Shown: piece after piece, positions 1 through 64,000 of the stretch
Numbering within the stretch: the first letter of the stretch is position 1
How the letters are laid out: each line of letters opens with the position of its first letter
NCBI RefSeq assembly: GCF_030409755.1
Contig: NZ_JAUFQE010000002.1
Coordinates: forward strand, 248,001-312,000
Source: Vibrio lentus
GTDB lineage: Bacteria; Pseudomonadota; Gammaproteobacteria; Enterobacterales; Vibrionaceae
Direction of reading: 5' to 3'
DNA length: 64,000 nucleotides
Made by a program: the position numbers and the translations under genes
Notes under the pieces: model-generated
The model's database searches: none
The model's input: the letters and a program-made list of their open reading frames with translations, nothing else
Told to the model about the DNA's origin: nothing

Positions 1-4
1 TTTG

Positions 5-775
5 CTAAATGTTTTCTTCGGAAGGGAAAATAGTATGTGCAAGATGATGATTAAGGCGTCTTGCTGCCGAAGTTAAGTTATTTGCATTCTCAATAAATGG
101 TGCGACTTCTATTTTACCTTTCACCGCGATATGAAAAAAGGGTTTCGTAGCAGGAACTTGATACCATTTTTTCTCTTTCGTTAAGAATGTCGGAGAAACC
201 GTAATATGAATCACGCGTAAATCGGTTTGTGTTCGAGTGGCAATTTGTGCCGCACCACGTTGTAAGGATGGTTCAATTCCCGGCGTTGTGCGAGTGCCTT
301 CTGGAAAAACCAGCAGGACATTGCCACGTGAAAAGCGTTCTTCACAACGTTCTAAAAGATCGTCAGGTGCTTGATTGGGTATGTAACCCGCCGCTTTAAC
401 AATCCTCTTCATAAACGGGTTTTCCCATATTGCCGCTTTGACGAGGCAATCACATTGAGGAAGTTGAGAGGCGATTAGCACATAGTCGATTAAGCTCGGA
501 TGGTTGGCAACGATGATGCAATTACGATCTTCACGTAGCAGTTCGGCACCATCAATTCGATAATCAATCGCACCAGTGAACTTCATGATCTGGCAGAACG
601 CATTGAATGAGAAGCGAATCAGTCGTTGAGCCTTAAGCTCTCTTTGAATGGTGTTTGATGTGGTGAGCGCGATCGACGGCAAGATCAAAAAGCTGAGAAC
701 TAAGCCACCTAAACCGAATATGGTGAAGCAAAGCCCTGTCGCGAATACTCGCCAATATTGGTCGACCTTACTCAT
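5..775 (-). CDS. 1-acyl-glycerol-phosphate-type acyltransferase of an aryl-polyene-like cluster
   Basis: Membrane-bound acyltransferase of the PlsC family, 256 aa from the chosen start. The HX4D catalytic motif is visible (NHPSLID, His92 and Asp97) and so is the acceptor-site motif FPEGTRT. A hydrophobic segment at about residues 11-38 should anchor it in the inner membrane. I chose the ATG at 775 because it overlaps the stop of the upstream ketosynthase-like gene as ATGA, which suggests translational coupling; a longer reading from 841 would overlap that gene by 70 bases. Its partner gene suggests that it moves a polyene acyl chain from a carrier protein to a lipid acceptor. That role is inferred; the fold is certain, the acceptor unknown. 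Confidence 0.85.
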   Translation of the reverse strand: MSKVDQYWRVFATGLCFTIFGLGGLVLSFLILPSIALTTSNTIQRELKAQRLIRFSFNAFCQIMKFTGAIDYRIDGAELLREDRNCIIVANHPSLIDYVLIASQLPQCDCLVKAAIWENPFMKRIVKAAGYIPNQAPDDLLERCEERFSRGNVLLVFPEGTRTTPGIEPSLQRGAAQIATRTQTDLRVIHITVSPTFLTKEKKWYQVPATKPFFHIAVKGKIEVAPFIENANNLTSAARRLNHHLAHTIFPSEENI

Positions 776-1551
776 TCTTGAGTTCCAGGTTTCGCGTTGT
801 TTACCCACGACCAAGCTTGGTGTTTGCCTGTAATCGCCCATCGCTGCGTACCCAGTAGAATATGTTGTAGTGTTTGCAGACCTTGCGGTAAATCAGGCAT
901 TGACCTGTCGTGAGCTATGGGGCTACTAGCTATTGAGTTGCTGGTGGTTGTTCTCGAAATTGAGTATTCATTACCTGCTGTGATCACTAAACCCAGAGCA
1001 TAATCGGCATAGTGCTGAGTTTCGTATTCTTGATAAAGCTCAGGCAGCGGTTGGTCAAAGTCGATGACTAAGACACGATGCGATGGGTATTGGTGAAGGT
1101 AAAGATAAGCTTCAATCAGCGCGTTATGGAAAGTATCTTGCCCCGCGGCGATTGAGGTCAATGGAATCGGTGCTTTTACGGCAATGGTGGTTAGGCCTGC
1201 TGCGGTATTATGTACCGACTGCGAGAACGCCATTGGAGAGGCATCGTCACCTTCTAGTATCGACTGAATCAATGTGGCAGTTCGGTGCAGTTCACCATGT
1301 CGGCTGGCAAAAACCAGATAATCAATCGAGGTGTCTTTTAATAGCGTTAATGCGGTTTGGACGGCAAGCTTACTTTGTTTGCTCATTCGGCGGCGCATCA
1401 TCGGCGGGATAGCTTTAAATTCAGTTGAGCCATCTTGTGGCCAATCTAAATTCTTGCTCCATGTTTGCCATTCGGCATTAGAATTGAGCCCCGCAGAATT
1501 TGCAGACCATTTCTCAATATTAAACGACATTAATTGGGATTGATTTGACAT
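772..1551 (-). CDS. Beta-ketoacyl synthase chain-length-factor-like protein
   Basis: A 259 aa protein of the short Ketoacyl-synt_2 type that occurs in aryl polyene clusters. It carries the typical opening (residues 4-10, FNIEKWS), the PPMMRRRMSK segment near residue 50 and a central ketosynthase-like core with ASRHGE and HNTAAG. It is much shorter than a catalytic ketosynthase (about 400 aa) and no complete Cys-His-His triad can be seen. It therefore probably acts as a non-catalytic partner that sets chain length. It is translationally coupled to the acyltransferase through an ATGA overlap and diverges from the lipoprotein gene at 1624. The rest of the cluster (carrier proteins, other ketosynthases, dehydratases) must lie to the left, outside the window. 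Confidence 0.78.
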   Translation of the reverse strand: MSNQSQLMSFNIEKWSANSAGLNSNAEWQTWSKNLDWPQDGSTEFKAIPPMMRRRMSKQSKLAVQTALTLLKDTSIDYLVFASRHGELHRTATLIQSILEGDDASPMAFSQSVHNTAAGLTTIAVKAPIPLTSIAAGQDTFHNALIEAYLYLHQYPSHRVLVIDFDQPLPELYQEYETQHYADYALGLVITAGNEYSISRTTTSNSIASSPIAHDRSMPDLPQGLQTLQHILLGTQRWAITGKHQAWSWVNNAKPGTQE

Positions 1552-1623
1552 AGAGTATTGATTTGCTTTGGGTCTAACTAAATACTACGCATGCTTATAA
1601 ATAAACACAGATAAGGAATTTAA

Positions 1624-2013
1624 ATGAAATTACTAAAAGTAGCGGTTTCAATGTTATTCATATTCGTTCTTGCAGGGTGTGGACGTGTCCAACCTGTAAT
1701 GAATGTTGAGGATACTCCAGTTGCACTTAATCTTCAAAGCAAACAGGTGAAATCAGCTATTTATGAGTCGGCTGAGAATCGAGGCTGGTTGGTTTCAGAA
1801 ATAAAGCCTGGCTTGATCCGTGCGGAACTGTATGTTCGTTCACACCATGCGGTGGTTGAAATTCCTTATAGTGACAAGTTTTACTCTATTCTTTACGTTG
1901 AATCAGAGAATTTGAAGTATGACGATGGTGAAATACACCGTAATTACAACCGTTGGGTTAATAACTTAAACGTTGATATTAAACGTAAGCTTGCACAAAT
2001 GGCTGCTGAGTAA
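1624..2013 (+). CDS. Small lipoprotein, function unknown
   Basis: A 129 aa protein with a clear lipoprotein signal: charged start, hydrophobic core and lipobox LAGC with Cys19. The mature part, about 110 aa, is a small mixed alpha/beta domain with no motif I recognise. AAGGA lies at 1613-1617, before the ATG. It diverges from the ketosynthase-like gene and is followed by the methyltransferase after 29 bases, so it probably shares that transcript. Small lipoproteins are common companions of aryl polyene genes, where they may help move or anchor the pigment at the outer membrane; here that is inference from position only. Confidence 0.7.
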   Translation: MKLLKVAVSMLFIFVLAGCGRVQPVMNVEDTPVALNLQSKQVKSAIYESAENRGWLVSEIKPGLIRAELYVRSHHAVVEIPYSDKFYSILYVESENLKYDDGEIHRNYNRWVNNLNVDIKRKLAQMAAE

Positions 2014-2042
2014 CCCTCTATTATTTTAAAGTTAGGTTTTTC

Positions 2043-3116
2043 GTGTCGGAATATAAATTAGATCCATTCAATGCATTAGAAGCAAAAACAGAAGCGCAAA
2101 AGTTGTCTTTCGCTCCAATTGTTTTTCACACTGCTCGTACACTTCGTGATTTAGGTATTTTAAAGGCCTTAGATGGTGTGGGTAACGATGGTTTACCAGC
2201 TGAGTCTATCTCTGAAATAACCGGCGTATCTGAGTACGGCGTGAAAGTGTTACTCGATATGGCGTTGAGTGCTCATATTGTTACGTGGGAAAAGCCTAAC
2301 TACAAAATGGCCAACCTTGGTTTCTATCTTTTGCATGATGGCATGACTAACGCAAACATGGATTTCACTGCCGATGTTTGTTACGCCGCGATGATGCATC
2401 TAACTGAAGCGATTGAAGAGGGTACACCTGCGGGTTTGAAAGAGCTGGGTGACTGGGAAACTATTTACCAAGGCTTGTCTCAATTGCCAGAAAAAGCAAA
2501 AGAGAGCTGGTTCAAGTTTGATCACTTCTATTCAGATCGCTCTTTCCCTGTTTTGCTTGAGAAGGTGTTCAGTAAGAAACCTAAATCGCTGGTAGATATC
2601 GGCGGTAACACGGGTAAGTGGGCGATGCAGTGCTGCAATCACGACTCAGATGTTGAGATAACGATTGTCGACTTGCCACAACAACTCGAAATGGCAATGG
2701 CAAATGCAACGCAACATGGCCATCAAGGCCGAGTGACGCCATTCCCAGCCAACATGCTCGATAAACAACAAGCGTTGCCGACAGGCGCGGATGTGTGGTG
2801 GATGAGCCAGTTCCTTGATTGCTTCTCGCCAATGGAAATTCTGAGCATATTAAAGCGTGTTCGCTCTCATATGTCAGAAGAGGCGACGGTCTATATCCTT
2901 GAACTGTTTTGGGATGCACAGAAATACGATGCGGCTTCTTATAGCTTAAACGCGACGTCGCTTTACTTCACTTGCTTGGCCAACGGCAACAGCCGTTTTT
3001 ACCGCAGCGAAGATTTCTTAGAGATCGTTGAAGAAGCTGGCTTTGAAGTAGTGACCCGTACCGACGATATCGGTCTTGGTCATACGCTTCTTGAATTGAA
3101 AGCTGGCGCGCAATAA
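2043..3116 (+). CDS. SAM-dependent methyltransferase (class I, O-methyltransferase type)
   Basis: A 357 aa protein with two-part O-methyltransferase architecture. An N-terminal winged-helix-like dimerisation domain (about residues 20-110, with the ISEITGVSEYGVKVLLDMAL helix region) precedes a Rossmann-type catalytic domain. The SAM-binding motif I is LVDIGGNTGKW at about residue 181, followed by the acidic end of strand 2 (IVDLP). The start is GTG at 2043. It lies between the lipoprotein and the halogenase-like flavoprotein (25-base gap) on one transcript. In aryl polyene pathways a methyltransferase of this kind methylates the aryl head group. The methyl acceptor here is inferred, not shown. 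Confidence 0.82.
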   Translation: MSEYKLDPFNALEAKTEAQKLSFAPIVFHTARTLRDLGILKALDGVGNDGLPAESISEITGVSEYGVKVLLDMALSAHIVTWEKPNYKMANLGFYLLHDGMTNANMDFTADVCYAAMMHLTEAIEEGTPAGLKELGDWETIYQGLSQLPEKAKESWFKFDHFYSDRSFPVLLEKVFSKKPKSLVDIGGNTGKWAMQCCNHDSDVEITIVDLPQQLEMAMANATQHGHQGRVTPFPANMLDKQQALPTGADVWWMSQFLDCFSPMEILSILKRVRSHMSEEATVYILELFWDAQKYDAASYSLNATSLYFTCLANGNSRFYRSEDFLEIVEEAGFEVVTRTDDIGLGHTLLELKAGAQ

Positions 3117-3141
3117 AAAATAACAAACATGGCTTAAATTA

Positions 3142-4383
3142 ATGAAAAAACTGTCAACTCAAGTAGTGATCATCGGAGCTGGGCCATCAGGGTCTATTGC
3201 CGCGTCTTTGCTTCATAAAAAAGGCATCGATGTTCGAGTGATTGAAAAGAGCCTTTTCCCGCGCTTTTCTATTGGTGAAAGCCTATTACCTGCTTGCATG
3301 GAAGTGATTGAACAAGCTGGGATGAGCGAAGCGGTGGCTGACGCTAATTTCCAATTTAAAGATGGTGCTGCTTTTCGTAAAAATGGTGTGTACACCGCGT
3401 TTAATTTTGAAGATAAGTTCTCTGCTGGGCCGGGAACGACGTTTCAGGTTCAACGAGGCGCCTTTGATAAGGTGTTAGCAGACACTGCCGAGGCGCAAGG
3501 TGTTGCCATTGATTATCAACATGAGTTGATGGGCATTAACTTCACTGAAGACAGTACCATTTTAGACGTACAAGTGCTTGATGGAGAACGCTATCAGCTC
3601 GAAGCGCAATACGTGTTGGATGGCAGTGGCTTTGGTCGTGTGTTACCGAAGATGCTTGATTTAGAAGAGCCGTCATCGCTTCCTCCACGCAAAGCTATTT
3701 TTACGCACATTAATGATCATATTTCAGCGACGGAGACAGACCTTGAATATGACCGCAACAAAATTCTAATCTCGGTGCACCCAACTAACCCTGATGTTTG
3801 GTATTGGTTGATCCCGTTTAGTAACGGTGTGTCTTCGTTTGGTATTGTCGGGGAGCCTAAGTTCTTTGAATCATACCCAGAAGACAAGATTGCCGCGATT
3901 AAGCAACTGGCAACAGAAGAGCCGGGTTTGGCTGAGATACTGGCAAAGGCAGAGTACCCGAACCCTGCGGGCGAAATCGGTGGTTATTCTGCCAACGTAA
4001 AACACCTTGCAACAGACAAATACGCGCTATTAGGCAATGCCGGTGAGTTCCTTGATCCTGTGTTTTCATCAGGCGTGACAATTGCGATGAAGTCGGCTCA
4101 GTTTGCGGTTGAGTGCGTGGAAAAGCAGCTCAATGGTGAGAAGGTTGATTGGGATCGTGATTATGCGGATCCGCTGATGGTTGGCGTGAATACCTTTAGA
4201 ACGTATGTTGAAGGGTGGTACTCAGGTACCTTGCAGGATGTGATTTTCTATCAAGATCCCAACCCGAAGATTAAGCAAATGGTGTGCTCAATTTTGGCTG
4301 GCTACGCATGGGATCAAACCAATCCTTATGTGAAAGAGTCAAAGCGTCGATTGACGACACTGGCAGAGATATGCCGAAGCTAG
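3142..4383 (+). CDS. FAD-dependent halogenase-like oxidoreductase
   Basis: A 413 aa flavoprotein. The N-terminal Rossmann motif is VIIGAGPSGS (residues 9-18), followed by the FPRFSIGESLLP segment that is shared by flavin-dependent halogenases and related reductases. Two halogenase hallmarks are visible. The first is a lysine (Lys73) in an F-K-x4-F context, spaced like the catalytic lysine of tryptophan halogenases. The second is the W-x-W-x-I-P motif (Trp220 to Pro225). The FAD-contact segment LLGNAGEFLDPVFSSG lies near residue 296. It is the last gene of the plus-strand unit and is followed by a strong terminator. Halogenation or oxidation of an aryl polyene head group is plausible, but related flavoproteins share parts of these motifs, so the reaction is inferred. 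Confidence 0.72.
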   Translation: MKKLSTQVVIIGAGPSGSIAASLLHKKGIDVRVIEKSLFPRFSIGESLLPACMEVIEQAGMSEAVADANFQFKDGAAFRKNGVYTAFNFEDKFSAGPGTTFQVQRGAFDKVLADTAEAQGVAIDYQHELMGINFTEDSTILDVQVLDGERYQLEAQYVLDGSGFGRVLPKMLDLEEPSSLPPRKAIFTHINDHISATETDLEYDRNKILISVHPTNPDVWYWLIPFSNGVSSFGIVGEPKFFESYPEDKIAAIKQLATEEPGLAEILAKAEYPNPAGEIGGYSANVKHLATDKYALLGNAGEFLDPVFSSGVTIAMKSAQFAVECVEKQLNGEKVDWDRDYADPLMVGVNTFRTYVEGWYSGTLQDVIFYQDPNPKIKQMVCSILAGYAWDQTNPYVKESKRRLTTLAEICRS

Positions 4384-4441
4384 GTGGTCGATTTAGGGTG
4401 TAGCAACATGCTAAAGCACCATGATGACTAGTCTATAAATC

Positions 4442-4467
4442 AAAACAGCCGCGATGCGGCTGTTTTT
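4442..4467 (+). terminator. Rho-independent terminator after the flavoprotein gene
   Basis: Perfect 11-bp stem (AAAACAGCCGC with GCGGCTGTTTT), 3-base loop and a run of T. It lies 58 bases after the stop of the flavoprotein gene. It is nearly symmetric and could also serve the opposite strand, ending the minus-strand gene at 4525. Confidence 0.88.
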
Positions 4468-4524
4468 GTATCTGATAAATATGGCAAGCTGATTCTCAGC
4501 TCATTCGCTCTACTGAGGTAGATA

Positions 4525-5031
4525 CTACTTCAGGTCGATGCTGTTCAGTCGTCCCATAAAGATAAGCAGCTCAATCACGTCTTTGTGGGCCTCAAGGAGC
4601 GCTCGTTTGGTTTGGCTATAGGCGGCGAGTCGCCCGTGCTTCCTTATAGAACATACTTTGGTTTTGTATTTGTACTCACCACTTTCAGAGAATACGCGCC
4701 ACTTAGCGATGTAGCATTCATCTCTATGTTCAGGATCTGTCTGAGTAGGGTTTGGTTTGAATACTATTTTAGGTTCTAAACTGTGCGGCAAACGTGTCAT
4801 CAGATAGGGCTCTCTAAGGACTTTTGGCCAAAACTTTCCCCAGAGCTTTCTGCCAAGCTCATCTCTCAACTTGATGGTTTTCTTTAGTGCTTTGTCTTCA
4901 CCCATACGAACAAAACCGACAGAACGATGTAACACCGTATCTTCAGGAGTATGGATGTGGATTTTAAAAGCGGTTTGGCCTTTCGATATAAATCGATAAC
5001 CGGTCGCACCAATTAGATTATTCTGGCTCAT
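4525..5031 (-). CDS. Hypothetical protein with two AP2-like segments
   Basis: A basic 168 aa protein with no signal peptide and no membrane segment. Two stretches look like AP2/integrase-type DNA-binding units. One is about residues 34-66 (SVGFVRMGEDKALKKTIKLR, then DELGRKLWG). The other is near the C terminus (IRKHGRLAAYSQTKRALLEA). Both fit the pattern small/basic strand, Gly, then an Ala/Lys-rich helix ending in Arg or Glu. I remember similar proteins in vibrios carrying AP2-domain labels, but I cannot confirm this here. The gene stands alone between the polyene cluster and the flagellar locus. DNA binding is inferred and a target is not evident. Confidence 0.6.
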   Translation of the reverse strand: MSQNNLIGATGYRFISKGQTAFKIHIHTPEDTVLHRSVGFVRMGEDKALKKTIKLRDELGRKLWGKFWPKVLREPYLMTRLPHSLEPKIVFKPNPTQTDPEHRDECYIAKWRVFSESGEYKYKTKVCSIRKHGRLAAYSQTKRALLEAHKDVIELLIFMGRLNSIDLK

Positions 5032-5103
5032 AGTTTGCTAAATGATGATTATGTTATTAATAAGGTTACGACAAATACGTTAAAACCGAAACTAATCATC
5101 ATG

Positions 5104-5140
5104 AAAAAAATAAAGCCTTAACAAAAGTGCTAAGGCTTTA
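5104..5140 (-). terminator. Terminator downstream of flgT
   Basis: Read on the minus strand, a 10-bp stem (TAAAGCCTTA with TAAGGCTTTA, 10-base loop) is followed by a run of seven T. It lies about 30 bases after the flgT stop and separates flgT from the AP2-like gene. Confidence 0.85.
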
Positions 5141-5170
5141 TTAGAAACTATGAAGCGAGGGTGACGCTAA

Positions 5171-6304
5171 CTACATGATTTTCTGCATCACATCACCAAT
5201 TTGAATGCTTCCAGCCAGGCTAGGTTGATCAATCGTGAGTTCGGCTTCATTTTCATAAACACGAGAAACCGTCAGCGTGATATCACTTTGAGATACCTTG
5301 TTACGCGGTAAACCTCGTTGGTCGATAAACGAACCTGTATGCCACAGTTGCAGTTTGTCACCTTTCTGAACGCCATGCATTCGCCCTAAGTCAATGGTCA
5401 CCGTATTGCCAAATACCGCGGCAACCTCAGGAAGGGTGATCTTACAAGACACTTCAGATTCTAAGTCCAACATAATATTACGACTGACGCGCAGCATCAT
5501 ACTGCCGTAGGTCGATGCCCAGAAGCGAGCGCTGCGGGTGTCCACTTCACTGGTCTTAGCAAATGGCCACTTAGCTACTTCACGATAGCTGCGGTTGTAA
5601 ACCTGATGACCCGTCTTACCGTCAAAGACTTGCATCTCTAACGCAAATTGTCGGTTGATAACATCGTCCTTTAACAGCTTAGATTCAATCGTTGCGGTTA
5701 AGTCGGTAATGTCGCCACCAATGATGTATTGCGCCCCCGTATCTTGAGCAATCATTTTAATGACTTCTGGTTGGCGCTTATCAATGTCGAAGTCGGTCGT
5801 GCCCACTGAAACAAAACTGCGAGACTCTTGCGCTAATTGTCGGTCTACAACATGGCTGAAGTCATCACCAATGTTATAGATTCTTCCCATAACGGCTTGC
5901 TGCGGGGAGGTAACATCAATATTACCGACGAGAAATGTCTTTTTGTATTGGCTCTCATGGCAAGCATTTGCCGAAGGATAGATGTCGATCCTTGCGGTGA
6001 TCATTAAATTGCCACCGCGAGTTTTCTCTTTCTGAACCAAGATGTAGCGAACTTCATGGTTAGTAAACTGAAACTCTTTTTTATTCGAATCTAGATAGGG
6101 CGTGAGGTTGGAGATACTACCAATATCAGCACCTGAGAACTGCACAGCTTTATATACAGCGTCTTCCAGCGCGTGGATGCGTGCGCTTTCTTCCGACGAT
6201 ACGATGGCTGCTGTACCGGTAACTTCATACCAAGAGGCATGAACACTGAAGCTTATGGTTATCAGTGAACTTATTGAAAATAAGTAAGATATTATTTTTT
6301 TCAT
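5171..6304 (-). CDS. flgT: FlgT, flagellar H-ring/T-ring assembly protein
   Basis: FlgT is a periplasmic protein that builds the H ring around the LP ring of the sodium-driven polar flagellum and helps MotX/MotY assemble. The 377 aa product has a cleavable signal peptide (cut probably after VHA, about residue 23). The mature start SWYEVTGTAAIVSSEESARI is typical of FlgT. The N- and middle domains are followed by a C-terminal domain with the GRMHGVQKGDKLQLW segment. Length and sequence agree with Vibrio FlgT. It diverges from flgO. A sigma-54 element at 6402-6419 faces it, giving a leader of roughly 90 bases. Confidence 0.95.
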   Translation of the reverse strand: MKKIISYLFSISSLITISFSVHASWYEVTGTAAIVSSEESARIHALEDAVYKAVQFSGADIGSISNLTPYLDSNKKEFQFTNHEVRYILVQKEKTRGGNLMITARIDIYPSANACHESQYKKTFLVGNIDVTSPQQAVMGRIYNIGDDFSHVVDRQLAQESRSFVSVGTTDFDIDKRQPEVIKMIAQDTGAQYIIGGDITDLTATIESKLLKDDVINRQFALEMQVFDGKTGHQVYNRSYREVAKWPFAKTSEVDTRSARFWASTYGSMMLRVSRNIMLDLESEVSCKITLPEVAAVFGNTVTIDLGRMHGVQKGDKLQLWHTGSFIDQRGLPRNKVSQSDITLTVSRVYENEAELTIDQPSLAGSIQIGDVMQKIM

Positions 6305-6318
6305 CTATTCGTTACCAG

Positions 6319-6336
6319 TTGGGTATAAATATTGCT
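6319..6336 (+). promoter_or_regulatory. Putative sigma-54 promoter for flgO-flgP
   Basis: The sequence TTGGGTATAAATATTGCT has GG and GC ten bases apart and the TTGC -12 box. It points toward flgO with a predicted leader of about 150 bases. The -24 half lacks the CAC of the consensus, so it is weaker than the flgK or flgF sites. Confidence 0.6.
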
Positions 6337-6401
6337 TAACAAATAACTATAAGCTTGAAGCTGACTTAAGTGCGTTTTTCTTAATCTGAACCATTAATGA
6401 A

Positions 6402-6419
6402 AAGCAAAGACTGTTCCAA
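6402..6419 (-). promoter_or_regulatory. Putative sigma-54 promoter for flgT
   Basis: On the minus strand the sequence reads TTGGAACAGTCTTTGCTT: GG and GC are ten bases apart and the -12 box is TTGCTT. The predicted start is near 6391, about 88 bases before the flgT ATG. It faces the flgO promoter at 6319-6336. Confidence 0.68.
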
Positions 6420-6496
6420 CATTGTAATCCATTGAAAAGAATAATGGTGAGAACATATTGGAACAGGTAGCACTAAATATATCTGGAGATAAGAGA

Positions 6497-7132
6497 ATGA
6501 AAAACTGGCTCGTAGTAATGAGTGTCATGTTGATGACATCATGTGCTTATTCGCCCATCTATAACGGCAAGTCTGAGTATTCAGGCAGTCAGTTTATGTT
6601 GATGGACAGCCCTCGTCATACCATGGATTTTTTCGTGGAAAGTATGACTGAAGATCTGATCATTTCGAATACGAGTATTTCAGCGAGAACGCCAATTGCT
6701 ATCACTTCGTTTGTTGACCTACAACATATGGATACAACAAACTGGCTAGGTAATTCAGTTTCAGAAGGCTTCATTCACCAGTTTCAGCGTCGTGGCTTTA
6801 AGGTCGTCGATTTCAAAACAACGGGCTCTATCCAAGTGACTCACCAAGGTGACTTTGCGTTAAGCCGTGATTGGAAAGACCTCGCGCAGGAACAAGACGT
6901 GCAATACGTGCTAACAGGTACGATGCTACGCCAAGAGGGCGGTGTGCTTGTGAATGCTCGCGTGGTGGGTATGCAAACCCGCATTGTGGTGGCTTCTGCG
7001 CAAGGCTTCTTGCCTGCAGACCGTATTGGTCGTGACCTAGATACTCTGAACAGTATTCGAACTCAAGATGGCGTTATCATTCGTTCTGACCCAACGATCA
7101 GTCAGCCTTATACTGTTATTCTTCGCCCTTAG
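6497..7132 (+). CDS. flgO: FlgO, flagellar outer-membrane lipoprotein
   Basis: FlgO is an outer-membrane-associated protein needed for flagellar stability and motility in Vibrio cholerae. The product here is 211 aa with a lipoprotein-type signal and lipobox MTSC (Cys16). The mature domain contains the TPIAITSFVDL and QYVLTGTMLRQEGGVLVNAR blocks of the FlgO family. I chose the ATG at 6497 because it gives the signal peptide directly and follows GGAG at 6484-6487; the frame stays open upstream to 6458, but that extension would bury the signal. flgP follows after 9 bases. Both genes probably share the sigma-54 promoter at 6319-6336. Confidence 0.92.
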   Translation: MKNWLVVMSVMLMTSCAYSPIYNGKSEYSGSQFMLMDSPRHTMDFFVESMTEDLIISNTSISARTPIAITSFVDLQHMDTTNWLGNSVSEGFIHQFQRRGFKVVDFKTTGSIQVTHQGDFALSRDWKDLAQEQDVQYVLTGTMLRQEGGVLVNARVVGMQTRIVVASAQGFLPADRIGRDLDTLNSIRTQDGVIIRSDPTISQPYTVILRP

Positions 7133-7141
7133 GAGTTCGAG

Positions 7142-7573
7142 ATGAAGAAGTTAATATTTGTTGTTGCCGCTTTACTGCTTGTTGGCTGTCAGCCACTGCA
7201 AAACATGAGGCCAGACGACTATTTGGTTGCTGTTGGTTACGCAAGTATCAGTGAGCAATCAGGCCGTAACGACGAAGAAAAACGCATCCGTGCTATGCGA
7301 GCATCCAAAATTGATGCTTACCGTGAACTTGCTGAGCAAGTGTATGGCATGCGAGTGAGTGGCCGAGCTGAATTATCAGATCAGCGCTTGGGTACCGAGC
7401 GAACGACAGGTGCTGTCGACGGCGTTATTCGTGGTGCGGAAGTGGTACGCAGTTACCCTGTCGGTGATAGTTACGTGACGGAGCTTCAGTTAGACATCCG
7501 TAAGATGGAACAACTGCGTAATTACGGTGAAGTTCAGGCTGTACCTGAGAAGAGACAACAAACGCTGTTCTAG
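7142..7573 (+). CDS. flgP: FlgP, flagellar outer-membrane lipoprotein
   Basis: A 143 aa lipoprotein, lipobox LVGC with Cys16. FlgP is an outer-membrane lipoprotein needed for motility in Vibrio, and in epsilonproteobacteria its relative forms the basal disk. The conserved LPP20-like core is visible: YLVAVGYASIS, then the RAMRASKIDAYRELAEQVYG helix and a GVIRGAEVVRSYPVGD strand pair. It lies 9 bases after flgO and is followed by a strong terminator at 7669-7704. Confidence 0.93.
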   Translation: MKKLIFVVAALLLVGCQPLQNMRPDDYLVAVGYASISEQSGRNDEEKRIRAMRASKIDAYRELAEQVYGMRVSGRAELSDQRLGTERTTGAVDGVIRGAEVVRSYPVGDSYVTELQLDIRKMEQLRNYGEVQAVPEKRQQTLF

Positions 7574-7668
7574 TCTTTATGACCATTTAAGTTATATGAC
7601 CGACGAATTGTATAAGTGGCCCTCGCTTTCCAGATGGCAGGGCGGCAATAAATAACGACAGTGAATGT

Positions 7669-7704
7669 AAAAGCGGCAAGTATGAAAATACTTGCCGCTT
7701 TTTT
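7669..7704 (+). terminator. Terminator of flgO-flgP, possibly bidirectional
   Basis: Long stem (AAAGCGGCAAGTAT with ATACTTGCCGCTTT), GAAA tetraloop and a T run. On the other strand the hairpin is followed by TTTTA, so it may also end the flgA-flgM-flgN transcript. Confidence 0.88.
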
Positions 7705-7810
7705 GTATTTACAGGTTGGGTGTGGGATCTAGGCTTGGTATGAAAGATAAGTCGAGTAGTAAGTTAAGGGTTGGTGTTGCGAAAGACGCAAGGTGAATTA
7801 AGGTACTGGC

Positions 7811-7894
7811 TAGAGAATAGAGAATAGAGAATAGAGAATAGAGAATAGAGAATAGAGAATAGAGAATAGAGAATAGAGAATAGAGAATAGAGAA
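7811..7894. repeat. Tandem repeat, 12 perfect copies of TAGAGAA
   Basis: Twelve uninterrupted, identical 7-base units (84 bases) lie 16 bases beyond the flgN stop, in its 3' untranslated region. There are no spacers, so it is a microsatellite and not a CRISPR array. The purity of the array suggests recent slippage, so the copy number probably differs between strains. Confidence 0.97.
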
Positions 7895-7910
7895 GTAGCT
7901 GGTGGCTTGG

Positions 7911-8336
7911 TTAGGCTTTAACGTTGGTGCCAAGTGTAGAAATCGTATGCGTTTGACCACCGGCATTGTAGGTCATGCCGATCTTTCCGTGGCTTTGTTG
8001 CATCATATTGCTGAGTTTTTTAAAGCTGAGGTGTGCTCGATTCAAGGCTTCACCATTAACAAGGTTCGCTTGATGGCAATCGTACACAACAGATTTGATG
8101 GTTTTAACTAACTGAGCCAGATCTGGATTCTCGGTCAGTTCGGAGATATTGCTATGCGCTTCGATTCGTTGATCGGTTGTTCTTAATTGTTCAACTAAGA
8201 CAACTTTCTCTTTAGCGATGCGTTCAATGTCGGTCGATTTTCGGCTAGTAATAGCGGTTTTCTCTGAATCTAATAGATCAGATAGGGCTTTGGCATTTTG
8301 AAGTTGGAAATTAACTAAATCTGCTAGTGCCGCCAT
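7911..8336 (-). CDS. flgN: FlgN, chaperone for FlgK and FlgL
   Basis: A 141 aa, mostly helical cytoplasmic protein. FlgN family members bind the hook-filament junction proteins FlgK and FlgL and deliver them to the export gate. The long N-terminal helices (FQLQNAKALSDLLDSEKTAI, then RIAKEKVVLVEQLR) and the late NPDLAQLVKTI and LNRAHLSFKKL segments fit the family. It is the last gene of the minus-strand unit flgA-flgM-flgN, 65 bases after flgM. The stop lies next to the 7-base tandem array. Confidence 0.88.
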   Translation of the reverse strand: MAALADLVNFQLQNAKALSDLLDSEKTAITSRKSTDIERIAKEKVVLVEQLRTTDQRIEAHSNISELTENPDLAQLVKTIKSVVYDCHQANLVNGEALNRAHLSFKKLSNMMQQSHGKIGMTYNAGGQTHTISTLGTNVKA

Positions 8337-8401
8337 AACGTTATCCTACTAAAACCTTAGTGCTCTTTAAGTGGAGATAGCTTGAACTAAGAATCTATCG
8401 C

Positions 8402-8719
8402 TTAAAGACCTTTTAACTCATTTTCGAACTTGATCATGTTGTCAGCCAGTTTTTCTGGGTCGACAGTGTATGAACCGTTCGCAATCGCTTCTTTGATCGC
8501 TGCGACTTTTACCGTGTCAAAGCTTGGTTGTGCTGCCATATCTTGTTGGAGTTGGCCAATTGCTTTGCTTTGTTGACTCAGTGAAACCGCGTCTTTGCTT
8601 GTCGGTGATTTAGCTGCAACATCAGAACGTGATGCCTGAGAGCTAGAATCAGAGCGCGCTGCTGATCGGTTTGTGGTCGTTAGGGTCTGCCCTGAACGAA
8701 TATTATCGATGCCTGCCAT
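8402..8719 (-). CDS. flgM: FlgM, anti-sigma-28 factor
   Basis: FlgM holds the sigma-28 factor FliA inactive until the hook is complete; it is then exported through the flagellum. The product is 105 aa. The N-terminal part (MAGIDNIRSG) is short and polar and the middle is Ser/Thr/Ala-rich and disordered. The C-terminal sigma-binding helices are present (VKVAAIKEAIANGSYTVDPE, then KLADNMIKFE). I chose the ATG at 8719, which is the usual start; a reading from 8761 would run into the -10 region of its own sigma-28 promoter at 8761-8787. FliA is encoded at 54407-55141 in the same locus. Confidence 0.93.
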   Translation of the reverse strand: MAGIDNIRSGQTLTTTNRSAARSDSSSQASRSDVAAKSPTSKDAVSLSQQSKAIGQLQQDMAAQPSFDTVKVAAIKEAIANGSYTVDPEKLADNMIKFENELKGL

Positions 8720-8760
8720 AGTTAAGCCTTTTTCTTCAAAAATGGGAACCTGTACAGTCA

Positions 8761-8787
8761 ATATCGACCAAGGGTTCGATTACTTTA
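8761..8787 (-). promoter_or_regulatory. Putative sigma-28 promoter for flgM
   Basis: On the minus strand TAAAGTAA, 11 bases, then GTCGATAT, close to the consensus TAAAGTTT-N11-GCCGATAA. The leader to the flgM ATG would be about 35 bases. It would let FliA drive its own inhibitor, a known loop in this family. Confidence 0.68.
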
Positions 8788-8898
8788 GCAATTTTTAGCT
8801 CAATAGTCGAAAAGGGGCAAAACACCGCAGCCGTCATATTCAGCGTTAGAATTGAGAGTAAAATCACTAACGATTACCACCCATTTAGAAGTAAAGCG

Positions 8899-9645
8899 TT
8901 AAAAGTAAACCGTGACTTCAGACATGTTGGTAACAATACCTTCGATTATACGCTGAGATTTGTCATTTTTCACTCTTACTTGATCACCCATCGAGCCATC
9001 AGTTAACGCAGTACCTTTGGTGGTAATGGTCATGCCACCTTTTACTGCCTGTATGATAACCTTCTCGTTTCGGCACACGACACAGATATCACCTCGTTCA
9101 ACAACATCACCGGGTCGCATGTTCTTCTTCACTTTTGCACCAATCACCTGTTGTGGAGCGGTGAAACCTTGACGACGAAACTTGTTAAGCGAAATCATGG
9201 CGGTGGTGACATCGTATTGACCGACGATCTCGCCTCTGGCTAAAGAACGGGTGGTGGTAACCAGTGGTACCGACATTGAAAGTCGAACAGGCACGTAAAT
9301 CCGCCACTCATCCGGTATACATTGCACTAAAACCGTAATACTACTACGGGTATTGGTGGTGGTTGAAGCACTGGTTTCAAGAGGGGTTGGGCAATCTGTT
9401 GCTTTTACTCTTGAGTCGATATTTGCTGCATTAACAAGGAGTTCGCCACCTTGAGGCTGCTCAATGGTCTCAAAGATGTGTTGTTCCGCCGCAGACTGAA
9501 TCATTTCAATTTGTTCTGGAGTCGCAGCTTGTATAAAAAAACTAAACAATATTGACAAAATGCCGATAAACTTAGCGACAGTTTTAAAAGTAGCTCTACA
9601 CATTGCTATAGAAAAAGGAGGCAGATTTGTTTTACGATGCGTCAT
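8899..9645 (-). CDS. flgA: FlgA, P-ring assembly chaperone
   Basis: FlgA is a periplasmic chaperone that helps FlgI form the P ring. The 248 aa reading has a signal sequence with a hydrophobic core (FIGILSILFSFFIQA) and a cut predicted near Ala40-Ala41. The SAF-like C-terminal half includes LARGEIVGQYDV, KKNMRPGDVVERGD and QAVKGGMTITTKG, all family hallmarks. The start is not certain. ATG at 9645 gives a long n-region; ATG at 9603 would give a more ordinary signal peptide. Neither has a strong ribosome site. It diverges from cheV. Confidence 0.92.
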   Translation of the reverse strand: MTHRKTNLPPFSIAMCRATFKTVAKFIGILSILFSFFIQAATPEQIEMIQSAAEQHIFETIEQPQGGELLVNAANIDSRVKATDCPTPLETSASTTTNTRSSITVLVQCIPDEWRIYVPVRLSMSVPLVTTTRSLARGEIVGQYDVTTAMISLNKFRRQGFTAPQQVIGAKVKKNMRPGDVVERGDICVVCRNEKVIIQAVKGGMTITTKGTALTDGSMGDQVRVKNDKSQRIIEGIVTNMSEVTVYF

Positions 9646-9722
9646 TCTGTTTCTCTGGTAGTTCGTAGCCTGCAGTAGACTAACACTTTTTATCCAAAAA
9701 AGTTTGATATGGAGATGAGCTC

Positions 9723-10649
9723 ATGACGGGTATTCTTGATTCAGTGAATCAGCGTACGCAACTCGTCGGTCAAAACCGATTAGAATTACTAACCTTTCGC
9801 CTAATGGGGCGTCAGCGTTACGGCATAAATGTCTTTAAAGTAAAAGAAGTGCTTCAATGCCCTAAGCTGACAAAGATGCCAAACTTGAACCCACTAGTTA
9901 AAGGCGTAGCACACATTCGTGGCCAAACGATCTCAGTGATCGATTTGAGCTTAGCGATTGGTGGCCGTCCTACAACGGATGTTGAAAAGTGTTTTGTGGT
10001 TATCTCTGAGTTTAACCGAACCATTCAAGGTTTCTTGGTCAGTTCAGTAGAGCGCATTATTAACATGCACTGGGAATCTATCCTTCCGCCGCCAGATGGT
10101 GCAGGTAGAGCTAACTACCTGACAGCGGTAACCAACATTGACAATGAATTGGTAGAGATTCTTGATGTTGAAAAAATCCTTGCCGAAATTTCGCCTGTTG
10201 ATGAAACAATGGACAGCAAGATTGCTGAAGACATTGCGAAAGTTGAACAAGAGAAACCATTAGTCCGCCGTATCTTGATTGCTGATGACTCTACGGTTGC
10301 TCGTAAGCAGGTTCAGCGTGCGATTGAGTCTATCGGTTTTGAAGTGATCTCAGTGAAAGATGGTAAAGAAGCCTATGAGAAGCTGGTGCAGATGTCATCA
10401 GAAGGCAGTATTTACGATCAAATTTCATTAGTGATCTCTGATATCGAAATGCCTGAAATGGACGGCTATACGCTGACTGCTGAGATTCGCCGTCATGCAG
10501 AGCTAAAAGATTTATACGTAATTTTACACTCATCATTGAGTGGTGTATTTAACCAAGCCATGGTTGAGCGTGTAGGGGCTAACTCCTTCATCGCGAAATT
10601 CAACCCTGATGAGCTTGGTGCAGCGGTTAAAGCTGCGTTAACTAACTAA
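9723..10649 (+). CDS. cheV: CheV, CheW-receiver coupling protein
   Basis: A 308 aa hybrid adaptor. An N-terminal CheW-like domain (about residues 20-165, with YGINVFKVKEVLQ and VAHIRGQTISVIDLS) is followed by a receiver domain (about 180-305). The phospho-acceptor is Asp240 in the SDIEMPEMDGY motif and the acidic pair is in LIADDS. CheV couples chemoreceptors to CheA and can take phosphate from it. It stands beside cheR with an 11-base gap, and the pair ends at a terminator (11530-11560). Confidence 0.95.
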   Translation: MTGILDSVNQRTQLVGQNRLELLTFRLMGRQRYGINVFKVKEVLQCPKLTKMPNLNPLVKGVAHIRGQTISVIDLSLAIGGRPTTDVEKCFVVISEFNRTIQGFLVSSVERIINMHWESILPPPDGAGRANYLTAVTNIDNELVEILDVEKILAEISPVDETMDSKIAEDIAKVEQEKPLVRRILIADDSTVARKQVQRAIESIGFEVISVKDGKEAYEKLVQMSSEGSIYDQISLVISDIEMPEMDGYTLTAEIRRHAELKDLYVILHSSLSGVFNQAMVERVGANSFIAKFNPDELGAAVKAALTN

Positions 10650-10660
10650 AAGAGACATTA

Positions 10661-11488
10661 ATGACTGCTATAACAATAAGTGATCAAGAGTATCGCGATT
10701 TCAGCCGTTTCTTAGAATCTCAATGTGGCATTGTATTAGGTGATAGCAAGCAGTACTTAGTGCGCAGCCGCCTAAGCCCATTAGTAACGAAGTTTAATTT
10801 AGCGTCGTTATCTGATTTGTTGAGAGATGTAGTAACAGGTCGAAACCGTGAGTTGAGAGTGGCAGCAGTGGATGCTATGACGACGAACGAGACACTTTGG
10901 TTCCGAGATACTTACCCGTTTGCTGTACTTGCGGATAAGCTTCTACCGGAAATAGCGGCAAATAAACGTCCTATTAAGATTTGGTCTGCGGCAAGCTCTT
11001 CAGGCCAAGAAGCATACTCAATGGCAATGACGATTCTTGAAACTCAAGCACGCAAGCCAGGTATGTTGCCAAACGTGTCGATCACGGGAACGGATATATC
11101 AGCGAGTATGTTGGATATGTGTCGTAAAGGCGCTTATGACAACCTAGCGCTGGGTCGAGGCCTTTCTCCTGAACGTCGCCGTACCTTCTTTGAAGATGCG
11201 GGTGATGGCCGAATGAAAGTTAAAGATAATGTGAAGCGTATGGTTAATTTCCGTCCGCAGAACTTGATGGACAGCTATGCCTTACTCGGTAAGTTCGACA
11301 TCATCTTCTGTCGTAACGTATTGATTTACTTCTCGCCTGACATGAAGGCGAAGGTACTGAACCAAATGGCAAACAGCCTAAACCCTGGTGGCTATCTACT
11401 ATTGGGTGCTTCAGAATCGTTAACAGGTTTAACCGACCGTTTTGAAATGGTTCGTTGTAACCCTGGCATTATCTACAAATTAAAGTAA
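10661..11488 (+). CDS. cheR: CheR, chemoreceptor glutamate methyltransferase
   Basis: CheR methylates glutamates on chemoreceptors using S-adenosylmethionine, working against CheB. The 275 aa protein has the small N-terminal helical domain (about residues 5-75) and the C-terminal SAM-binding domain. Motifs are IWSAASSSGQEAYSMAM (motif I), ITGTDIS (acidic strand 2) and FDIIFCRNVLIYF, followed by GGYLLLGASESL. It is distant from the main chemotaxis operon at 55172-62709, as is usual in vibrios. Confidence 0.96.
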   Translation: MTAITISDQEYRDFSRFLESQCGIVLGDSKQYLVRSRLSPLVTKFNLASLSDLLRDVVTGRNRELRVAAVDAMTTNETLWFRDTYPFAVLADKLLPEIAANKRPIKIWSAASSSGQEAYSMAMTILETQARKPGMLPNVSITGTDISASMLDMCRKGAYDNLALGRGLSPERRRTFFEDAGDGRMKVKDNVKRMVNFRPQNLMDSYALLGKFDIIFCRNVLIYFSPDMKAKVLNQMANSLNPGGYLLLGASESLTGLTDRFEMVRCNPGIIYKLK

Positions 11489-11529
11489 TTGCGGGCACCG
11501 CATAAGGTGTAACGTTACTGTCTAATTTC

Positions 11530-11560
11530 AAAACCCAGCCTAGTGCTGGGTTTTCTTTTT
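11530..11560 (+). terminator. Terminator of cheV-cheR
   Basis: Perfect 10-bp stem (AAAACCCAGC with GCTGGGTTTT), 5-base loop, T-rich tail. It lies 41 bases after the cheR stop. Confidence 0.9.
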
Positions 11561-11684
11561 TCCGCTAAAGCTATATCTTTAAGTCAGAGTGACATTCCAA
11601 TTTACTCTGTTTTTTGGCTTGTATATTGCAAGTTTACCCACGAGTAACCTGTAAAAGTATTGATAGCCCGCTTTGTTTTAAAAG

Positions 11685-11702
11685 TTGGTATACATATTGC
11701 TT
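11685..11702 (+). promoter_or_regulatory. Sigma-54 promoter for flgBCDE
   Basis: TTGGTATACATATTGCTT has GG and GC ten bases apart and a good -12 box. It lies about 40 bases before the flgB ATG, with nothing between. Confidence 0.8.
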
Positions 11703-11742
11703 TGGTTATCTCATAACAGTCAGTTCTTGAGTTGAGGTTTAC

Positions 11743-12138
11743 ATGGCTATTTCTTTTGACAATGCTTTGGGCATTCACCAACACACGGTTGGTGTACGTG
11801 AGCGTAACGCTGAGGTGCTTTCCACCAATATCGCGCAAGCCAACACGCCTGGGTATAAAGCAAAAGGATTAGACTTTAAGAAATCACTGCAAGCGGCAAG
11901 TTCTGGGGCAAGCATTGGTCTTAGTCGTACAGATGGTCGGCACATTTCTGCCTCAACAACGGTGAACGGTGAAACGAAGTATCGAATTCCTACCCAACCT
12001 GATACAGGAGATGGCAACACGGTTGATTTGGATTTGGAAAGAAACCTTTTCATGCAAAACCAAATTAGGCATCAAGCCTCTCTCGACTTCTTAGGAAGTA
12101 AGTTCAAGAATTTAACTAAAGCGATTAAAGGGGAATAA
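11743..12138 (+). CDS. flgB: FlgB, proximal rod protein
   Basis: A 131 aa rod subunit, first in the flgBCDE unit driven by the sigma-54 site at 11685-11702. The N-terminal rod motif (LSTNIAQANTPGYKAKGLDF) and the C-terminal helix (FMQNQIRHQASLDFL) mark the family. It is exported by the flagellar type III system and sits in the periplasmic rod next to the MS ring. flgC follows after 4 bases. Confidence 0.96.
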   Translation: MAISFDNALGIHQHTVGVRERNAEVLSTNIAQANTPGYKAKGLDFKKSLQAASSGASIGLSRTDGRHISASTTVNGETKYRIPTQPDTGDGNTVDLDLERNLFMQNQIRHQASLDFLGSKFKNLTKAIKGE

Positions 12139-12142
12139 TTAG

Positions 12143-12556
12143 ATGAGTTTATTCAATGTATTCAATGTGACTGGTTCTGCGATGAGTGCTGAATCTGTTC
12201 GTCTAAATACGACCTCGAGCAACCTTGCGAACGCGGACAGTGTAAGTAGTTCTGCTGAAGAAACTTACAAGGCTCGTCACGCAGTGTTCGGCGCTGAGTT
12301 AAATAAAGCACGCAACAGTGGTCACACTGTGCCTGTGAAAGTATTAGGTATTGTGGAAAGCGATAAGCCGCTGAGCGCGGAGTACAACCCGGATCACCCA
12401 TTAGCGAATAACGAAGGCTATATCTACAAGCCTAACGTGAACGTTATGGAAGAAATGGCAAACATGATTTCGGCATCACGTGCGTACCAAACAAACGTGC
12501 AGGTTGCTGACTCGAGTAAACAAATGCTGCTGCGTACGCTGCAGATGGGTCAATAA
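12143..12556 (+). CDS. flgC: FlgC, proximal rod protein
   Basis: A 137 aa rod subunit. The N-terminal axial-protein motif SSNLANADSVSSSAEETYKA and the C-terminal block YKPNVNVMEEMANMISASRA, which packs into the rod core, are both clear. It stacks with FlgB, FlgF and FlgG. It sits 4 bases after flgB and 17 bases before flgD, which has a strong AAGGAGG ribosome site. Confidence 0.97.
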   Translation: MSLFNVFNVTGSAMSAESVRLNTTSSNLANADSVSSSAEETYKARHAVFGAELNKARNSGHTVPVKVLGIVESDKPLSAEYNPDHPLANNEGYIYKPNVNVMEEMANMISASRAYQTNVQVADSSKQMLLRTLQMGQ

Positions 12557-12573
12557 GGATAAGGAGGTAGCAC

Positions 12574-13287
12574 ATGGCTGGAATCAACAACAATGTTGGT
12601 CAAAGCGGCTTGTCCTATGTTGACCAGCTGAAGAGTCTTCAAGATGGCGCTAAAAAGCCCGACGAAACAACAGGTAAGCAGGATCTTAAACAAGAAGACT
12701 TCTTATCTTTGTTGACTAAGCAATTAGCACAACAAGACCCTTTTAAGCCGGTTAGCAATGACCAGATGATTGCGCAAATGGCTTCATTTGCGACCGTAGA
12801 TGGCATTGGCAAAATGAATACACAGTTTGAAAGCTTGAATTCATCAATGACTTCTAACCAAGCACTGCAGGCTTCCTCTTTGGTTGGCCGCGATGTATTG
12901 GTTCCTGGTGCGGCAGGTGTGAAACCCGGTGATGGCGGTATGGCGTCCATGGTTAAGCTTCCTCAAGCAATGGACAATGTAATTGTTCGTGTTGAGAACG
13001 AAGTTGGCCAATTGGTTCGCACTTTTGATATCGGCTCTAAACCATCAGGCGACACACGTGTTGAATGGGACGGAAAAGACGAAGACGGTAACCCATTGCC
13101 GGCTGGTAAATACAACGTGAAAGCGTCGGGTTTACTGGATGGCGAGAACACAGAGTTCCAAGTGTCGAGTTATGCGAACGTGAACAGTGTGCTTCTTGGT
13201 AAGGGTGATGGCAACGTACTACTCAATCTGGCTGGTTTCACATCGCCAGTACGACTTGCTGAAGTACTAGAAGTTGGTAAAGCGTAA
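12574..13287 (+). CDS. flgD: FlgD, hook cap scaffold
   Basis: FlgD caps the growing hook and guides FlgE subunits into place. The product is 237 aa. The conserved N-terminal export/assembly block is KQEDFLSLLTKQLAQQDPFK, followed by QMIAQMASFATVDGI. A FlgD Ig-like domain (about residues 125-205, VEWDGKDEDGNPLPAGKYNV) and a small tudor-like part complete it. It lies between flgC and flgE in one unit; AAGGAGG at 12561-12567 fixes the start. Confidence 0.96.
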   Translation: MAGINNNVGQSGLSYVDQLKSLQDGAKKPDETTGKQDLKQEDFLSLLTKQLAQQDPFKPVSNDQMIAQMASFATVDGIGKMNTQFESLNSSMTSNQALQASSLVGRDVLVPGAAGVKPGDGGMASMVKLPQAMDNVIVRVENEVGQLVRTFDIGSKPSGDTRVEWDGKDEDGNPLPAGKYNVKASGLLDGENTEFQVSSYANVNSVLLGKGDGNVLLNLAGFTSPVRLAEVLEVGKA

Positions 13288-13337
13288 CGCTTTAAAAGAG
13301 TGATTATGCTAGCTAGAGAGATTAGGAGAATATTGGA

Positions 13338-14642
13338 ATGTCATATGTAGCTTTAAGCGGTCTATCCGCTGCACAACTAGACCTGAATACAACCAGTAAC
13401 AACATTGCGAACGCAAACACATTCGGCTTTAAAGAGTCGCGTGCGGAGTTTGGCGATGTTTACTCAAGTTCGTTATTCACTAACGCAAAAACGACGGCAG
13501 GTGGCGGTGCGCAAGCTAGCCAAGTGGCGCAACAGTTCCATGAAGGTTCAAGTATTTATACTAACAACCCAATGGACTTACGTGTAAGTGGTACAGGTTT
13601 CTTTGCAGTATCGAAAGACCGTATGGTACCGGAGATCAATGAACTAACGCGTAATGGTGCATTTCACCTAAACAAAGACAACTACATGGTTACTGCTAAC
13701 GATGAGTTTCTTTTAGGTTACGATGTTGATCCAAACTCGGGTGAAGTTCTTTCTTACGCGCCAAAGCCACTCGACATTCCTGCTGAGTTTGGTAAGCCAA
13801 AACAGACAGAAAACATTGAAGTAGGGGTTAACCTTCCTGCAAACGGTGATCTTAAAGACCCGGCTGCATTTAACTTCAAAGATGCTGATACCTATAACCG
13901 TGCAACGTCTTCGACGGTATACGATTCTATGGGTCAGTCTTACAAGTTAACGACTTACTACCTCAAAGATCAGACTCAACCAAACACTTGGCAGACGTAC
14001 TACACCATGTCAGATGAGAACGGTGAAAAGCCGGTCAACATTACTGGTGGTGATGCGACAAATGCACAAGGTCATGTTGGTCACACCATGAAGTTCAACA
14101 ATGACGGTACATTGGCGAGCCTTAACAATGGCCAGCCAATTAACTCTGAAGCACTAGGTGCTGGAGCGAACCCAATTGATCTGAACGGTGCTGATCCAAC
14201 GCAAGTGCTTAAGTTTGGTCTAGATTCGTCAACTCAGTTTGCTGCTCCATTTGAACTGACTAAGTTCGATGAAGATGGCGCGACAACAGGTTTCTTAACC
14301 AAAATCGATTTCGATGAGTACGGCAGTGTTTTAGGTACTTACTCAAATGGTGAAAACGTGATGCTTGGCCGTGTAGGCTTGGTTCGTGTACCCAATGAGC
14401 AAGGTCTAGATAAGAAAGGCGGCACTCAGTGGGATTCTACTAATGACTCAGGTTCTAAAATCTGGGGTGAATCGAACAAAGGTTCATTTGGTAGTATCAA
14501 CAACGGCTCACTAGAGCAGTCGAACATCGATATGACTCAAGAACTGGTTGATTTGATTTCTGCTCAACGTAACTTCCAAGCGAACTCGCGTTCTCTAGAA
14601 GTACATAACCAACTGCAACAGAATATTCTTCAGATTCGTTAA
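13338..14642 (+). CDS. flgE: FlgE, hook protein
   Basis: The main hook subunit, 434 aa. It has the axial N-terminal motif (LDLNTTSNNIANANTFGFKE), central D1/D2 domains with the internal YDSMGQSYKLTTYY strand, and the C-terminal coiled part (SNIDMTQELVDLISAQRNFQ, then ANSRSLEV). The length is typical of the genus. AGGAG at 13325-13329 supports the start. It closes the flgBCDE unit; a long hairpin at 14670-14702 and the flgF promoter follow. Confidence 0.97.
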   Translation: MSYVALSGLSAAQLDLNTTSNNIANANTFGFKESRAEFGDVYSSSLFTNAKTTAGGGAQASQVAQQFHEGSSIYTNNPMDLRVSGTGFFAVSKDRMVPEINELTRNGAFHLNKDNYMVTANDEFLLGYDVDPNSGEVLSYAPKPLDIPAEFGKPKQTENIEVGVNLPANGDLKDPAAFNFKDADTYNRATSSTVYDSMGQSYKLTTYYLKDQTQPNTWQTYYTMSDENGEKPVNITGGDATNAQGHVGHTMKFNNDGTLASLNNGQPINSEALGAGANPIDLNGADPTQVLKFGLDSSTQFAAPFELTKFDEDGATTGFLTKIDFDEYGSVLGTYSNGENVMLGRVGLVRVPNEQGLDKKGGTQWDSTNDSGSKIWGESNKGSFGSINNGSLEQSNIDMTQELVDLISAQRNFQANSRSLEVHNQLQQNILQIR

Positions 14643-14669
14643 TCGTTTCGAGCGTTTGAATCATCTGCG

Positions 14670-14702
14670 AATACCCAATTCAATGTTATTGAATTGGGTA
14701 TT
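14670..14702 (+). terminator. Long hairpin after flgE, probable terminator
   Basis: Perfect 15-bp inverted repeat (AATACCCAATTCAAT with ATTGAATTGGGTATT) and a 3-base loop, 28 bases after the flgE stop. No T run follows (GTTGGTG), so it could be a transcript-stabilising hairpin and not a terminator. Confidence 0.5.
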
Positions 14703-14859
14703 GTTGGTGAATTTGATATGGCAGTTCACTTTTCTATTTGCCGCCCTTATTGCCGCACGGTAATGCCACTGGCAACAATTCTTCCTCAATGATCCTTTTG
14801 TGATCCCTCTTCTTAGTCGTTTTTCTATTTAAATTATTGATAAATAACAGTTAAAAATA

Positions 14860-14877
14860 TTGGCACAGTGTTTGCTT
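14860..14877 (+). promoter_or_regulatory. Sigma-54 promoter for flgFGHIJ
   Basis: TTGGCACAGTGTTTGCTT matches the consensus TGGCAC-N5-TTGCW closely (GG-N10-GC). It lies 35 bases before the flgF ATG. The site falls inside the upward extension of the flgF frame, which argues for the downstream ATG. Confidence 0.88.
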
Positions 14878-14912
14878 TATTAGCCCCAGAAGATGATTTT
14901 TGGAGCAAAATT

Positions 14913-15662
14913 ATGGATCGCGCACTGTTTCTTGCCATGAGTGGCGCTAAGCAAAATATGCAAGCTTTGCAGCTACGTGCAAACAACCTTGCCAACGTAA
15001 GTACAACGGGTTTTCGTGCTGATTTAGCACAAGCACGTTCAATGCAAGCGTACGGTGAAGGCATGCCTACTCGTGTTTTCAGCATGACAGAACGTCCGGG
15101 TCATAATTTCGCACAAGGTAGTGTGGTCACCACTGGCCGCGATCTCGATGTCACGATACAAGGTGATGGCTGGATTTCGGTAATGGACAACACGGGCCGT
15201 GAAGGCTTAACACGTAACGGTAACCTAAAGGTTGACCAAAACGGTTTACTAACCAATGCAAGCGGCCATTTGGTGTTAGGTGAGAACGACGCACCCATCA
15301 CACTCCCTATTCCTATCAGTAAAGTAGAAATCGGCACAGACGGTACCATTTCGGTGATTCCTCAAGGCGCTCCAGCTGAAGAATTAGCGATTGTCGACCG
15401 TATCAAACTTGTGCGTCCAGATAATCAAAGTTTATTTAAAGACACGAATGGTCTATTCCGTTCGAAAAACCCAGATCAGGCATACGAAGCAGATGCAGCG
15501 GTAACGTTGCTAAAAGGTGCCATCGAAGGCAGTAACGTAAATGCTGTCGGTGAAATGACCAGCCTAATTGACTTACAACGTCAATTCGAAATGCAGGTCA
15601 AGATGATGAGCACAGCAGAGGAAATGGACAAATCGTCTGATTCACTGCTTCGTATGAGCTAA
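14913..15662 (+). CDS. flgF: FlgF, proximal rod protein
   Basis: A 249 aa rod subunit starting MDRALFLAMSG, as in other FlgF proteins. The axial motif LQLRANNLANVSTTGFRADL, the middle RDLDVTIQGDGWISVMD strand region and the C-terminal LIDLQRQFEMQVKMM helix are present. The ATG at 14913 follows GGAG (14902-14905). A reading from 14868 would overlap the sigma-54 promoter and add residues foreign to the family. It is the first gene of flgFGHIJ, 21 bases ahead of flgG. Confidence 0.96.
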   Translation: MDRALFLAMSGAKQNMQALQLRANNLANVSTTGFRADLAQARSMQAYGEGMPTRVFSMTERPGHNFAQGSVVTTGRDLDVTIQGDGWISVMDNTGREGLTRNGNLKVDQNGLLTNASGHLVLGENDAPITLPIPISKVEIGTDGTISVIPQGAPAEELAIVDRIKLVRPDNQSLFKDTNGLFRSKNPDQAYEADAAVTLLKGAIEGSNVNAVGEMTSLIDLQRQFEMQVKMMSTAEEMDKSSDSLLRMS

Positions 15663-15683
15663 TAGAATTTAAAGGAATTTGCT

Positions 15684-16472
15684 ATGCATCCAGCATTATG
15701 GGTAAGTAAAACAGGTTTAGACGCCCAACAAACCAATATCTCAACAATTTCAAACAACCTTGCCAACGCCTCAACCATTGGCTTTAAAAAGAGCCGTGCG
15801 GTATTTGAAGATCTGTTCTATCAGAACATCAATCAGCCGGGTGGCCAATCTTCTCAGAATACTGAGCTGCCAAGTGGTTTGATGTTGGGTGCTGGTTCTA
15901 AAGTTGTGGCAACTCAAAAAGTTCACACGCACGGTAACGCACAAACGACATCGAACAGCCTAGATATGATGATCGAAGGTGATGGCTTCTTCCAAGTGGA
16001 AATGCCAGACGGTGAAACAGGTTACAGCCGAAATGGTCAGTTCACATTGAACGGTGACGGTGCGATCGTAACTTCGGGTCAAGGTTATGCTCTGCAACCA
16101 GAAATCGTTATTCCTGAAGATGCGATTTCGGTGACGGTTGGTAACGATGGTGAAGTATCGGTTCGTCTTCGTGGTGAGCAAAATAACGTCGTGGTTGGCC
16201 AAATCACCATTACTGACTTCGTAAACCCAGGTGGTTTAGAGCCAGTCGGTCAAAACCTTTACTTACCAACGGGCGCAAGTGGCGATCCGCAAGAGGGCGT
16301 TCCGGGCTTTGATGGTTTGGGTAACATCCGTCAGTCGATGCTAGAAACATCGAACGTAAACGTAACCGAAGAGCTGGTTAACATGATTGAAGCTCAACGT
16401 GTTTACGAAATGAACTCAAAAGTTATCTCGTCAGTAGACAAGATGATGAGCTTTGTTAACCAACAGCTGTAA
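15684..16472 (+). CDS. flgG: FlgG, distal rod protein
   Basis: Distal rod subunit of 262 aa, the usual length. The N-terminal part has ALWVSKTGLDAQQTNISTIS and NNLANASTIGFKKSRA; the C-terminal part has ETSNVNVTEELVNMIEAQRV. FlgG forms the outer rod on which the P and L rings are built. AAGGAA stands before the ATG. The next gene, flgH, follows after 113 bases with no promoter that I can recognise. Confidence 0.97.
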   Translation: MHPALWVSKTGLDAQQTNISTISNNLANASTIGFKKSRAVFEDLFYQNINQPGGQSSQNTELPSGLMLGAGSKVVATQKVHTHGNAQTTSNSLDMMIEGDGFFQVEMPDGETGYSRNGQFTLNGDGAIVTSGQGYALQPEIVIPEDAISVTVGNDGEVSVRLRGEQNNVVVGQITITDFVNPGGLEPVGQNLYLPTGASGDPQEGVPGFDGLGNIRQSMLETSNVNVTEELVNMIEAQRVYEMNSKVISSVDKMMSFVNQQL

Positions 16473-16585
16473 TTGGCTTATTTGCCGTTTACTGACTTAT
16501 TTACAACTAATAGATCGGTTTCTAGTAGATAGACGAGTTTCTATTCATTGATCTATTTACCATTGCCTGCTGAGAGTATATCGCC

Positions 16586-17362
16586 ATGAAACGTATTTTT
16601 TGTTTAGCTCTGTTTCTGTCTATGACAGGTTGTTCTGTACTGGATCCCATTGAAACTCCAGCGCAAGAAAACGCGACTACAGTGGTTGATGCAGTGGAAG
16701 GTGATAAGTCGGCTGAAGAGAGCTCTGGTATTATTGACACACTTCGTGGCAGAACTGATCCAATCGCGGGCGACCCTGCATGGGCACCAATCAACCCAAA
16801 GAAGAAACCTGAACATTATGCCGCAGCGACAGGCTCGCTGTTCAATGTGAGCCATATTGGCAGCATGTATGACGACTCAAAACCTCGCGGTATTGGTGAC
16901 ATCATTACTGTCGCTCTCGATGAAAATACACGAGCGACAAAAAAAGCCAACGCAGACATGTCTAAGTCGAACGACGCATCAATGGAACCATTGGCTGTTG
17001 GCGGCCAAGAGCTGACCATAGACAAGTACAACTTCTCTTACGACCTGAGTAACACCAACACCTTTGCTGGTGATACCTCAGCCAACCAAAGTAACAGCAT
17101 CAGCGGCTACATCACCGTAGAAGTGATCGAAGTGTTAGCCAATGGCAACCTCGTGGTTCGTGGTGAAAAGTGGATGACACTGAACACGGGCGACGAGTAT
17201 ATCCGCCTAAGTGGCACCATCCGCCCTGACGATATCGATTTCGAGAATACCATTGCTTCGAACCGAGTTTCTAACGCGCGAATTCAGTACTCAGGTACTG
17301 GTGTTCAGAAAGATATGCAAGAGCCTGGATTCTTGGCACGATTCTTTAATGTATCTTTGTAG
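16586..17362 (+). CDS. flgH: FlgH, L-ring lipoprotein
   Basis: FlgH forms the L ring in the outer membrane. The product is 258 aa with a lipoprotein signal and lipobox MTGC (Cys16). Characteristic blocks are [40 protein letters not shown] and [15 protein letters not shown], followed by [12 protein letters not shown]. The mature N-terminal tail (about residues 20-70) is acidic and variable. It lies in flgFGHIJ, 93 bases before flgI. Confidence 0.97.
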
Positions 17363-17455
17363 AGCTTGATCCAGTGTCGACATACTGACACGCCCAGAAT
17401 TATCTAATTTCAAGCTAAATCATTATAAATTAAAGCAATACAGACAGGTTACTCA

Positions 17456-18547
17456 ATGAAAAAACTGACACTCGTACTATTCGGCATGCTATTTCTTGCC
17501 ACCAGTGCCCATGCTGCGCGTATTAAAGACGTGGCAAAAGTGGCGGGTGTTCGTAGTAACCAACTTGTAGGCTATGGTTTGGTCACAGGCTTGCCGGGTA
17601 CCGGTGAGACAACTCCCTTTACCGATCAAACATTTAACGCAATGCTGCAAAACTTTGGCATTCAATTGCCGCCTGGCACCAAGCCAAAAACCAAAAACGT
17701 AGCGGCCGTTATTGTTACCGCTGAACTGCCTGCTTTCTCTAAGCAAGGTCAGGAAGTTGACGTCACCGTTTCTTCTATTGGTTCTGCTAAAAGCTTGCGT
17801 GGTGGTACCTTGCTACAGACCTTCCTAAAAGGTTTAGATGGTCAAGTGTACGCGGTAGCACAAGGTAACTTGGTGGTAAGTGGCTTTAGTGCTCAAGGCA
17901 ACGACGGCTCTAAAATCGTCGGTAACAACCCTAATGTCGGCATCATTTCTAGTGGTGCAACGGTTGAACAAGAGATCCCAACCCCATTCGGTCGTGGCGA
18001 TTACATCACTTTCAACTTAATCCAATCAGATTTCACAACCGCTCAGCGTTTGGCTGATGCGGTGAATAATTTCCTAGGTCCACAAATGGCTTCAGCGGTC
18101 GACGCGACTTCAGTAAAAGTTCGCGCACCACGTGAAATCAGCCAACGTGTGGCTTTCCTTTCTGCCATCGAAAACATCGAATTTGACCCTGCAGAGGGCT
18201 CTGCAAAAATCATTGTTAACTCACGTACTGGTACGATTGTAGTTGGTAAGCATGTTCGCTTAAAAGCGGCTGCGGTAACACACGGTGGTATGACGGTCGC
18301 AATCAAAGAAAACCTCAACGTGAGCCAGCCGAATGCATTCTCTGGTGGCCAAACGGTGGTGGTTCCTGATTCAGATATCGAAGTAACCGAAGCCGATGGC
18401 AAGATGTTCAAGTTTGAACCAGGCTTAACGCTGGATGATTTGGTTCGTGCGGTGAACGAAGTGGGCGCAGCGCCTTCTGATTTAATGGCAATCCTTCAAG
18501 CACTGAAACAAGCGGGTGCAATTGAAGGCCAATTGATCATTATCTAA
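17456..18547 (+). CDS. flgI: FlgI, P-ring protein
   Basis: FlgI forms the periplasmic P ring around the rod. The product is 363 aa with a Sec signal peptide (cut after AHA, residue 20). Family blocks are [34 protein letters not shown] and the C-terminal [20 protein letters not shown]. It works with FlgA, encoded at 8899-9645, and is surrounded by the FlgT H ring in vibrios. The flgJ start lies 10 bases downstream. Confidence 0.98.
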
Positions 18548-18557
18548 GGAATAAAGC

Positions 18558-19475
18558 ATGATTAAGAATAACAATGACATCGGCTTTATTCACGACATCG
18601 GCAGTTTAGACCGTCTTCGTCAACAAGCAGTAAACGGTGAAGAAGGTAGCGAAAAAGAAGCACTCACAGCAGCGGCAAAACAGTTTGAATCGATTTTTAC
18701 GTCGATGTTGTTTAAGTCGATGCGTGATGCGAACTCAAGCTTTAAGTCAGATATGTTGAACAGCCAGAACGAACAGTTTTATCGCCAGATGCAAGATGAC
18801 CAAATGGCGAGTGAACTCAGTGCATCAGGTTCGCTCGGTCTTGCGGATATGATTGTTGCTCAGCTAAGTGCAGGCCAAGCAAGTGATGCGACAGAAGATA
18901 AGGTTCGCAGTGAAGGCTTTGATACCTCATTGGAAAGACCTCAGTATTCAGGTCGTTCCGAAGAGAGAGCATCTGAAGTTCAATCTGCTTCCGCTGTTAA
19001 ACAACCCGCATCTTTCGATTCTCCAGAATCGTTTGTGACCTCAATGAAGCCTTACGCTGAAAAAGCGGCGAGCGCACTCGGTGTTGATTCGTCATTGCTA
19101 TTAGCACAAGCGGCACTTGAAACAGGTTGGGGGTCTAAGATGATTAAGAACTCTTTGGGCAACAGCAACAACCTATTCAACATCAAAGCAGATAGAAGTT
19201 GGAAGGGCGATAAGGTCGCGACTCAAACGCTTGAGTTTCATGGCAAAACAGCCGTTAAAGAGTCAGCCTCTTTCCGTTCTTACTCTAATTTCGAAGATAG
19301 CTTTAATGATTACGTGAAGTTCTTGAACGAAAACCCAAGATACGAAACAGCGCTACAGCATCAAGGCAATTCAGAGAATTTCATCAAAGGCATTCATCAG
19401 GCAGGTTACGCAACCGACCCTAACTATGCAGACAAGGTTTTACGAGTTAAAGCCAAGATCGATGAGATGAACTAG
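18558..19475 (+). CDS. flgJ: FlgJ, rod cap and peptidoglycan hydrolase
   Basis: A two-domain protein of 305 aa. The N-terminal rod-binding domain (about residues 25-115) includes AAKQFESIFTSMLFKSMRDA. The C-terminal glucosaminidase-type domain (about residues 155-300) has the catalytic Glu188 in QAALETGWGSK and the SNNLFNIKA block. It caps the growing rod and opens the peptidoglycan for it. A Ser/Glu-rich linker joins the domains. It is the last gene of flgFGHIJ and is followed by a terminator. Confidence 0.97.
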   Translation: MIKNNNDIGFIHDIGSLDRLRQQAVNGEEGSEKEALTAAAKQFESIFTSMLFKSMRDANSSFKSDMLNSQNEQFYRQMQDDQMASELSASGSLGLADMIVAQLSAGQASDATEDKVRSEGFDTSLERPQYSGRSEERASEVQSASAVKQPASFDSPESFVTSMKPYAEKAASALGVDSSLLLAQAALETGWGSKMIKNSLGNSNNLFNIKADRSWKGDKVATQTLEFHGKTAVKESASFRSYSNFEDSFNDYVKFLNENPRYETALQHQGNSENFIKGIHQAGYATDPNYADKVLRVKAKIDEMN

Positions 19476-19491
19476 CGTCGTCAATCAACAT

Positions 19492-19523
19492 AGAGAGCTT
19501 GCTAATGGCAGGCTCTTTTTTTA
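19492..19523 (+). terminator. Terminator after flgJ
   Basis: Stem AGAGCTTGC with GCAGGCTCT (one G-T pair), short loop, then seven T. It lies just downstream of the flgJ stop. Confidence 0.82.
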
Positions 19524-19610
19524 TCCGCCCCTTTCGAACTTGCCACTCCTTTCATCGTTATCTCCTTACACTTCAATAAATTATTGCCTTTTAGCTCTCC
19601 GAACTTTCTA

Positions 19611-19628
19611 TTGGCACATATATTGCTT
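19611..19628 (+). promoter_or_regulatory. Sigma-54 promoter for flgK-flgL
   Basis: TTGGCACATATATTGCTT is an essentially perfect match (TGGCAC, then TTGC, with GG and GC ten bases apart). It lies about 57 bases upstream of the flgK ATG. Confidence 0.9.
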
Positions 19629-19684
19629 TTTAAACCTGTAGTTAATCAGTTCATTCTGATTTTGTTAAGTTTTTTGGGGGCATT

Positions 19685-21565
19685 ATGGCGTCGGATCTTC
19701 TGAATGTAGGGGCACAAAGTGTTCTTACGGCTCAGAGACAGCTAAACACCACAGGTCATAACATTTCTAACGCCAACACAGAGGGTTATAGCCGCCAGTC
19801 TGTGATTCAAGGTGTGAATGACCCGCGCCAGTACGGTGGGCAAACCTACGGTATGGGTGTACATGTGGAAAATGTTCGCCGCTCTTGGGATCAGTTTGCC
19901 GTTAAAGAACTTAACTTATCGACAACCAATGCCGCTAATAAAGGCGATACCGAGGCCAACCTCGATATGTTGTCGAGCATGTTGTCATCGGTCGCTTCAA
20001 AGAAGATTCCAGAAAACCTCAACGAATGGTTTGATTCCGTTAAGACTCTCGCCGATACCCCGAATGATGTGGGTGCGCGTAAAGTCGTGTTAGAGAAAGC
20101 AGGGCTTGTAACTAAAACCTTGAATGAATTTCATGAGACGGTGCGTCAACAGTCTGATTCTACGAACAAAAAATTAGAAGTCGGCATAGAACGTGTAAAC
20201 CAAATAGCGGTTGAGATTCGTGATGTTCAGCGTCTGATGATGCGAACACCAGGGCCTCACAATGATTTACGCGATCAGCACGAAAAGCTGATCAATGAGC
20301 TATCTGGTTACACCAAAGTGACGGTAACGCCGCGCTCTAATGCGGAAGGGTTTAACGTCCATATTGGTAATGGTCATACCTTGGTTTCTGGTAGTGAAGC
20401 AAGTCAACTGAAGCTAGTTGACGGTTTACCTGATACGCATCAGCGTCGATTAGCGATAGTTGAAGGCAAGTCTTTGAAGCCGATTACCAGTAATGATATC
20501 GATGGAAAAATCGGTGCCATGCTCGATATGCGAGATGAGCATATCCCAGGCATCATGGACGAACTTGGACGTTTAGCGACGGCTTTCTCTGAGAAAGTAA
20601 ACTCACTCCAATCACAAGGTTTGGATCTCAATGGCAATGTTGGCCAAGACATCTTCACCGATGTGAACTCTGAGCGTGTAGCGAAATCACGCGTGACGGC
20701 TGGCAGCCAATCAAAGGCTGATGTTGCCGTTTATATTGATGACACTTCTGCCTTAAAAGGCGGCGAGTACGGTCTTAAATATGACGGTAGTGACTATGTC
20801 GTGACCAAGCCTGACGGTGAAACGGTCAAAGTCAGCACTAATTCAGCGGGCAATGCTTTTTATCTAGATGGTATGCGAGTCGAAGTTCGAAACCCACCTG
20901 AATTGGGTGAGAAGCTGTTACTGCGTCCAACTCGTAACTTTGCTGCTCAGATTCAGATGGCAACCAAAGACCCAAGAGATATTGCCGCACAAAGTTATGA
21001 GGCATCGACCACGTTTGCGAAAGGCTCGGCGGGTTTCAAGATCCTAGCGGCCGGTCAATTGCGTGAGTTTGAAGTGATTGTTTCACCAAAAGGTGAGCAG
21101 TTTGCCGTGACTGATCCGAAAGGCAATATTTTAATGCAGCCGCAGCCGTACCCACCTGAAGGTCCGGTTACGATTAATGGCACGACTTTCGAGTTGACCG
21201 CTGGGGCTGTGGCAAACGATAAATTTACGGCAAACCTTGTCCCATCAGAGGGTGACAACGGTAACTTGCGTAAGCTGCAAGATCTCCAAACAGGAAAGAT
21301 CTTGAATGATGGTGAGTCTACGATTTTAGACCTTTACCACAACTTGAATACCAATACGGGCCTGAAAGCGTCGACGGCAAATCGCTTAAGCGACATTGCC
21401 ACCTTAGAAAAGGAATCCGCTCAGGAACGTATTGCTTCAGTGTCGGGGGTTAACCTCGATGAAGAAGCGGCAAATATGATGAAATTTCAGCAAGCGTATA
21501 TGGCTTCTTCACGCATCATGCAAGCAGCCAATGATACGTTCAATACTATTTTGGCTCTGAGGTAG
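19685..21565 (+). CDS. flgK: FlgK, hook-filament junction protein 1
   Basis: A 626 aa junction protein joining hook and filament. It has the axial N-terminal motif (TTGHNISNANTEGYSRQSV), a long variable middle and the C-terminal block VSGVNLDEEAANMMKFQQAY, followed by MQAANDTFNTI. It needs FlgN for export. A GGGGGC stretch precedes the ATG as ribosome site. It forms one unit with flgL (9-base gap) behind the sigma-54 promoter at 19611-19628. Confidence 0.97.
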   Translation: MASDLLNVGAQSVLTAQRQLNTTGHNISNANTEGYSRQSVIQGVNDPRQYGGQTYGMGVHVENVRRSWDQFAVKELNLSTTNAANKGDTEANLDMLSSMLSSVASKKIPENLNEWFDSVKTLADTPNDVGARKVVLEKAGLVTKTLNEFHETVRQQSDSTNKKLEVGIERVNQIAVEIRDVQRLMMRTPGPHNDLRDQHEKLINELSGYTKVTVTPRSNAEGFNVHIGNGHTLVSGSEASQLKLVDGLPDTHQRRLAIVEGKSLKPITSNDIDGKIGAMLDMRDEHIPGIMDELGRLATAFSEKVNSLQSQGLDLNGNVGQDIFTDVNSERVAKSRVTAGSQSKADVAVYIDDTSALKGGEYGLKYDGSDYVVTKPDGETVKVSTNSAGNAFYLDGMRVEVRNPPELGEKLLLRPTRNFAAQIQMATKDPRDIAAQSYEASTTFAKGSAGFKILAAGQLREFEVIVSPKGEQFAVTDPKGNILMQPQPYPPEGPVTINGTTFELTAGAVANDKFTANLVPSEGDNGNLRKLQDLQTGKILNDGESTILDLYHNLNTNTGLKASTANRLSDIATLEKESAQERIASVSGVNLDEEAANMMKFQQAYMASSRIMQAANDTFNTILALR

Positions 21566-21574
21566 GAAGTATAA

Positions 21575-22765
21575 ATGTTGAATCGTATTTCTAGCTTCCA
21601 CAACTACCAATCTGTTCAGAACGACTTGCGTCGTCAAGAGAACAAGATACATCACAACCAAGCACAACTTGCTTCCGGTAAGAAGTTGCAGTCGCCAAGT
21701 GATGATCCTCTTGCGACCCACTATTTACAAAATATTGGTCAGCAATCAGAACAGCTTAAGCAATATAGTGACGCAATTGTCTTAGTTCGTAATCGACTGG
21801 AGCATCACGAGGTATTGGTCTCCAACACCGAAGGCTTTGCTGATGAAGCAAAACGAACCGTGATGGAAATGATTAACGGTGCGCTCTCTCCAGAGGACCG
21901 TTTAGCGAAGAAACGCGAGATCCAAGAGCTATCAAATAATTTTCTGCATCTAGCTAACTCTCAAGATGAGTCGGGTAACTACACGTTTGCGGGTACTAAG
22001 CCGAAGAATCAACCCTTCTTTAGAGATAACCAAGGTAACGTCAGCTATCAGGGCGATGACTATCAGCGAAAGATGCGTGTAGCGAGTAGCTTCGAGATGG
22101 CGATGAATGATCCAGGCAGTAAGTTATTTATGGAAATAGATAACCCGTTTGGTGATTACGAACCGCAGTACGAACTCGAACCCGCTTCTGAATTACTTTT
22201 GGAACGTGCGACGAACTCAGCTGAAGATGGGTCAACGTATAAAGTGACGTTCGTTGATATGCAGACAGGAAATTATGCTTATCAACTTGAAAAAGATGGC
22301 GCAGTGGTGGCCGCAGAAGACTTTGATCCTTCGACTGGCATTGTCTATGAAGGGCTGAATATCCAAATCAAAGGCCAAATCACTAAAGGTGATTCGATCA
22401 CCTTAGAACCGCGAGAGACTTTCTCTATCTTTGATACGTTCAAAGAAGCTGCTGAGCAGGCTGAAAACCCGGTATCGGATGCATCAGCAACAGCGAAATT
22501 GCACCAAGTAACCGAAGAGTTCCACGCTGCGTTTATCCATTTGACCAAGGCGAGAACCGATGTTGGTGCGCGTTTAAGTACGCTGGATATTCAAGAGCAA
22601 CAGCATGAAGATTTTAAGTTGTCTTTAGCCAAAGCAAAAAGCAACTTTGAAGACTTGGATTACTCGAAAGCCATCATTGAGTTCAATGAAAACTCTCGAG
22701 CACTGCAAGCTTCCCAACAAGCGTTTGGTAAAACAAAAGACCTGACCTTGTTTAATTATATTTAA
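21575..22765 (+). CDS. flgL: FlgL, hook-filament junction protein 2
   Basis: A 396 aa flagellin-like junction protein. The N-terminal helix pair includes ENKIHHNQAQLASGKKLQSP, then SDDPLATHYL. The C-terminal part has KARTDVGARLSTLDIQEQQH and DLDYSKAIIEFNENSRALQA. It sits between FlgK and the filament. The gap of 423 bases to the first flagellin has no clear terminator. Confidence 0.96.
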   Translation: MLNRISSFHNYQSVQNDLRRQENKIHHNQAQLASGKKLQSPSDDPLATHYLQNIGQQSEQLKQYSDAIVLVRNRLEHHEVLVSNTEGFADEAKRTVMEMINGALSPEDRLAKKREIQELSNNFLHLANSQDESGNYTFAGTKPKNQPFFRDNQGNVSYQGDDYQRKMRVASSFEMAMNDPGSKLFMEIDNPFGDYEPQYELEPASELLLERATNSAEDGSTYKVTFVDMQTGNYAYQLEKDGAVVAAEDFDPSTGIVYEGLNIQIKGQITKGDSITLEPRETFSIFDTFKEAAEQAENPVSDASATAKLHQVTEEFHAAFIHLTKARTDVGARLSTLDIQEQQHEDFKLSLAKAKSNFEDLDYSKAIIEFNENSRALQASQQAFGKTKDLTLFNYI

Positions 22766-23188
22766 TGAACAATCTGTATTTAGTGGTGAATTAACCCTCA
22801 CCATTGAAGTTAGATTCTTTGCCGTATGTGCTATGCCGTATGAGCGAATCACTTCAACCTTTGCCGGTTTCTTATACAGGATGTCATCTGTTTGAAAATA
22901 GCGGCAAAAAGCGGCAATGGGTCAACGAAGGTACTTTTTGTTCCCCAAGCTAGTTAAACCAAATCGAGTTAAGTTTTCATTTAAGTGATTGATTTTATAT
23001 ATGTTAAAAATTAATCGAAACAGTATTAAACTTGGCATATAACTTGTATCTGTGTTGGTCATAAAATGATTTATACAGATCTTAAACCCTGCATAGGGTT
23101 TAGCGAGTAATACACGGTCAGTGCTTATCCATATGAGAGTAAAGCTGGCCGCTTCGCAGAAAGTTTGCGAACTCATAAGGAGAGCAAA
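22766..23188 (+). other. Intergenic region between flgL and flagellin 1
   Basis: Gap of 423 bases. No gene is supported. It holds a sigma-54-like site (23032-23049) and two hairpins in the predicted leader: AAACCCT with AGGGTTT (23084-23101), and TTCGCA with TGCGAA (23153-23171) just before the AAGGAG ribosome site. Short direct repeats TGCCGTATG (two copies near 22820-22842) and AGCGGCAA (two copies near 22900-22918) are of unknown meaning. Confidence 0.6.
23032..23049 (+). promoter_or_regulatory. Sigma-54-like promoter for flagellin 1, imperfect -12 box
   Basis: TTGGCATATAACTTGTAT has a good -24 half (TTGGCA) and correct spacing, but the usually invariant GC of the -12 box is GT. No sigma-28 element was found in this gap. 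In Vibrio cholerae the flagellin gene next to flgL (flaA) is the sigma-54-dependent one, which supports the reading. Confidence 0.42.
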
Positions 23189-24325
23189 ATGGCTATTAAT
23201 GTAAGCACTAACGTTTCTGCTATGACAGCACAGCGTTACCTGAATAAAGCGTCTAATGATTTAGCGACTTCTATGGAGCGTTTGTCATCAGGGCATAAAA
23301 TCAACAGCGCGAAAGATGATGCAGCCGGTCTGCAAATCTCTAACCGTTTAACGGCGCAATCACGTGGTTTAGACGTGGCAATGCGTAATGCCAATGATGG
23401 TATTTCAATTGCACAAACCGCTGAAGGCGCGATGAACGAATCAACCAATGTACTACAACGTATGCGTGATCTGGCGATTCAATCATCAAACGGTACGAAC
23501 TCGGCAGCGGAACGTACAGCGCTTAATGAAGAGTCTTCGGCACTTCAAGATGAGCTAAACCGTATCGCGGAAACGACCTCGTTTGGTGGTCGTCGTCTGT
23601 TGAATGGTTCATTTGGTGAAGCATCTTTCCAGATAGGTTCTAGTTCTGGTGAAGCAATGATTATGGGACTCACTAGTGTTCGTGCTGATGATTTCCGTAT
23701 GGGCGGTACTACGTTCGATTCTGAAAATGGTAAAGATAAAAGCTGGGAAGTGCCGCCAACGGCGAGCGATCTTAAGTTTGAATTTAGAACCAAAGCAGGT
23801 GAAGACATCGTTTTAGATATCAATACCAAAGCGGGTGATGATATCGAAGAGCTTGCTACTTACATTAATGGTCAATCGGATCTTGTGAACGCATCGGTGA
23901 CCGATGATGGTCGCATACAACTATTCGTTGCTGAACCTGACCTTGACGGTGCAATGTCGATCTCTGGTGGCCTAGCATCTGAGCTAGGTATTAAGAGTGA
24001 AGGCCGTGCAACATCGGTTCAAGATATCAGCCTGACTAGCGTTGCAGGTTCACAAAACGCAATCAGCGTAATTGATTCTGCAATGAAGTACGTAGATTCA
24101 CAGCGTGCTGATTTGGGTGCTAAACAGAACCGTCTAAGCCACAGTATTAATAACTTGGCAAACGTTCAAGAGAACGTAGACGCTTCTAACAGCCGAATCA
24201 AAGATACGGACTTTGCGAAAGAGACGACGCAAATGACCAAATCACAAATTCTGCAACAAGCAGGTACTTCGATACTTGCTCAAGCAAAACAGTTGCCTAA
24301 CTCTGCAATGACACTATTGCAATAG
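23189..24325 (+). CDS. Flagellin 1 (first of three tandem flagellins)
   Basis: Filament subunit of 378 aa. N-terminal D0/D1 helices ([19 protein letters not shown], later [17 protein letters not shown]) and C-terminal helices ([20 protein letters not shown], ending [14 protein letters not shown]) are standard; the middle is a short variable domain. Its C-terminal end differs from flagellins 2 and 3, which end in LSLLG, so it is the outlier of the set. The ATG at 23189 follows AAGGAG; the frame is open to 23165 but that extension is not family-like. By position it corresponds to V. cholerae flaA, but vibrio flagellin letters differ between species, so I give no symbol. Confidence 0.95.
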
Positions 24326-24516
24326 TTATTGGTTGAACTTGCTGCTCGTGTTCAGACGTGAGCCATGCAGCAAGGGAAACTGGCAAGCATACTTACTATG
24401 AGTGTTTAGCTCTCTCATCTCTCACCTGCTATTCATTTTTACGGTAAGAATGCAACGGCGAGTCAGAAATGTGTTCATTTCTCGATGATCTCCACACAGG
24501 CTCTGACCTGCCAACT

Positions 24517-24552
24517 AGCCCCGGTTCTCTCAAAGGAAAAGGGGCTTTTTCC
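24517..24552 (+). terminator. Probable terminator of flagellin 1
   Basis: Stem AGCCCC with GGGGCT, an 18-base loop and a TTTTTCCTTT tail. It lies 190 bases after the stop, so the transcript would carry a long 3' end. Confidence 0.6.
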
Positions 24553-24917
24553 TTTCTGTTTTTTATTTCTCTGTTTCCTATCTTTCTTATTTCTATCTTT
24601 TTGTTTTCCTGTCTTTTGCGTTTCCCGCTGGCTTCTAACTTTAGATTTCTGATCCTTCAGTTTCAATTCAACCCATTTTATTCGTTACAAATGCTTTCCT
24701 TGGCTAGATAAATTGCACAGTTTTTAAGCCCATCTGCGATCTTTGGTGATTGATCATTTCTGAGCTTTGACCAATTTGAACGACAGTTAGCGTGTTTTTT
24801 GAACAAGTCAGGATCTTTAGCCCATTAAATTCAATAGCTTCCTTAGAAAGGTGGTAGTTGTAAGTTCCTGATAAATAACTAGTTAATATTTTATTTTTGG
24901 TTTTTTAAAAGTTTTTC

Positions 24918-24944
24918 TAAAGCTTCGGGATTTTGAGCCGTTAT
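24918..24944 (+). promoter_or_regulatory. Sigma-28 promoter for flagellin 2
   Basis: TAAAGCTT, 11 bases, then GCCGTTAT: correct spacing and a close match to the FliA consensus. The leader to the ATG at 25026 would be about 75 bases. Confidence 0.85.
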
Positions 24945-25025
24945 TAAAAGTAACTTTGAGAGAACTACTTGGTTTTCCGAGACGTCGGAAACCGCTATAC
25001 CGGAAAATCAATTGGAGAAATCACC

Positions 25026-26159
25026 ATGGCAGTGAATGTAAATACAAACGTTTCAGCGATGACTGCGCAACGTTACCTAAACAACGCAAACAGCGCACAA
25101 CAAACATCAATGGAGCGCCTAGCTTCAGGTTCTAAAATCAACAGCGCGAAAGATGACGCTGCGGGCCTACAAATCTCTAACCGTTTGAATGTTCAGAGCC
25201 GCGGCCTTGATGTTGCTGTTCGTAACGCGAACGACGGTATCTCTATTGCACAAACTGCTGAAGGTGCAATGAACGAGACAACCAACATCCTGCAACGTAT
25301 GCGTGATTTGTCTCTACAATCTTCAAACGGCTCAAACTCAAAATCTGAGCGTGTAGCGATTCAAGAAGAAGTAACAGCACTGAACGACGAACTGAACCGT
25401 ATTGCGGAAACCACGTCTTTTGGTGGCAACAAGCTGCTTAACGGAACTCACGGTACTAAATCATTCCAAATCGGTGCGGATAACGGTGAAGCGGTAATGC
25501 TTCAACTGAAAGACATGCGCTCTGATAACGCTCAGATGGGTGGTAAGAGCTACCAAACTGAGAACGCGAAAGATAAAGACTGGAACGTTCAAGCTGGCGC
25601 AAACGACCTAAAAATGTCGTTCACTGATAACTTCGGCCAAGCACAAGAAATCGATGTGTCTGCGAAAGCGGGCGACGACATCGAAGAGCTAGCAACTTAC
25701 ATCAACGGTCAACAAGACTCTGTTAAAGCGTCTGTAACTGAAGACGGTAAGCTACAAATGTTTACTGGTAACAACAAAGTTGAAGGCGAAGTGGCATTCT
25801 CTGGCAGCCTTGCTGGCGAACTAGGCATGCAACCTGGCAAAGATGTAACGGTTGATACTATCGACGTAACATCAGTTGGCGGCGCACAAGAATCTGTAGC
25901 AGTCATCGATGCGGCACTTAAGTACGTAGACAGCCACCGTGCTGAACTGGGTGCTTTCCAAAACCGTTTCGACCACGCTATCAGCAACTTAGACAACATT
26001 AACGAGAACGTTAACGCATCTAAGAGCCGTATTAAAGATACCGATTTCGCGAAAGAAACGACTCAGATGACTAAGTCTCAGATCCTTTCTCAAGCTTCAA
26101 GCTCGATTCTTGCTCAAGCGAAGCAAGCACCGAACTCGGCACTTAGCCTACTAGGTTAA
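25026..26159 (+). CDS. Flagellin 2
   Basis: Filament subunit of 377 aa with the standard helices [20 protein letters not shown] at the start and [20 protein letters not shown], then LSLLG, at the end. It is very close to flagellin 3 in both conserved arms (for example the shared [20 protein letters not shown] block) and differs mainly in the middle. The ATG at 25026 is chosen over the upstream reading at 24969, which adds 19 residues not found in flagellins. It is driven by its own sigma-28 site and ended by its own terminator. Confidence 0.96.
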
Positions 26160-26259
26160 TCGATTGAAATGCCACGTTGACTATATGTTGTTGATCATCA
26201 TAGGCGTTAACGTAAGGCTTCCACAAATTAGCTCGTGGTGAGAGATGAGCGCTAAACAG

Positions 26260-26283
26260 ACCCAGCTTCGGCTGGGTTTTTTA
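26260..26283 (+). terminator. Terminator of flagellin 2
   Basis: Stem ACCCAGC with GCTGGGT closed by a TTCG tetraloop and followed by TTTTTTATT. Confidence 0.9.
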
Positions 26284-26333
26284 TTGCCTGTTATTTGGGA
26301 AAAGTGCGCTGTCGGTGAACAGGAGTAAAAGCG

Positions 26334-26374
26334 AGATTCCCTATCACGCTCGTCACTCGCTGTAGGGAATGACG
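26334..26374 (-). repeat. REP-like element, copy 1 (inverted)
   Basis: Read on the minus strand, it begins CGTCATTCC and ends GGGAATCT, with CGAGTGACGAGC in the middle. It aligns over its full length with the copies at 26464 and 26588. Confidence 0.7.
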
Positions 26375-26463
26375 GGGATAGAGTGATGATGACTTCACAG
26401 CATCGCGAGATGAGTACTGTTGGCCTGAGTGCATAATGTTTCAGTTTGAACAAAGGTATTTGT

Positions 26464-26503
26464 CGTCATTCCAGAACCGAGTAGAACGAGGTATCAGGAA
26501 TCT
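26464..26503 (+). repeat. REP-like element, copy 2
   Basis: Begins CGTCATTCCAG, has CGAGTAGAACGAG in the middle and ends CAGGAATCT. It differs from copy 3 at only a few positions. Confidence 0.75.
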
Positions 26504-26587
26504 GTTGTGTTAATAGAAGCGTTGTTCAATATCTCACTTATCACAGTGACCAATGACGAGTGGTTCATAAATTAATGGGACATCTGC

Positions 26588-26627
26588 CGTCATCGCAGAA
26601 TCGAGTAGAACGAGATATCAGGGACCT
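26588..26627 (+). repeat. REP-like element, copy 3
   Basis: Begins CGTCATCGCAG, has the same CGAGTAGAACGAG core and ends CAGGGACCT. It is the most degenerate copy and the nearest to the flagellin 3 promoter. Confidence 0.72.
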
Positions 26628-26766
26628 TTTGTGGTTTTTATATTCAACACCACGCTCATTAATCCAAGTTGAATGGAAGCTTTAGCGAATGTCGCTCTAT
26701 TAATTGAATCCCGATCACACTTTTCTTTGTTGTTGAAAAGAATACGAAAAAAAGCACATTTTTTAT

Positions 26767-26793
26767 TAAAGCTTCTACTTAAGGGGCCGTTAA
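26767..26793 (+). promoter_or_regulatory. Sigma-28 promoter for flagellin 3
   Basis: TAAAGCTT, 11 bases, then GCCGTTAA: nearly identical to the flagellin 2 element. The leader to the ATG would be about 124 bases. Confidence 0.87.
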
Positions 26794-26923
26794 AGGGATT
26801 GAGAGAAATGATATGTACCAATGTAAGGTGAGAGAGACACTGGTGCATAAACAAAATTGACATGTATTTGTGTGAGGTGAGAGTCACATAAGTACATTAA
26901 AAAATGCCTAAAGGAGATCAACT

Positions 26924-28054
26924 ATGGCGATTAATGTAAGCACTAATGTGTCTGCAATGACGGCTCAGCGCTACCTAAATAGCGCGGCTGAAGGTACTCA
27001 AAAATCAATGGAGCGTTTGTCTTCTGGCTATAAAATCAATAGCGCAAAAGATGATGCTGCAGGCCTACAAATCTCTAACCGCTTAACGTCGCAAAGCCGT
27101 GGCCTAGATATGGCTGTGAAAAACGCGAATGACGGTATCTCTATTGCACAGACAGCTGAAGGTGCAATGAATGAGTCAACCAACATTCTGCAACGTATGC
27201 GTGACCTTTCTCTTCAATCTTCAAATGGTTCAAACAGCAAATCTGAACGTGTTGCTATCCAAGAAGAAGTCTCTGCTCTAAACACAGAACTTAACCGTAT
27301 CGCTGAAACGACCTCTTTTGGTGGTAACAAGCTTCTTAACGGTACTTACGGTAGCCAATCTTTCCAAATCGGTGCTGATTCTGGTGAAGCAGTAATGCTA
27401 ACGATGAACAACATGCGTACCGACACTCAAGACATGGGTGGCAAAAGCTACGGTGTTACTGAAGGTAAAGATGCTTCATGGCGTGTGGCTGCGGGCTCTG
27501 ACCTAACGATCAAATACAACGATAAGTTTGGTGAAGCACAAGAGTTGTCTATTTCTGCGAAGGAAGGCAACGATATGGAAGAGCTAGCAACTTACATCAA
27601 CGGTCAAAGCCAAGACGTTAAAGCGTCTGTAGGCGAAGGCGGCAAACTGCAACTTTTCGCTTCAAGCCAAAAAGTTGATGGTGATGTTGAGTTCGGCGGT
27701 AGCCTTGCTGGTGAACTTGGTATTGGTGCAGCTAAAGACGTGACTGTTAACGATATCGACGTAACTTCAGTTGCTGGTGCAAACGAAGCGGTGTCTATCA
27801 TTGATGGCGCACTAAAATCTGTTGATAGTAACCGTGCTTCTCTTGGTGCTTTCCAAAACCGTTTTGACCACGCAATCAGCAACTTAGATAACATCAACGA
27901 AAACGTTAATGCATCTAAGAGCCGTATCAAAGATACTGATTACGCGAAAGAAACAACAGCAATGACGAAGTCTCAAATCCTACAACAGGCGAGTACTTCT
28001 ATCCTAGCTCAAGCAAAACAATCACCATCAGCAGCTCTAAGCTTATTGGGCTAA
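26924..28054 (+). CDS. Flagellin 3
   Basis: Filament subunit of 376 aa. It starts [20 protein letters not shown] and ends [18 protein letters not shown]. The arms match flagellin 2 almost residue for residue; the middle (about residues 165-280) varies. AAGGAG stands 9 bases before the ATG. It has its own sigma-28 promoter and is followed by two hairpins. Tandem flagellins with separate promoters are common in vibrios and allow mixed filaments. Confidence 0.96.
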
Positions 28055-28100
28055 ACTTACTTCGGTAAGTAGCGGTAAACTCTACTTTGGGTAGAGTTTT
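28055..28100 (+). terminator. Two hairpins after flagellin 3
   Basis: A short ACTTAC-TTCG-GTAAGT hairpin (28055-28070) is followed by a stem AAACTCTAC with GTAGAGTTT (28077-28099) and a short T run. The second is the likelier terminator; read-through into flaG is possible because flaG has no recognisable promoter. Confidence 0.65.
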
Positions 28101-28135
28101 ACTGTATGGCTCACAAAGGAGGGAGGGAGACTGTT

Positions 28136-28561
28136 ATGGAAATATCATCCAACACATCGAACATCCAGCCTTATGGCTCACCTAATGGCATTAAATTTGC
28201 AAGCGATGAAGGTAGTAGTGCGTCGAGTACTTCACGACTGAAAGAAGCAACATCTTATGGCAAAGTAGAGAAATCGAAAGAGGAAGCTACTGAAGCGGCG
28301 ATTCAATTGGCTCAACATAGACAAGAGTTAAATGATGAAGAGCGAGTCAAGATGGTAGAGAAGGTAAACGAGTTTATCTCTTCTCTCAATAAAGGTGTTG
28401 CCTTTAAAGTCGACGAAGAATCGGGGAGAGATGTGGTCACGATTTATGAGACCACGACTGGAGATATTATTCGCCAGATTCCCGATGAAGAAATGCTTGA
28501 AATTCTAAGACGCCTAGCAGCCCAAAACTCAAATAGTCGAATATTTGAGGTGAAGGTTTAA
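28136..28561 (+). CDS. flaG: FlaG family protein
   Basis: A 141 aa protein of the FlaG family, which limits or tunes filament length in several bacteria. The N-terminal 70 residues are Ser-rich and probably disordered; the C-terminal FlaG domain contains LNKGVAFKVDEESGRDVVTI and GDIIRQIPDEEMLEILRRL. The ATG at 28136 is fixed by the strong AAGGAGGGAGGGAG stretch just before it; the longer reading from 28106 would run through that site. fliD follows after 22 bases. Confidence 0.92.
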   Translation: MEISSNTSNIQPYGSPNGIKFASDEGSSASSTSRLKEATSYGKVEKSKEEATEAAIQLAQHRQELNDEERVKMVEKVNEFISSLNKGVAFKVDEESGRDVVTIYETTTGDIIRQIPDEEMLEILRRLAAQNSNSRIFEVKV

Positions 28562-28583
28562 GTCGTATTATTGAGGTGATTTA

Positions 28584-30608
28584 ATGAGTTTTGGCCCAAT
28601 GGGGATTTCGTCTGGCATGGATATCAATTCCATGGTCAGCAAAATTGTTGATTCTGAGCGTGTGCCTAAACAGCAACGAATCGACAATGAACGAACGCGA
28701 ATCGATACCAGCATTAGTGCCTATGGAAGACTCAGAGAATCTCTCGATTCGATGAAAAACCTGATGACAAACTTTCGTCAGGAGAAAGCTTTTGCTGTGA
28801 GAACAGTCGAAAGTACCGATGAAGGTCTGGTGTCTGCAACAGCGACTACCGAAGCGATCGCTGGCAAATATGCCATCGATGTGTTGCAGCTTGCCCAAAG
28901 CCATAAAGTGGCTTCTGATGTATTGTCAGAAGACATGAAATTTGGTCCAGGCAAGCTGCAGATTTCATTAGGTGACAAGAGCTTTGACGTACAAGTTAGC
29001 GATAGATCGAAACTGATCGAGGTTGTTCGCGGAATTAACGGCGCAGATAAAAACCCAGGCGTTCGTGCTTCTATCATCAATGATGTTGAAGGCCCGCGAC
29101 TTATCGTTGCTTCCAATCAGTCTGGTTCTGACCAACAAATCAATATCAATGTCGATTCCGACTCTGCAAATCCCTTAAAAAAGCTCGAATATAGAACGCT
29201 TGAAGAGCGTGTTGAATCGTTAGAGAAAGCTCGCCTTGCTGCTCAAGAACTCCTAGCTCTAACACCGGCAGGCAAAGCTGTCGAACTCATCGATGACGCG
29301 ATCGCTAACGATGATCCTAATGTGAGTGAAACACTCGATGAAAACGGAAATATCATTCAGGCAACCCAAACAGATTCCACAGCAGCCGATGAAGGCTCTC
29401 AAAGCCTGAGCTACGGCGAACAAGCCGCAGCTGACGGCCAGGCAGCCCTAGACGCAGCCCAGGCTGCAAAGTCGGTCATGCCTGAAGACAATATTCCAGG
29501 TTGGAGTGAGACGGCCTCTGGTACGCTCCTAGACTCCTATTACTCACCTGAACTTGAGCTTGATGAAAAAGCAATTGAGAAAGCACCCGATGTTCCGGGT
29601 TGGTCAAATGCAGCATCAGGTACCTTGACCGATTCATACGTCACGCCAAAAGAAGCACAGCAGAAACTCGAAGCCGAACAAGCGCGTATTGAAGAGAAAA
29701 TCGCTCAAGAAAAAACTGAGCTGGCTGAAAAAGTAGAAAAGGGCGAATTAACCGCTGAACAAGCTAAAAACATAGAACGCTCTAAGCTATCGCCAGAAGA
29801 GCGTGAGCAATTGGAAAAAGTCGACAAAGTACAAGCCGACCTTGCTCAAGCGCAGCAATCATTTGATACCTATAGCGGCATGACGGAAGTTCAAGCTGGC
29901 CAAGATTCCATGGTGGTTTTGGACGGCGTTGCTCAGCTTTCTAGCAATAATAATGTGATTGAAGATGCCGTTGAAGGTATCGATATTACGGTTAAAGGAA
30001 AAACACCGAAAGATAAGCCACCGGCAGAAATCGGTGTTGAGTACGACCGCAATAGTGTTCGCCAAGATATCGAATCCTTTGTGAGTTCTTACAACCAGTT
30101 TTATCAAGTGTCTAAAGACTTGGCGGGTGTCGACCCAACAACAGGCCAAAAAGGCCCACTTTCTGGTGACAGTACGGTACGTAATGCCGACTCAAGGCTA
30201 AAAGGCGTCTTCTCGTCGAGCATTGAGGGTGCGCCAGATAACCTTAAATCATTGACTGAGTTTGGTATCACGACAACTAGACAAGGCTCGCTAGAGATCA
30301 ACTACGACATGCTTGACCGTCAACTCAACAACAACTTCGATAAGTTGGGTGAGTTCTTTGGCGGTAACAATGGTTTCGCCAAAAAAGTAGAAGATGCAAT
30401 TCAAGGCATCACCGGTATTACGGGCTCTATTCGTACACGAGAAAAGAGTCTGGTCGAACAGAATTATCGCTTAGTTGATGATCAAAGTGCATTGGACCGT
30501 CGCATGGATAGCCTACAAAACCGGACACACTCTAAGTTTACGGCTATGCAAGATGCGACCAGCAAAATGCAGTCTCAATTGGGCAGTATGATGAATGCGT
30601 TGGGTTAA
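28584..30608 (+). CDS. fliD: FliD, filament cap protein
   Basis: Filament cap, 674 aa, longer than the enterobacterial protein (about 470). The N-terminal D0 part (ISSGMDINSMVSKIVDSERV) and the C-terminal coiled coil with INYDMLDRQLNNNFDKLGEF are clear. The extra length is an inserted acidic and Ala-rich block at about residues 220-430. In it a motif PGWSxxASGTLxDSY occurs twice (residues 303-323 and 336-356), followed by a long predicted coiled coil (KLEAEQARIEEKIAQEKTEL region). An insertion of this kind also occurs, as I recall, in other vibrio FliD. The fliT-like gene follows after 3 bases. Confidence 0.96.
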   Translation: MSFGPMGISSGMDINSMVSKIVDSERVPKQQRIDNERTRIDTSISAYGRLRESLDSMKNLMTNFRQEKAFAVRTVESTDEGLVSATATTEAIAGKYAIDVLQLAQSHKVASDVLSEDMKFGPGKLQISLGDKSFDVQVSDRSKLIEVVRGINGADKNPGVRASIINDVEGPRLIVASNQSGSDQQININVDSDSANPLKKLEYRTLEERVESLEKARLAAQELLALTPAGKAVELIDDAIANDDPNVSETLDENGNIIQATQTDSTAADEGSQSLSYGEQAAADGQAALDAAQAAKSVMPEDNIPGWSETASGTLLDSYYSPELELDEKAIEKAPDVPGWSNAASGTLTDSYVTPKEAQQKLEAEQARIEEKIAQEKTELAEKVEKGELTAEQAKNIERSKLSPEEREQLEKVDKVQADLAQAQQSFDTYSGMTEVQAGQDSMVVLDGVAQLSSNNNVIEDAVEGIDITVKGKTPKDKPPAEIGVEYDRNSVRQDIESFVSSYNQFYQVSKDLAGVDPTTGQKGPLSGDSTVRNADSRLKGVFSSSIEGAPDNLKSLTEFGITTTRQGSLEINYDMLDRQLNNNFDKLGEFFGGNNGFAKKVEDAIQGITGITGSIRTREKSLVEQNYRLVDDQSALDRRMDSLQNRTHSKFTAMQDATSKMQSQLGSMMNALG

Positions 30609-30611
30609 TCG

Positions 30612-30917
30612 ATGAATACCCAGCTTCAAGAGCTTTGTGAACTGGATCAATTAATTATCTCTAAGCTCGAGTTTAGTGAAATTAATGCTGAAGAAATAAC
30701 GCAGCTTGTCGATAACAGAGAACAGTTATTGCAAAACGTGCTTCAATTCATCGACTCACACCCCGACGTTAAGCAAAGTTCTGAATGGTTTGAAGCTATT
30801 ACCAGAACCAGAAAATTGGTCGAATTGATGCAGTCTGAGACGACTCGAGTAGGTAAGAACCTACACAAATACCGTCACGGCGCTAAATCAGTTCAACAAT
30901 ACAAAAAGTTTTTATAG
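30612..30917 (+). CDS. flaI: FliT-like export chaperone (FlaI type)
   Basis: A 101 aa, highly charged helical protein between fliD and fliS, the position of fliT in enterobacteria and of flaI in Vibrio parahaemolyticus. The sequence (INAEEITQLVDNREQLLQNV and a C-terminal RKLVELMQSETTRVGKNLHK helix) fits a small helical bundle of the FliT kind. FliT binds the cap protein FliD. Sequence similarity to FliT is low, so the function rests mainly on position and fold expectation. It has no N-terminal signal and lies 12 bases before fliS. Confidence 0.75.
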   Translation: MNTQLQELCELDQLIISKLEFSEINAEEITQLVDNREQLLQNVLQFIDSHPDVKQSSEWFEAITRTRKLVELMQSETTRVGKNLHKYRHGAKSVQQYKKFL

Positions 30918-30929
30918 AAGAGGTTTACT

Positions 30930-31340
30930 ATGCGCGGTTCTTTACAGGCATATAAAAAGGTATCAGTGGATAGTCAGCTAACAGCTGCCTCACCCCATAA
31001 GATTGTACAAATGTTGATGGCGGGTGCTATTGAACGCTTGATTCAAGGTAAAGCGGCAATGCAAGCGGGCAACATTCCAGTGAAAGGTGAGCGTCTTGGT
31101 AAGGCTCTAGATATCATTATTAGCCTACGTAGTTGCCTTTCTATGGCCGATGGTGGCGATATTGCGAAAAACCTAGATCAACTTTATGAGTTCATGATCA
31201 CGCAAATTTCTGCGGCAAATCACAAAAATGATCCACAGCCAATTGATGATGTTATCGATATTATCCGCGAAATTAAGAGCGCTTGGGACCAAATTCCGAA
31301 CGAATATCACAACTTGACGTCTGCTGACGTAGGTATTTAA
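30930..31340 (+). CDS. fliS: FliS, flagellin export chaperone
   Basis: FliS binds the C-terminal helices of flagellin and stops it from polymerising in the cytoplasm. The 136 aa product has the signature YKKVSVDSQLTAASPHKIVQ, then MLMAGAIERLIQGKAAM, and the LRSCLSMADGGDIAKNLDQL helix. GAGG at 30921-30924 precedes the ATG. It closes the flaG-fliD-flaI-fliS unit and is followed by a terminator. Confidence 0.96.
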   Translation: MRGSLQAYKKVSVDSQLTAASPHKIVQMLMAGAIERLIQGKAAMQAGNIPVKGERLGKALDIIISLRSCLSMADGGDIAKNLDQLYEFMITQISAANHKNDPQPIDDVIDIIREIKSAWDQIPNEYHNLTSADVGI

Positions 31341-31416
31341 AGAAAAACTATCCTTCCAACTAGCGACACTTACGTTAATTGGTTGGTTGCCTTATTTTTT
31401 TAATCAAATAAAATAG

Positions 31417-31445
31417 AAGCCATTAGATAGCCTAATGGCTTTTTT
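31417..31445 (+). terminator. Terminator after fliS
   Basis: Stem AAGCCATTAG with CTAATGGCTT, 5-base loop, T run. It separates the filament genes from the regulatory gene flrA. Confidence 0.9.
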
Positions 31446-31568
31446 CGTTGCTGATTTCCTTAATTTGTCCACGTAAAACATAATCATTGATATATTCTTC
31501 TGTTTTATAGATTACGTTGCTCACCGTTTTTCCGCATCGCACCAAAATAAAGGCAATAATTCCTACTT

Positions 31569-33035
31569 ATGCATGGTTTGGCAAAACTGCTTGTCGTCGA
31601 TGATAATTCTCAAGATCGTCACAATTTAAGCACAATATTAGAGTTTGTAGGAGAGAGCTGCGAAGTAATCAGCTCGGAACAAGCACGTAAAGTGGATTGG
31701 TCACTACAGTGGTCAGGCTGCATTATTGGCTCAATTAAAGGTAAAGGCTTCAACGCTTTACTCAATGAAAAGCTCGTTCACGCAAATCACATCCCATTGC
31801 TTGTTATTGGCAAGCATAATCATTCGGTCGATGAACTCACCAACTATGTTGGTGAATTAGAGCTACCTCTTAATTACCCTCAATTAAGTGATGCATTGAG
31901 ACACTGTAAAGACTTCTTAGGTCGTAAAGGTGTCCAAGTTGTTTCTTCTGCACGTGATAACACACTGTTTCGTAGCCTCGTTGGGCAAAGTGCTGGTATT
32001 CAAGAAGTTCGCCACTTAATTGAACAAGTTTCTTCAACTGACGCGAATGTACTGATTCTTGGTGAATCGGGTACAGGTAAAGAAGTGGTTGCTCGAAACA
32101 TTCATTATCATTCTAAGCGTCGCTCTGGGCCTTTCGTGCCAGTGAACTGTGGCGCTATTCCGCCAGACTTATTGGAAAGTGAGCTATTTGGTCATGAGAA
32201 AGGTGCGTTTACCGGAGCGATTACCGCACGTAAAGGGCGCTTTGAGTTAGCTGAAGGTGGCACGCTATTTCTTGATGAAATCGGCGATATGCCAATGGCG
32301 ATGCAGGTTAAACTGCTGCGCGTGTTACAAGAGCGATGCTTTGAACGCGTTGGTGGTAACAACACGATTCAAGCTGACGTTCGCGTGATTGCGGCAACAC
32401 ACCGCAACCTTGAAGACATGATCGACGATGACTCGTTCCGTGAAGATCTTTACTATCGCTTGAATGTCTTCCCGATCGAAATGCCTGCGCTTCAAGATCG
32501 CAAAGAAGACATTCCATTGCTGCTTCAAGAGCTGATGACTCGAATGGAAGCGGAAGGCAGCATGCCTATCTGTTTCACTGCTCGAGCGATTAACTCTATG
32601 ATGGAGCATTACTGGCCAGGAAACGTTCGTGAACTAGCAAACTTAGTTGAGCGTATGGTTATCCTCTACCCGAACAGTTTGGTAGACGTCAATCACCTGC
32701 CCACTAAATATCGATACAGTGATATTCCTGAGTTCCAACCAGAGTTTAATAGCTTTGTATCAGAGGAAGAGCAAGAACGTGATGCTCTGGCTGACTTGTT
32801 CTCAGAGGATTTCAGCTTTGACCAACAAGACGATCTCGCTGATAACGCCAATGCACCTCAAGAGTTGCCTCCTGAAGGTGTAAATTTGAAAGAGCTTCTC
32901 GCTGATATGGAAGTGAACATGATCAATCAAGCTTTGGAAGCTCAGGGTGGAATTGTTGCTCGTGCTGCTGACATGCTTGGAATGCGCAGAACGACTCTGG
33001 TTGAAAAAATGCGTAAATATAATCTACAGCGATAG
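31569..33035 (+). CDS. flrA: FlrA, sigma-54-dependent master regulator of flagellar genes
   Basis: A 488 aa activator of the FleQ/FlrA family, top of the polar flagellar hierarchy. The N-terminal FleQ domain looks like a receiver but lacks the phospho-acceptor: the strand that should end in Asp reads [10 protein letters not shown]. The AAA+ domain starts near residue 140, with Walker A GESGTGKE (about 165), the sigma-54 contact GAFTGA (about 213) and Walker [10 protein letters not shown] Fis-type helix-turn-helix closes the protein ([20 protein letters not shown]). In V. cholerae FlrA is inhibited by cyclic di-GMP. It stands alone, with a 228-base upstream region. Confidence 0.96.
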
Positions 33036-33163
33036 AGCTCAGATTCGCTCTCAGCGGTATCAAGTTAAGACGGGTGTTGAGTTAAAACCTCGTTTTGATT
33101 GAGACAGTAGAAAGGACATAGTCGAGTTGTTGCTTGCTTAACTATGTGATAAATATAGCAAAT

Positions 33164-33197
33164 AGCCTGACGCGTGTTTTACGTGTCAGGCTGTTTT
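33164..33197 (+). terminator. Hairpin between flrA and flrB, probable terminator
   Basis: Long stem AGCCTGAC... with ...GTCAGGCT (12 pairs with one mismatch), then GTTTTAG. The T run is short, so it may only attenuate. It leaves only 24 bases to the flrB ATG. Confidence 0.6.
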
Positions 33198-33220
33198 AGT
33201 ATTTGAGGCAAATTTTTGAC

Positions 33221-34255
33221 ATGCACGAATCAGAAAATCAATCACACCTAGATTCAGTTGAACAGCAGGTTGAGCGCTATAAGCAAGTGCTTGATGTGAT
33301 GCCAGCAGGTGTCATCTTGTTAGATACTCATGGGGAAGTAAGAGAAGCGAACCCAGAAGCGCACCGTATTCTTGGTGTTGAGTTAGTGGGTGAGAAGTGG
33401 TTTTCGGTGATTCAAAGTGCCTTTGACCCTAAAGACGATGATGGACATGAGATTTCATTAAAGAACGGACGTAAGGTTCGCTTAGCGATCTCAGCGTCTA
33501 CCACGGGTCAGCTTATTTTGATTACCGACCTGACAGAAACTCGTCTTCTACAGTCTCGCGTGAGTGATCTTCAGCGTTTGTCGTCGTTAGGCAGAATGGT
33601 TGCCTCATTGGCGCATCAGGTACGAACTCCGCTTTCAAGCGCGATGCTATACGCGTCGAATCTTGCCGCGCCCAACTTACCTCCGGCTACAAAGACACGT
33701 TTTCAATCTAAGCTTATGGATAGATTGCATGACTTAGAGAAGCAAGTGAATGACATGTTGTTGTTTGCCAAAGGTGGCGACAACAAGGTTGTGAAGCCGT
33801 TTACCGTCGCTGAACTGATCACTGAATTTCACCCAATGGTGGAAGCGGCATTAAAATCGAACCAGATTGATTATTGTCAGGAAGTGGAAGGCGAAGAGAC
33901 TCAGATGTTTGGCAACGCTAATGCTATTGCGTCTGCTCTGAGCAACCTAGTTTTGAACGCAGTGCAAATTGCTGGCAAGGAATCGCAGATTGATGTGTTC
34001 TTTAGGCCCGTAAACGGCGAACTTAAGATATCAGTACAAGACAGTGGCCCCGGCGTACCGAAAGAGCTTCAAGGTAAAATTATGGAACCCTTCTTTACCA
34101 CTCGTTCGCAAGGTACCGGTTTGGGGTTAGCGGTTGTGCAAATGGTCTGTCGAGCACATGAAGGCCGATTGGAATTAATATCAGAAGAAGGGGACGGCGC
34201 ATGCTTTACAATGTGCTTGCCGTTAGAGAGAAGCACTTCTTCTGAAAATGAATAA
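33221..34255 (+). CDS. flrB: FlrB, sensor histidine kinase
   Basis: A soluble histidine kinase of 344 aa that phosphorylates FlrC. A PAS domain (about residues 20-95, MPAGVILLDTHGEVREANPE) precedes the dimerisation helix with the phospho-acceptor His132 in LAHQVRTPL. The ATPase domain follows, with the N box (LSNLVLNAVQIA), DSGPGVP and GTGLGLAV. There is no membrane segment. I chose the ATG at 33221; the frame is open to a TTG at 33203, but that region holds GAGG (33205-33208), which serves the ATG. Upstream lies a hairpin and no convincing sigma-54 promoter, although V. cholerae flrBC is FlrA-dependent. Confidence 0.94.
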   Translation: MHESENQSHLDSVEQQVERYKQVLDVMPAGVILLDTHGEVREANPEAHRILGVELVGEKWFSVIQSAFDPKDDDGHEISLKNGRKVRLAISASTTGQLILITDLTETRLLQSRVSDLQRLSSLGRMVASLAHQVRTPLSSAMLYASNLAAPNLPPATKTRFQSKLMDRLHDLEKQVNDMLLFAKGGDNKVVKPFTVAELITEFHPMVEAALKSNQIDYCQEVEGEETQMFGNANAIASALSNLVLNAVQIAGKESQIDVFFRPVNGELKISVQDSGPGVPKELQGKIMEPFFTTRSQGTGLGLAVVQMVCRAHEGRLELISEEGDGACFTMCLPLERSTSSENE

Positions 34256-34285
34256 GTTTTAACTGAATTTACACTGGAGAATCCT

Positions 34286-35695
34286 ATGGCTCAAAGCAAA
34301 GTGTTAATCGTCGAAGATGATGAAGGTCTACGCGAAGCCCTTGTCGATACACTCGCACTTGCTGGCTATGAATGGCTAGAAGCGGATTGTGCGGAAGATG
34401 CTCTGGTAAAATTGAAATCGAACTCCGTTGATATCGTTGTCTCTGATGTACAGATGGCAGGTATGGGCGGCTTAGCATTGCTAAGAAACATCAAGCAGCA
34501 TTGGCCAAATCTTCCGGTCTTATTGATGACGGCTTACGCCAACATTGAAGACGCGGTAGCGGCAATGAAAGAAGGCGCTATTGATTACATGGCAAAGCCA
34601 TTTGCGCCTGAAGTTCTGCTTAATATGGTGAGCCGTTACGCTCCCGTAAAATCGGACGATAATGGCGATGCCATTGTTGCCGATGAGAAAAGCATCAAGC
34701 TAATGATGTTGGCCGACAAGGTGGCTAAAACCGATGCCAACGTGATGGTGCTAGGGCCAAGTGGTTCTGGTAAAGAGGTGATGTCTCGCTATATTCACAA
34801 CGCTTCGAGCCGTAAAGATGGTCCGTTTGTTGCGATTAACTGTGCCGCGATTCCAGATAATATGTTGGAAGCGACACTGTTTGGCTACGACAAAGGCGCA
34901 TTTACTGGCGCTATTCAAGCTTGCCCAGGTAAATTTGAACAAGCGCAGGGCGGTACTATTTTGTTGGATGAGATCAGTGAAATGGATCTTAGCCTACAAG
35001 CGAAACTGCTGCGAGTGTTGCAAGAGCGCGAAGTTGAACGTCTTGGTAGTCGTAAGAGCATCAAACTGGACGTCCGTGTTTTGGCAACCAGTAACCGCGA
35101 CCTTAAGCAGTATGTGTCTGAAGGGAATTTCCGTGAAGATTTATACTACCGATTGAACGTATTCCCAATTACTTGGCCAGCCCTGTGTGAACGTAAAGGC
35201 GATATTGAGCCGCTTGCAAAGCATTTGGTTGAACGTCATTGCACCAAACTCGGTATGCCTGTTCCTACTCTTTCCGAGCAAGCGATCAGTAAACTCGTCA
35301 ATTATCCGTGGCCAGGGAATGTACGTGAACTCGATAATGTCGTGCAGCGCGCGCTAATTCTGAGTGAGCAAGAAAATATTTCAGGTGAACACATCTTACT
35401 TGAAGGTGTTGATTGGCAAGACGCAAGTGGCCTACAACAAATTGTTGAAGGTAATGGTGTTGCAGCGCCAGAAATTAAGCCGATTGCTGAAGCGAATCCT
35501 ATCAATAAAGTTGTGGCAGGCAGCGAAGGGCTTGGAAATGAGCTTCGAGATCAAGAGTATGCGATTATTCTTGAAACATTGATTGCTTGTAATGGCCGCC
35601 GTAAAGAGATGGCCGAAAAATTGGGAATTAGTCCACGTACGCTGCGTTATAAGTTGGCAAAAATGCGTGATGCTGGAATAGATATCCCAAACTGA
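34286..35695 (+). CDS. flrC: FlrC, sigma-54-dependent response regulator
   Basis: A 469 aa NtrC-type activator of hook-basal-body genes. The receiver domain has acidic residues in LIVEDDEG and the phospho-acceptor Asp54 (VVSDVQM). The AAA+ domain has Walker A GPSGSGKE, the GAFTGA loop (DKGAFTGAI) and LLDEISEMD. The C-terminal helix-turn-helix is EMAEKLGISPRTLRYKLAKM. It lies 30 bases after flrB, TGGAG precedes the ATG, and the next gene is fliE with its own sigma-54 promoter, a likely FlrC target. Confidence 0.96.
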   Translation: MAQSKVLIVEDDEGLREALVDTLALAGYEWLEADCAEDALVKLKSNSVDIVVSDVQMAGMGGLALLRNIKQHWPNLPVLLMTAYANIEDAVAAMKEGAIDYMAKPFAPEVLLNMVSRYAPVKSDDNGDAIVADEKSIKLMMLADKVAKTDANVMVLGPSGSGKEVMSRYIHNASSRKDGPFVAINCAAIPDNMLEATLFGYDKGAFTGAIQACPGKFEQAQGGTILLDEISEMDLSLQAKLLRVLQEREVERLGSRKSIKLDVRVLATSNRDLKQYVSEGNFREDLYYRLNVFPITWPALCERKGDIEPLAKHLVERHCTKLGMPVPTLSEQAISKLVNYPWPGNVRELDNVVQRALILSEQENISGEHILLEGVDWQDASGLQQIVEGNGVAAPEIKPIAEANPINKVVAGSEGLGNELRDQEYAIILETLIACNGRRKEMAEKLGISPRTLRYKLAKMRDAGIDIPN

Positions 35696-35756
35696 GGCTA
35701 GATTAGTGGTGCCAGATTTCTGACTGCTGTAGTACGATGTCTAGTCAAATTAATGT

Positions 35757-35774
35757 GTGGCACGCTAATTGCTC
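35757..35774 (+). promoter_or_regulatory. Sigma-54 promoter for fliEFGHIJ
   Basis: TGTGGCACGCTAATTGCT contains the full TGGCACG-N4-TTGCT consensus. It is one of the best sites of the window, 54 bases before the fliE ATG. Confidence 0.92.
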
Positions 35775-35827
35775 TGTCAATAATACAGCTAAATAGATGG
35801 TCATAATTTTGACTCCTGAGGTAGTAG

Positions 35828-36139
35828 ATGAGAATAGATGGTTTACAAGGCGAAATGCAGGCAATGATGGTTGAAGCTGCTAGCGCGCGTCCCGCTGCAA
35901 CGGGGCAAGCGGTTGGTGCAGACTTTGGCAATATGTTGACGCAAGCCATCAATAACGTGAACTCACTACAAAAGACCTCTGGCGATCTTCAAGCTCGCTT
36001 TGATAGCGGTGACCAGAGTGTATCTCTATCCGATGTGATGATCGCTCGGAATAAATCTAGTGTGGCCTTTGAGGCGACGATCCAAATTAGAAATAAATTG
36101 GTCGAGTCGTACAAAGAGCTTATGAATATGCCGGTATAA
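35828..36139 (+). CDS. fliE: FliE, rod-MS ring junction protein
   Basis: A small 103 aa export substrate that joins the MS ring to the rod. The conserved C-terminal half is obvious: SLSDVMIARNKSSVAFEATI, then QIRNKLVESYKELMNMPV. The N-terminal 40 residues are Ala/Gly-rich and flexible. It is the first gene of the unit with the strong sigma-54 promoter; fliF follows after 16 bases. Confidence 0.96.
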   Translation: MRIDGLQGEMQAMMVEAASARPAATGQAVGADFGNMLTQAINNVNSLQKTSGDLQARFDSGDQSVSLSDVMIARNKSSVAFEATIQIRNKLVESYKELMNMPV

Positions 36140-36155
36140 GTTAGGTAGTTGAATA

Positions 36156-37898
36156 GTGGCAGAAAATAGTCAAACAACAGATTTAGCCGTAAGCGATAGC
36201 AACGACCACGCACTTATTGCCGGTTCAGAGCTAGACGGAGAAGGGCAAAATCCCGATCTAGGTGAACGCAGTTCATCAAAGTTCGACATGGCCGTAGGTG
36301 ATCTTGATTTACTTCGTCAGGTCGTCTTAGTCCTTTCGATTTCTATCTGTGTCGCGCTTATTGTGATGCTGTTTTTCTGGGTTAAAGAGCCAGAAATGCG
36401 TCCATTAGGGGCGTATGAAACAGAAGAGTTGATCCCAGTTCTTGATTACTTAGATCTACAGAAGATCGAGTATTCTCTTGAAGGCAACACCATTTCAGTA
36501 CCGGCCAGTGAGTACAATTCACTGAAGCTTAATATGGTACGAGCGGGATTGAATCAAGAGAGAAACGCAGGTGACGACATCCTCATGCAAGACATGGGTT
36601 TTGGCGTATCGCAACGTTTAGAACAAGAACGCTTAAAATTAAGTCGTGAAAGACAACTTGCGAAAGCCATTGAACAGATGAAACAGGTGCGTAAAGCGCA
36701 GGTTTTACTGGCCTTGCCAAAGCAAAGTGTGTTTGTTCGACACAACCAAGAAGCGTCCGCTTCTGTATTCCTAACGGTGAAAACCGGCGCCAACCTAAAA
36801 CAACAAGAAGTGGATTCTGTTGTTGATATGGTAGCCAGTGCTGTACCGGGAATGAAGACCTCGCGCATTACTGTGACCGATCAGCACGGTCGACTTCTGA
36901 GCTCAGGCTCTCAAGACCCAATGTCCACAGCTCGTCGCAAAGAGCACGAACTCGAACGCAACCAAGAGCAAGCGTTGCGTGAAAAAATTGACTCTATTCT
37001 TATCCCTATTCTTGGTTTTGGTAATTACACCGCTCAGGTTGATATTCAACTCGACTTTAGCGCGGTAGAGCAAACAAGAAAGCGTTTTGACCCGAACACA
37101 CCAGCAACACGAAGTGAATACACGCTAGAAGATTACAACAATGGTAATACCGTGGCAGGTATCCCAGGTGCTTTGAGCAATCAACCACCGGCAGATGCTT
37201 CTATTCCTCAAGATGTTGCTCAGATGAAAGATGGAGCTTTGACAGGGCAGGGTTCGGTTCATAAAGAAGCGACTCGAAACTTCGAGCTAGATACCACCAT
37301 CAGCCATGAGCGTAAGCAAAGTGGCACGGTTAATCGCCAAACGGTTTCTGTCGCAATCAAAGATCGTCAGTCGTTGAATCCAGATACCGGTGAAGTCGTT
37401 CACACGCCAATCCCAGCGAGCGAAATCAATGCGATTCGTCAGGTATTGATCGGTACTGTGGGTTTTGATGAAACTCGTGGTGACCTACTTAATGTATTGA
37501 GCATGCAATTTGCGCCTCAAGTGACCGATATCGTAGCGGATGTACCAATTTGGGAGCATCCAAACTTTAACGATTGGATCCGTTGGTTTGCAAGTGCGTT
37601 GGTCATTATTGTGGTGGTGTTGGTTCTGGTTCGCCCAGCAATGAAGAAATTGCTTAACCCAGCGGCAGACAATGATGATCAGATGTACGGCCCTGATGGT
37701 ATGCCAATTGGCGCCGATGGTGAAACCAGCCTGATTGGTGGCGATATCGAAGGTGGTGAATTGTTCGAATTCGGTTCGAGTATAGATTTACCTAACCTTC
37801 ATAAAGACGAAGATGTGCTTAAAGCAGTACGTGCTCTTGTAGCGAATGAACCAGAGCTAGCAGCTCAAGTAGTTAAGAATTGGATGGCAGATGGCTAA
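36156..37898 (+). CDS. fliF: FliF, MS-ring protein
   Basis: A 580 aa inner-membrane protein that forms the MS ring, the base of the motor. A first membrane helix at about residues 52-72 (VVLVLSISICVALIVMLFFW) is followed by ring-building motifs (EIDLQK-like EYSLEGNTISVPASEYNSL and ERQLAKAIEQMKQVRKAQVL). A second helix lies at about 474-494 (WIRWFASALVIIVVVLVLV) and a cytoplasmic tail contacts FliG. The start is GTG at 36156, with weak ribosome site; an ATG alternative is not near. It overlaps fliG by 8 bases. Confidence 0.96.
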   Translation: MAENSQTTDLAVSDSNDHALIAGSELDGEGQNPDLGERSSSKFDMAVGDLDLLRQVVLVLSISICVALIVMLFFWVKEPEMRPLGAYETEELIPVLDYLDLQKIEYSLEGNTISVPASEYNSLKLNMVRAGLNQERNAGDDILMQDMGFGVSQRLEQERLKLSRERQLAKAIEQMKQVRKAQVLLALPKQSVFVRHNQEASASVFLTVKTGANLKQQEVDSVVDMVASAVPGMKTSRITVTDQHGRLLSSGSQDPMSTARRKEHELERNQEQALREKIDSILIPILGFGNYTAQVDIQLDFSAVEQTRKRFDPNTPATRSEYTLEDYNNGNTVAGIPGALSNQPPADASIPQDVAQMKDGALTGQGSVHKEATRNFELDTTISHERKQSGTVNRQTVSVAIKDRQSLNPDTGEVVHTPIPASEINAIRQVLIGTVGFDETRGDLLNVLSMQFAPQVTDIVADVPIWEHPNFNDWIRWFASALVIIVVVLVLVRPAMKKLLNPAADNDDQMYGPDGMPIGADGETSLIGGDIEGGELFEFGSSIDLPNLHKDEDVLKAVRALVANEPELAAQVVKNWMADG

Positions 37899-38952
37899 CG
37901 AAATTGTTCCACAACAAGCTGAAGGCGGTGAAGTGCTTGATGTCGCTAGTGTGGACATCGACTCGATATCGGGTGATGAACGCGCAGCGATCTTGTTATT
38001 GAGTCTCAATGAAGAAGATGCAGCCGGTATTATTCGTCACTTAGAGCCTAAGCAGGTTCAACGTGTAGGTAGTGCGATGGCACGTGCCACGGACTTGTCG
38101 CAAGAGAAAGTCGGCGCAGTTCACCGTGCTTTCTTGGATGATATTCAGAAGTACACCAACATCGGTATGGGCAGTGAAGACTTCATGCGTAACGCACTGG
38201 TGGCGGCTCTGGGTGAAGATAAAGCGAATAACCTTGTTGACCAGATTCTTCTGGGCACTGGCTCTAAAGGCTTGGATTCTCTTAAGTGGATGGATCCTCG
38301 TCAGGTGGCAAGTATCATCATCAACGAGCACCCTCAGATTCAAACGATTGTATTGTCTTACTTAGAAGCCGATCAGTCAGCTGAGATCTTATCTCAGTTC
38401 CCTGAACGTGTACGTCTAGACTTAATGATGCGTATTGCTAACCTTGAAGAAGTTCAACCTTCGGCGCTTGCTGAACTGAACGAAATCATGGAGAAACAGT
38501 TTGCGGGTCAAGCTGGTGCTCAAGCAGCCAAAATTGGTGGCTTGAAAGCTGCGGCTGAAATCATGAACTACATGGATAACAACGTCGAAGGCGTCTTGAT
38601 GGATCAAATCCGTGACCAAGACGAAGACATGGCAACGCAGATTCAAGATCTTATGTTTGTCTTTGAAAACCTTATCGAAGTTGATGACCAAGGCGTTCAA
38701 CGATTGCTGCGTGATGTTCCACAAGACATTCTTCAGAAAGCACTTAAGGGTGCCGATGAAGGTCTACGTGAGAAGATCTTCAAGAACATGTCTAAACGTG
38801 CTGCCGATATGATGAGAGACGATATTGAGGCGATGCCGCCAGTGAAAGTCTCTGAAGTGGAAGCGGCTCAGAAAGAGATCTTGGGTATTGCGAGGAAAAT
38901 GGCAGACAGTGGCGAGATTATGCTATCTGGCGGTGCCGACGAGTTCCTCTAA
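37891..38952 (+). CDS. fliG: FliG, rotor switch protein
   Basis: A 353 aa C-ring protein that converts ion flow to torque. Domain order: N-terminal FliF-binding part (DERAAILLLSLNEEDAAGII), middle domain with the EHPQ motif (IIINEHPQIQTIVLSYL, about residue 150) that binds FliM, and the C-terminal torque domain with charged helices (DLMFVFENLIEVDDQGVQRL). The overlap with fliF indicates coupled translation. A strong terminator stands between fliG and fliH. Confidence 0.97.
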   Translation: MANEIVPQQAEGGEVLDVASVDIDSISGDERAAILLLSLNEEDAAGIIRHLEPKQVQRVGSAMARATDLSQEKVGAVHRAFLDDIQKYTNIGMGSEDFMRNALVAALGEDKANNLVDQILLGTGSKGLDSLKWMDPRQVASIIINEHPQIQTIVLSYLEADQSAEILSQFPERVRLDLMMRIANLEEVQPSALAELNEIMEKQFAGQAGAQAAKIGGLKAAAEIMNYMDNNVEGVLMDQIRDQDEDMATQIQDLMFVFENLIEVDDQGVQRLLRDVPQDILQKALKGADEGLREKIFKNMSKRAADMMRDDIEAMPPVKVSEVEAAQKEILGIARKMADSGEIMLSGGADEFL

Positions 38953-38963
38953 TACGAAATCTC

Positions 38964-38989
38964 AAAGCCCCACAATGTTGGGGCTTTTC
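38964..38989 (+). terminator. Terminator-like hairpin between fliG and fliH
   Basis: Perfect 9-bp stem (AAAGCCCCA with TGGGGCTTT), 6-base loop, TTCTTT tail. It lies inside what is otherwise one unit (fliE to fliJ). No good promoter follows it in the 86 bases before fliH. Confidence 0.78.
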
Positions 38990-39075
38990 TTTATCCAATC
39001 TCGAAATCCCAATTATTTAAGTCTAACTCTCTGAATTTAAATAGTAGTTTGACTCACACATAGATAGGTACTGAT

Positions 39076-39876
39076 ATGTCAGGTGATAGAAAACGCGGCT
39101 TCCTTCGTCCCGATGAAGATAATACGGTTGCCCAGCCTCAAAAATGGGGGCTCCCTGATTACACTTCTGACGTGAGTAAAAATGCTAAAGAGACGGCGTT
39201 TAATTACGACCCTAGCTGGATGCCCACAGTTGAAGAAGCCATTGAAGACGAAGAGCTTGTTCTGACTGAAGAGCAAATCGAACTGATCAAGCAAGGCGCT
39301 TATCAGGAAGGCCTTCACCAAGGGCAAGAAGCTGGCTTTAAGCAGGGCTACGAAAAAGGCAAAGAAGAAGGACTTGTTGCTGGTCATGCAGAGGGCAATG
39401 AATCGGGTAAGCTTGAAGGTGTTACTGCTGGGCAAGAATATATTCAACAACAAGTCGCGGTTTTCATGGGGCTTGCTAACCAATTCGCACAGCCGTTAGA
39501 GTTAATGAACGCTCAGGTAGAGAAGCAGTTGGTCGACATGGTGTTAACCATGGTTAAAGAAGTCGTTCATGTTGAAGTTCAAACCAACCCGCAAATCATA
39601 TTAGATACCGTGAAAGAATCGGTCGAGTCATTGCCGATCTCTGGTCACGCAATTACTTTAAAACTTAACCCTGAAGATGTTGCGATTATCCGTTCTGCAC
39701 ATGGTGAATCTGAACTGGAATGTCGGAATTGGACTCTAGTAGCAGAGCCTGCACTCAACCGTGGTGATGTGCAAATCGAAGCCGGTGAGTCGAGTGTTAA
39801 TTACCGCATGGAAGATCGCGTGAAAAACGTGATTCAAAACTTCTGTGGCGCCAATCGTCATCAAGGTCATGAGTAA
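39076..39876 (+). CDS. fliH: FliH, regulator of the export ATPase
   Basis: A 266 aa cytoplasmic protein that binds FliI and links it to the C ring and gate. The typical middle part is a run of GxxxG steps ([20 protein letters not shown], continuing to about residue 120). The C-terminal stator-like domain has [20 protein letters not shown], then [11 protein letters not shown]. The stop and the fliI start overlap as TAATG. The upstream hairpin at 38964-38989 may lower its expression relative to fliFG. Confidence 0.95.
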
Positions 39877-41195
39877 TGCTTGAACTCGCGAATCGCCTAA
39901 GCCAATACAAAGTCGAAGGGCTGAAATCACGACCGATTGCCTCAGGTAAGTTGGTGCGTGTGGTTGGCTTAACGCTTGAGGCGACTGGCTGTAAAGCTCC
40001 GATTGGTAGCCTGTGCTTGGTCGAAACTATGTCTGGTCAGATGGAAGCTGAAGTGGTGGGCTTCTCCGGTGATAATCTATTTTTGATGCCGAGTGAGCAA
40101 ATCACGGGGATCTTACCGGGTGCACGTGTTACGCCAGTGACCTCTGAAAGCGGTATTCCTGTCGGGATGGAACTGCTTGGCCGTGTTATCGACGGCGTGG
40201 GTAATCCACTTGATGGATTAGGTCCAATCTATACCGAGCAACGCGCTTCATTTAACGCAGAACCTATCAACCCTTTAGCTCGTAAACCTATCTCGGAGCC
40301 GCTTGATGTCGGCTTGAAGGCCATTAATGGCTTGCTCACGGTGGGTAAAGGTCAACGTATTGGTCTGTTTGCGGGTTCCGGTGTGGGTAAATCGGTCACG
40401 CTTGGCATGATGACTCGAGGCACAACGGCGCAAGTGGTCGTAGTGGGTTTGATTGGTGAACGTGGACGCGAAGTAAAAGAATTTATCGAAGAGATTCTTG
40501 GTGAAGATGGGCGTAAACGTTCGGTTGTTGTCGCCGCTCCTGCGGATTCGTCACCATTAATGCGCTTGAAGGGTTGCCAAACCGCACTAGCCGTTGCCGA
40601 ATATTTCCGAGACCAAGGTTTAGATGTTCTGCTGTTGATGGATTCACTAACCCGTTTTGCTCAAGCACAACGTGAGATCGCTCTGTCGGTCGGTGAGCCC
40701 CCTGCTACTAAAGGATATCCGCCATCTGTATTTGCCAAGCTTCCTGCGCTGGTGGAAAGAGCGGGTAACGGTAATGATGAACAAGGCTCTATTACCGCTT
40801 TCTTCACTGTTCTAACCGAAGGTGATGACTTACAAGACCCGATTGCCGATGCGTCGCGAGCAATTTTGGATGGTCATATTGTGTTGTCTCGAGAGATGGC
40901 CGATGCGGGTCATTATCCTGCGATTGATGTAGAGAAGTCGGTCAGTCGTGTTATGCCTCAAATTACCACTGAAGAACATGTTTTGATGTCGAAAGCAGTG
41001 CGCCAAGTGTTGTCTATTTGTCGTAAGAACCAAGATTTGGTATCGATTGGCGCCTATAAACCTGGGACTGATCCTGCGATTGACAGTGCCTTCACCTTGA
41101 AACCGAGATTGGACGAGTACTTACAACAGAAAATGAAAGAAACGGTTCCCTATGACATGTGCGTCAACATGTTGAAGCATGTGTTAGGCGGCTAA
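39876..41195 (+). CDS. fliI: FliI, flagellar export ATPase
   Basis: A 439 aa ATPase of the F1-beta family, part of the type III export apparatus. Walker A is [11 protein letters not shown] (Lys172), Walker [21 protein letters not shown], and the DCCD-type Glu region [12 protein letters not shown] is present. It acts as a ring under the export gate, regulated by FliH, with FliJ as central stalk. It is translationally coupled to fliH (TAATG overlap); fliJ follows after 22 bases. Confidence 0.98.
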
Positions 41196-41217
41196 GCTGT
41201 GTTGAATAAGGTCAATC

Positions 41218-41655
41218 ATGGATAACGCGTTAGAATTTCTTCTCGATCAAGCGAAAGACCAAGAGAACCAAGCCGTATTGGCGCTAAACAAAGCGAATTC
41301 TGAGTTGCAAGGTTACTACGATCAGGTCTCGCAGATTGAAAAGTACCGACTGGATTATTGCCAACAATTGGTCGACCGAGGTAAAGCGGGGCTTACAGCC
41401 AGCCAATATGGTCACTTGAATCGTTTCCTGACTCAGCTTGACGAAACGCTTTCCAAGCAAAGAGAAGCGGAACACCACTTCAAAAATCAGGTCGATAACT
41501 GCCAAGACTATTGGATGGAATTACGTAAAAAGCGTAAATCCTACGAGTGGTTGATGGAGAAAAAGCAGAAAGAGAAAGCCAAACTGCAAGACCAAAGAGA
41601 ACAAAAACAAATGGATGAGTTCTCGACTCTGATGTATGGCCGAAAGAAGATGTGA
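41218..41655 (+). CDS. fliJ: FliJ, export chaperone/stalk protein
   Basis: A 145 aa protein that is almost one long antiparallel coiled coil, rich in Lys, Glu and Gln (ALEFLLDQAKDQENQAVLAL, later WMELRKKRKSYEWLMEKKQK). FliJ resembles the gamma stalk of F1-ATPase and helps export. It is the last gene of fliE-fliJ. The 182-base gap that follows holds an imperfect hairpin (41666-41687) and a putative sigma-54 site for fliK. Confidence 0.95.
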   Translation: MDNALEFLLDQAKDQENQAVLALNKANSELQGYYDQVSQIEKYRLDYCQQLVDRGKAGLTASQYGHLNRFLTQLDETLSKQREAEHHFKNQVDNCQDYWMELRKKRKSYEWLMEKKQKEKAKLQDQREQKQMDEFSTLMYGRKKM

Positions 41656-41710
41656 TCCTAAGCCACGAACGATACAGGTATTGTTCGGCAGATTGTAAAA
41701 TCGAAACTTA

Positions 41711-41728
41711 TAGGCATGTTTCTTGCTC
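41711..41728 (+). promoter_or_regulatory. Putative sigma-54 promoter for fliK and following genes
   Basis: TAGGCATGTTTCTTGCTC has GG and GC ten bases apart and a TTGCT -12 box; the first base of TGGCA is A. It lies 110 bases before the fliK ATG and would serve fliKLMNOPQR-flhB. Confidence 0.6.
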
Positions 41729-41837
41729 CGTTTTATATAAAATTGCGTGTTATGCCCGACAAAGGTATGAAAAACGCCCGACTTTCTTTTTGTTGCCTAG
41801 TTTGTGGCAGCAAAGCTAGTAGATAGAGCTTGTATAT

Positions 41838-43958
41838 ATGAATGTTAGTCTTTCCTCAAATTCAGCGACCAACAAAACGTCATCATTGTTGGACACCGGT
41901 TCTGCCTCTCCAAAGGTAGAAGAAACCGGCGACTCAAAAGGTTTCTTTGAGTCTTTTAAAGAAGCGCTAGGCTTTGAAGAAAGTGACAGTAAAACAACAG
42001 TTAAAGATGCCGACAGCGCCTCTAAATCTGACGGAAAGCAAACCTTGACTTCGAGAGATGAGAGTGCATCGGTTAAATCGAGTTCTGCTGAAGATGAAGC
42101 ATCTTCTGAAGTGACTAAAGGCGATGGTAGTGAACCTAAGAGCGAAGACGCAGCAAGTGAAGCTCAAGCCAAGCAAGCTTCTGCAAAGTTGGAGGCTGAA
42201 AAAGTTCTTAATGAAAAAGCAGTTACTGAAAAAATTGCCGCTGAACGAACGTCTGAGGTAGAACCTCAACAGAAAGGCACAAGCTCGTCGAATCCAACCG
42301 ATGACAATACACTCACCGAGAAGTCACTAGCCAAAGGGGAAGAACCTCAAGGTGCATCTCAAGCGAATGCTGCGATGAGTGAGGGTAACAAGTTACTTGG
42401 TCAGTTGGATGAGGCAAATAAAACGCTCAATCAAACACCGAACGGCAAAGGCTTGCCTCAGCAAGCTCAAGGTCATATCGCGGGTGCTTCTGTTGCAGGG
42501 GCTTTCGCTACAGGCGAAATGGGCAAGGCGGCACAACAAGCTAATGTAGCAAATCAAGATAATGGCTTGGACGTCGATTCTGAAATCGCAGTGCTTACCG
42601 GTGGTAAAGGCGTTTCTCAACTGACAGATGATGAAATCCGTCAATTGATGGACAAAGGCATTACTCCCGAGCAAATCGAAGCGAGTATGAGCCGAGAACT
42701 GAGCCAAAAAAAGGCGGCTAGCGATGTTGCGGCTGTTCAAGGTCAAGCAATCTCGCCAGCAGATATTGAGCTCGCAAAGCAGGTTGACGCTCATACCAAA
42801 GCGTTGAACCAATTGAATGCGCAAATCGACTCAGAACAGTCAATCGTCGATGGTCTGCTTCAAAAGCAACAAAGCGGGGCTAAGTTGTCGGTTGATGAGC
42901 AAACCGCTCTGGCTAAAGCGACGACTAACCTCGAAGTATTGAACCAGCAACTCACTAATGTTCAACAGCAAGCAAACGCTCTGTTAAGCCAAGCTCCGGA
43001 CTTGAACGGTGCATCAGGTCAAACAGCCGCAATTGATTGGGATAATACGGATTCGGCTGAAGCCAAAGCGTTAGCAGCAGTGGCATCGACAGCGGCTGTT
43101 GCGACGGCAGCCCAACAAGCGACGTCACAGATGTCATCTCAAGCGGCAACTAATGCTGTGGCAGACAAGGCAACAATGTTACATGCCAATAATGCGCACG
43201 CGGCTCAACAGGCTGCAGCGCAACAGTTAGCAGCTCAGCAGGGCAATGCCGCTTCTGCACAACAAGCAGCCTTGGACCCGAGTTTAACGGCGCAAAGCTT
43301 GGCAATGAATGCACCAGTAGCAACGACTAAAGCGGGTGCAACGGATATGTTGCTCAAAGCTGGCGCTGGCACGGCTGCATTGTCTGGTCTCGGAAAGGCT
43401 GGTGCTAAAGAAGACTCCAAAGATTTGACATTGGCTCAGCAGATAGCGTCTGCCGCTGGTGTGCAAGGTACTGCAACGACAGGTTCGGCTCCCACACGCG
43501 CTGAGATTCAAGCGGCTCAACAAGCTCCTTTGCAGCTCACTAAAGAACTGGCCAATGAGCAAGTGGCAGAAAAAGTACAAATGATGATGTCTAAGAACCT
43601 TAAGAACTTGGATATCCGCCTCGACCCACCAGAGTTGGGTCAGATGAAAATTCGCATGACCATGAATAATGATGTGGCGAACGTGCACTTTACGGTGAGC
43701 AATCAACAAGCCCGAGATGTGATTGAGCAGACTTTGCCACGCTTGAGAGAGATGCTTGCTCAACAAGGTATGCAACTGGCCGATTCGTCCGTCCAACAAC
43801 AGAATTCGGGTCAGAGCCAAGATAGCTATAACAATGGTGAACAACAATCAGGCTCTAACCGCACAAATGATGGGCAAGGTGATGAAAACCTTGATAACGG
43901 CAGCAATCTTGAATTGAATGTCGCATCAAAGCGTGATGGAATTAGTTATTATGCCTAG
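41838..43958 (+). CDS. fliK: FliK, hook-length control protein
   Basis: A 706 aa protein, long for FliK. The first 560 residues are low-complexity (Ser/Glu/Lys, then Ala/Gln) and serve as the molecular ruler. The conserved C-terminal domain (about residues 575-665) switches FlhB specificity: NLDIRLDPPELGQMKIRMTM, then VHFTVSNQQARDVIEQTLPR. The Gln/Asn-rich tail follows. Ruler length may reflect hook length. The ribosome site is weak. It is first in fliKLMNOPQR-flhB. Confidence 0.93.
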   Translation: MNVSLSSNSATNKTSSLLDTGSASPKVEETGDSKGFFESFKEALGFEESDSKTTVKDADSASKSDGKQTLTSRDESASVKSSSAEDEASSEVTKGDGSEPKSEDAASEAQAKQASAKLEAEKVLNEKAVTEKIAAERTSEVEPQQKGTSSSNPTDDNTLTEKSLAKGEEPQGASQANAAMSEGNKLLGQLDEANKTLNQTPNGKGLPQQAQGHIAGASVAGAFATGEMGKAAQQANVANQDNGLDVDSEIAVLTGGKGVSQLTDDEIRQLMDKGITPEQIEASMSRELSQKKAASDVAAVQGQAISPADIELAKQVDAHTKALNQLNAQIDSEQSIVDGLLQKQQSGAKLSVDEQTALAKATTNLEVLNQQLTNVQQQANALLSQAPDLNGASGQTAAIDWDNTDSAEAKALAAVASTAAVATAAQQATSQMSSQAATNAVADKATMLHANNAHAAQQAAAQQLAAQQGNAASAQQAALDPSLTAQSLAMNAPVATTKAGATDMLLKAGAGTAALSGLGKAGAKEDSKDLTLAQQIASAAGVQGTATTGSAPTRAEIQAAQQAPLQLTKELANEQVAEKVQMMMSKNLKNLDIRLDPPELGQMKIRMTMNNDVANVHFTVSNQQARDVIEQTLPRLREMLAQQGMQLADSSVQQQNSGQSQDSYNNGEQQSGSNRTNDGQGDENLDNGSNLELNVASKRDGISYYA

Positions 43959-44011
43959 TATCAGGTTTAGATCCGTTAGTCCGTGGAAATAACAGGAAGT
44001 TAGAGAAGAAT

Positions 44012-44500
44012 ATGTTTGCAGAACAAGCCCCTGGTCAAAAGAAAAGTAAGCTACTTATAATTATAATTGCTGTCGTTGTTTTACTGCTTGCTATCGGTGC
44101 TGCTGTGTTCTTTTTTATGGGCTCTAGTGACGATGCCTCTGAATCGAAATCTCAGTCTGCTACTGCTGTAGTCGCGGTTGAACCTGTGATGTATGTTAAT
44201 ATTCCACAACCTTTTTTGTTCAATGTCACCGGTGACAAAAAAGATCGTCTGGTACAGATCAAAGCGCAGCTTATGGTACGAGGCAGCAAGAATGAAGACC
44301 TTGCTCGATACCACTCTCCACTCGTTGAAAGTACGTTATTGGCGACCTTTGCCTCTGCAACGGTAGACCAATTGCGCTCTCCGATAGGGCGAGTAGAACT
44401 TCGTGACAAGGCGACAGAAGATATTAAAGCAAGTCTGGCTCAAGCAGTGGGTCAGCCTGTTATTGAAAAAGTGTTATTCACTGACTTCGTAATTCAATAG
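44012..44500 (+). CDS. fliL: FliL, flagellar basal-body protein
   Basis: A 162 aa inner-membrane protein with one N-terminal membrane helix (LLIIIIAVVVLLLAIGAAVFF, here residues 14-34) and a periplasmic domain. In vibrios FliL forms a ring around the stator and is needed for full speed at high load. The periplasmic part contains YVNIPQPFLFNVTGDKKDRL and the C-terminal KVLFTDFVIQ, which is typical. fliM follows after 7 bases. Confidence 0.95.
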   Translation: MFAEQAPGQKKSKLLIIIIAVVVLLLAIGAAVFFFMGSSDDASESKSQSATAVVAVEPVMYVNIPQPFLFNVTGDKKDRLVQIKAQLMVRGSKNEDLARYHSPLVESTLLATFASATVDQLRSPIGRVELRDKATEDIKASLAQAVGQPVIEKVLFTDFVIQ

Positions 44501-44507
44501 GTAATTT

Positions 44508-45551
44508 GTGACCGATTTATTAAGCCAAGACGAAATTGATGCGCTATTACATGGTGTCGACGATGTTGAAGAAGTTGAAGATGTCTTAGAGTCCGAAAAC
44601 GAGAATGCGGTTAATTTCGACTTCTCATCTCAAGACCGAATCGTTCGTGGTCGAATGCCGACCCTTGAACTTATCAATGAGCGTTTCGCACGTCATATGC
44701 GGATCAGTTTGTTTAATATGTTGCGAAAAACGGCTGAAGTGTCGATCAACGGCGTACAAATGATGAAATTTGGTGAGTACCAAAACACATTGTATGTACC
44801 CACCAGTTTAAACATGGTGCGCTTCCGACCGCTAAAAGGCACGGCGCTAATCACCATGGAAGCTCGTCTTGTTTTCATCTTGGTAGAGAACTTCTTTGGT
44901 GGTGATGGACGCTTCCACGCCAAGATTGAAGGTCGTGAATTTACGCCAACTGAAAGACGAATCATCCAGCTACTGCTTAAAATTGTATTCGAAGACTACA
45001 AAGAAGCTTGGTCTCCCGTGATGGGCGTTGAGTTTGAATACTTGGATTCAGAGGTGAACCCAAGTATGGCCAATATCGTCAGCCCAACAGAAGTGATTGT
45101 GGTGAGTTCGTTCCATATTGAGGTTGATGGCGGCGGCGGTGATTTCCACGTGGTTATGCCTTACTCCATGGTAGAGCCGATTCGTGAATTGCTGGATGCG
45201 GGTGTGCAATCAGACAAGATGGAAACCGACGTTCGTTGGAGTTCGGCGCTGCGTGATGAAATCATGGATGTGCCAGTCAACTTCCGTGTCAATTTGCTCG
45301 AGCAAGATATCTCTTTGCGTGATTTGATGGAACTTCGTCCTGGGGATGTTATCCCGATGAATATGCCAGAACATGCGACGATGTTTGTTGAAGAACTACC
45401 AACCTACCGTGTGAAAATGGGCCGTTCAGGTGAAAAGCTGGCCGTACAGATTTCTGAAAAAATTCAAAGACCGCACGTGGTTAAAACCGATCTCGCTTTC
45501 CTAGGTAAAGACTTGATGTCTGAACTAGAAAACAGCGATGATAACGATTAG
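44508..45551 (+). CDS. fliM: FliM, switch protein that binds CheY
   Basis: A 347 aa C-ring protein. The N-terminal peptide LLSQDEIDALLHG (residues 4-16) is the CheY-binding element. The middle domain has VNFDFSSQDRIVRGRMPTLE, then the GGxG-type loop FFGGDGRF, and binds FliG. The C-terminal domain (LRDLMELRPGDVIPMNMPEH) packs with FliN. The start is GTG at 44508. Peptides like its N terminus also occur in CheZ and, three times, in CheA of this locus. Confidence 0.97.
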   Translation: MTDLLSQDEIDALLHGVDDVEEVEDVLESENENAVNFDFSSQDRIVRGRMPTLELINERFARHMRISLFNMLRKTAEVSINGVQMMKFGEYQNTLYVPTSLNMVRFRPLKGTALITMEARLVFILVENFFGGDGRFHAKIEGREFTPTERRIIQLLLKIVFEDYKEAWSPVMGVEFEYLDSEVNPSMANIVSPTEVIVVSSFHIEVDGGGGDFHVVMPYSMVEPIRELLDAGVQSDKMETDVRWSSALRDEIMDVPVNFRVNLLEQDISLRDLMELRPGDVIPMNMPEHATMFVEELPTYRVKMGRSGEKLAVQISEKIQRPHVVKTDLAFLGKDLMSELENSDDND

Positions 45552-45578
45552 CAAAATATAAATGTATAGGAATTGGTA

Positions 45579-45989
45579 ATGGAACCTAGTGAAGATCAAA
45601 AGCTAGCAGACGAATGGGCTGCAGCACTTGGTGAAGATCCTTCAGCACCGTCAATTGATGTTGATGATGTTCTCGCGGCGCCACTGGATGAGCTAACGGA
45701 TTCGTCGTCGCCGATTTCTGAAGATGAGCGTCGTAAACTGGATACCATCATGGATATCCCAGTGACCATTTCAATGGAAGTGGGTCGCTCTCAGATCAGT
45801 ATCCGTAACTTACTTCAATTGAACCAAGGTTCGGTTGTTGAGTTAGATAGAATTGCTGGTGAATCACTTGATGTAATGGTTAACGGCACTTTGATCGCTC
45901 ACGGCGAAGTGGTTGTCGTGAATGACAAGTTTGGTATCCGTTTGACTGACGTGATTAGCCAAACCGAACGTATTAAGAAGCTACGTTAA
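45579..45989 (+). CDS. fliN: FliN, switch protein
   Basis: A 136 aa C-ring protein. The acidic N-terminal extension (about 45 residues) precedes the SpoA domain: DIPVTISMEVGRSQISIRNL, then GEVVVVNDKFGIRLTDVI. It forms the bottom of the C ring with FliM. AGGA at 45568-45571 supports the ATG at 45579; a TTG two codons earlier is less likely. The stop overlaps the fliO start as TAATG. Confidence 0.97.
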   Translation: MEPSEDQKLADEWAAALGEDPSAPSIDVDDVLAAPLDELTDSSSPISEDERRKLDTIMDIPVTISMEVGRSQISIRNLLQLNQGSVVELDRIAGESLDVMVNGTLIAHGEVVVVNDKFGIRLTDVISQTERIKKLR

Positions 45990-46450
45990 TGAGCCTTTCG
46001 TCTCAAAGGCTAGTGGGCTTGTCTCGCGAAGTGACCCATTTATCTCGCGGGATGACGGGTTTGCTTCGTGGAATACTAGGCATAGGCTTGTTTTCTATGC
46101 CTTCGATTGCCTTTGCTGCAGCGCCGCCTTCTCTCGATTTAGCGACCACTTTTGGGTCGCTAATTTTCGTTATAGCCTTCATCTTGTTTATCGCTTGGCT
46201 GCTTAAGAGAATGCAAGTGCCAACAATGTCTAACCAACAAGGGTTGTCCATTGTGAGACAGATAGCGGTTGGGACAAAAGAACGTATTGCTATCGTTCAA
46301 GCGGGTGAGGATCAGTATCTAGTGGGTATCACTACCCAATCGATTCAACTGATCTCTAAGCTTGATAAACCTCTTACTCAGGAGATGCTGGAAAAAAGCA
46401 CATTCTCAAGTCAGCTTTCCCAGCTAATAAAAAAAGATGCAAACAAGTAA
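45989..46450 (+). CDS. fliO: FliO, export gate assembly protein
   Basis: A 153 aa membrane protein that helps FliP assemble into the export gate. After a short N-terminal hydrophobic stretch ([14 protein letters not shown]) it has one strong membrane helix ([17 protein letters not shown], about residues 57-73) and a small cytoplasmic domain ([20 protein letters not shown]). The N-terminal 45 residues carry two copies of a LSRxxT/MT step and are variable. It is translationally coupled to fliN. Confidence 0.9.
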
Positions 46451-46496
46451 CGGACTTTTGAACTCATCTTACTTTTGCCAAAGCGGAGTTTTCCGA

Positions 46497-47366
46497 ATGG
46501 TGAAAGTGTGGTTAGTTCCGCTCATTCTCCTCTGCTCTCTAGTCTTCAGCATGTCGGTATTTGCACAAGCTGAAGATGGCACCGTGATTCCAGCGAATAC
46601 GGCTGGTTCAGAGTCGGTCACCATCAGTACGATGGAGCAAGACCAAGCTAAATCGCAAACCATGACCACGGGCAGTCTAACGGGAAATGGTGGCGGTATT
46701 CCTGCCTTTACCATGACAACCAATGCCAACGGTGGTGAAGACTACTCGATTAATTTACAAATCTTAGCCTTGATGACCATGCTTGGCTTCTTGCCAGCGA
46801 TGGTGATTTTGATGACGTCGTTCACCCGTATTGTAGTGGTGATGTCTATCTTGCGTCAGGCGATGGGTTTGCAACAAACACCTTCAAACCAAGTCATCAT
46901 TGGTATCGCGATATTTTTGACCTTCTTCATCATGTCTCCGGTGATCAATCAGGTCAATGAGCAAGCGGTTCAACCTTATCTGAATGAACAGATATCGGCA
47001 CGACAGGCATTCGATGTCGCCCAAGGTCCGATTAAATCCTTCATGCTCAAGCAGACTCGAATCAAAGATTTGGAAACCTTTGTTGAGATCTCGGGCGCGG
47101 AAGTGACCAACCCTGAAGATGTTTCGATGGCGGTTCTGATTCCAGCATTTATCACGTCAGAGCTAAAAACAGCATTCCAAATCGGCTTTATGTTGTTCTT
47201 GCCGTTCCTAATTATTGATTTGGTCGTTGCCTCGGTGTTGATGGCCATGGGTATGATGATGTTGTCACCGATGATTGTATCCTTGCCATTTAAATTGATG
47301 CTGTTTGTCCTTGTTGATGGTTGGAACTTGATACTCTCCACACTCGCCGGCAGTTTTGCCTTGTAG
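46497..47366 (+). CDS. fliP: FliP, export gate protein
   Basis: A 289 aa inner-membrane protein of the FliPQR gate. A signal-peptide-like N terminus is followed by a periplasmic stretch rich in Thr/Gly and four membrane helices (starting [20 protein letters not shown]). The signature [20 protein letters not shown] is clear, as is the end [16 protein letters not shown] at 46485-46488 supports the ATG at 46497; the open frame further up overlaps fliO and has no site. fliQ follows after 11 bases. Confidence 0.96.
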
Positions 47367-47377
47367 CTGGGGGAATA

Positions 47378-47647
47378 ATGAATCCTGAAATATTCGTAGA
47401 ATTGTTCCGAGATGCACTTTGGATGGTACTGATAATGGTGTGCGCCATTATCATTCCTAGCCTGCTGATTGGTTTGGTCGTGGCGGTATTCCAAGCTGCA
47501 ACCTCAATCAATGAACAAACCCTCAGCTTCTTGCCTCGTTTGATCGTAACTTTGTTGGCGTTAATGTTGTTTGCTCACTGGATGACGCAGATGATGATGG
47601 AGTTCTTTTTTGAACTCATTGAACGCTTACCGCAAGTGTTGTATTAA
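47378..47647 (+). CDS. fliQ: FliQ, export gate protein
   Basis: A small 89 aa protein with two membrane helices (MVLIMVCAIIIPSLLIGLVV and VTLLALMLFAHWMTQMMMEF) joined by the conserved loop QAATSINEQTLSFLPRLI. It wraps the FliP-FliR core of the gate. The ATG at 47378 follows a GGGGGAA ribosome site; the upward open frame overlaps fliP and is rejected. fliR follows after 6 bases. Confidence 0.96.
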   Translation: MNPEIFVELFRDALWMVLIMVCAIIIPSLLIGLVVAVFQAATSINEQTLSFLPRLIVTLLALMLFAHWMTQMMMEFFFELIERLPQVLY

Positions 47648-47653
47648 ACCGCA

Positions 47654-48436
47654 ATGGAATACCCAACAAGTCTAGTACTCGAGTGGTTAGCCAATTACTT
47701 TTGGCCATATACTCGCATCTCAGCCATGCTGATGGTGATGACGGTAACCGGGGCACGCTTTGTGTCGCCACGTATTCGTCTGTATCTAGGCTTAGCAATT
47801 ACGCTTGCGGTTATGCCGGCCATTCCTGCTGTCCCTAAAGACATTGAACTGTTGTCGTTTCAAGGCTTTCTGACGGTTTTTGAACAGATCGTGATTGGTG
47901 TCGCCATGGGGTTTGTCACTCAGTTTTTGATTCAGACCTTTGTTATGCTCGGTCAGATTCTGGGTATGCAATCGAGCTTGGGCTTCGCCTCTATGGTTGA
48001 TCCAGCAAACGGCCAGAATACGCCAGTACTTGGTCAGCTGTTTATGTTGCTCGCGACCATGTTCTTTCTGGCGACAGACGGCCACTTAAAAATGCTGCAG
48101 CTGGTGGTGTTTAGCTTTACCACATTACCTATTGGCAGTGGTTCTTTAACCGCTGTTGATTTCAGAGAGCTAGCCTTGTGGTTGGGTATCATGTTCAAAA
48201 CAGCGTTGGCGATGTCTTTATCTGGCATTATTGCGCTGCTCACGATTAACCTCTCTTTTGGTGTAATGACACGTGCTGCACCTCAGCTAAATATATTCTC
48301 TTTGGGTTTTGCGTTTGCGCTACTCGTGGGTCTGTTGCTTTGTTGGTACATTCTTGGCGGCTTATATAGCCACTATGAGCTGTATTGGTTACAAGGAGAG
48401 CAGCAGATATGTCGTCTCATCAGATTGGATTGCTAG
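47654..48436 (+). CDS. fliR: FliR, export gate protein
   Basis: A 260 aa polytopic inner-membrane protein with about six hydrophobic segments. The family block IGVAMGFVTQFLIQTFVMLG, then GMQSSLGFASMVDPANGQNT, is clear. It forms the single FliR copy in the gate with FliP and FliQ. It lies 9 bases before flhB. No unusual features. Confidence 0.96.
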   Translation: MEYPTSLVLEWLANYFWPYTRISAMLMVMTVTGARFVSPRIRLYLGLAITLAVMPAIPAVPKDIELLSFQGFLTVFEQIVIGVAMGFVTQFLIQTFVMLGQILGMQSSLGFASMVDPANGQNTPVLGQLFMLLATMFFLATDGHLKMLQLVVFSFTTLPIGSGSLTAVDFRELALWLGIMFKTALAMSLSGIIALLTINLSFGVMTRAAPQLNIFSLGFAFALLVGLLLCWYILGGLYSHYELYWLQGEQQICRLIRLDC

Positions 48437-48445
48437 GAGACTGAA

Positions 48446-49576
48446 ATGGCAGAGTCAGACGGTCAAGAACGCACAGAAGACGCCACGCCCAAACGCTTGC
48501 AACAGGCCAAAGAAAAAGGGCAGGTTGCAAGGTCAAAAGAGTTAGCGTCAGCGTCGGTACTGATTGTAGGCGCGATTTCTTTAATGTGGTTTGGCGAATC
48601 GATGGCGAAAGCTCTGTTCGAGGCCATGCAACGCCTGTTTTCGCTCAGCCGTGACGAAATTTTTGATACCAATAAGCTACTGGAAATCGCTGGTGGCGCC
48701 TTGGTCAACCTGCTGTTTCCACTGTTCTTGATTCTTATCACTTTGTTTGTGGCGGCTGTGATTGGCGCTGCGGGCGTCGGTGGTGTTAACTTCTCGATGC
48801 AAGCCGCTATGCCTAAGGCGTCTAAGCTCAATCCTTTGAGCGGTATTAAGCGTATGTTTGGCCTACAAAGTTGGGTTGAGCTACTGAAATCTATTTTGAA
48901 GGTCGCCCTAGTATCGGGCATGGCTATCTATCTTATCCAAGAATCTCAACATGACTTAATGCAATTGAGCATGGACGTGTATCCACAGAATATATTCCAC
49001 GCCTTGGACATCTTGCTTAACTTTATTCTGCTTATCAGTTGCTCTTTGTTGATAGTGGTGGCGATTGATATCCCATTCCAGATTTGGCAACACGCCGATC
49101 AACTTAAGATGACCAAGCAAGAAGTGAAAGATGAGTTCAAAGACACCGAAGGTAAGCCTGAAGTTAAAGGTCGTATTCGTATGTTGCAGAGAGAAGCGGC
49201 TCAGCGACGTATGATGGCTGACGTTCCTCAGGCAGATGTGATTGTTACCAACCCGGAGCACTTTTCAGTCGCTCTACGCTACAAACAGAATCAAGATAAA
49301 GCACCGATAGTCGTTGCCAAAGGTGTCGATCATATGGCGATGAAGATTCGTGAAATTGCACGTGCAAACGACATCTATATTATTCCAGCGCCTCCATTAG
49401 CTAGGGCGCTTTATCACACTACCGAGCTAGAACAGCAAATTCCTGACGGTCTGTTTACGGCTGTTGCTCAAGTGCTTGCATATGTATTCCAGCTGAAACA
49501 GTACAGAAAAAGAGGGGGGGAGAGGCCAAAATTGCAAGATTCTAATATGCCGATCCCACCTGATTTACGTCATTAG
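48446..49576 (+). CDS. flhB: FlhB, export specificity switch, NPEH variant
   Basis: A 376 aa inner-membrane protein with four membrane helices and a cytoplasmic domain that switches export from rod/hook to filament substrates. The N-terminal tail is typical (GQERTEDATPKRLQQAKEKG). The self-cleavage site, usually NPTH, reads Asn269-Pro270-Glu271-His272; the Asn-Pro bond that is cut is present. Other landmarks are MTKQEVKDEFKDTEGKPEVK, before the site, and PLARALYHTTELEQQIPDGL, after it. It ends the fliK-flhB unit. The flhA promoter follows. Confidence 0.96.
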   Translation: MAESDGQERTEDATPKRLQQAKEKGQVARSKELASASVLIVGAISLMWFGESMAKALFEAMQRLFSLSRDEIFDTNKLLEIAGGALVNLLFPLFLILITLFVAAVIGAAGVGGVNFSMQAAMPKASKLNPLSGIKRMFGLQSWVELLKSILKVALVSGMAIYLIQESQHDLMQLSMDVYPQNIFHALDILLNFILLISCSLLIVVAIDIPFQIWQHADQLKMTKQEVKDEFKDTEGKPEVKGRIRMLQREAAQRRMMADVPQADVIVTNPEHFSVALRYKQNQDKAPIVVAKGVDHMAMKIREIARANDIYIIPAPPLARALYHTTELEQQIPDGLFTAVAQVLAYVFQLKQYRKRGGERPKLQDSNMPIPPDLRH

Positions 49577-49673
49577 ATCAATTGCTTGAGCTCAGCCCAA
49601 TGAAGCCGGATAATGGTTGCTGTATCTGATCGTCTTTATTTGCAAGTTGTGACGATAAATTGACGTTGAGATA

Positions 49674-49691
49674 TTGGTACAGTGCTTGCTA
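49674..49691 (+). promoter_or_regulatory. Sigma-54 promoter for flhA-flhF-flhG-fliA and perhaps the chemotaxis genes
   Basis: TTGGTACAGTGCTTGCTA has GG and GC ten bases apart and the TTGC box. It lies 145 bases before the flhA ATG, so the leader would be about 130 bases. Confidence 0.85.
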
Positions 49692-49835
49692 TATCAATGC
49701 CGAACATTATAAGTCCGATCAGGGAAAACCTGACCATTATAAACCTTATTGCTATAAACTTTGGCAATACAGCTTAGCCCTGAGCCTCGATTCGCTTGGT
49801 GGAAAAGCTACAACATAGCGATACTACCCAGATTT

Positions 49836-51935
49836 ATGAAATTTACCCTCCCTTTTGCGGACAAGCTACCTAAAATCCCTAACCGTGCCATGCCTGCGAT
49901 TGGCGCGCCCGTTATGGTACTTGCCACGCTCGCTATGGTGGTGTTGCCAATTCCAGCTTTCTTGTTGGATATGTTCTTCACCTTCAACATCGCACTGTCA
50001 ATGGTTGTGCTATTGGTTTCGGTTTATACCCGTAGGCCTTTGGACTTTGCTGCATTCCCAACGGTACTTCTGATTGCCACTCTACTTCGACTGGCCTTGA
50101 ACGTTGCTTCGACACGTGTGGTATTGCTCCACGGTCATGAAGGGGGCGATGCTGCCGGTAACGTGATTGAAGCTTTTGGTAATGTGGTTATCGGTGGTAA
50201 CTATGCGGTTGGTTTAGTGGTGTTCTTGATTCTAATGATCATCAACTTCATGGTTGTTACCAAAGGTGCGGGTCGCATCTCGGAAGTAAGTGCACGTTTC
50301 ACGTTGGATGCCTTACCCGGTAAACAGATGGCAATCGATGCCGATTTGAATGCGGGTTTGATCGACCAAGATCAGGCTCGTACCAGACGTTTTGAAGTCA
50401 CCAAGGAAGCGGATTTCTATGGTTCGATGGATGGTGCATCTAAGTTCGTTAAAGGCGATGCAATAGCCGGTATCTTGATCTTGTTCATCAACATCATTGG
50501 TGGTTTGAGTATCGGTATGGCTCAGTTCGACCTTGGTTTTGGTGAAGCAATCGAAATCTATACGCTACTGACTATCGGTGATGGTCTGGTTGCGCAAATC
50601 CCGTCTCTATTACTTTCTATTGCTGCGGCGATGATGGTAACGCGTCAAAACACCGATGAAGATATGGGTGAGCAACTTGTCTTCCAAATGTTCGACAACC
50701 CTAAAGCCCTAATGATCACTGCCGCCATCCTTGGCATCATGGGTATTGTTCCTGGTATGCCGCATTTCTCATTCTTGAGTCTTGCCATCGTTGCAGGTGC
50801 AGGTGCGTATTACATCGATAAAAAGAACAAGAAGAAGGCTGAACAACCCAACCTTCCTGCTACCGTTGAAGCGAATGGAGAAACGGGCTCCCAGAAGGAG
50901 CTTTCTTGGGATGATGTTCAACCTGTTGATATTATTGGTTTGGAAGTCGGATATCGTTTGATTCCGTTAGTAGACAGAGATCAAGGTGGCGAGCTGCTTG
51001 AGCGTGTAAAAGGGGTTCGTAAGAAGTTGTCTCAAGATTTTGGTTTCTTGATCCCAGCGGTACACATTCGAGATAACCTAGAACTCACGCCAAACAGCTA
51101 CCGAATTACTTTGATGGGTGTTGCTGTGGGTGAGGCTGAAATTAAGCCTGATATGGAACTCGCGATTAACCCTGGTCAAGTCTACGGGATGATCGATGGT
51201 GAACCGACGATTGATCCTGCATTTGGCCTTGAAGCTGTGTGGATTAGAGAAGAACAGCGTGAACACGCACAAGCGTTAGGTTACACGGTTGTAGATTCGT
51301 CTACCGTGCTGGCAACACACCTCAGCCAACTATTAACTAATAATGCCTCACAGCTTATTGGTCATGAAGAAGTACAAAACTTACTCGAGATGTTAAGTCG
51401 TTCGACACCTAAGCTGGTTGAAGGCTTTGTACCTGATCAGTTGCCACTTGGTGTGGTCGTGAAAGTGCTACAAAACTTGTTGAATGAAGCCATCCCAATT
51501 CGAGATATCCGCACTATAGTCCAAACTTTGTCGGAGTATTCAAGTAAGAGTCAAGAACCTGACATACTTACTGCTGCGGTTCGTATATCCTTGAAACGAT
51601 TAATTGTTCAAGAAATCAATGGTATAGAGCCTGAATTGCCAGTGATTACCTTGATTCCTGAGCTGGAACAAATCTTGCATCAAACTATGCAGGCATCCGG
51701 CGGAGAATCTGCTGGTATTGAACCTGGTTTAGCCGAACGTTTACAGACATCCCTCAGCCATGCAACGCAAGAGCAAGAGCTGAAAGGTGAGCCCGCCGTG
51801 TTACTGACTTCTGGCGTGTTACGTTCCACTCTTGCGAAGTTCGTGAAAAACACGATCCCAAGCTTAAGAGTTTTGTCTTACCAAGAGATACCGGACGAAA
51901 AACAGATACGCATTGTACAAGCTGTTGGTAATTAA
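49836..51935 (+). CDS. flhA: FlhA, export gate platform protein
   Basis: A 699 aa inner-membrane protein whose nonameric cytoplasmic ring receives chaperone-substrate complexes. About eight membrane helices occupy residues 20-330, with the conserved VARFTLDALPGKQMAIDADL-type block (here SEVSARFTLDALPGKQMAID) between helices 4 and 5. The C-terminal domain starts near 350. The ATG at 49836 (MKFTLPFADK) gives the usual length, though no good ribosome site precedes it. A TTG at 49761 in frame would add 25 residues. Confidence 0.95.
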   Translation: MKFTLPFADKLPKIPNRAMPAIGAPVMVLATLAMVVLPIPAFLLDMFFTFNIALSMVVLLVSVYTRRPLDFAAFPTVLLIATLLRLALNVASTRVVLLHGHEGGDAAGNVIEAFGNVVIGGNYAVGLVVFLILMIINFMVVTKGAGRISEVSARFTLDALPGKQMAIDADLNAGLIDQDQARTRRFEVTKEADFYGSMDGASKFVKGDAIAGILILFINIIGGLSIGMAQFDLGFGEAIEIYTLLTIGDGLVAQIPSLLLSIAAAMMVTRQNTDEDMGEQLVFQMFDNPKALMITAAILGIMGIVPGMPHFSFLSLAIVAGAGAYYIDKKNKKKAEQPNLPATVEANGETGSQKELSWDDVQPVDIIGLEVGYRLIPLVDRDQGGELLERVKGVRKKLSQDFGFLIPAVHIRDNLELTPNSYRITLMGVAVGEAEIKPDMELAINPGQVYGMIDGEPTIDPAFGLEAVWIREEQREHAQALGYTVVDSSTVLATHLSQLLTNNASQLIGHEEVQNLLEMLSRSTPKLVEGFVPDQLPLGVVVKVLQNLLNEAIPIRDIRTIVQTLSEYSSKSQEPDILTAAVRISLKRLIVQEINGIEPELPVITLIPELEQILHQTMQASGGESAGIEPGLAERLQTSLSHATQEQELKGEPAVLLTSGVLRSTLAKFVKNTIPSLRVLSYQEIPDEKQIRIVQAVGN

Positions 51936-51962
51936 GCCGCCTAATTAGAACGGACGATCGAA

Positions 51963-53513
51963 TTGAAAATTAAACGATTTTTTGCAAAAGATATGCGAAC
52001 CGCACTGCTCCAAGTTAAAGAAGAACTTGGTTCAGAAGCGGTGATCATGTCTAACAAAAAGGTCGCAGGTGGCGTTGAAATTGTAGCCGCTATTGATGGC
52101 GAATCTAGTCCATCGACAGCCAGCTCAAAACTCAATAAGCCTCAGCAGCCTACGCAAAGTCAATATACCCAAATGGCAGCGCCAGCCGCTTCCGCTGGGC
52201 GTCGTCAGTTAGATGATGACAAAGTTAGTCTACAGTCGAGTGCTGAAGGCGGACGTTCAATGACTAAGCGCTTCGCTAACATGCTTAAGCAATATAGCCA
52301 TGGCGCAGACGACGAACCGCAACACCGAGCTGAAAATGAAGACTCGTTATCCGCGTTGCTTAACCGCCAGTCTGGTAGTAATCGATCGCTAGGAAATCAG
52401 CAACCTCTCGGTAACCAACAATCTCTCGGTAATCATCAGCCTCGTAGCGGTGGCAACGTAGATTCAGCTTTTGCTCGCGAGTCTGGTTTGTCTAAATTGA
52501 TTGCTGAAGATCGCAGAGTAGAGCGTCCAGCTCCTCGCTTAGATCCTACTCGCTACGATCGTGGCCGTGATCCTGGTCAGTCGAAAGGTTCAGATACCGA
52601 AATGGAAACGATGCGCGAAGAGATGACCTCAATTCGCCGTCTGTTAGAGCATCAAGTCTCTGGGCTGATGTGGCAAGAAGTCGAACGTCGCGAACCTTTG
52701 CGAGCGATGCTTATCAAGCGCCTAGAACGTATGGGTGTTTCGGCAGAACTTGCCGATCAAATGGCTTGCTACATTCCAGAAGACACAAAACCAGCACGAG
52801 CATGGAAAGCCTTGCTTGCTCTGGTCGCTGATCAAATCTCTGTGACACAAAAAGATATTTTAAAACGCGGTGGTATTGTGGCCTTACTTGGCCCGACTGG
52901 CGTAGGTAAAACAACTACCGTTGCTAAGCTCGCAGCCCGTGCAGCAATGGAGTACGGTGCAGACAACGTTGCGCTAGTGACAACAGACACATATCGCATA
53001 GGTGCACATGAGCAGTTATCGATTTATGGTCGAATTATGGGTTGTCCTGTAAGAGTTGCTAAAGATTCTAGTGAACTGGCCGATGTAATATATCAATTAC
53101 GTAATCGTCGCCTGATTCTGGTTGATACTGCAGGTATGGGACAGCGAGATGTGCGTCTATCTGAGCAGTTAGACACATTGATGCAAGAGAGTGGTTCCGT
53201 TATCAATAGCTACCTTGTGTTGCCGGCAACTGCGCAACGTAAAGTGCTGCAAGAAACCATTGAACACTTTAGAAGAATCCCGTTGTCAGGATGTATCCTG
53301 ACTAAGCTGGATGAATCGCTCAGTTTGGGTGAGTTCATCAGTGTGGTAATACAAAATGCATTACCAGTTGCTTACATAGCAAATGGTCAACGAGTTCCTG
53401 AGGATATCGTTATAGCTCAGCCAAAGTACATGATTGCTAAGGCGAATGAGTTATTAGAGAAATCTACAGAGAATGAACCTCATTACTGGAATAGCGATTC
53501 TGAAGGACTCTAG
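51963..53513 (+). CDS. flhF: FlhF, polar flagellum placement GTPase
   Basis: An SRP-type GTPase of 516 aa that marks the pole for flagellar assembly and raises flagellar number. A basic N-terminal B domain (MKIKRFFAKDMRTALLQVKE) is followed by a long disordered linker (about residues 70-215) and the NG domain with Walker A GPTGVGKT (Lys316), DTYRIGAHEQL and LVDTAGMGQRD. The linker holds three degenerate six-residue repeats (LGNQQ, residues 142-159). The start is TTG, which may keep the amount low. It is 27 bases after flhA and 13 before flhG. Confidence 0.96.
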   Translation: MKIKRFFAKDMRTALLQVKEELGSEAVIMSNKKVAGGVEIVAAIDGESSPSTASSKLNKPQQPTQSQYTQMAAPAASAGRRQLDDDKVSLQSSAEGGRSMTKRFANMLKQYSHGADDEPQHRAENEDSLSALLNRQSGSNRSLGNQQPLGNQQSLGNHQPRSGGNVDSAFARESGLSKLIAEDRRVERPAPRLDPTRYDRGRDPGQSKGSDTEMETMREEMTSIRRLLEHQVSGLMWQEVERREPLRAMLIKRLERMGVSAELADQMACYIPEDTKPARAWKALLALVADQISVTQKDILKRGGIVALLGPTGVGKTTTVAKLAARAAMEYGADNVALVTTDTYRIGAHEQLSIYGRIMGCPVRVAKDSSELADVIYQLRNRRLILVDTAGMGQRDVRLSEQLDTLMQESGSVINSYLVLPATAQRKVLQETIEHFRRIPLSGCILTKLDESLSLGEFISVVIQNALPVAYIANGQRVPEDIVIAQPKYMIAKANELLEKSTENEPHYWNSDSEGL

Positions 53514-53526
53514 GCGGCGGATAAAT

Positions 53527-54414
53527 ATGAATGAAAATATGATACATGATCAAGCTAGCGGCCTCCGTCGCTTAACGAAGCCTTCAATCACGAAAGTTAT
53601 CGCTGTAACTGGCGGTAAGGGTGGGGTAGGTAAATCTAATGTGACGTTAGGTATGGCTATTTGCATGGCTCGCCAAGGCAAAAAAGTCATGGTACTGGAT
53701 GCCGATTTAGGATTGGCTAACGTCGACATCATGCTGGGCATTCGCTCTAAACGAAACCTAGGACATGTTTTGGCGGGTGAGTGTGAACTTAAGGATGCGA
53801 TTGTCGAAGGGCCGTACGGAATTAAGATAATTCCAGCGACATCGGGTACACAAAGCATGACTGAACTTTCACATGCTCAACATGCTGGTTTGATTCGAGC
53901 GTTCGGTTCTCTTGAAGACGAGATGGATATCTTGCTAGTCGATACGGCAGCAGGCATCTCGGATATGGTGATTAGCTTTTCAAGAGCGGCGCAAGATGTC
54001 GTGGTTGTGGTCTGTGATGAACCAACTTCGATTACTGATGCCTATGCCTTGATTAAGCTCTTGAGCCGAGAGCACCAAGTTCAGCGATTCAAAATCGTTG
54101 CAAATATGGTCAGAAGCTATCGCGAAGGCCGAGAATTATTTGCAAAGTTGACTTTGGTCACAGAGCGTTTCTTGAATGTGAGCCTCGAACTCGTAGCATG
54201 TATTCCTTTAGATGATAAAGTACGTCAATCAGTCAAGAGACAGAAAATCGTAGTAGATGCGTTCCCTCGCTCCCCTGCGGCGTTGGCAATCAGCTCATTA
54301 GCAAATAAAGCATTGACGTGGCCAATACCAAAAACACCAAGTGGACATTTGGAATTTTTTGTTGAAAGGCTGCTGAACCGTACTGAATTTGTAGAGGAAC
54401 CATTTGGTGAATAA
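53527..54414 (+). CDS. flhG: FlhG (FleN), MinD-like flagellar number regulator
   Basis: A 295 aa ParA/MinD-type ATPase that limits flagellar number by acting on FlhF and, in related bacteria, on the FlrA/FleQ regulator. The N-terminal activation helix has the motif DQASGLR (residues 8-14), which stimulates FlhF GTPase. The deviant Walker A is GGKGGVGKS (Lys31 and Lys36). Walker B is ILLVDTAAGIS. The ATG at 53527 is chosen because it starts just before the activation helix; the open frame above runs into flhF. It overlaps fliA by 8 bases. Confidence 0.96.
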   Translation: MNENMIHDQASGLRRLTKPSITKVIAVTGGKGGVGKSNVTLGMAICMARQGKKVMVLDADLGLANVDIMLGIRSKRNLGHVLAGECELKDAIVEGPYGIKIIPATSGTQSMTELSHAQHAGLIRAFGSLEDEMDILLVDTAAGISDMVISFSRAAQDVVVVVCDEPTSITDAYALIKLLSREHQVQRFKIVANMVRSYREGRELFAKLTLVTERFLNVSLELVACIPLDDKVRQSVKRQKIVVDAFPRSPAALAISSLANKALTWPIPKTPSGHLEFFVERLLNRTEFVEEPFGE

Positions 54415-55141
54415 AGCGCTTACCTACGATCAGCATGCAAATCTCAATAGCCAGCAGGCTTTTTTTGAGAAGTACTCTGTGTTGGTTAAACGTATCGCTC
54501 ATCACTTGTTGGGGCGATTGCCGCCTAATGTATTGGTTGATGACTTAATTCAAGCTGGCATGATTGGCTTGATTGAAGCGCAACAAAACTATGATGGTAC
54601 GAAAGGCGCAAGCTTTGAGACGTATGCAGGTATTCGAATTCGTGGCGCTATGTTGGATGACATTCGCCGTGGTGATTGGGTGCCAAGATCGGTCCATAAA
54701 AATAATCGAGAAATCAGCAGTGCGATTGCAGAACTGGAGAGTGTTCTTAATCGAGACCCAAGTGATGCCGAAGTGGCAAAACACATGGGACTCAGTTTAG
54801 ATCAGTATCACAGTGCTTTAACCGATATTAACTGCTCAAGATTGGTCGGTATCGAAGATTTAGGCGTCTCGGATGATGTCATATCTCCGAATGAAGACTC
54901 TCAAGACAATACGCCTTTTCAAGGGGTTGCTGATGAGTCATTCCGCCAAGCTTTGATCGATTCGATAAAACAACTTCCAGAAAGGGAAGGCCTCGTGCTT
55001 TCACTTTATTACGACGAAGAACTCAATTTAAAAGAGATTGGGGAAGTGTTAGGTGTCAGCGAATCTCGTGTCAGCCAAATACTGAGCCAATCTATGCAGC
55101 GTCTACGCACTAAGTTAAGTGCTTGGACACAGAACGACTAA
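54407..55141 (+). CDS. fliA: FliA, sigma-28 factor for late flagellar genes
   Basis: A 244 aa sigma factor (group 3). Region 2 includes VKRIAHHLLGRLPPNVLVDD, then FETYAGIRIRGAMLDDIRRG; region 4 has LKEIGEVLGVSESRVSQILS, the -35-reading helix-turn-helix. It directs transcription of flagellins 2 and 3 and of flgM from the elements noted above. The start is GTG at 54407, inside the end of flhG; a TTG one codon earlier is possible. FlgM (8402-8719) is its inhibitor. Confidence 0.97.
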   Translation: MNKALTYDQHANLNSQQAFFEKYSVLVKRIAHHLLGRLPPNVLVDDLIQAGMIGLIEAQQNYDGTKGASFETYAGIRIRGAMLDDIRRGDWVPRSVHKNNREISSAIAELESVLNRDPSDAEVAKHMGLSLDQYHSALTDINCSRLVGIEDLGVSDDVISPNEDSQDNTPFQGVADESFRQALIDSIKQLPEREGLVLSLYYDEELNLKEIGEVLGVSESRVSQILSQSMQRLRTKLSAWTQND

Positions 55142-55171
55142 CAACACTGGTTTTATTCAGTGGAGGCTAAT

Positions 55172-55552
55172 TTGAACAAAAACATGAAAATTCTCATTGT
55201 TGACGACTTTTCAACGATGCGCCGAATTGTTAAAAACCTACTACGCGATTTAGGTTTCAACAACACTCAAGAAGCAGACGATGGCTTGACCGCGTTACCA
55301 ATGCTGAAAAAAGGCGAATTTGATTTCGTGGTAACTGACTGGAACATGCCTGGTATGCAAGGTATTGACCTGTTAAAACACGTTCGTGCAGACGCAGAAC
55401 TTAAGCACCTTCCAGTGCTTATGATCACGGCAGAAGCGAAACGTGAACAGATCATCGAAGCTGCTCAAGCGGGTGTTAATGGTTACATTGTGAAGCCTTT
55501 CACAGCGGCAACTCTGAAAGAGAAACTTGATAAGATTTTTGATCGCTTATAA
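55172..55552 (+). CDS. cheY: CheY, chemotaxis response regulator
   Basis: A single-domain receiver of 126 aa from the chosen start. Acidic pair in LIVDDFS, phospho-acceptor Asp56 in VVTDWNMPG, Thr in MITAEAK and Lys in IVKPF. CheY-P binds FliM and reverses the motor. Start choice: GGAGG at 55162-55166 sits 5 bases before TTG 55172, so this is my start. A longer reading from GTG 55160 would contain that site (130 aa, [10 protein letters not shown]); ATG 55184 is a further option. The paralogue here corresponds to V. cholerae CheY3 by context. Confidence 0.93.
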
Positions 55553-55666
55553 GCGTCAATAATAACCTGTTTTTAGGCGCTTCTAGAGAAACACTCACTA
55601 TTAAGTTTGTTGTTTACCTTAATAGTCGAAGCGTCACAAAGTATGCGGAGTAAGGCCGAACTCAGG

Positions 55667-56398
55667 ATGATTTCATTAGAACAAGCAAAAAAATTAGTAG
55701 AGCTGCTTGAAAACGACGAGCAGCAAGGTGCTGATTCTCTTGTTAGAAGCATTTACGAAGATAATTTTAGTCTTCAAGACAATCCAATGCTTCAAGAAAT
55801 AGGAAGTCTGACTCGCGACCTCCATGACTCTTTGGCTCAATTCAATTTCGATGAACGCATCAGCGTTATCGCAAATGATGAAATCCCTGATGCTAGGGAT
55901 CGCCTTCAATATGTCATTGATAAAACGGAAGTTGCAGCAAACAAGACGATGGACGCAGTCGATCGTTGTATGCCAATAGCAGGCAACCTACACGAGTGTT
56001 TACTTCAAGTAAGGCCTCAATGGAATGAACTGATGCATGGCCGCATTGAGCTGGCACAATTTAAAGCTTTATGTCACCGCATTGATGGATTACTTGTCCA
56101 AGTAGAAGGCGATAGTACTGAACTACGTGGACAACTGACTGAAATCTTGATGGCTCAGGATTTCCAAGATTTAACTGGGCAGATCATTAGCAAAGTTATT
56201 ACCTTGGTAAATGAGGTTGAAGGACGTTTGGTAGAGATTCTCACGGTATTCGGTGCGAATCAGATAGAGCCAACTCCAGAGAAAGAGAAGAAAGCATCTA
56301 TTGCTCCTGAGGGTCCAATCATGAACCCAGAAGCGCGCGAAGACGCTGTGGCATCTCAAGATGAAGTCGACGATTTGTTATCCAGTCTTGGATTTTAA
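55667..56398 (+). CDS. cheZ: CheZ, CheY-P phosphatase
   Basis: A 243 aa helical protein that dephosphorylates CheY-P. The long helical hairpin contains the catalytic Gln in QDFQDLTGQIISKVI (about residue 168). The C-terminal CheY-binding peptide is SQDEVDDLLSSLGF. A Glu/Pro-rich linker joins the two. The ATG at 55667 (MISLEQAKKL) is the family start; the frame is open to 55607 without support. It is followed by cheA after 9 bases. Confidence 0.95.
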   Translation: MISLEQAKKLVELLENDEQQGADSLVRSIYEDNFSLQDNPMLQEIGSLTRDLHDSLAQFNFDERISVIANDEIPDARDRLQYVIDKTEVAANKTMDAVDRCMPIAGNLHECLLQVRPQWNELMHGRIELAQFKALCHRIDGLLVQVEGDSTELRGQLTEILMAQDFQDLTGQIISKVITLVNEVEGRLVEILTVFGANQIEPTPEKEKKASIAPEGPIMNPEAREDAVASQDEVDDLLSSLGF

Positions 56399-56407
56399 AG
56401 GTAACGT

Positions 56408-58576
56408 ATGAGCTACGATTTAGACGAAGATATTCTTCAGGACTTTTTAGTCGAAGCAGGAGAGATACTTGAACTCCTATCAGAACAATTGGTAGAGCTT
56501 GAGAATAACCCTGACGACAAAGACCTATTAAATGCTATTTTCCGTGGTTTCCATACAGTAAAAGGTGGTGCTGGTTTCCTAGCATTGACTGAGCTGGTGG
56601 ATACTTGTCATGGTGCTGAGAATGTGTTCGACATTCTAAGAAATGGCCAACGCAGCGTAACATCAGGTTTGATGGACACGATGCTACAGGCTCTCGATAC
56701 AGTTAATGTACAGTTTCGAGCCGTGCAAGATCAGGAAGCTTTAGTACCCGCTGACCAATCTTTATTGGATGAACTTCATCGTCTCTGCAAACCAGAGGCT
56801 GCTGATGAAGTCGCGCCAGCACCTGTTATCCCTGAACCTATTGTTGCTGCGCCTGAGCCTGTTGTAGAAAGCTCTAGTATCAGTGCATCTTCAGTGGATG
56901 ATATCTCTGAAGATGAGTTTGAACGCCTACTTGATGAACTTCATGGTAAAGGCGGCTCACCAACAGCAGCTTCTGCACCAACTCCGCCGCCAGCGCCCGC
57001 TGCACCTCAGCCAGTTGCTGACAGTGGTGATATTACTGATGACGAATTTGAAAAGTTATTAGATGAGCTGCACGGTGCCGGTAAGAGTCCGACAGCGGCA
57101 AGTTCAACGCCTCCACCGCCACCACCTCCTGTTGCTGCTCCAGTTTCGGCGATGTCTGAAGGCGATGACCTGATGACGGACGAAGAGTTTGAGAAGTTAC
57201 TTGATCAGTTACATGGTTCAGGTAATGGCCCGTCGATTGAAGAGCTAGATGCTGCAACTAAGCCTGCTGATGTAAAAGCTGCTTCTGTTGCACCTGCACC
57301 ACAAGTCGCGCCTAAGCCACAGCCAGCAACTCCTGCTGTTGCGAAACCTGCTGCTAAAGCTGAACCTAAGCCGAATGTTCCAGCTAAGAAGCAACAAGCA
57401 GAAGCAACGGTTCGTGTTGATACATCAACTCTCGATACCATCATGAACATGGTGGGTGAGTTGGTATTGGTTCGTAACCGACTGGTGAGTTTAGGCTTAA
57501 ACAGCAACGACGAAGAAATGGCGAAAGCTGTATCGAATTTAGACGTTGTTACCGCAGATCTTCAAGGCGCGGTAATGAAGACTCGTATGCAGCCGATCAA
57601 GAAAGTTTTTGGTCGTTTCCCACGAGTTGTCCGCGACCTTGCTCGTAGTTTGAAGAAAGACATTGTTCTTGAAATGCGCGGTGAAGAAACGGATCTTGAT
57701 AAGAATTTAGTAGAAGCACTTGCCGATCCACTGATTCACTTAGTGAGAAACTCTGTGGACCACGGTATTGAGATGCCTGAAGCTCGTATTGCGGCTGGCA
57801 AATCACAAACAGGTAAAGTGATCCTGTCTGCCTCGCAAGAAGGTGACCATATTGAGTTGGCTATCGTTGATGACGGTGGCGGTATGGACCCTGATAAGCT
57901 TCGTGCTATTGCGGTTAAACGTGGTCTGATGGACGAAGACGCAGCGTCTCGCTTATCGAACAAAGAGTGTTTCAATCTTATTTTTGCACCTGGCTTCTCA
58001 AGCAAAGAGCAAATTTCAGATATCTCTGGCCGTGGTGTAGGTATGGACGTTGTGAAAACAGCGATCAATACACTGAATGGCTCGATCGATATCGATTCTG
58101 AAATGGGTCAAGGCACCAAGATTACGATCAAGGTTCCACTGACGCTTGCGATTCTACCAACCTTGATGGTCGGTGTTGCGGGTCACCCATTCGCATTGCC
58201 ATTGGCTTCTGTGAACGAAATTTTCCACTTAGACCTCAGCCGTACTAACGTGGTTGATGGCCAGTTGACTATCATCGTTCGTGATAAATCTATCCCGTTG
58301 TTCTACTTGCAAAATTGGCTTGCACCAAAAGCCGGTATTGTTGAACTACGCAAAGGACATGGTCACGTTGTTATCGTTCAGCTTGGCAGCCAAAGAGTTG
58401 GTTTTGTTGTCGATACGCTGATTGGCCAAGAAGAAGTCGTTATCAAGCCACTTGATAAGTTGTTGCAAGGTACGCCAGGTATGGCAGGCGCGACAATTAC
58501 AAGTGATGGACACATTGCATTGATTCTCGATGTGCCTGACTTGTTGAAGCAGTACGCTGCAGCATCAAGAATTTAA
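56408..58576 (+). CDS. cheA: CheA, chemotaxis histidine kinase without a recognisable P2 domain
   Basis: A 722 aa kinase. P1 (residues 1-115) has the phospho-acceptor His49 in [14 protein letters not shown] Pro/Ala-rich linker (about 125-330) then replaces a normal P2 domain. It contains three copies of a peptide (residues 165-180, 208-223, 254-270) like [16 protein letters not shown]3 starts near 335 ([20 protein letters not shown]), P4 has [18 protein letters not shown] and GRGVGMDVV, and P5 is CheW-like ([20 protein letters not shown]). The linker matches the region in which vibrio CheA interacts with ParP/ParC (LID domain). Confidence 0.96.
56900..57217 (+). repeat. Three spaced peptide repeats in the CheA linker
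   Basis: The coding repeats lie at 56900-56947, 57029-57076 and 57167-57217. Each encodes (I/M)-(S/T)-(D/E)-(D/E)-E-F-E-(R/K)-L-L-D-(E/Q)-L-H-G. The peptides are kept more closely than the DNA, and the Pro-rich spacers between them are 27-30 residues long. They resemble the CheY-binding peptides of FliM and CheZ. Confidence 0.85.
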
Positions 58577-58589
58577 TTTAAGGATAAAT

Positions 58590-59714
58590 ATGGCGATTAA
58601 AGTATTAGTCGTTGATGATTCGAGCTTTTTCCGCCGTCGCGTAAGCGAGATCATCAACTCAGAGGCTCGCCTAGAAGTCATCGATGTAGCTGTAAATGGT
58701 AAAGAAGCGGTTGAAAAAGCAAAGAAGCTAAGACCTGACGTCATTACTATGGACATCGAAATGCCTGTCATGGACGGCATCACCGCCGTTCGTGAAATTA
58801 TGGCCGCGTCTCCAACGCCTATTTTGATGTTTTCATCGTTAACGCATGATGGTGCTAGAGCTACATTGGATGCGTTAGATGCCGGAGCTCTGGATTTCTT
58901 ACCTAAGAAGTTCGAAGACATCGCTCGAAACCGTGACGATGCTGTCGCTCTGCTTCAACAACGTGTGATTCAAATTGCCGCGAAGCGTGCATTCATGCGT
59001 CGTGTGCCTGTTGCTCCTCGAGCAACGGCAGCAACAACGACGTCGACACCTTCATCGCTACGTCAAACAACTTCAGCGGCAACGCCTGCTGCGAAGCCTG
59101 TTGTTGCATCGACTGCAAAATTTAGAGCGTCAGGTAAAAAGTACCAGTTAACTGCCATTGGTACGTCGACTGGCGGTCCTGTTGCACTACAGAAGATTTT
59201 GACTCGCATTCCAGCTCACTATCCACATCCGATTGTGTTGGTTCAGCATATGCCGGCTACCTTTACCGCTGCGTTTGCAAGCCGACTGAATACCTTGTGT
59301 AAGATTGAAGTTCGCGAAGCGCAAGACGGAGATGTGTTGAAACCTGGAGTGGCTTATCTTGCTCCCGGTGGTAAACAGATGATGATTGATGGCCGTGCAG
59401 GATCTGCTCGCTTGAGAATTATCGACGGCGGCGACCGAATGAATTACAAGCCTTGTGTGGATGTCACATTCGGTTCTGCTGCGAAGATCTACGGTGACAA
59501 AGTCTTATCTATGATACTGACTGGTATGGGCGCTGATGGTCGAGAAGGTTCACGTATGTTAAAAACTGCGGGCTCGACGATTTGGGCACAAGACGAAGAT
59601 AGCTGTGTTGTATACGGTATGCCTCAAGCTGTAGCAAAAGCTGGCATTTCTACTGAAGACCTACCTCTAGACCGCATTGCGGAAAGGATTCTGGTTGAAG
59701 TTGGCTTAGCTTAG
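58590..59714 (+). CDS. cheB: CheB, chemoreceptor methylesterase
   Basis: A 374 aa two-domain enzyme that removes methyl groups from chemoreceptors when phosphorylated by CheA. The receiver has Asp55 (VITMDIEMP). The linker (about 140-180) is Ala/Thr-rich. The esterase domain has the catalytic Ser in [10 protein letters not shown], His in [10 protein letters not shown] and Asp in [10 protein letters not shown]. It works against CheR (10661-11488). parC follows after 10 bases. Confidence 0.97.
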
Positions 59715-59724
59715 GTAAATCGAC

Positions 59725-60493
59725 ATGATTGTTTGGAGTGTTGCAAACCAAAAAGGTGGTGTTGGTAAAACAACCACGACAGTGACCTTGGCAGGCTTAC
59801 TTGCCTTGAAAGGGCACCGTGTTCTATTGGTTGATACCGATCCACATGCATCACTAACCACTTATCTGGGTTACGACTCAGATACAGTGGAGTCGAGTTT
59901 GTTTGATCTGTTTCAGTTGCGTGAGTTTAATGCTCAGACGGTAAGACCGTTGCTGTTACAAACGGAAGTCGAAGGCATCGATATTATCCCTGCACATATG
60001 TCGCTCGCGACATTAGACCGTGTAATGGGTAATCGCAGTGGAATGGGGTTAATTTTAAAGCGTGCGCTTGCCGCTTTGAAAGACGACTATGATTATGTAC
60101 TGATCGATTGTCCGCCGATTCTTGGCGTGATGATGGTCAACGCATTGGCAGCCAGTGATCGTATCTTGATCCCAGTCCAGACTGAGTTTTTAGCAATGAA
60201 AGGGCTGGAGCGCATGATCCGCACTCTGACCATCATGCAAAAATCTCGAAAAACACCGTTTAAAGTGACGGTGGTACCGACGATGTATGACAAGCGAACC
60301 AAAGCTTCATTACAGACGTTAACTCAGCTGAAAGAAGATTATCCAAATCAAGTTTGGGCGTCTGCTGTCCCTATTGACACTAAGTTTAGAGATGCAAGCC
60401 TAAAGCGCTTACCAGCATCTCATTTTGCATCGGGTAGTCGTGGTGTATTTGCTTACAAACAGCTGCTTATTTATCTCGAAAGGCTGGCGATAA

Positions 60494-60507
<14 letters not shown>
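59725..60507 (+). CDS. parC: ParC, ParA-like ATPase for polar chemotaxis arrays
   Basis: A 260 aa ParA/MinD-type ATPase. The deviant Walker A is NQKGGVGKTTTT (Lys10 and Lys15), with LVDTDPHAS and VLIDCPPILG as further ATPase motifs. In V. cholerae and V. parahaemolyticus the ParA-like protein at this position, ParC, positions chemotaxis arrays at the pole with ParP. It lies inside the chemotaxis operon and overlaps parP by 14 bases, so the two are co-translated. It is not a chromosome-segregation ParA: no parB gene or parS-like site is near. Confidence 0.93.
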
Positions 60508-61633
<1,126 letters not shown>

Positions 61634-61705
61634 TAATAAGCATTAGGCTAACAACAAGCATCAAGTTAACAATAGTGGTCGGTAACGACGGCAAGAGGAT
61701 TAAAT

Positions 61706-62200
61706 ATGTCTCATATGAGTGAAATTGAAGTAAGAAAAGACCCAACTAATGATGAAGTACTTCAATGGGTGACATTCCAGCTAGAAGAAGAAACTTACGG
61801 CATTAATGTTATGCAGGTACGTGAAGTACTTCGCTACAGCGAAATAGCTCCAGTACCGGGTGCTCCAGACTACGTTCTAGGTATTATCAACCTACGTGGT
61901 AATGTTGTGACTGTTATCGACACTCGTTCTCGCTTTGGTTTGATGCAAGGTGAAATCACAGACAACACTCGTATCATCGTTATTGAATCTGAGCGTCAAG
62001 TCATTGGTATCTTAGTGGATAGTGTTGCTGAAGTGGTTTACCTACGCTCTTCTGAAATCGACACGACTCCAAGTGTTGGTACTGACGAAAGTGCTAAGTT
62101 CATCCAAGGTGTAAGCAACCGTGATGGCAAGCTGCTTATCTTAGTAGATCTAAACAAACTACTAAGCGAAGACGAATGGGATGAGATGGCTCACCTGTAA
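61706..62200 (+). CDS. cheW: CheW, chemotaxis coupling protein
   Basis: A 164 aa adaptor between chemoreceptors and CheA. The CheW fold covers almost all of it: LQWVTFQLEEETYGINVMQV, then VLGIINLRGNVVTVIDTRSR and VDSVAEVVYLRSSEI. The C-terminal tail reads LLSEDEWDEMAHL. AGAGGA precedes the ATG at 61706. Its stop overlaps the next gene as TAATG. Confidence 0.97.
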   Translation: MSHMSEIEVRKDPTNDEVLQWVTFQLEEETYGINVMQVREVLRYSEIAPVPGAPDYVLGIINLRGNVVTVIDTRSRFGLMQGEITDNTRIIVIESERQVIGILVDSVAEVVYLRSSEIDTTPSVGTDESAKFIQGVSNRDGKLLILVDLNKLLSEDEWDEMAHL

Positions 62201-62709
62201 TGTTTGAAGCGCTTCCTTTGAGTCCTGCGGTGTTAATTGCAGGAGTCGGCGTGTTTACGTTGTTCATCTTGATTTTGCTTAGCAAAGTGAAAAGTGCTAT
62301 TCAAAAACAGGTAGATCAATCACGCCTTCAAGTTCGTAATTTGGACAAAGAGCTGCAAAAATCGAGTAAGCAATTACTTGAGGTTCGTTCTGTTGTTCTT
62401 GGTCTTGGTCAAAAAGTGACTGAGCAGCAAGATGTGATTAAGCATTTGAATGAGCGTATTGTTGAACTCGAACACGCTGATACTGATGGTCGTTTGTACA
62501 CACGAGCAACCAAAATGGTTCAGCTTGGTGCTGGGATCAACGAACTGATTGAAGAATGCGAATTGCCAAAAGCGGAAGCTGAGCTAATGATGTCTCTGCA
62601 GAATAAGCTTGCAGGCAAAGAGAAGATTCCTTCATTAAGAAGTAATCCGTCATCTTTTGATGAACAGCCTTCTTCTCACGATCGCAAGCCTCCACCTCGA
62701 CGTCGTTAA
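62200..62709 (+). CDS. DUF2802 family membrane-anchored protein
   Basis: A 169 aa protein with an N-terminal membrane helix (about residues 8-28, VLIAGVGVFTLFILILLSKV), a coiled coil (about 35-95, LRVQVRNLDKEL-like and VTEQQDVIKHLNERIVELEH) and a small helix-turn-helix-like segment (AGINELIEECELPKAEAELM). The family is conserved after cheW in polarly flagellated gammaproteobacteria; its function is not known to me. It is translationally coupled to cheW and is the last gene of the chemotaxis unit, followed by a strong terminator. Confidence 0.85.
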   Translation: MFEALPLSPAVLIAGVGVFTLFILILLSKVKSAIQKQVDQSRLQVRNLDKELQKSSKQLLEVRSVVLGLGQKVTEQQDVIKHLNERIVELEHADTDGRLYTRATKMVQLGAGINELIEECELPKAEAELMMSLQNKLAGKEKIPSLRSNPSSFDEQPSSHDRKPPPRRR

Positions 62710-62761
62710 ATTGAGCGCTCAATCCGTATTAATATTCAGATGTTTATTATGTACTCCTCTT

Positions 62762-62787
62762 AAAAAGAAGCTTCGGCTTCTTTTTTT
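62762..62787 (+). terminator. Terminator of the chemotaxis operon
   Basis: Stem AAGAAGC with GCTTCTT, TTCG tetraloop, seven T. It marks the right-hand border of the flagellar and chemotaxis locus. Confidence 0.93.
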
Positions 62788-62989
62788 ATGTCTGTCGCTT
62801 TATTTATAGAACGATGTTTATAAGTGCTTGTATCTAGAGCAATATCTGCTTCAAGAATAAAAATGTGTAAATTGTGATGCGGTAGTAACAGTTTCTTACG
62901 GAGTTTGTTCCCTCGAAAACGCCTAGTCCTGTTTTGTGACCTTGTTGGTGTGCTACTATAGCCCTCTCATTACTCGACTAAATTTACCT

Positions 62990-63607
62990 ATGCTAGAAGT
63001 CTCTAATTTAACTGCTATTCGTGACGACAGGGTTCTATTTGAATCGTTGTCTTTTCAGCTAAAACCTGGCGAACTGGTTCAAGTTGAAGGTCGTAACGGT
63101 ACTGGAAAAACGACACTCCTGAGGATCATCACTGGCTTAGGTGACCGTGATGAAGGCACTATCTCTTGGGATGGTAGCTCTATTGAGTCGAGTCGAGACA
63201 TTTATCATCAGAACCTTCTGTTTCTTGGGCACCAAACGGGTGTTAAGCGCGAACTTAGTGCGTATGAGAACCTTAGTTTTTATCAATCGATTCATAACGC
63301 TGATACAACTAAGGAAGAGCTCTATCATGCCTTGACTCAAGTGGGTCTGGCTGGAAGAGAAGATGTCCCTGCAGGTCAACTTTCAGCAGGTCAACAACGC
63401 CGTGTTGCGTTGGCACGTCTTTGGTTGAGTAAGCAAATGTTATGGATTTTAGATGAACCACTGACTGCAATTGATAAGCAGGGTGTCAAAGTTCTGGAAT
63501 CTCTTTTTTCTCAGCATGCGGATAATGGTGGCATTGTGTTATTGACCACTCACCAAGATATGTTTGCTGACAGCCCGAAACTAAGAAAAATAAAGTTGGG
63601 TGAGTAA
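62990..63607 (+). CDS. ccmA: CcmA, ATPase of the cytochrome c maturation system
   Basis: A 205 aa ABC ATPase that, with CcmB, CcmC and CcmD, releases heme-loaded CcmE in cytochrome c biogenesis. Walker A is [10 protein letters not shown], the signature [14 protein letters not shown], and Walker B MLWILDEP. The ATG at 62990 ([10 protein letters not shown]) gives the usual length; the frame is open to 62936 without support. One base separates its stop from ccmB. It begins a gene set unrelated to the flagellum. Confidence 0.95.
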
Positions 63608-63608
63608 T

Positions 63609-64000
63609 ATGATCTCTTCAATGACAATGATCATTCGACGCGAATTGCTTATCGCATTTCGCCGTCAAGCGGATATTTTTAACCCTCTGTGGTTTTTCAT
63701 CATTGTAATCACCCTTTTCCCGTTAAGTATTGGGCCTGAGCCAAACTTACTCGCACGCATTGCAGCAGGCATCGTTTGGGTTGCCGCTTTACTTTCTGCA
63801 TTGCTCTCTTTAGAGCGTTTGTTTCGCGATGATTTTCAAGATGGCGCCCTTGAGCAGATGATGCTGATGCCCATCCCGTTGCAGTTGGTAGTATTGTCCA
63901 AGGTCATAGCACACTGGTTATTGACCGGGTTACCATTAATTTTGATTAGTCCTCTATTGGCTGTATTACTGTCTTTGGATTTCGATACCTGGCTGTCGGT
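63609..64000 (+). CDS. ccmB: CcmB, heme exporter membrane protein (partial)
   Basis: The first 130 codons are in the window; the gene runs off the right edge. The start reads MISSMTMIIRRELLIAFRRQ, followed by membrane helices (PLWFFIIVITLFPLSIGPEP and IAAGIVWVAALLSALLSLER) and the conserved FRDDFQDGALEQ block, typical of CcmB. It is the membrane partner of CcmA. No frameshift is seen in the visible part. Confidence 0.92.
   Translation, partial: MISSMTMIIRRELLIAFRRQADIFNPLWFFIIVITLFPLSIGPEPNLLARIAAGIVWVAALLSALLSLERLFRDDFQDGALEQMMLMPIPLQLVVLSKVIAHWLLTGLPLILISPLLAVLLSLDFDTWLS

Follow-up and report, generated by a model that had tools for sequence, protein, structure and literature searches.

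The histidine kinase CheA is usually drawn with a P2 domain between P1 and P3. Roughly 52% of CheAs are reported to be P2-less and to carry an unstructured region instead (Berry et al. 2023, PMC10782961), and how these kinases, about half of all, find CheY is the question addressed here. Two described systems bear on it. In Vibrio cholerae, FliM sits on the alpha4-beta5-alpha5 face of CheY3, and CheZ and FliM share one CheY face (PMC3774744). The AIF domain of ParP binds a CheA region termed LID, which was placed between P2 and P3 of V. cholerae CheA and stated to occur only together with ParC/ParP (PMC7534058, PMC5706961). We analyzed a 64,000-nucleotide stretch of Vibrio lentus DNA (hereafter the window), whose CheA belongs among the P2-less kinases of Berry et al. 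2023 (PMC10782961). The main text of that survey contains neither 'motif' nor 'FliM', and the linker motif described below is an addition to it. The absence of P2 from half of CheAs is thus already known (PMC10782961). The motif was not found described in the open-licence literature, motif strings included, and is apparently new, although Ringgaard 2014 (PNAS) or 2018 may print it. We propose, from sequence comparison, that FliM-like CheY-docking peptides probably replace P2 in this CheA and its gammaproteobacterial relatives.

Gene setting and CheA architecture

The flagellar/chemotaxis region of the window has the gene order fliM, cheY, cheZ, cheA, cheB, parC, parP, cheW, with other genes separating fliM from cheY. 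The genes central to the comparison are:

55160..55552, + strand: cheY, the proposed CheA partner; top PDB match V. cholerae CheY3 (3to5)
56408..58576, + strand: cheA, 722 aa, ORF uninterrupted
59725..60507, + strand: parC-like ATPase gene; ParA/MinD-type NCBIfam matches, every one below cut-off, the name ParC coming from its position next to parP
60494..61633, + strand: parP-like gene, whose product has an N-terminal motif, a Pro/Glu-repeat linker and a C-terminal CheW-like (AIF) domain; rival partner of the CheA linker

By sequence match, the CheY is a close homologue of V. cholerae CheY3, and cheA is the only gene of the genome with an H-kinase_dim match. The parP-like gene was named from its resemblance to the published ParP layout; its long Pro-Glu repeat follows a conserved ALxxYxxxLL-like motif at the N-terminus, common to ParPs of other genera. 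Pfam finds Hpt, H-kinase_dim, HATPase_c and CheW in order in the window's CheA, as in a CheA histidine kinase, and all four are present in 46/46 related CheAs, window included. The protein divides as follows:

56429..56701, + strand: P1 / Hpt domain, residues 8-98 (Pfam PF01627), phosphoacceptor region FHTVKGG
56798..57403, + strand: Pro/Ala-rich P1-P3 linker, residues 131-332, in the usual place of P2; no P2 model at E<=1
56900..56947, + strand: motif copy 1, residues 165-180, 16-residue repeat
57029..57076, + strand: motif copy 2, residues 208-223, 16-residue repeat
57170..57217, + strand: motif copy 3, residues 255-270, 16-residue repeat
57404..58552, + strand: P3, P4 and P5 (Pfam: H-kinase_dim 333-392, HATPase_c 440-579, CheW-like 586-715)

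A first-pass annotation, made from the letters and open reading frames alone, had claimed three repeats in a Pro/Ala-rich CheA linker. Reading the ORF bears this out on both counts: the repeats lie at the residues given above, and Ala makes up 18% and Pro 17% of residues 131-332. Across the related CheA linkers, the motif has the consensus D-E-I-[ST]-[DE]-[DE]-E-F-E-x-L-L-D-x-L-H-G and is of the acidic amphipathic-helix type. An NCBIfam search yielded no added information on the linker.

Likeness of the linker motif to FliM and CheZ

In FliM, the N-terminal peptide forms an amphipathic helix of acidic character on a flexible tail, a description that also fits the CheA motif. FliM of the window starts at 44508 with (M)TDLLSQDEIDALLHG, and CheZ terminates in ASQDEVDDLLSSLGF; both ends match those given in the first-pass annotation. 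Their CheY-binding-type peptides are:

44517..44555, + strand: FliM N-terminal peptide LLSQDEIDALLHG
56354..56395, + strand: CheZ C-terminal peptide SQDEVDDLLSSLGF, at the CheZ C-terminus

The FliM N-terminal CheY-binding peptide (complexes 1F4V, 1U8T) and the CheA motif have the pattern [ILM]-[ST]-x-[DE]-E-[IVF]-[DE]-x-L-L in common. The CheA motif differs in its Phe for Ile/Val at a fixed hydrophobic position, an Asp after LL and an extra LHG, as well as in being present in several copies and located inside the kinase. With the CheY-binding helix of CheZ, it shares the spacing [DE]-[DE]-[VF]-[DE]-x-L-L-x-x-L, but that helix is single, C-terminal and without EFE. Among related loci, 63/69 FliMs show LSx[DE]E[IVL][DE]xL[LIM] within 120 residues of the beginning of the open frame, most frequently as LSQDEIDALLHG (31); of 85 related CheZs, 26 end in GQDEVDDLLSSLGF and 16 in GQDDVDDLLSSLGF, the two most frequent endings.

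The annotation had likened the motifs to both proteins. The resemblance to the CheY-binding end of FliM holds beyond chance: when each of 96 motif-bearing CheAs was scanned end to end with a profile built from FliM only, the top-scoring site fell on a motif copy in 93 of them, against an expectation of 0.34. In the window's CheA, the top three of 713 sites start at residues 166, 209 and 256 (13.6, 9.6 and 9.0 bits), the third copy being closely followed by a fourth-best site outside the motifs (start 275, 8.7 bits). Related linkers reached a median FliM-profile score of 13.45, compared with 5.3 +/- 2.5 in 2100 shuffles, and the 300 that scored best among 7221 ORFs of the loci were FliM (69), CheZ (83), CheA (75) and others (73). 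The likeness to CheZ taken alone is weaker. The CheZ-only profile recognised the CheA motif partly: its best site was a motif copy in 37/96 proteins, its median linker score was 2.5 versus -0.5 +/- 3.7 for shuffles, and in the window's CheA it did not single out the motifs, the best copy ranking third. In three of the related loci, small proteins (168-179 aa), which may be FliN, likewise have a FliM-like peptide close to the N-terminal end (ANQDDIDALL, ISQDDVDSLM).

Two artefactual origins of the motif were considered and rejected. Chance is countered by the whole-genome profile search, by the FliM-profile ranking and by 200 composition-preserving shuffles of each related linker, in which a looser motif pattern gave 0.000-0.010 matches per shuffled linker. 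Over the whole 5.9 Mb genome (E <= 10), a motif profile made of 36 copies from other genomes, picked from 60 of 238 distinct copies with the more degenerate ones omitted, hit three sites, exactly the CheA copies. A recent tandem DNA duplication is at odds with the low base identity between the window's copies (34-37 of 54 bases over 18 codons each) and with the 4-9 synonymous changes among 10-14 same-residue codons. With differences at so many synonymous positions, the copies must be of long standing, and selection on the protein maintains them.

Conservation and distribution

In degree of conservation, the motif positions come close to P1, although the linker around them drifts. Across 46 related CheAs (alignment A3, window included), identity to the window averaged 0.68 in the motifs, 0.23 in the other linker and 0.69 in P1; the corresponding values in 29 same-genus proteins, window included, were 0.94, 0.56 and 0.95. 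The same-genus set comprises the best-scoring 29 loci besides the window's from a family search of 121 genomes; one of these loci was dropped when no CheA frame was recognised in it. Random loss of motifs in close relatives, a possibility raised in the annotation, was looked for: all same-genus relatives counted retain three copies, the number being exactly three in 29/29 proteins, window included. Every position that is invariant in a 37-row alignment of P1 and linker, between P1 and the V-R-V that opens P3, falls within a motif.

A further stretch, GPSx[ED]ELxxAT[KR]P, follows copy 3 (57218-57274 in the window) in 23/29 same-genus proteins. It recurs in 4/46 rows of A3 (the window, two Vibrio and one Photobacterium, not Salinivibrio L200 or Photobacterium L205) and is a candidate lineage-specific contact.

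The class-wide search covered 274 genomes and gave matches in 221; one locus was taken from each of 112 genomes among the matches listed. These gave 104 CheAs with at least 450 bits to the window's CheA, 96 of them complete and 8 incomplete. At least one motif copy was present in 95 of the 96 complete linkers: one copy in 9, two in 36, three in 41, four in 8 and eight in 1. The single exception has degenerate copies only. The eight-copy CheA (locus L144, genome G033, 4995-8213) has a linker of ~556 residues. In L119 (genome G192), the three copies keep ITDDEFEALL and end in NQRD instead of DxLHG; no ParP was found there.

Among named genomes, sampled as the best 80 loci of a longer list, 46 CheAs reached at least 450 bits, 45 of them complete, and 43 of these contained copies; the two complete proteins without copies are from Campylobacterota. 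Carriers include Vibrio, Photobacterium, Salinivibrio, Shewanella, Alteromonas, Moritella, Marinobacter, Pseudomonas, Stutzerimonas, Stenotrophomonas, Dyella and Acidithiobacillus. Of the 34 named loci at 300-450 bits, 12 had recognised linker ends and the remaining 22 were dropped; copies were present in 3 (L221, L224, L228) and absent from 9, namely other phyla and a degenerate Lysobacter copy. The motif thus marks a real, widespread variant of CheA architecture. A record labelled as a Klebsiella pneumoniae MAG holds a motif-type CheA with two copies and a ParC-like gene, and is probably a misassigned contig.

The Campylobacterota linkers L226 and L229 (Helicobacter) and L230 and L235 (Sulfuricurvum) are without EFExLLD and have a FliM-like repeat, DYxxxSxxxVEAEIxRL, instead, once in the Helicobacter and twice in the Sulfuricurvum CheA linkers. 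FliMs of these genomes start ILSQEEIDALL. The repeat is possibly an independent solution, judging by its letters.

ParP and the use of the motif copies

Experiments have established ParP as the partner of this part of CheA, and ParP binding is the chief rival of CheY docking. With no P2 found, LID should overlap the linker of this CheA. Both the LID of vibrios and the motif region lie between P1 and P3, in many of the same genomes. Two readings give ParP a role, and their likelihoods are not meant to add up to certainty with that of docking, since the first overlaps both the CheY-docking proposal and the second.

In the first, CheY and ParP (or CheB, CheV) share the copies or split them among themselves, with array tethering and phosphotransfer in competition. 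We regard this as somewhat unlikely. Each of the three copies can be told apart from the others and is retained in the same-genus set, where the conserved GPSxEELxxATKP after copy 3 (23/29 proteins) is likewise consistent with a division of labour. A fixed division is harder to reconcile with related genomes that have ParP and vary from one to eight copies.

In the second, the motifs are LID itself, bound by the CheW-like AIF domain of ParP, and act in localisation to the pole and in stability of the array rather than in docking CheY. Several points agree with it: the published binding of a CheA region by ParP-AIF, found only with ParC/ParP (PMC7534058, PMC5706961); the adjacency of parC and parP to cheA in the window; a ParP match in 61/104 class loci and 33/46 named loci, some others ending at contig edges; and the expected overlap of LID with a linker whose invariant residues lie only in the motifs. 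A ParP profile was run on 26 genomes, namely 6 controls, in all of which ParP was found, and 20 lacking a visible ParP next to cheA. Five of the 20 had no match at E<=1e-3 (G001, G192, Stenotrophomonas, Lysobacter and Acidithiobacillus). Among the other 15, 6 had only matches below 30 bits, a level reached by CheW-sized proteins in ParP-bearing genomes, and 9 had matches of 44-183 bits, mostly on another contig.

The five genomes without a detected ParP contain four copies (L161), three with the different end (L119), two (L221), one (L228) and one degenerate copy (L253); a ParC-like gene is present in the L221 and L253 loci despite no ParP being found. As 4/5 of these genomes keep the motif, it appears less strictly tied to ParP than LID reportedly is. 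Unlike LID as published, the motif also occurs where no ParP is detected, in a comparison made at the level of the region. The first-pass annotation had offered localisation through ParP as its own alternative. As the sole function this is unlikely, given genomes that retain four, three, two and one copies (though a diverged ParP is possible there) and a likeness to FliM that it leaves unexplained; ParP could still use the motif where it is present. Eleven Pseudomonas/Stutzerimonas loci have ParC-/ParP-like genes near cheA; P. aeruginosa is not among them, and a 2025 paper describes P. aeruginosa as having no related genes (PMC12410967).

Absence of P2 and structure models

The annotation had also claimed that P2 is missing between P1 and P3, and the searches agree. 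No P2 or CheY-binding model matched the window's CheA in Pfam at E up to 1, and none matched the 46 related motif-type CheAs at E<=0.01 (0/46). In a PDB search with a P1+linker profile, alignments to known CheAs were confined to P1 and the first part of the linker (to residue 179); what remained were weak matches to the unrelated ZapA, STI1-domain and EF-hand proteins (E 0.15-1.1, one of each). The matches listed by VIA-align were CheY chains and one P1 chain, and so bear on neither presence nor absence of a fold in the linker. In the AlphaFold model of P1 and linker of a Photobacterium relative (not the window's own protein), helices run to residue 136 and are followed by three isolated motif helices without strands, the remaining linker being mostly below pLDDT 50. 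A hidden P2 was rejected on these three lines of evidence.

Motif region and P2 occupy the same P1-P3 place and have the same presumed CheY-docking job near phospho-P1. Unlike the P2 / CheY-binding domains (PF07194, PF09078), the CheA motifs are short linear motifs, present as repeats in a linker for which disorder is predicted, with no sequence match to either model. Pfam found the CheY-binding domain PF09078 in 2/274 class genomes, P2 PF07194 in 1/274 and PF09078 in 4/76 genomes of one order, one of them already counted; because Pfam misses many P2 domains (PMC10782961), these counts are lower bounds. CheAs with a Pfam P2 contained no motif copies (0/6). The suggested link between the motif and loss of P2 thus stands insofar as the two never occur together in one protein, but this complementarity is confounded with CheA class: P2-bearing and motif-bearing CheAs belong to different classes and so represent one or few evolutionary events, not many independent ones.

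CheY was modelled with the motif region, as the annotation had suggested, using P1 and linker of the Photobacterium CheA and its own CheY joined into one chain through an out-of-frame stretch. CheY-dependent ordering of the motifs did not appear: pLDDT (10-residue block means) was ~78, 75 and 84 without CheY and slightly lower, ~72, 66 and 81, with it. Fused chains are a poor test and contacts were not readable, so this contrast neither shows nor excludes docking.

The models bear on two further explanations. The motif could be the second half of a SHOCT motif, forming mini-domains through which CheA linkers self-associate, in keeping with the oligomerisation role of SHOCT. PF09851 matches 31/46 CheAs at E<=0.01 (best 2.3e-9), and AlphaFold shows only single short helices at the motifs. 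We consider it highly improbable all the same: the match in the window is below the curated cut-off (21.4 vs 27 bits) and spans positions 11-27 of 28, 17/28 model positions in all, so that it lacks the first helix. A hidden, highly diverged P2 fold with incidental motifs is scarcely credible, even though HMMER generally finds P2 poorly (PMC10782961), given 46/46 CheAs with no P2 match, a relative's model without strands and a linker that is Pro/Ala-rich and poorly conserved.

Proposed mechanism and implications

The proposal that peptides replace P2 is favoured by the likeness to FliM, the conservation of the motifs, the absence of P2, the distribution and the persistence where no ParP was found. 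Usually one to four motifs in a flexible linker (at most eight, here three) would stand in for the folded P2. Copying the FliM N-terminal peptide, and the CheZ end less closely, they would dock CheY on alpha4-beta5-alpha5 beside phospho-P1 and raise the local CheY concentration. Phospho-CheY would then leave the linker and bind FliM or CheZ, whose sites compete for it, placing kinase, motor and phosphatase in direct competition, with the kinase as a third user of the same peptide code. CheY binding, the face used, the role in phosphotransfer, multivalency and competition are what we infer from the letters and their comparison.

A broader extension is more tentative, though a realistic possibility: gammaproteobacterial CheAs of the type found in Vibrio, Shewanella, Pseudomonas, Alteromonas, Marinobacter and others might capture CheY by a variable number of FliM mimics, with copy number tuning the signal and Campylobacterota perhaps in parallel (S-x-x-E-V-E-A-E-I-x-R-L).

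If the motifs bind ParP instead, they would define LID at residue level, apparently as an element that outlives ParP. If they dock CheY, the CheAs of Vibrio and Pseudomonas are currently drawn with the wrong middle domain, and kinase and motor would be direct competitors for CheY via one peptide code.
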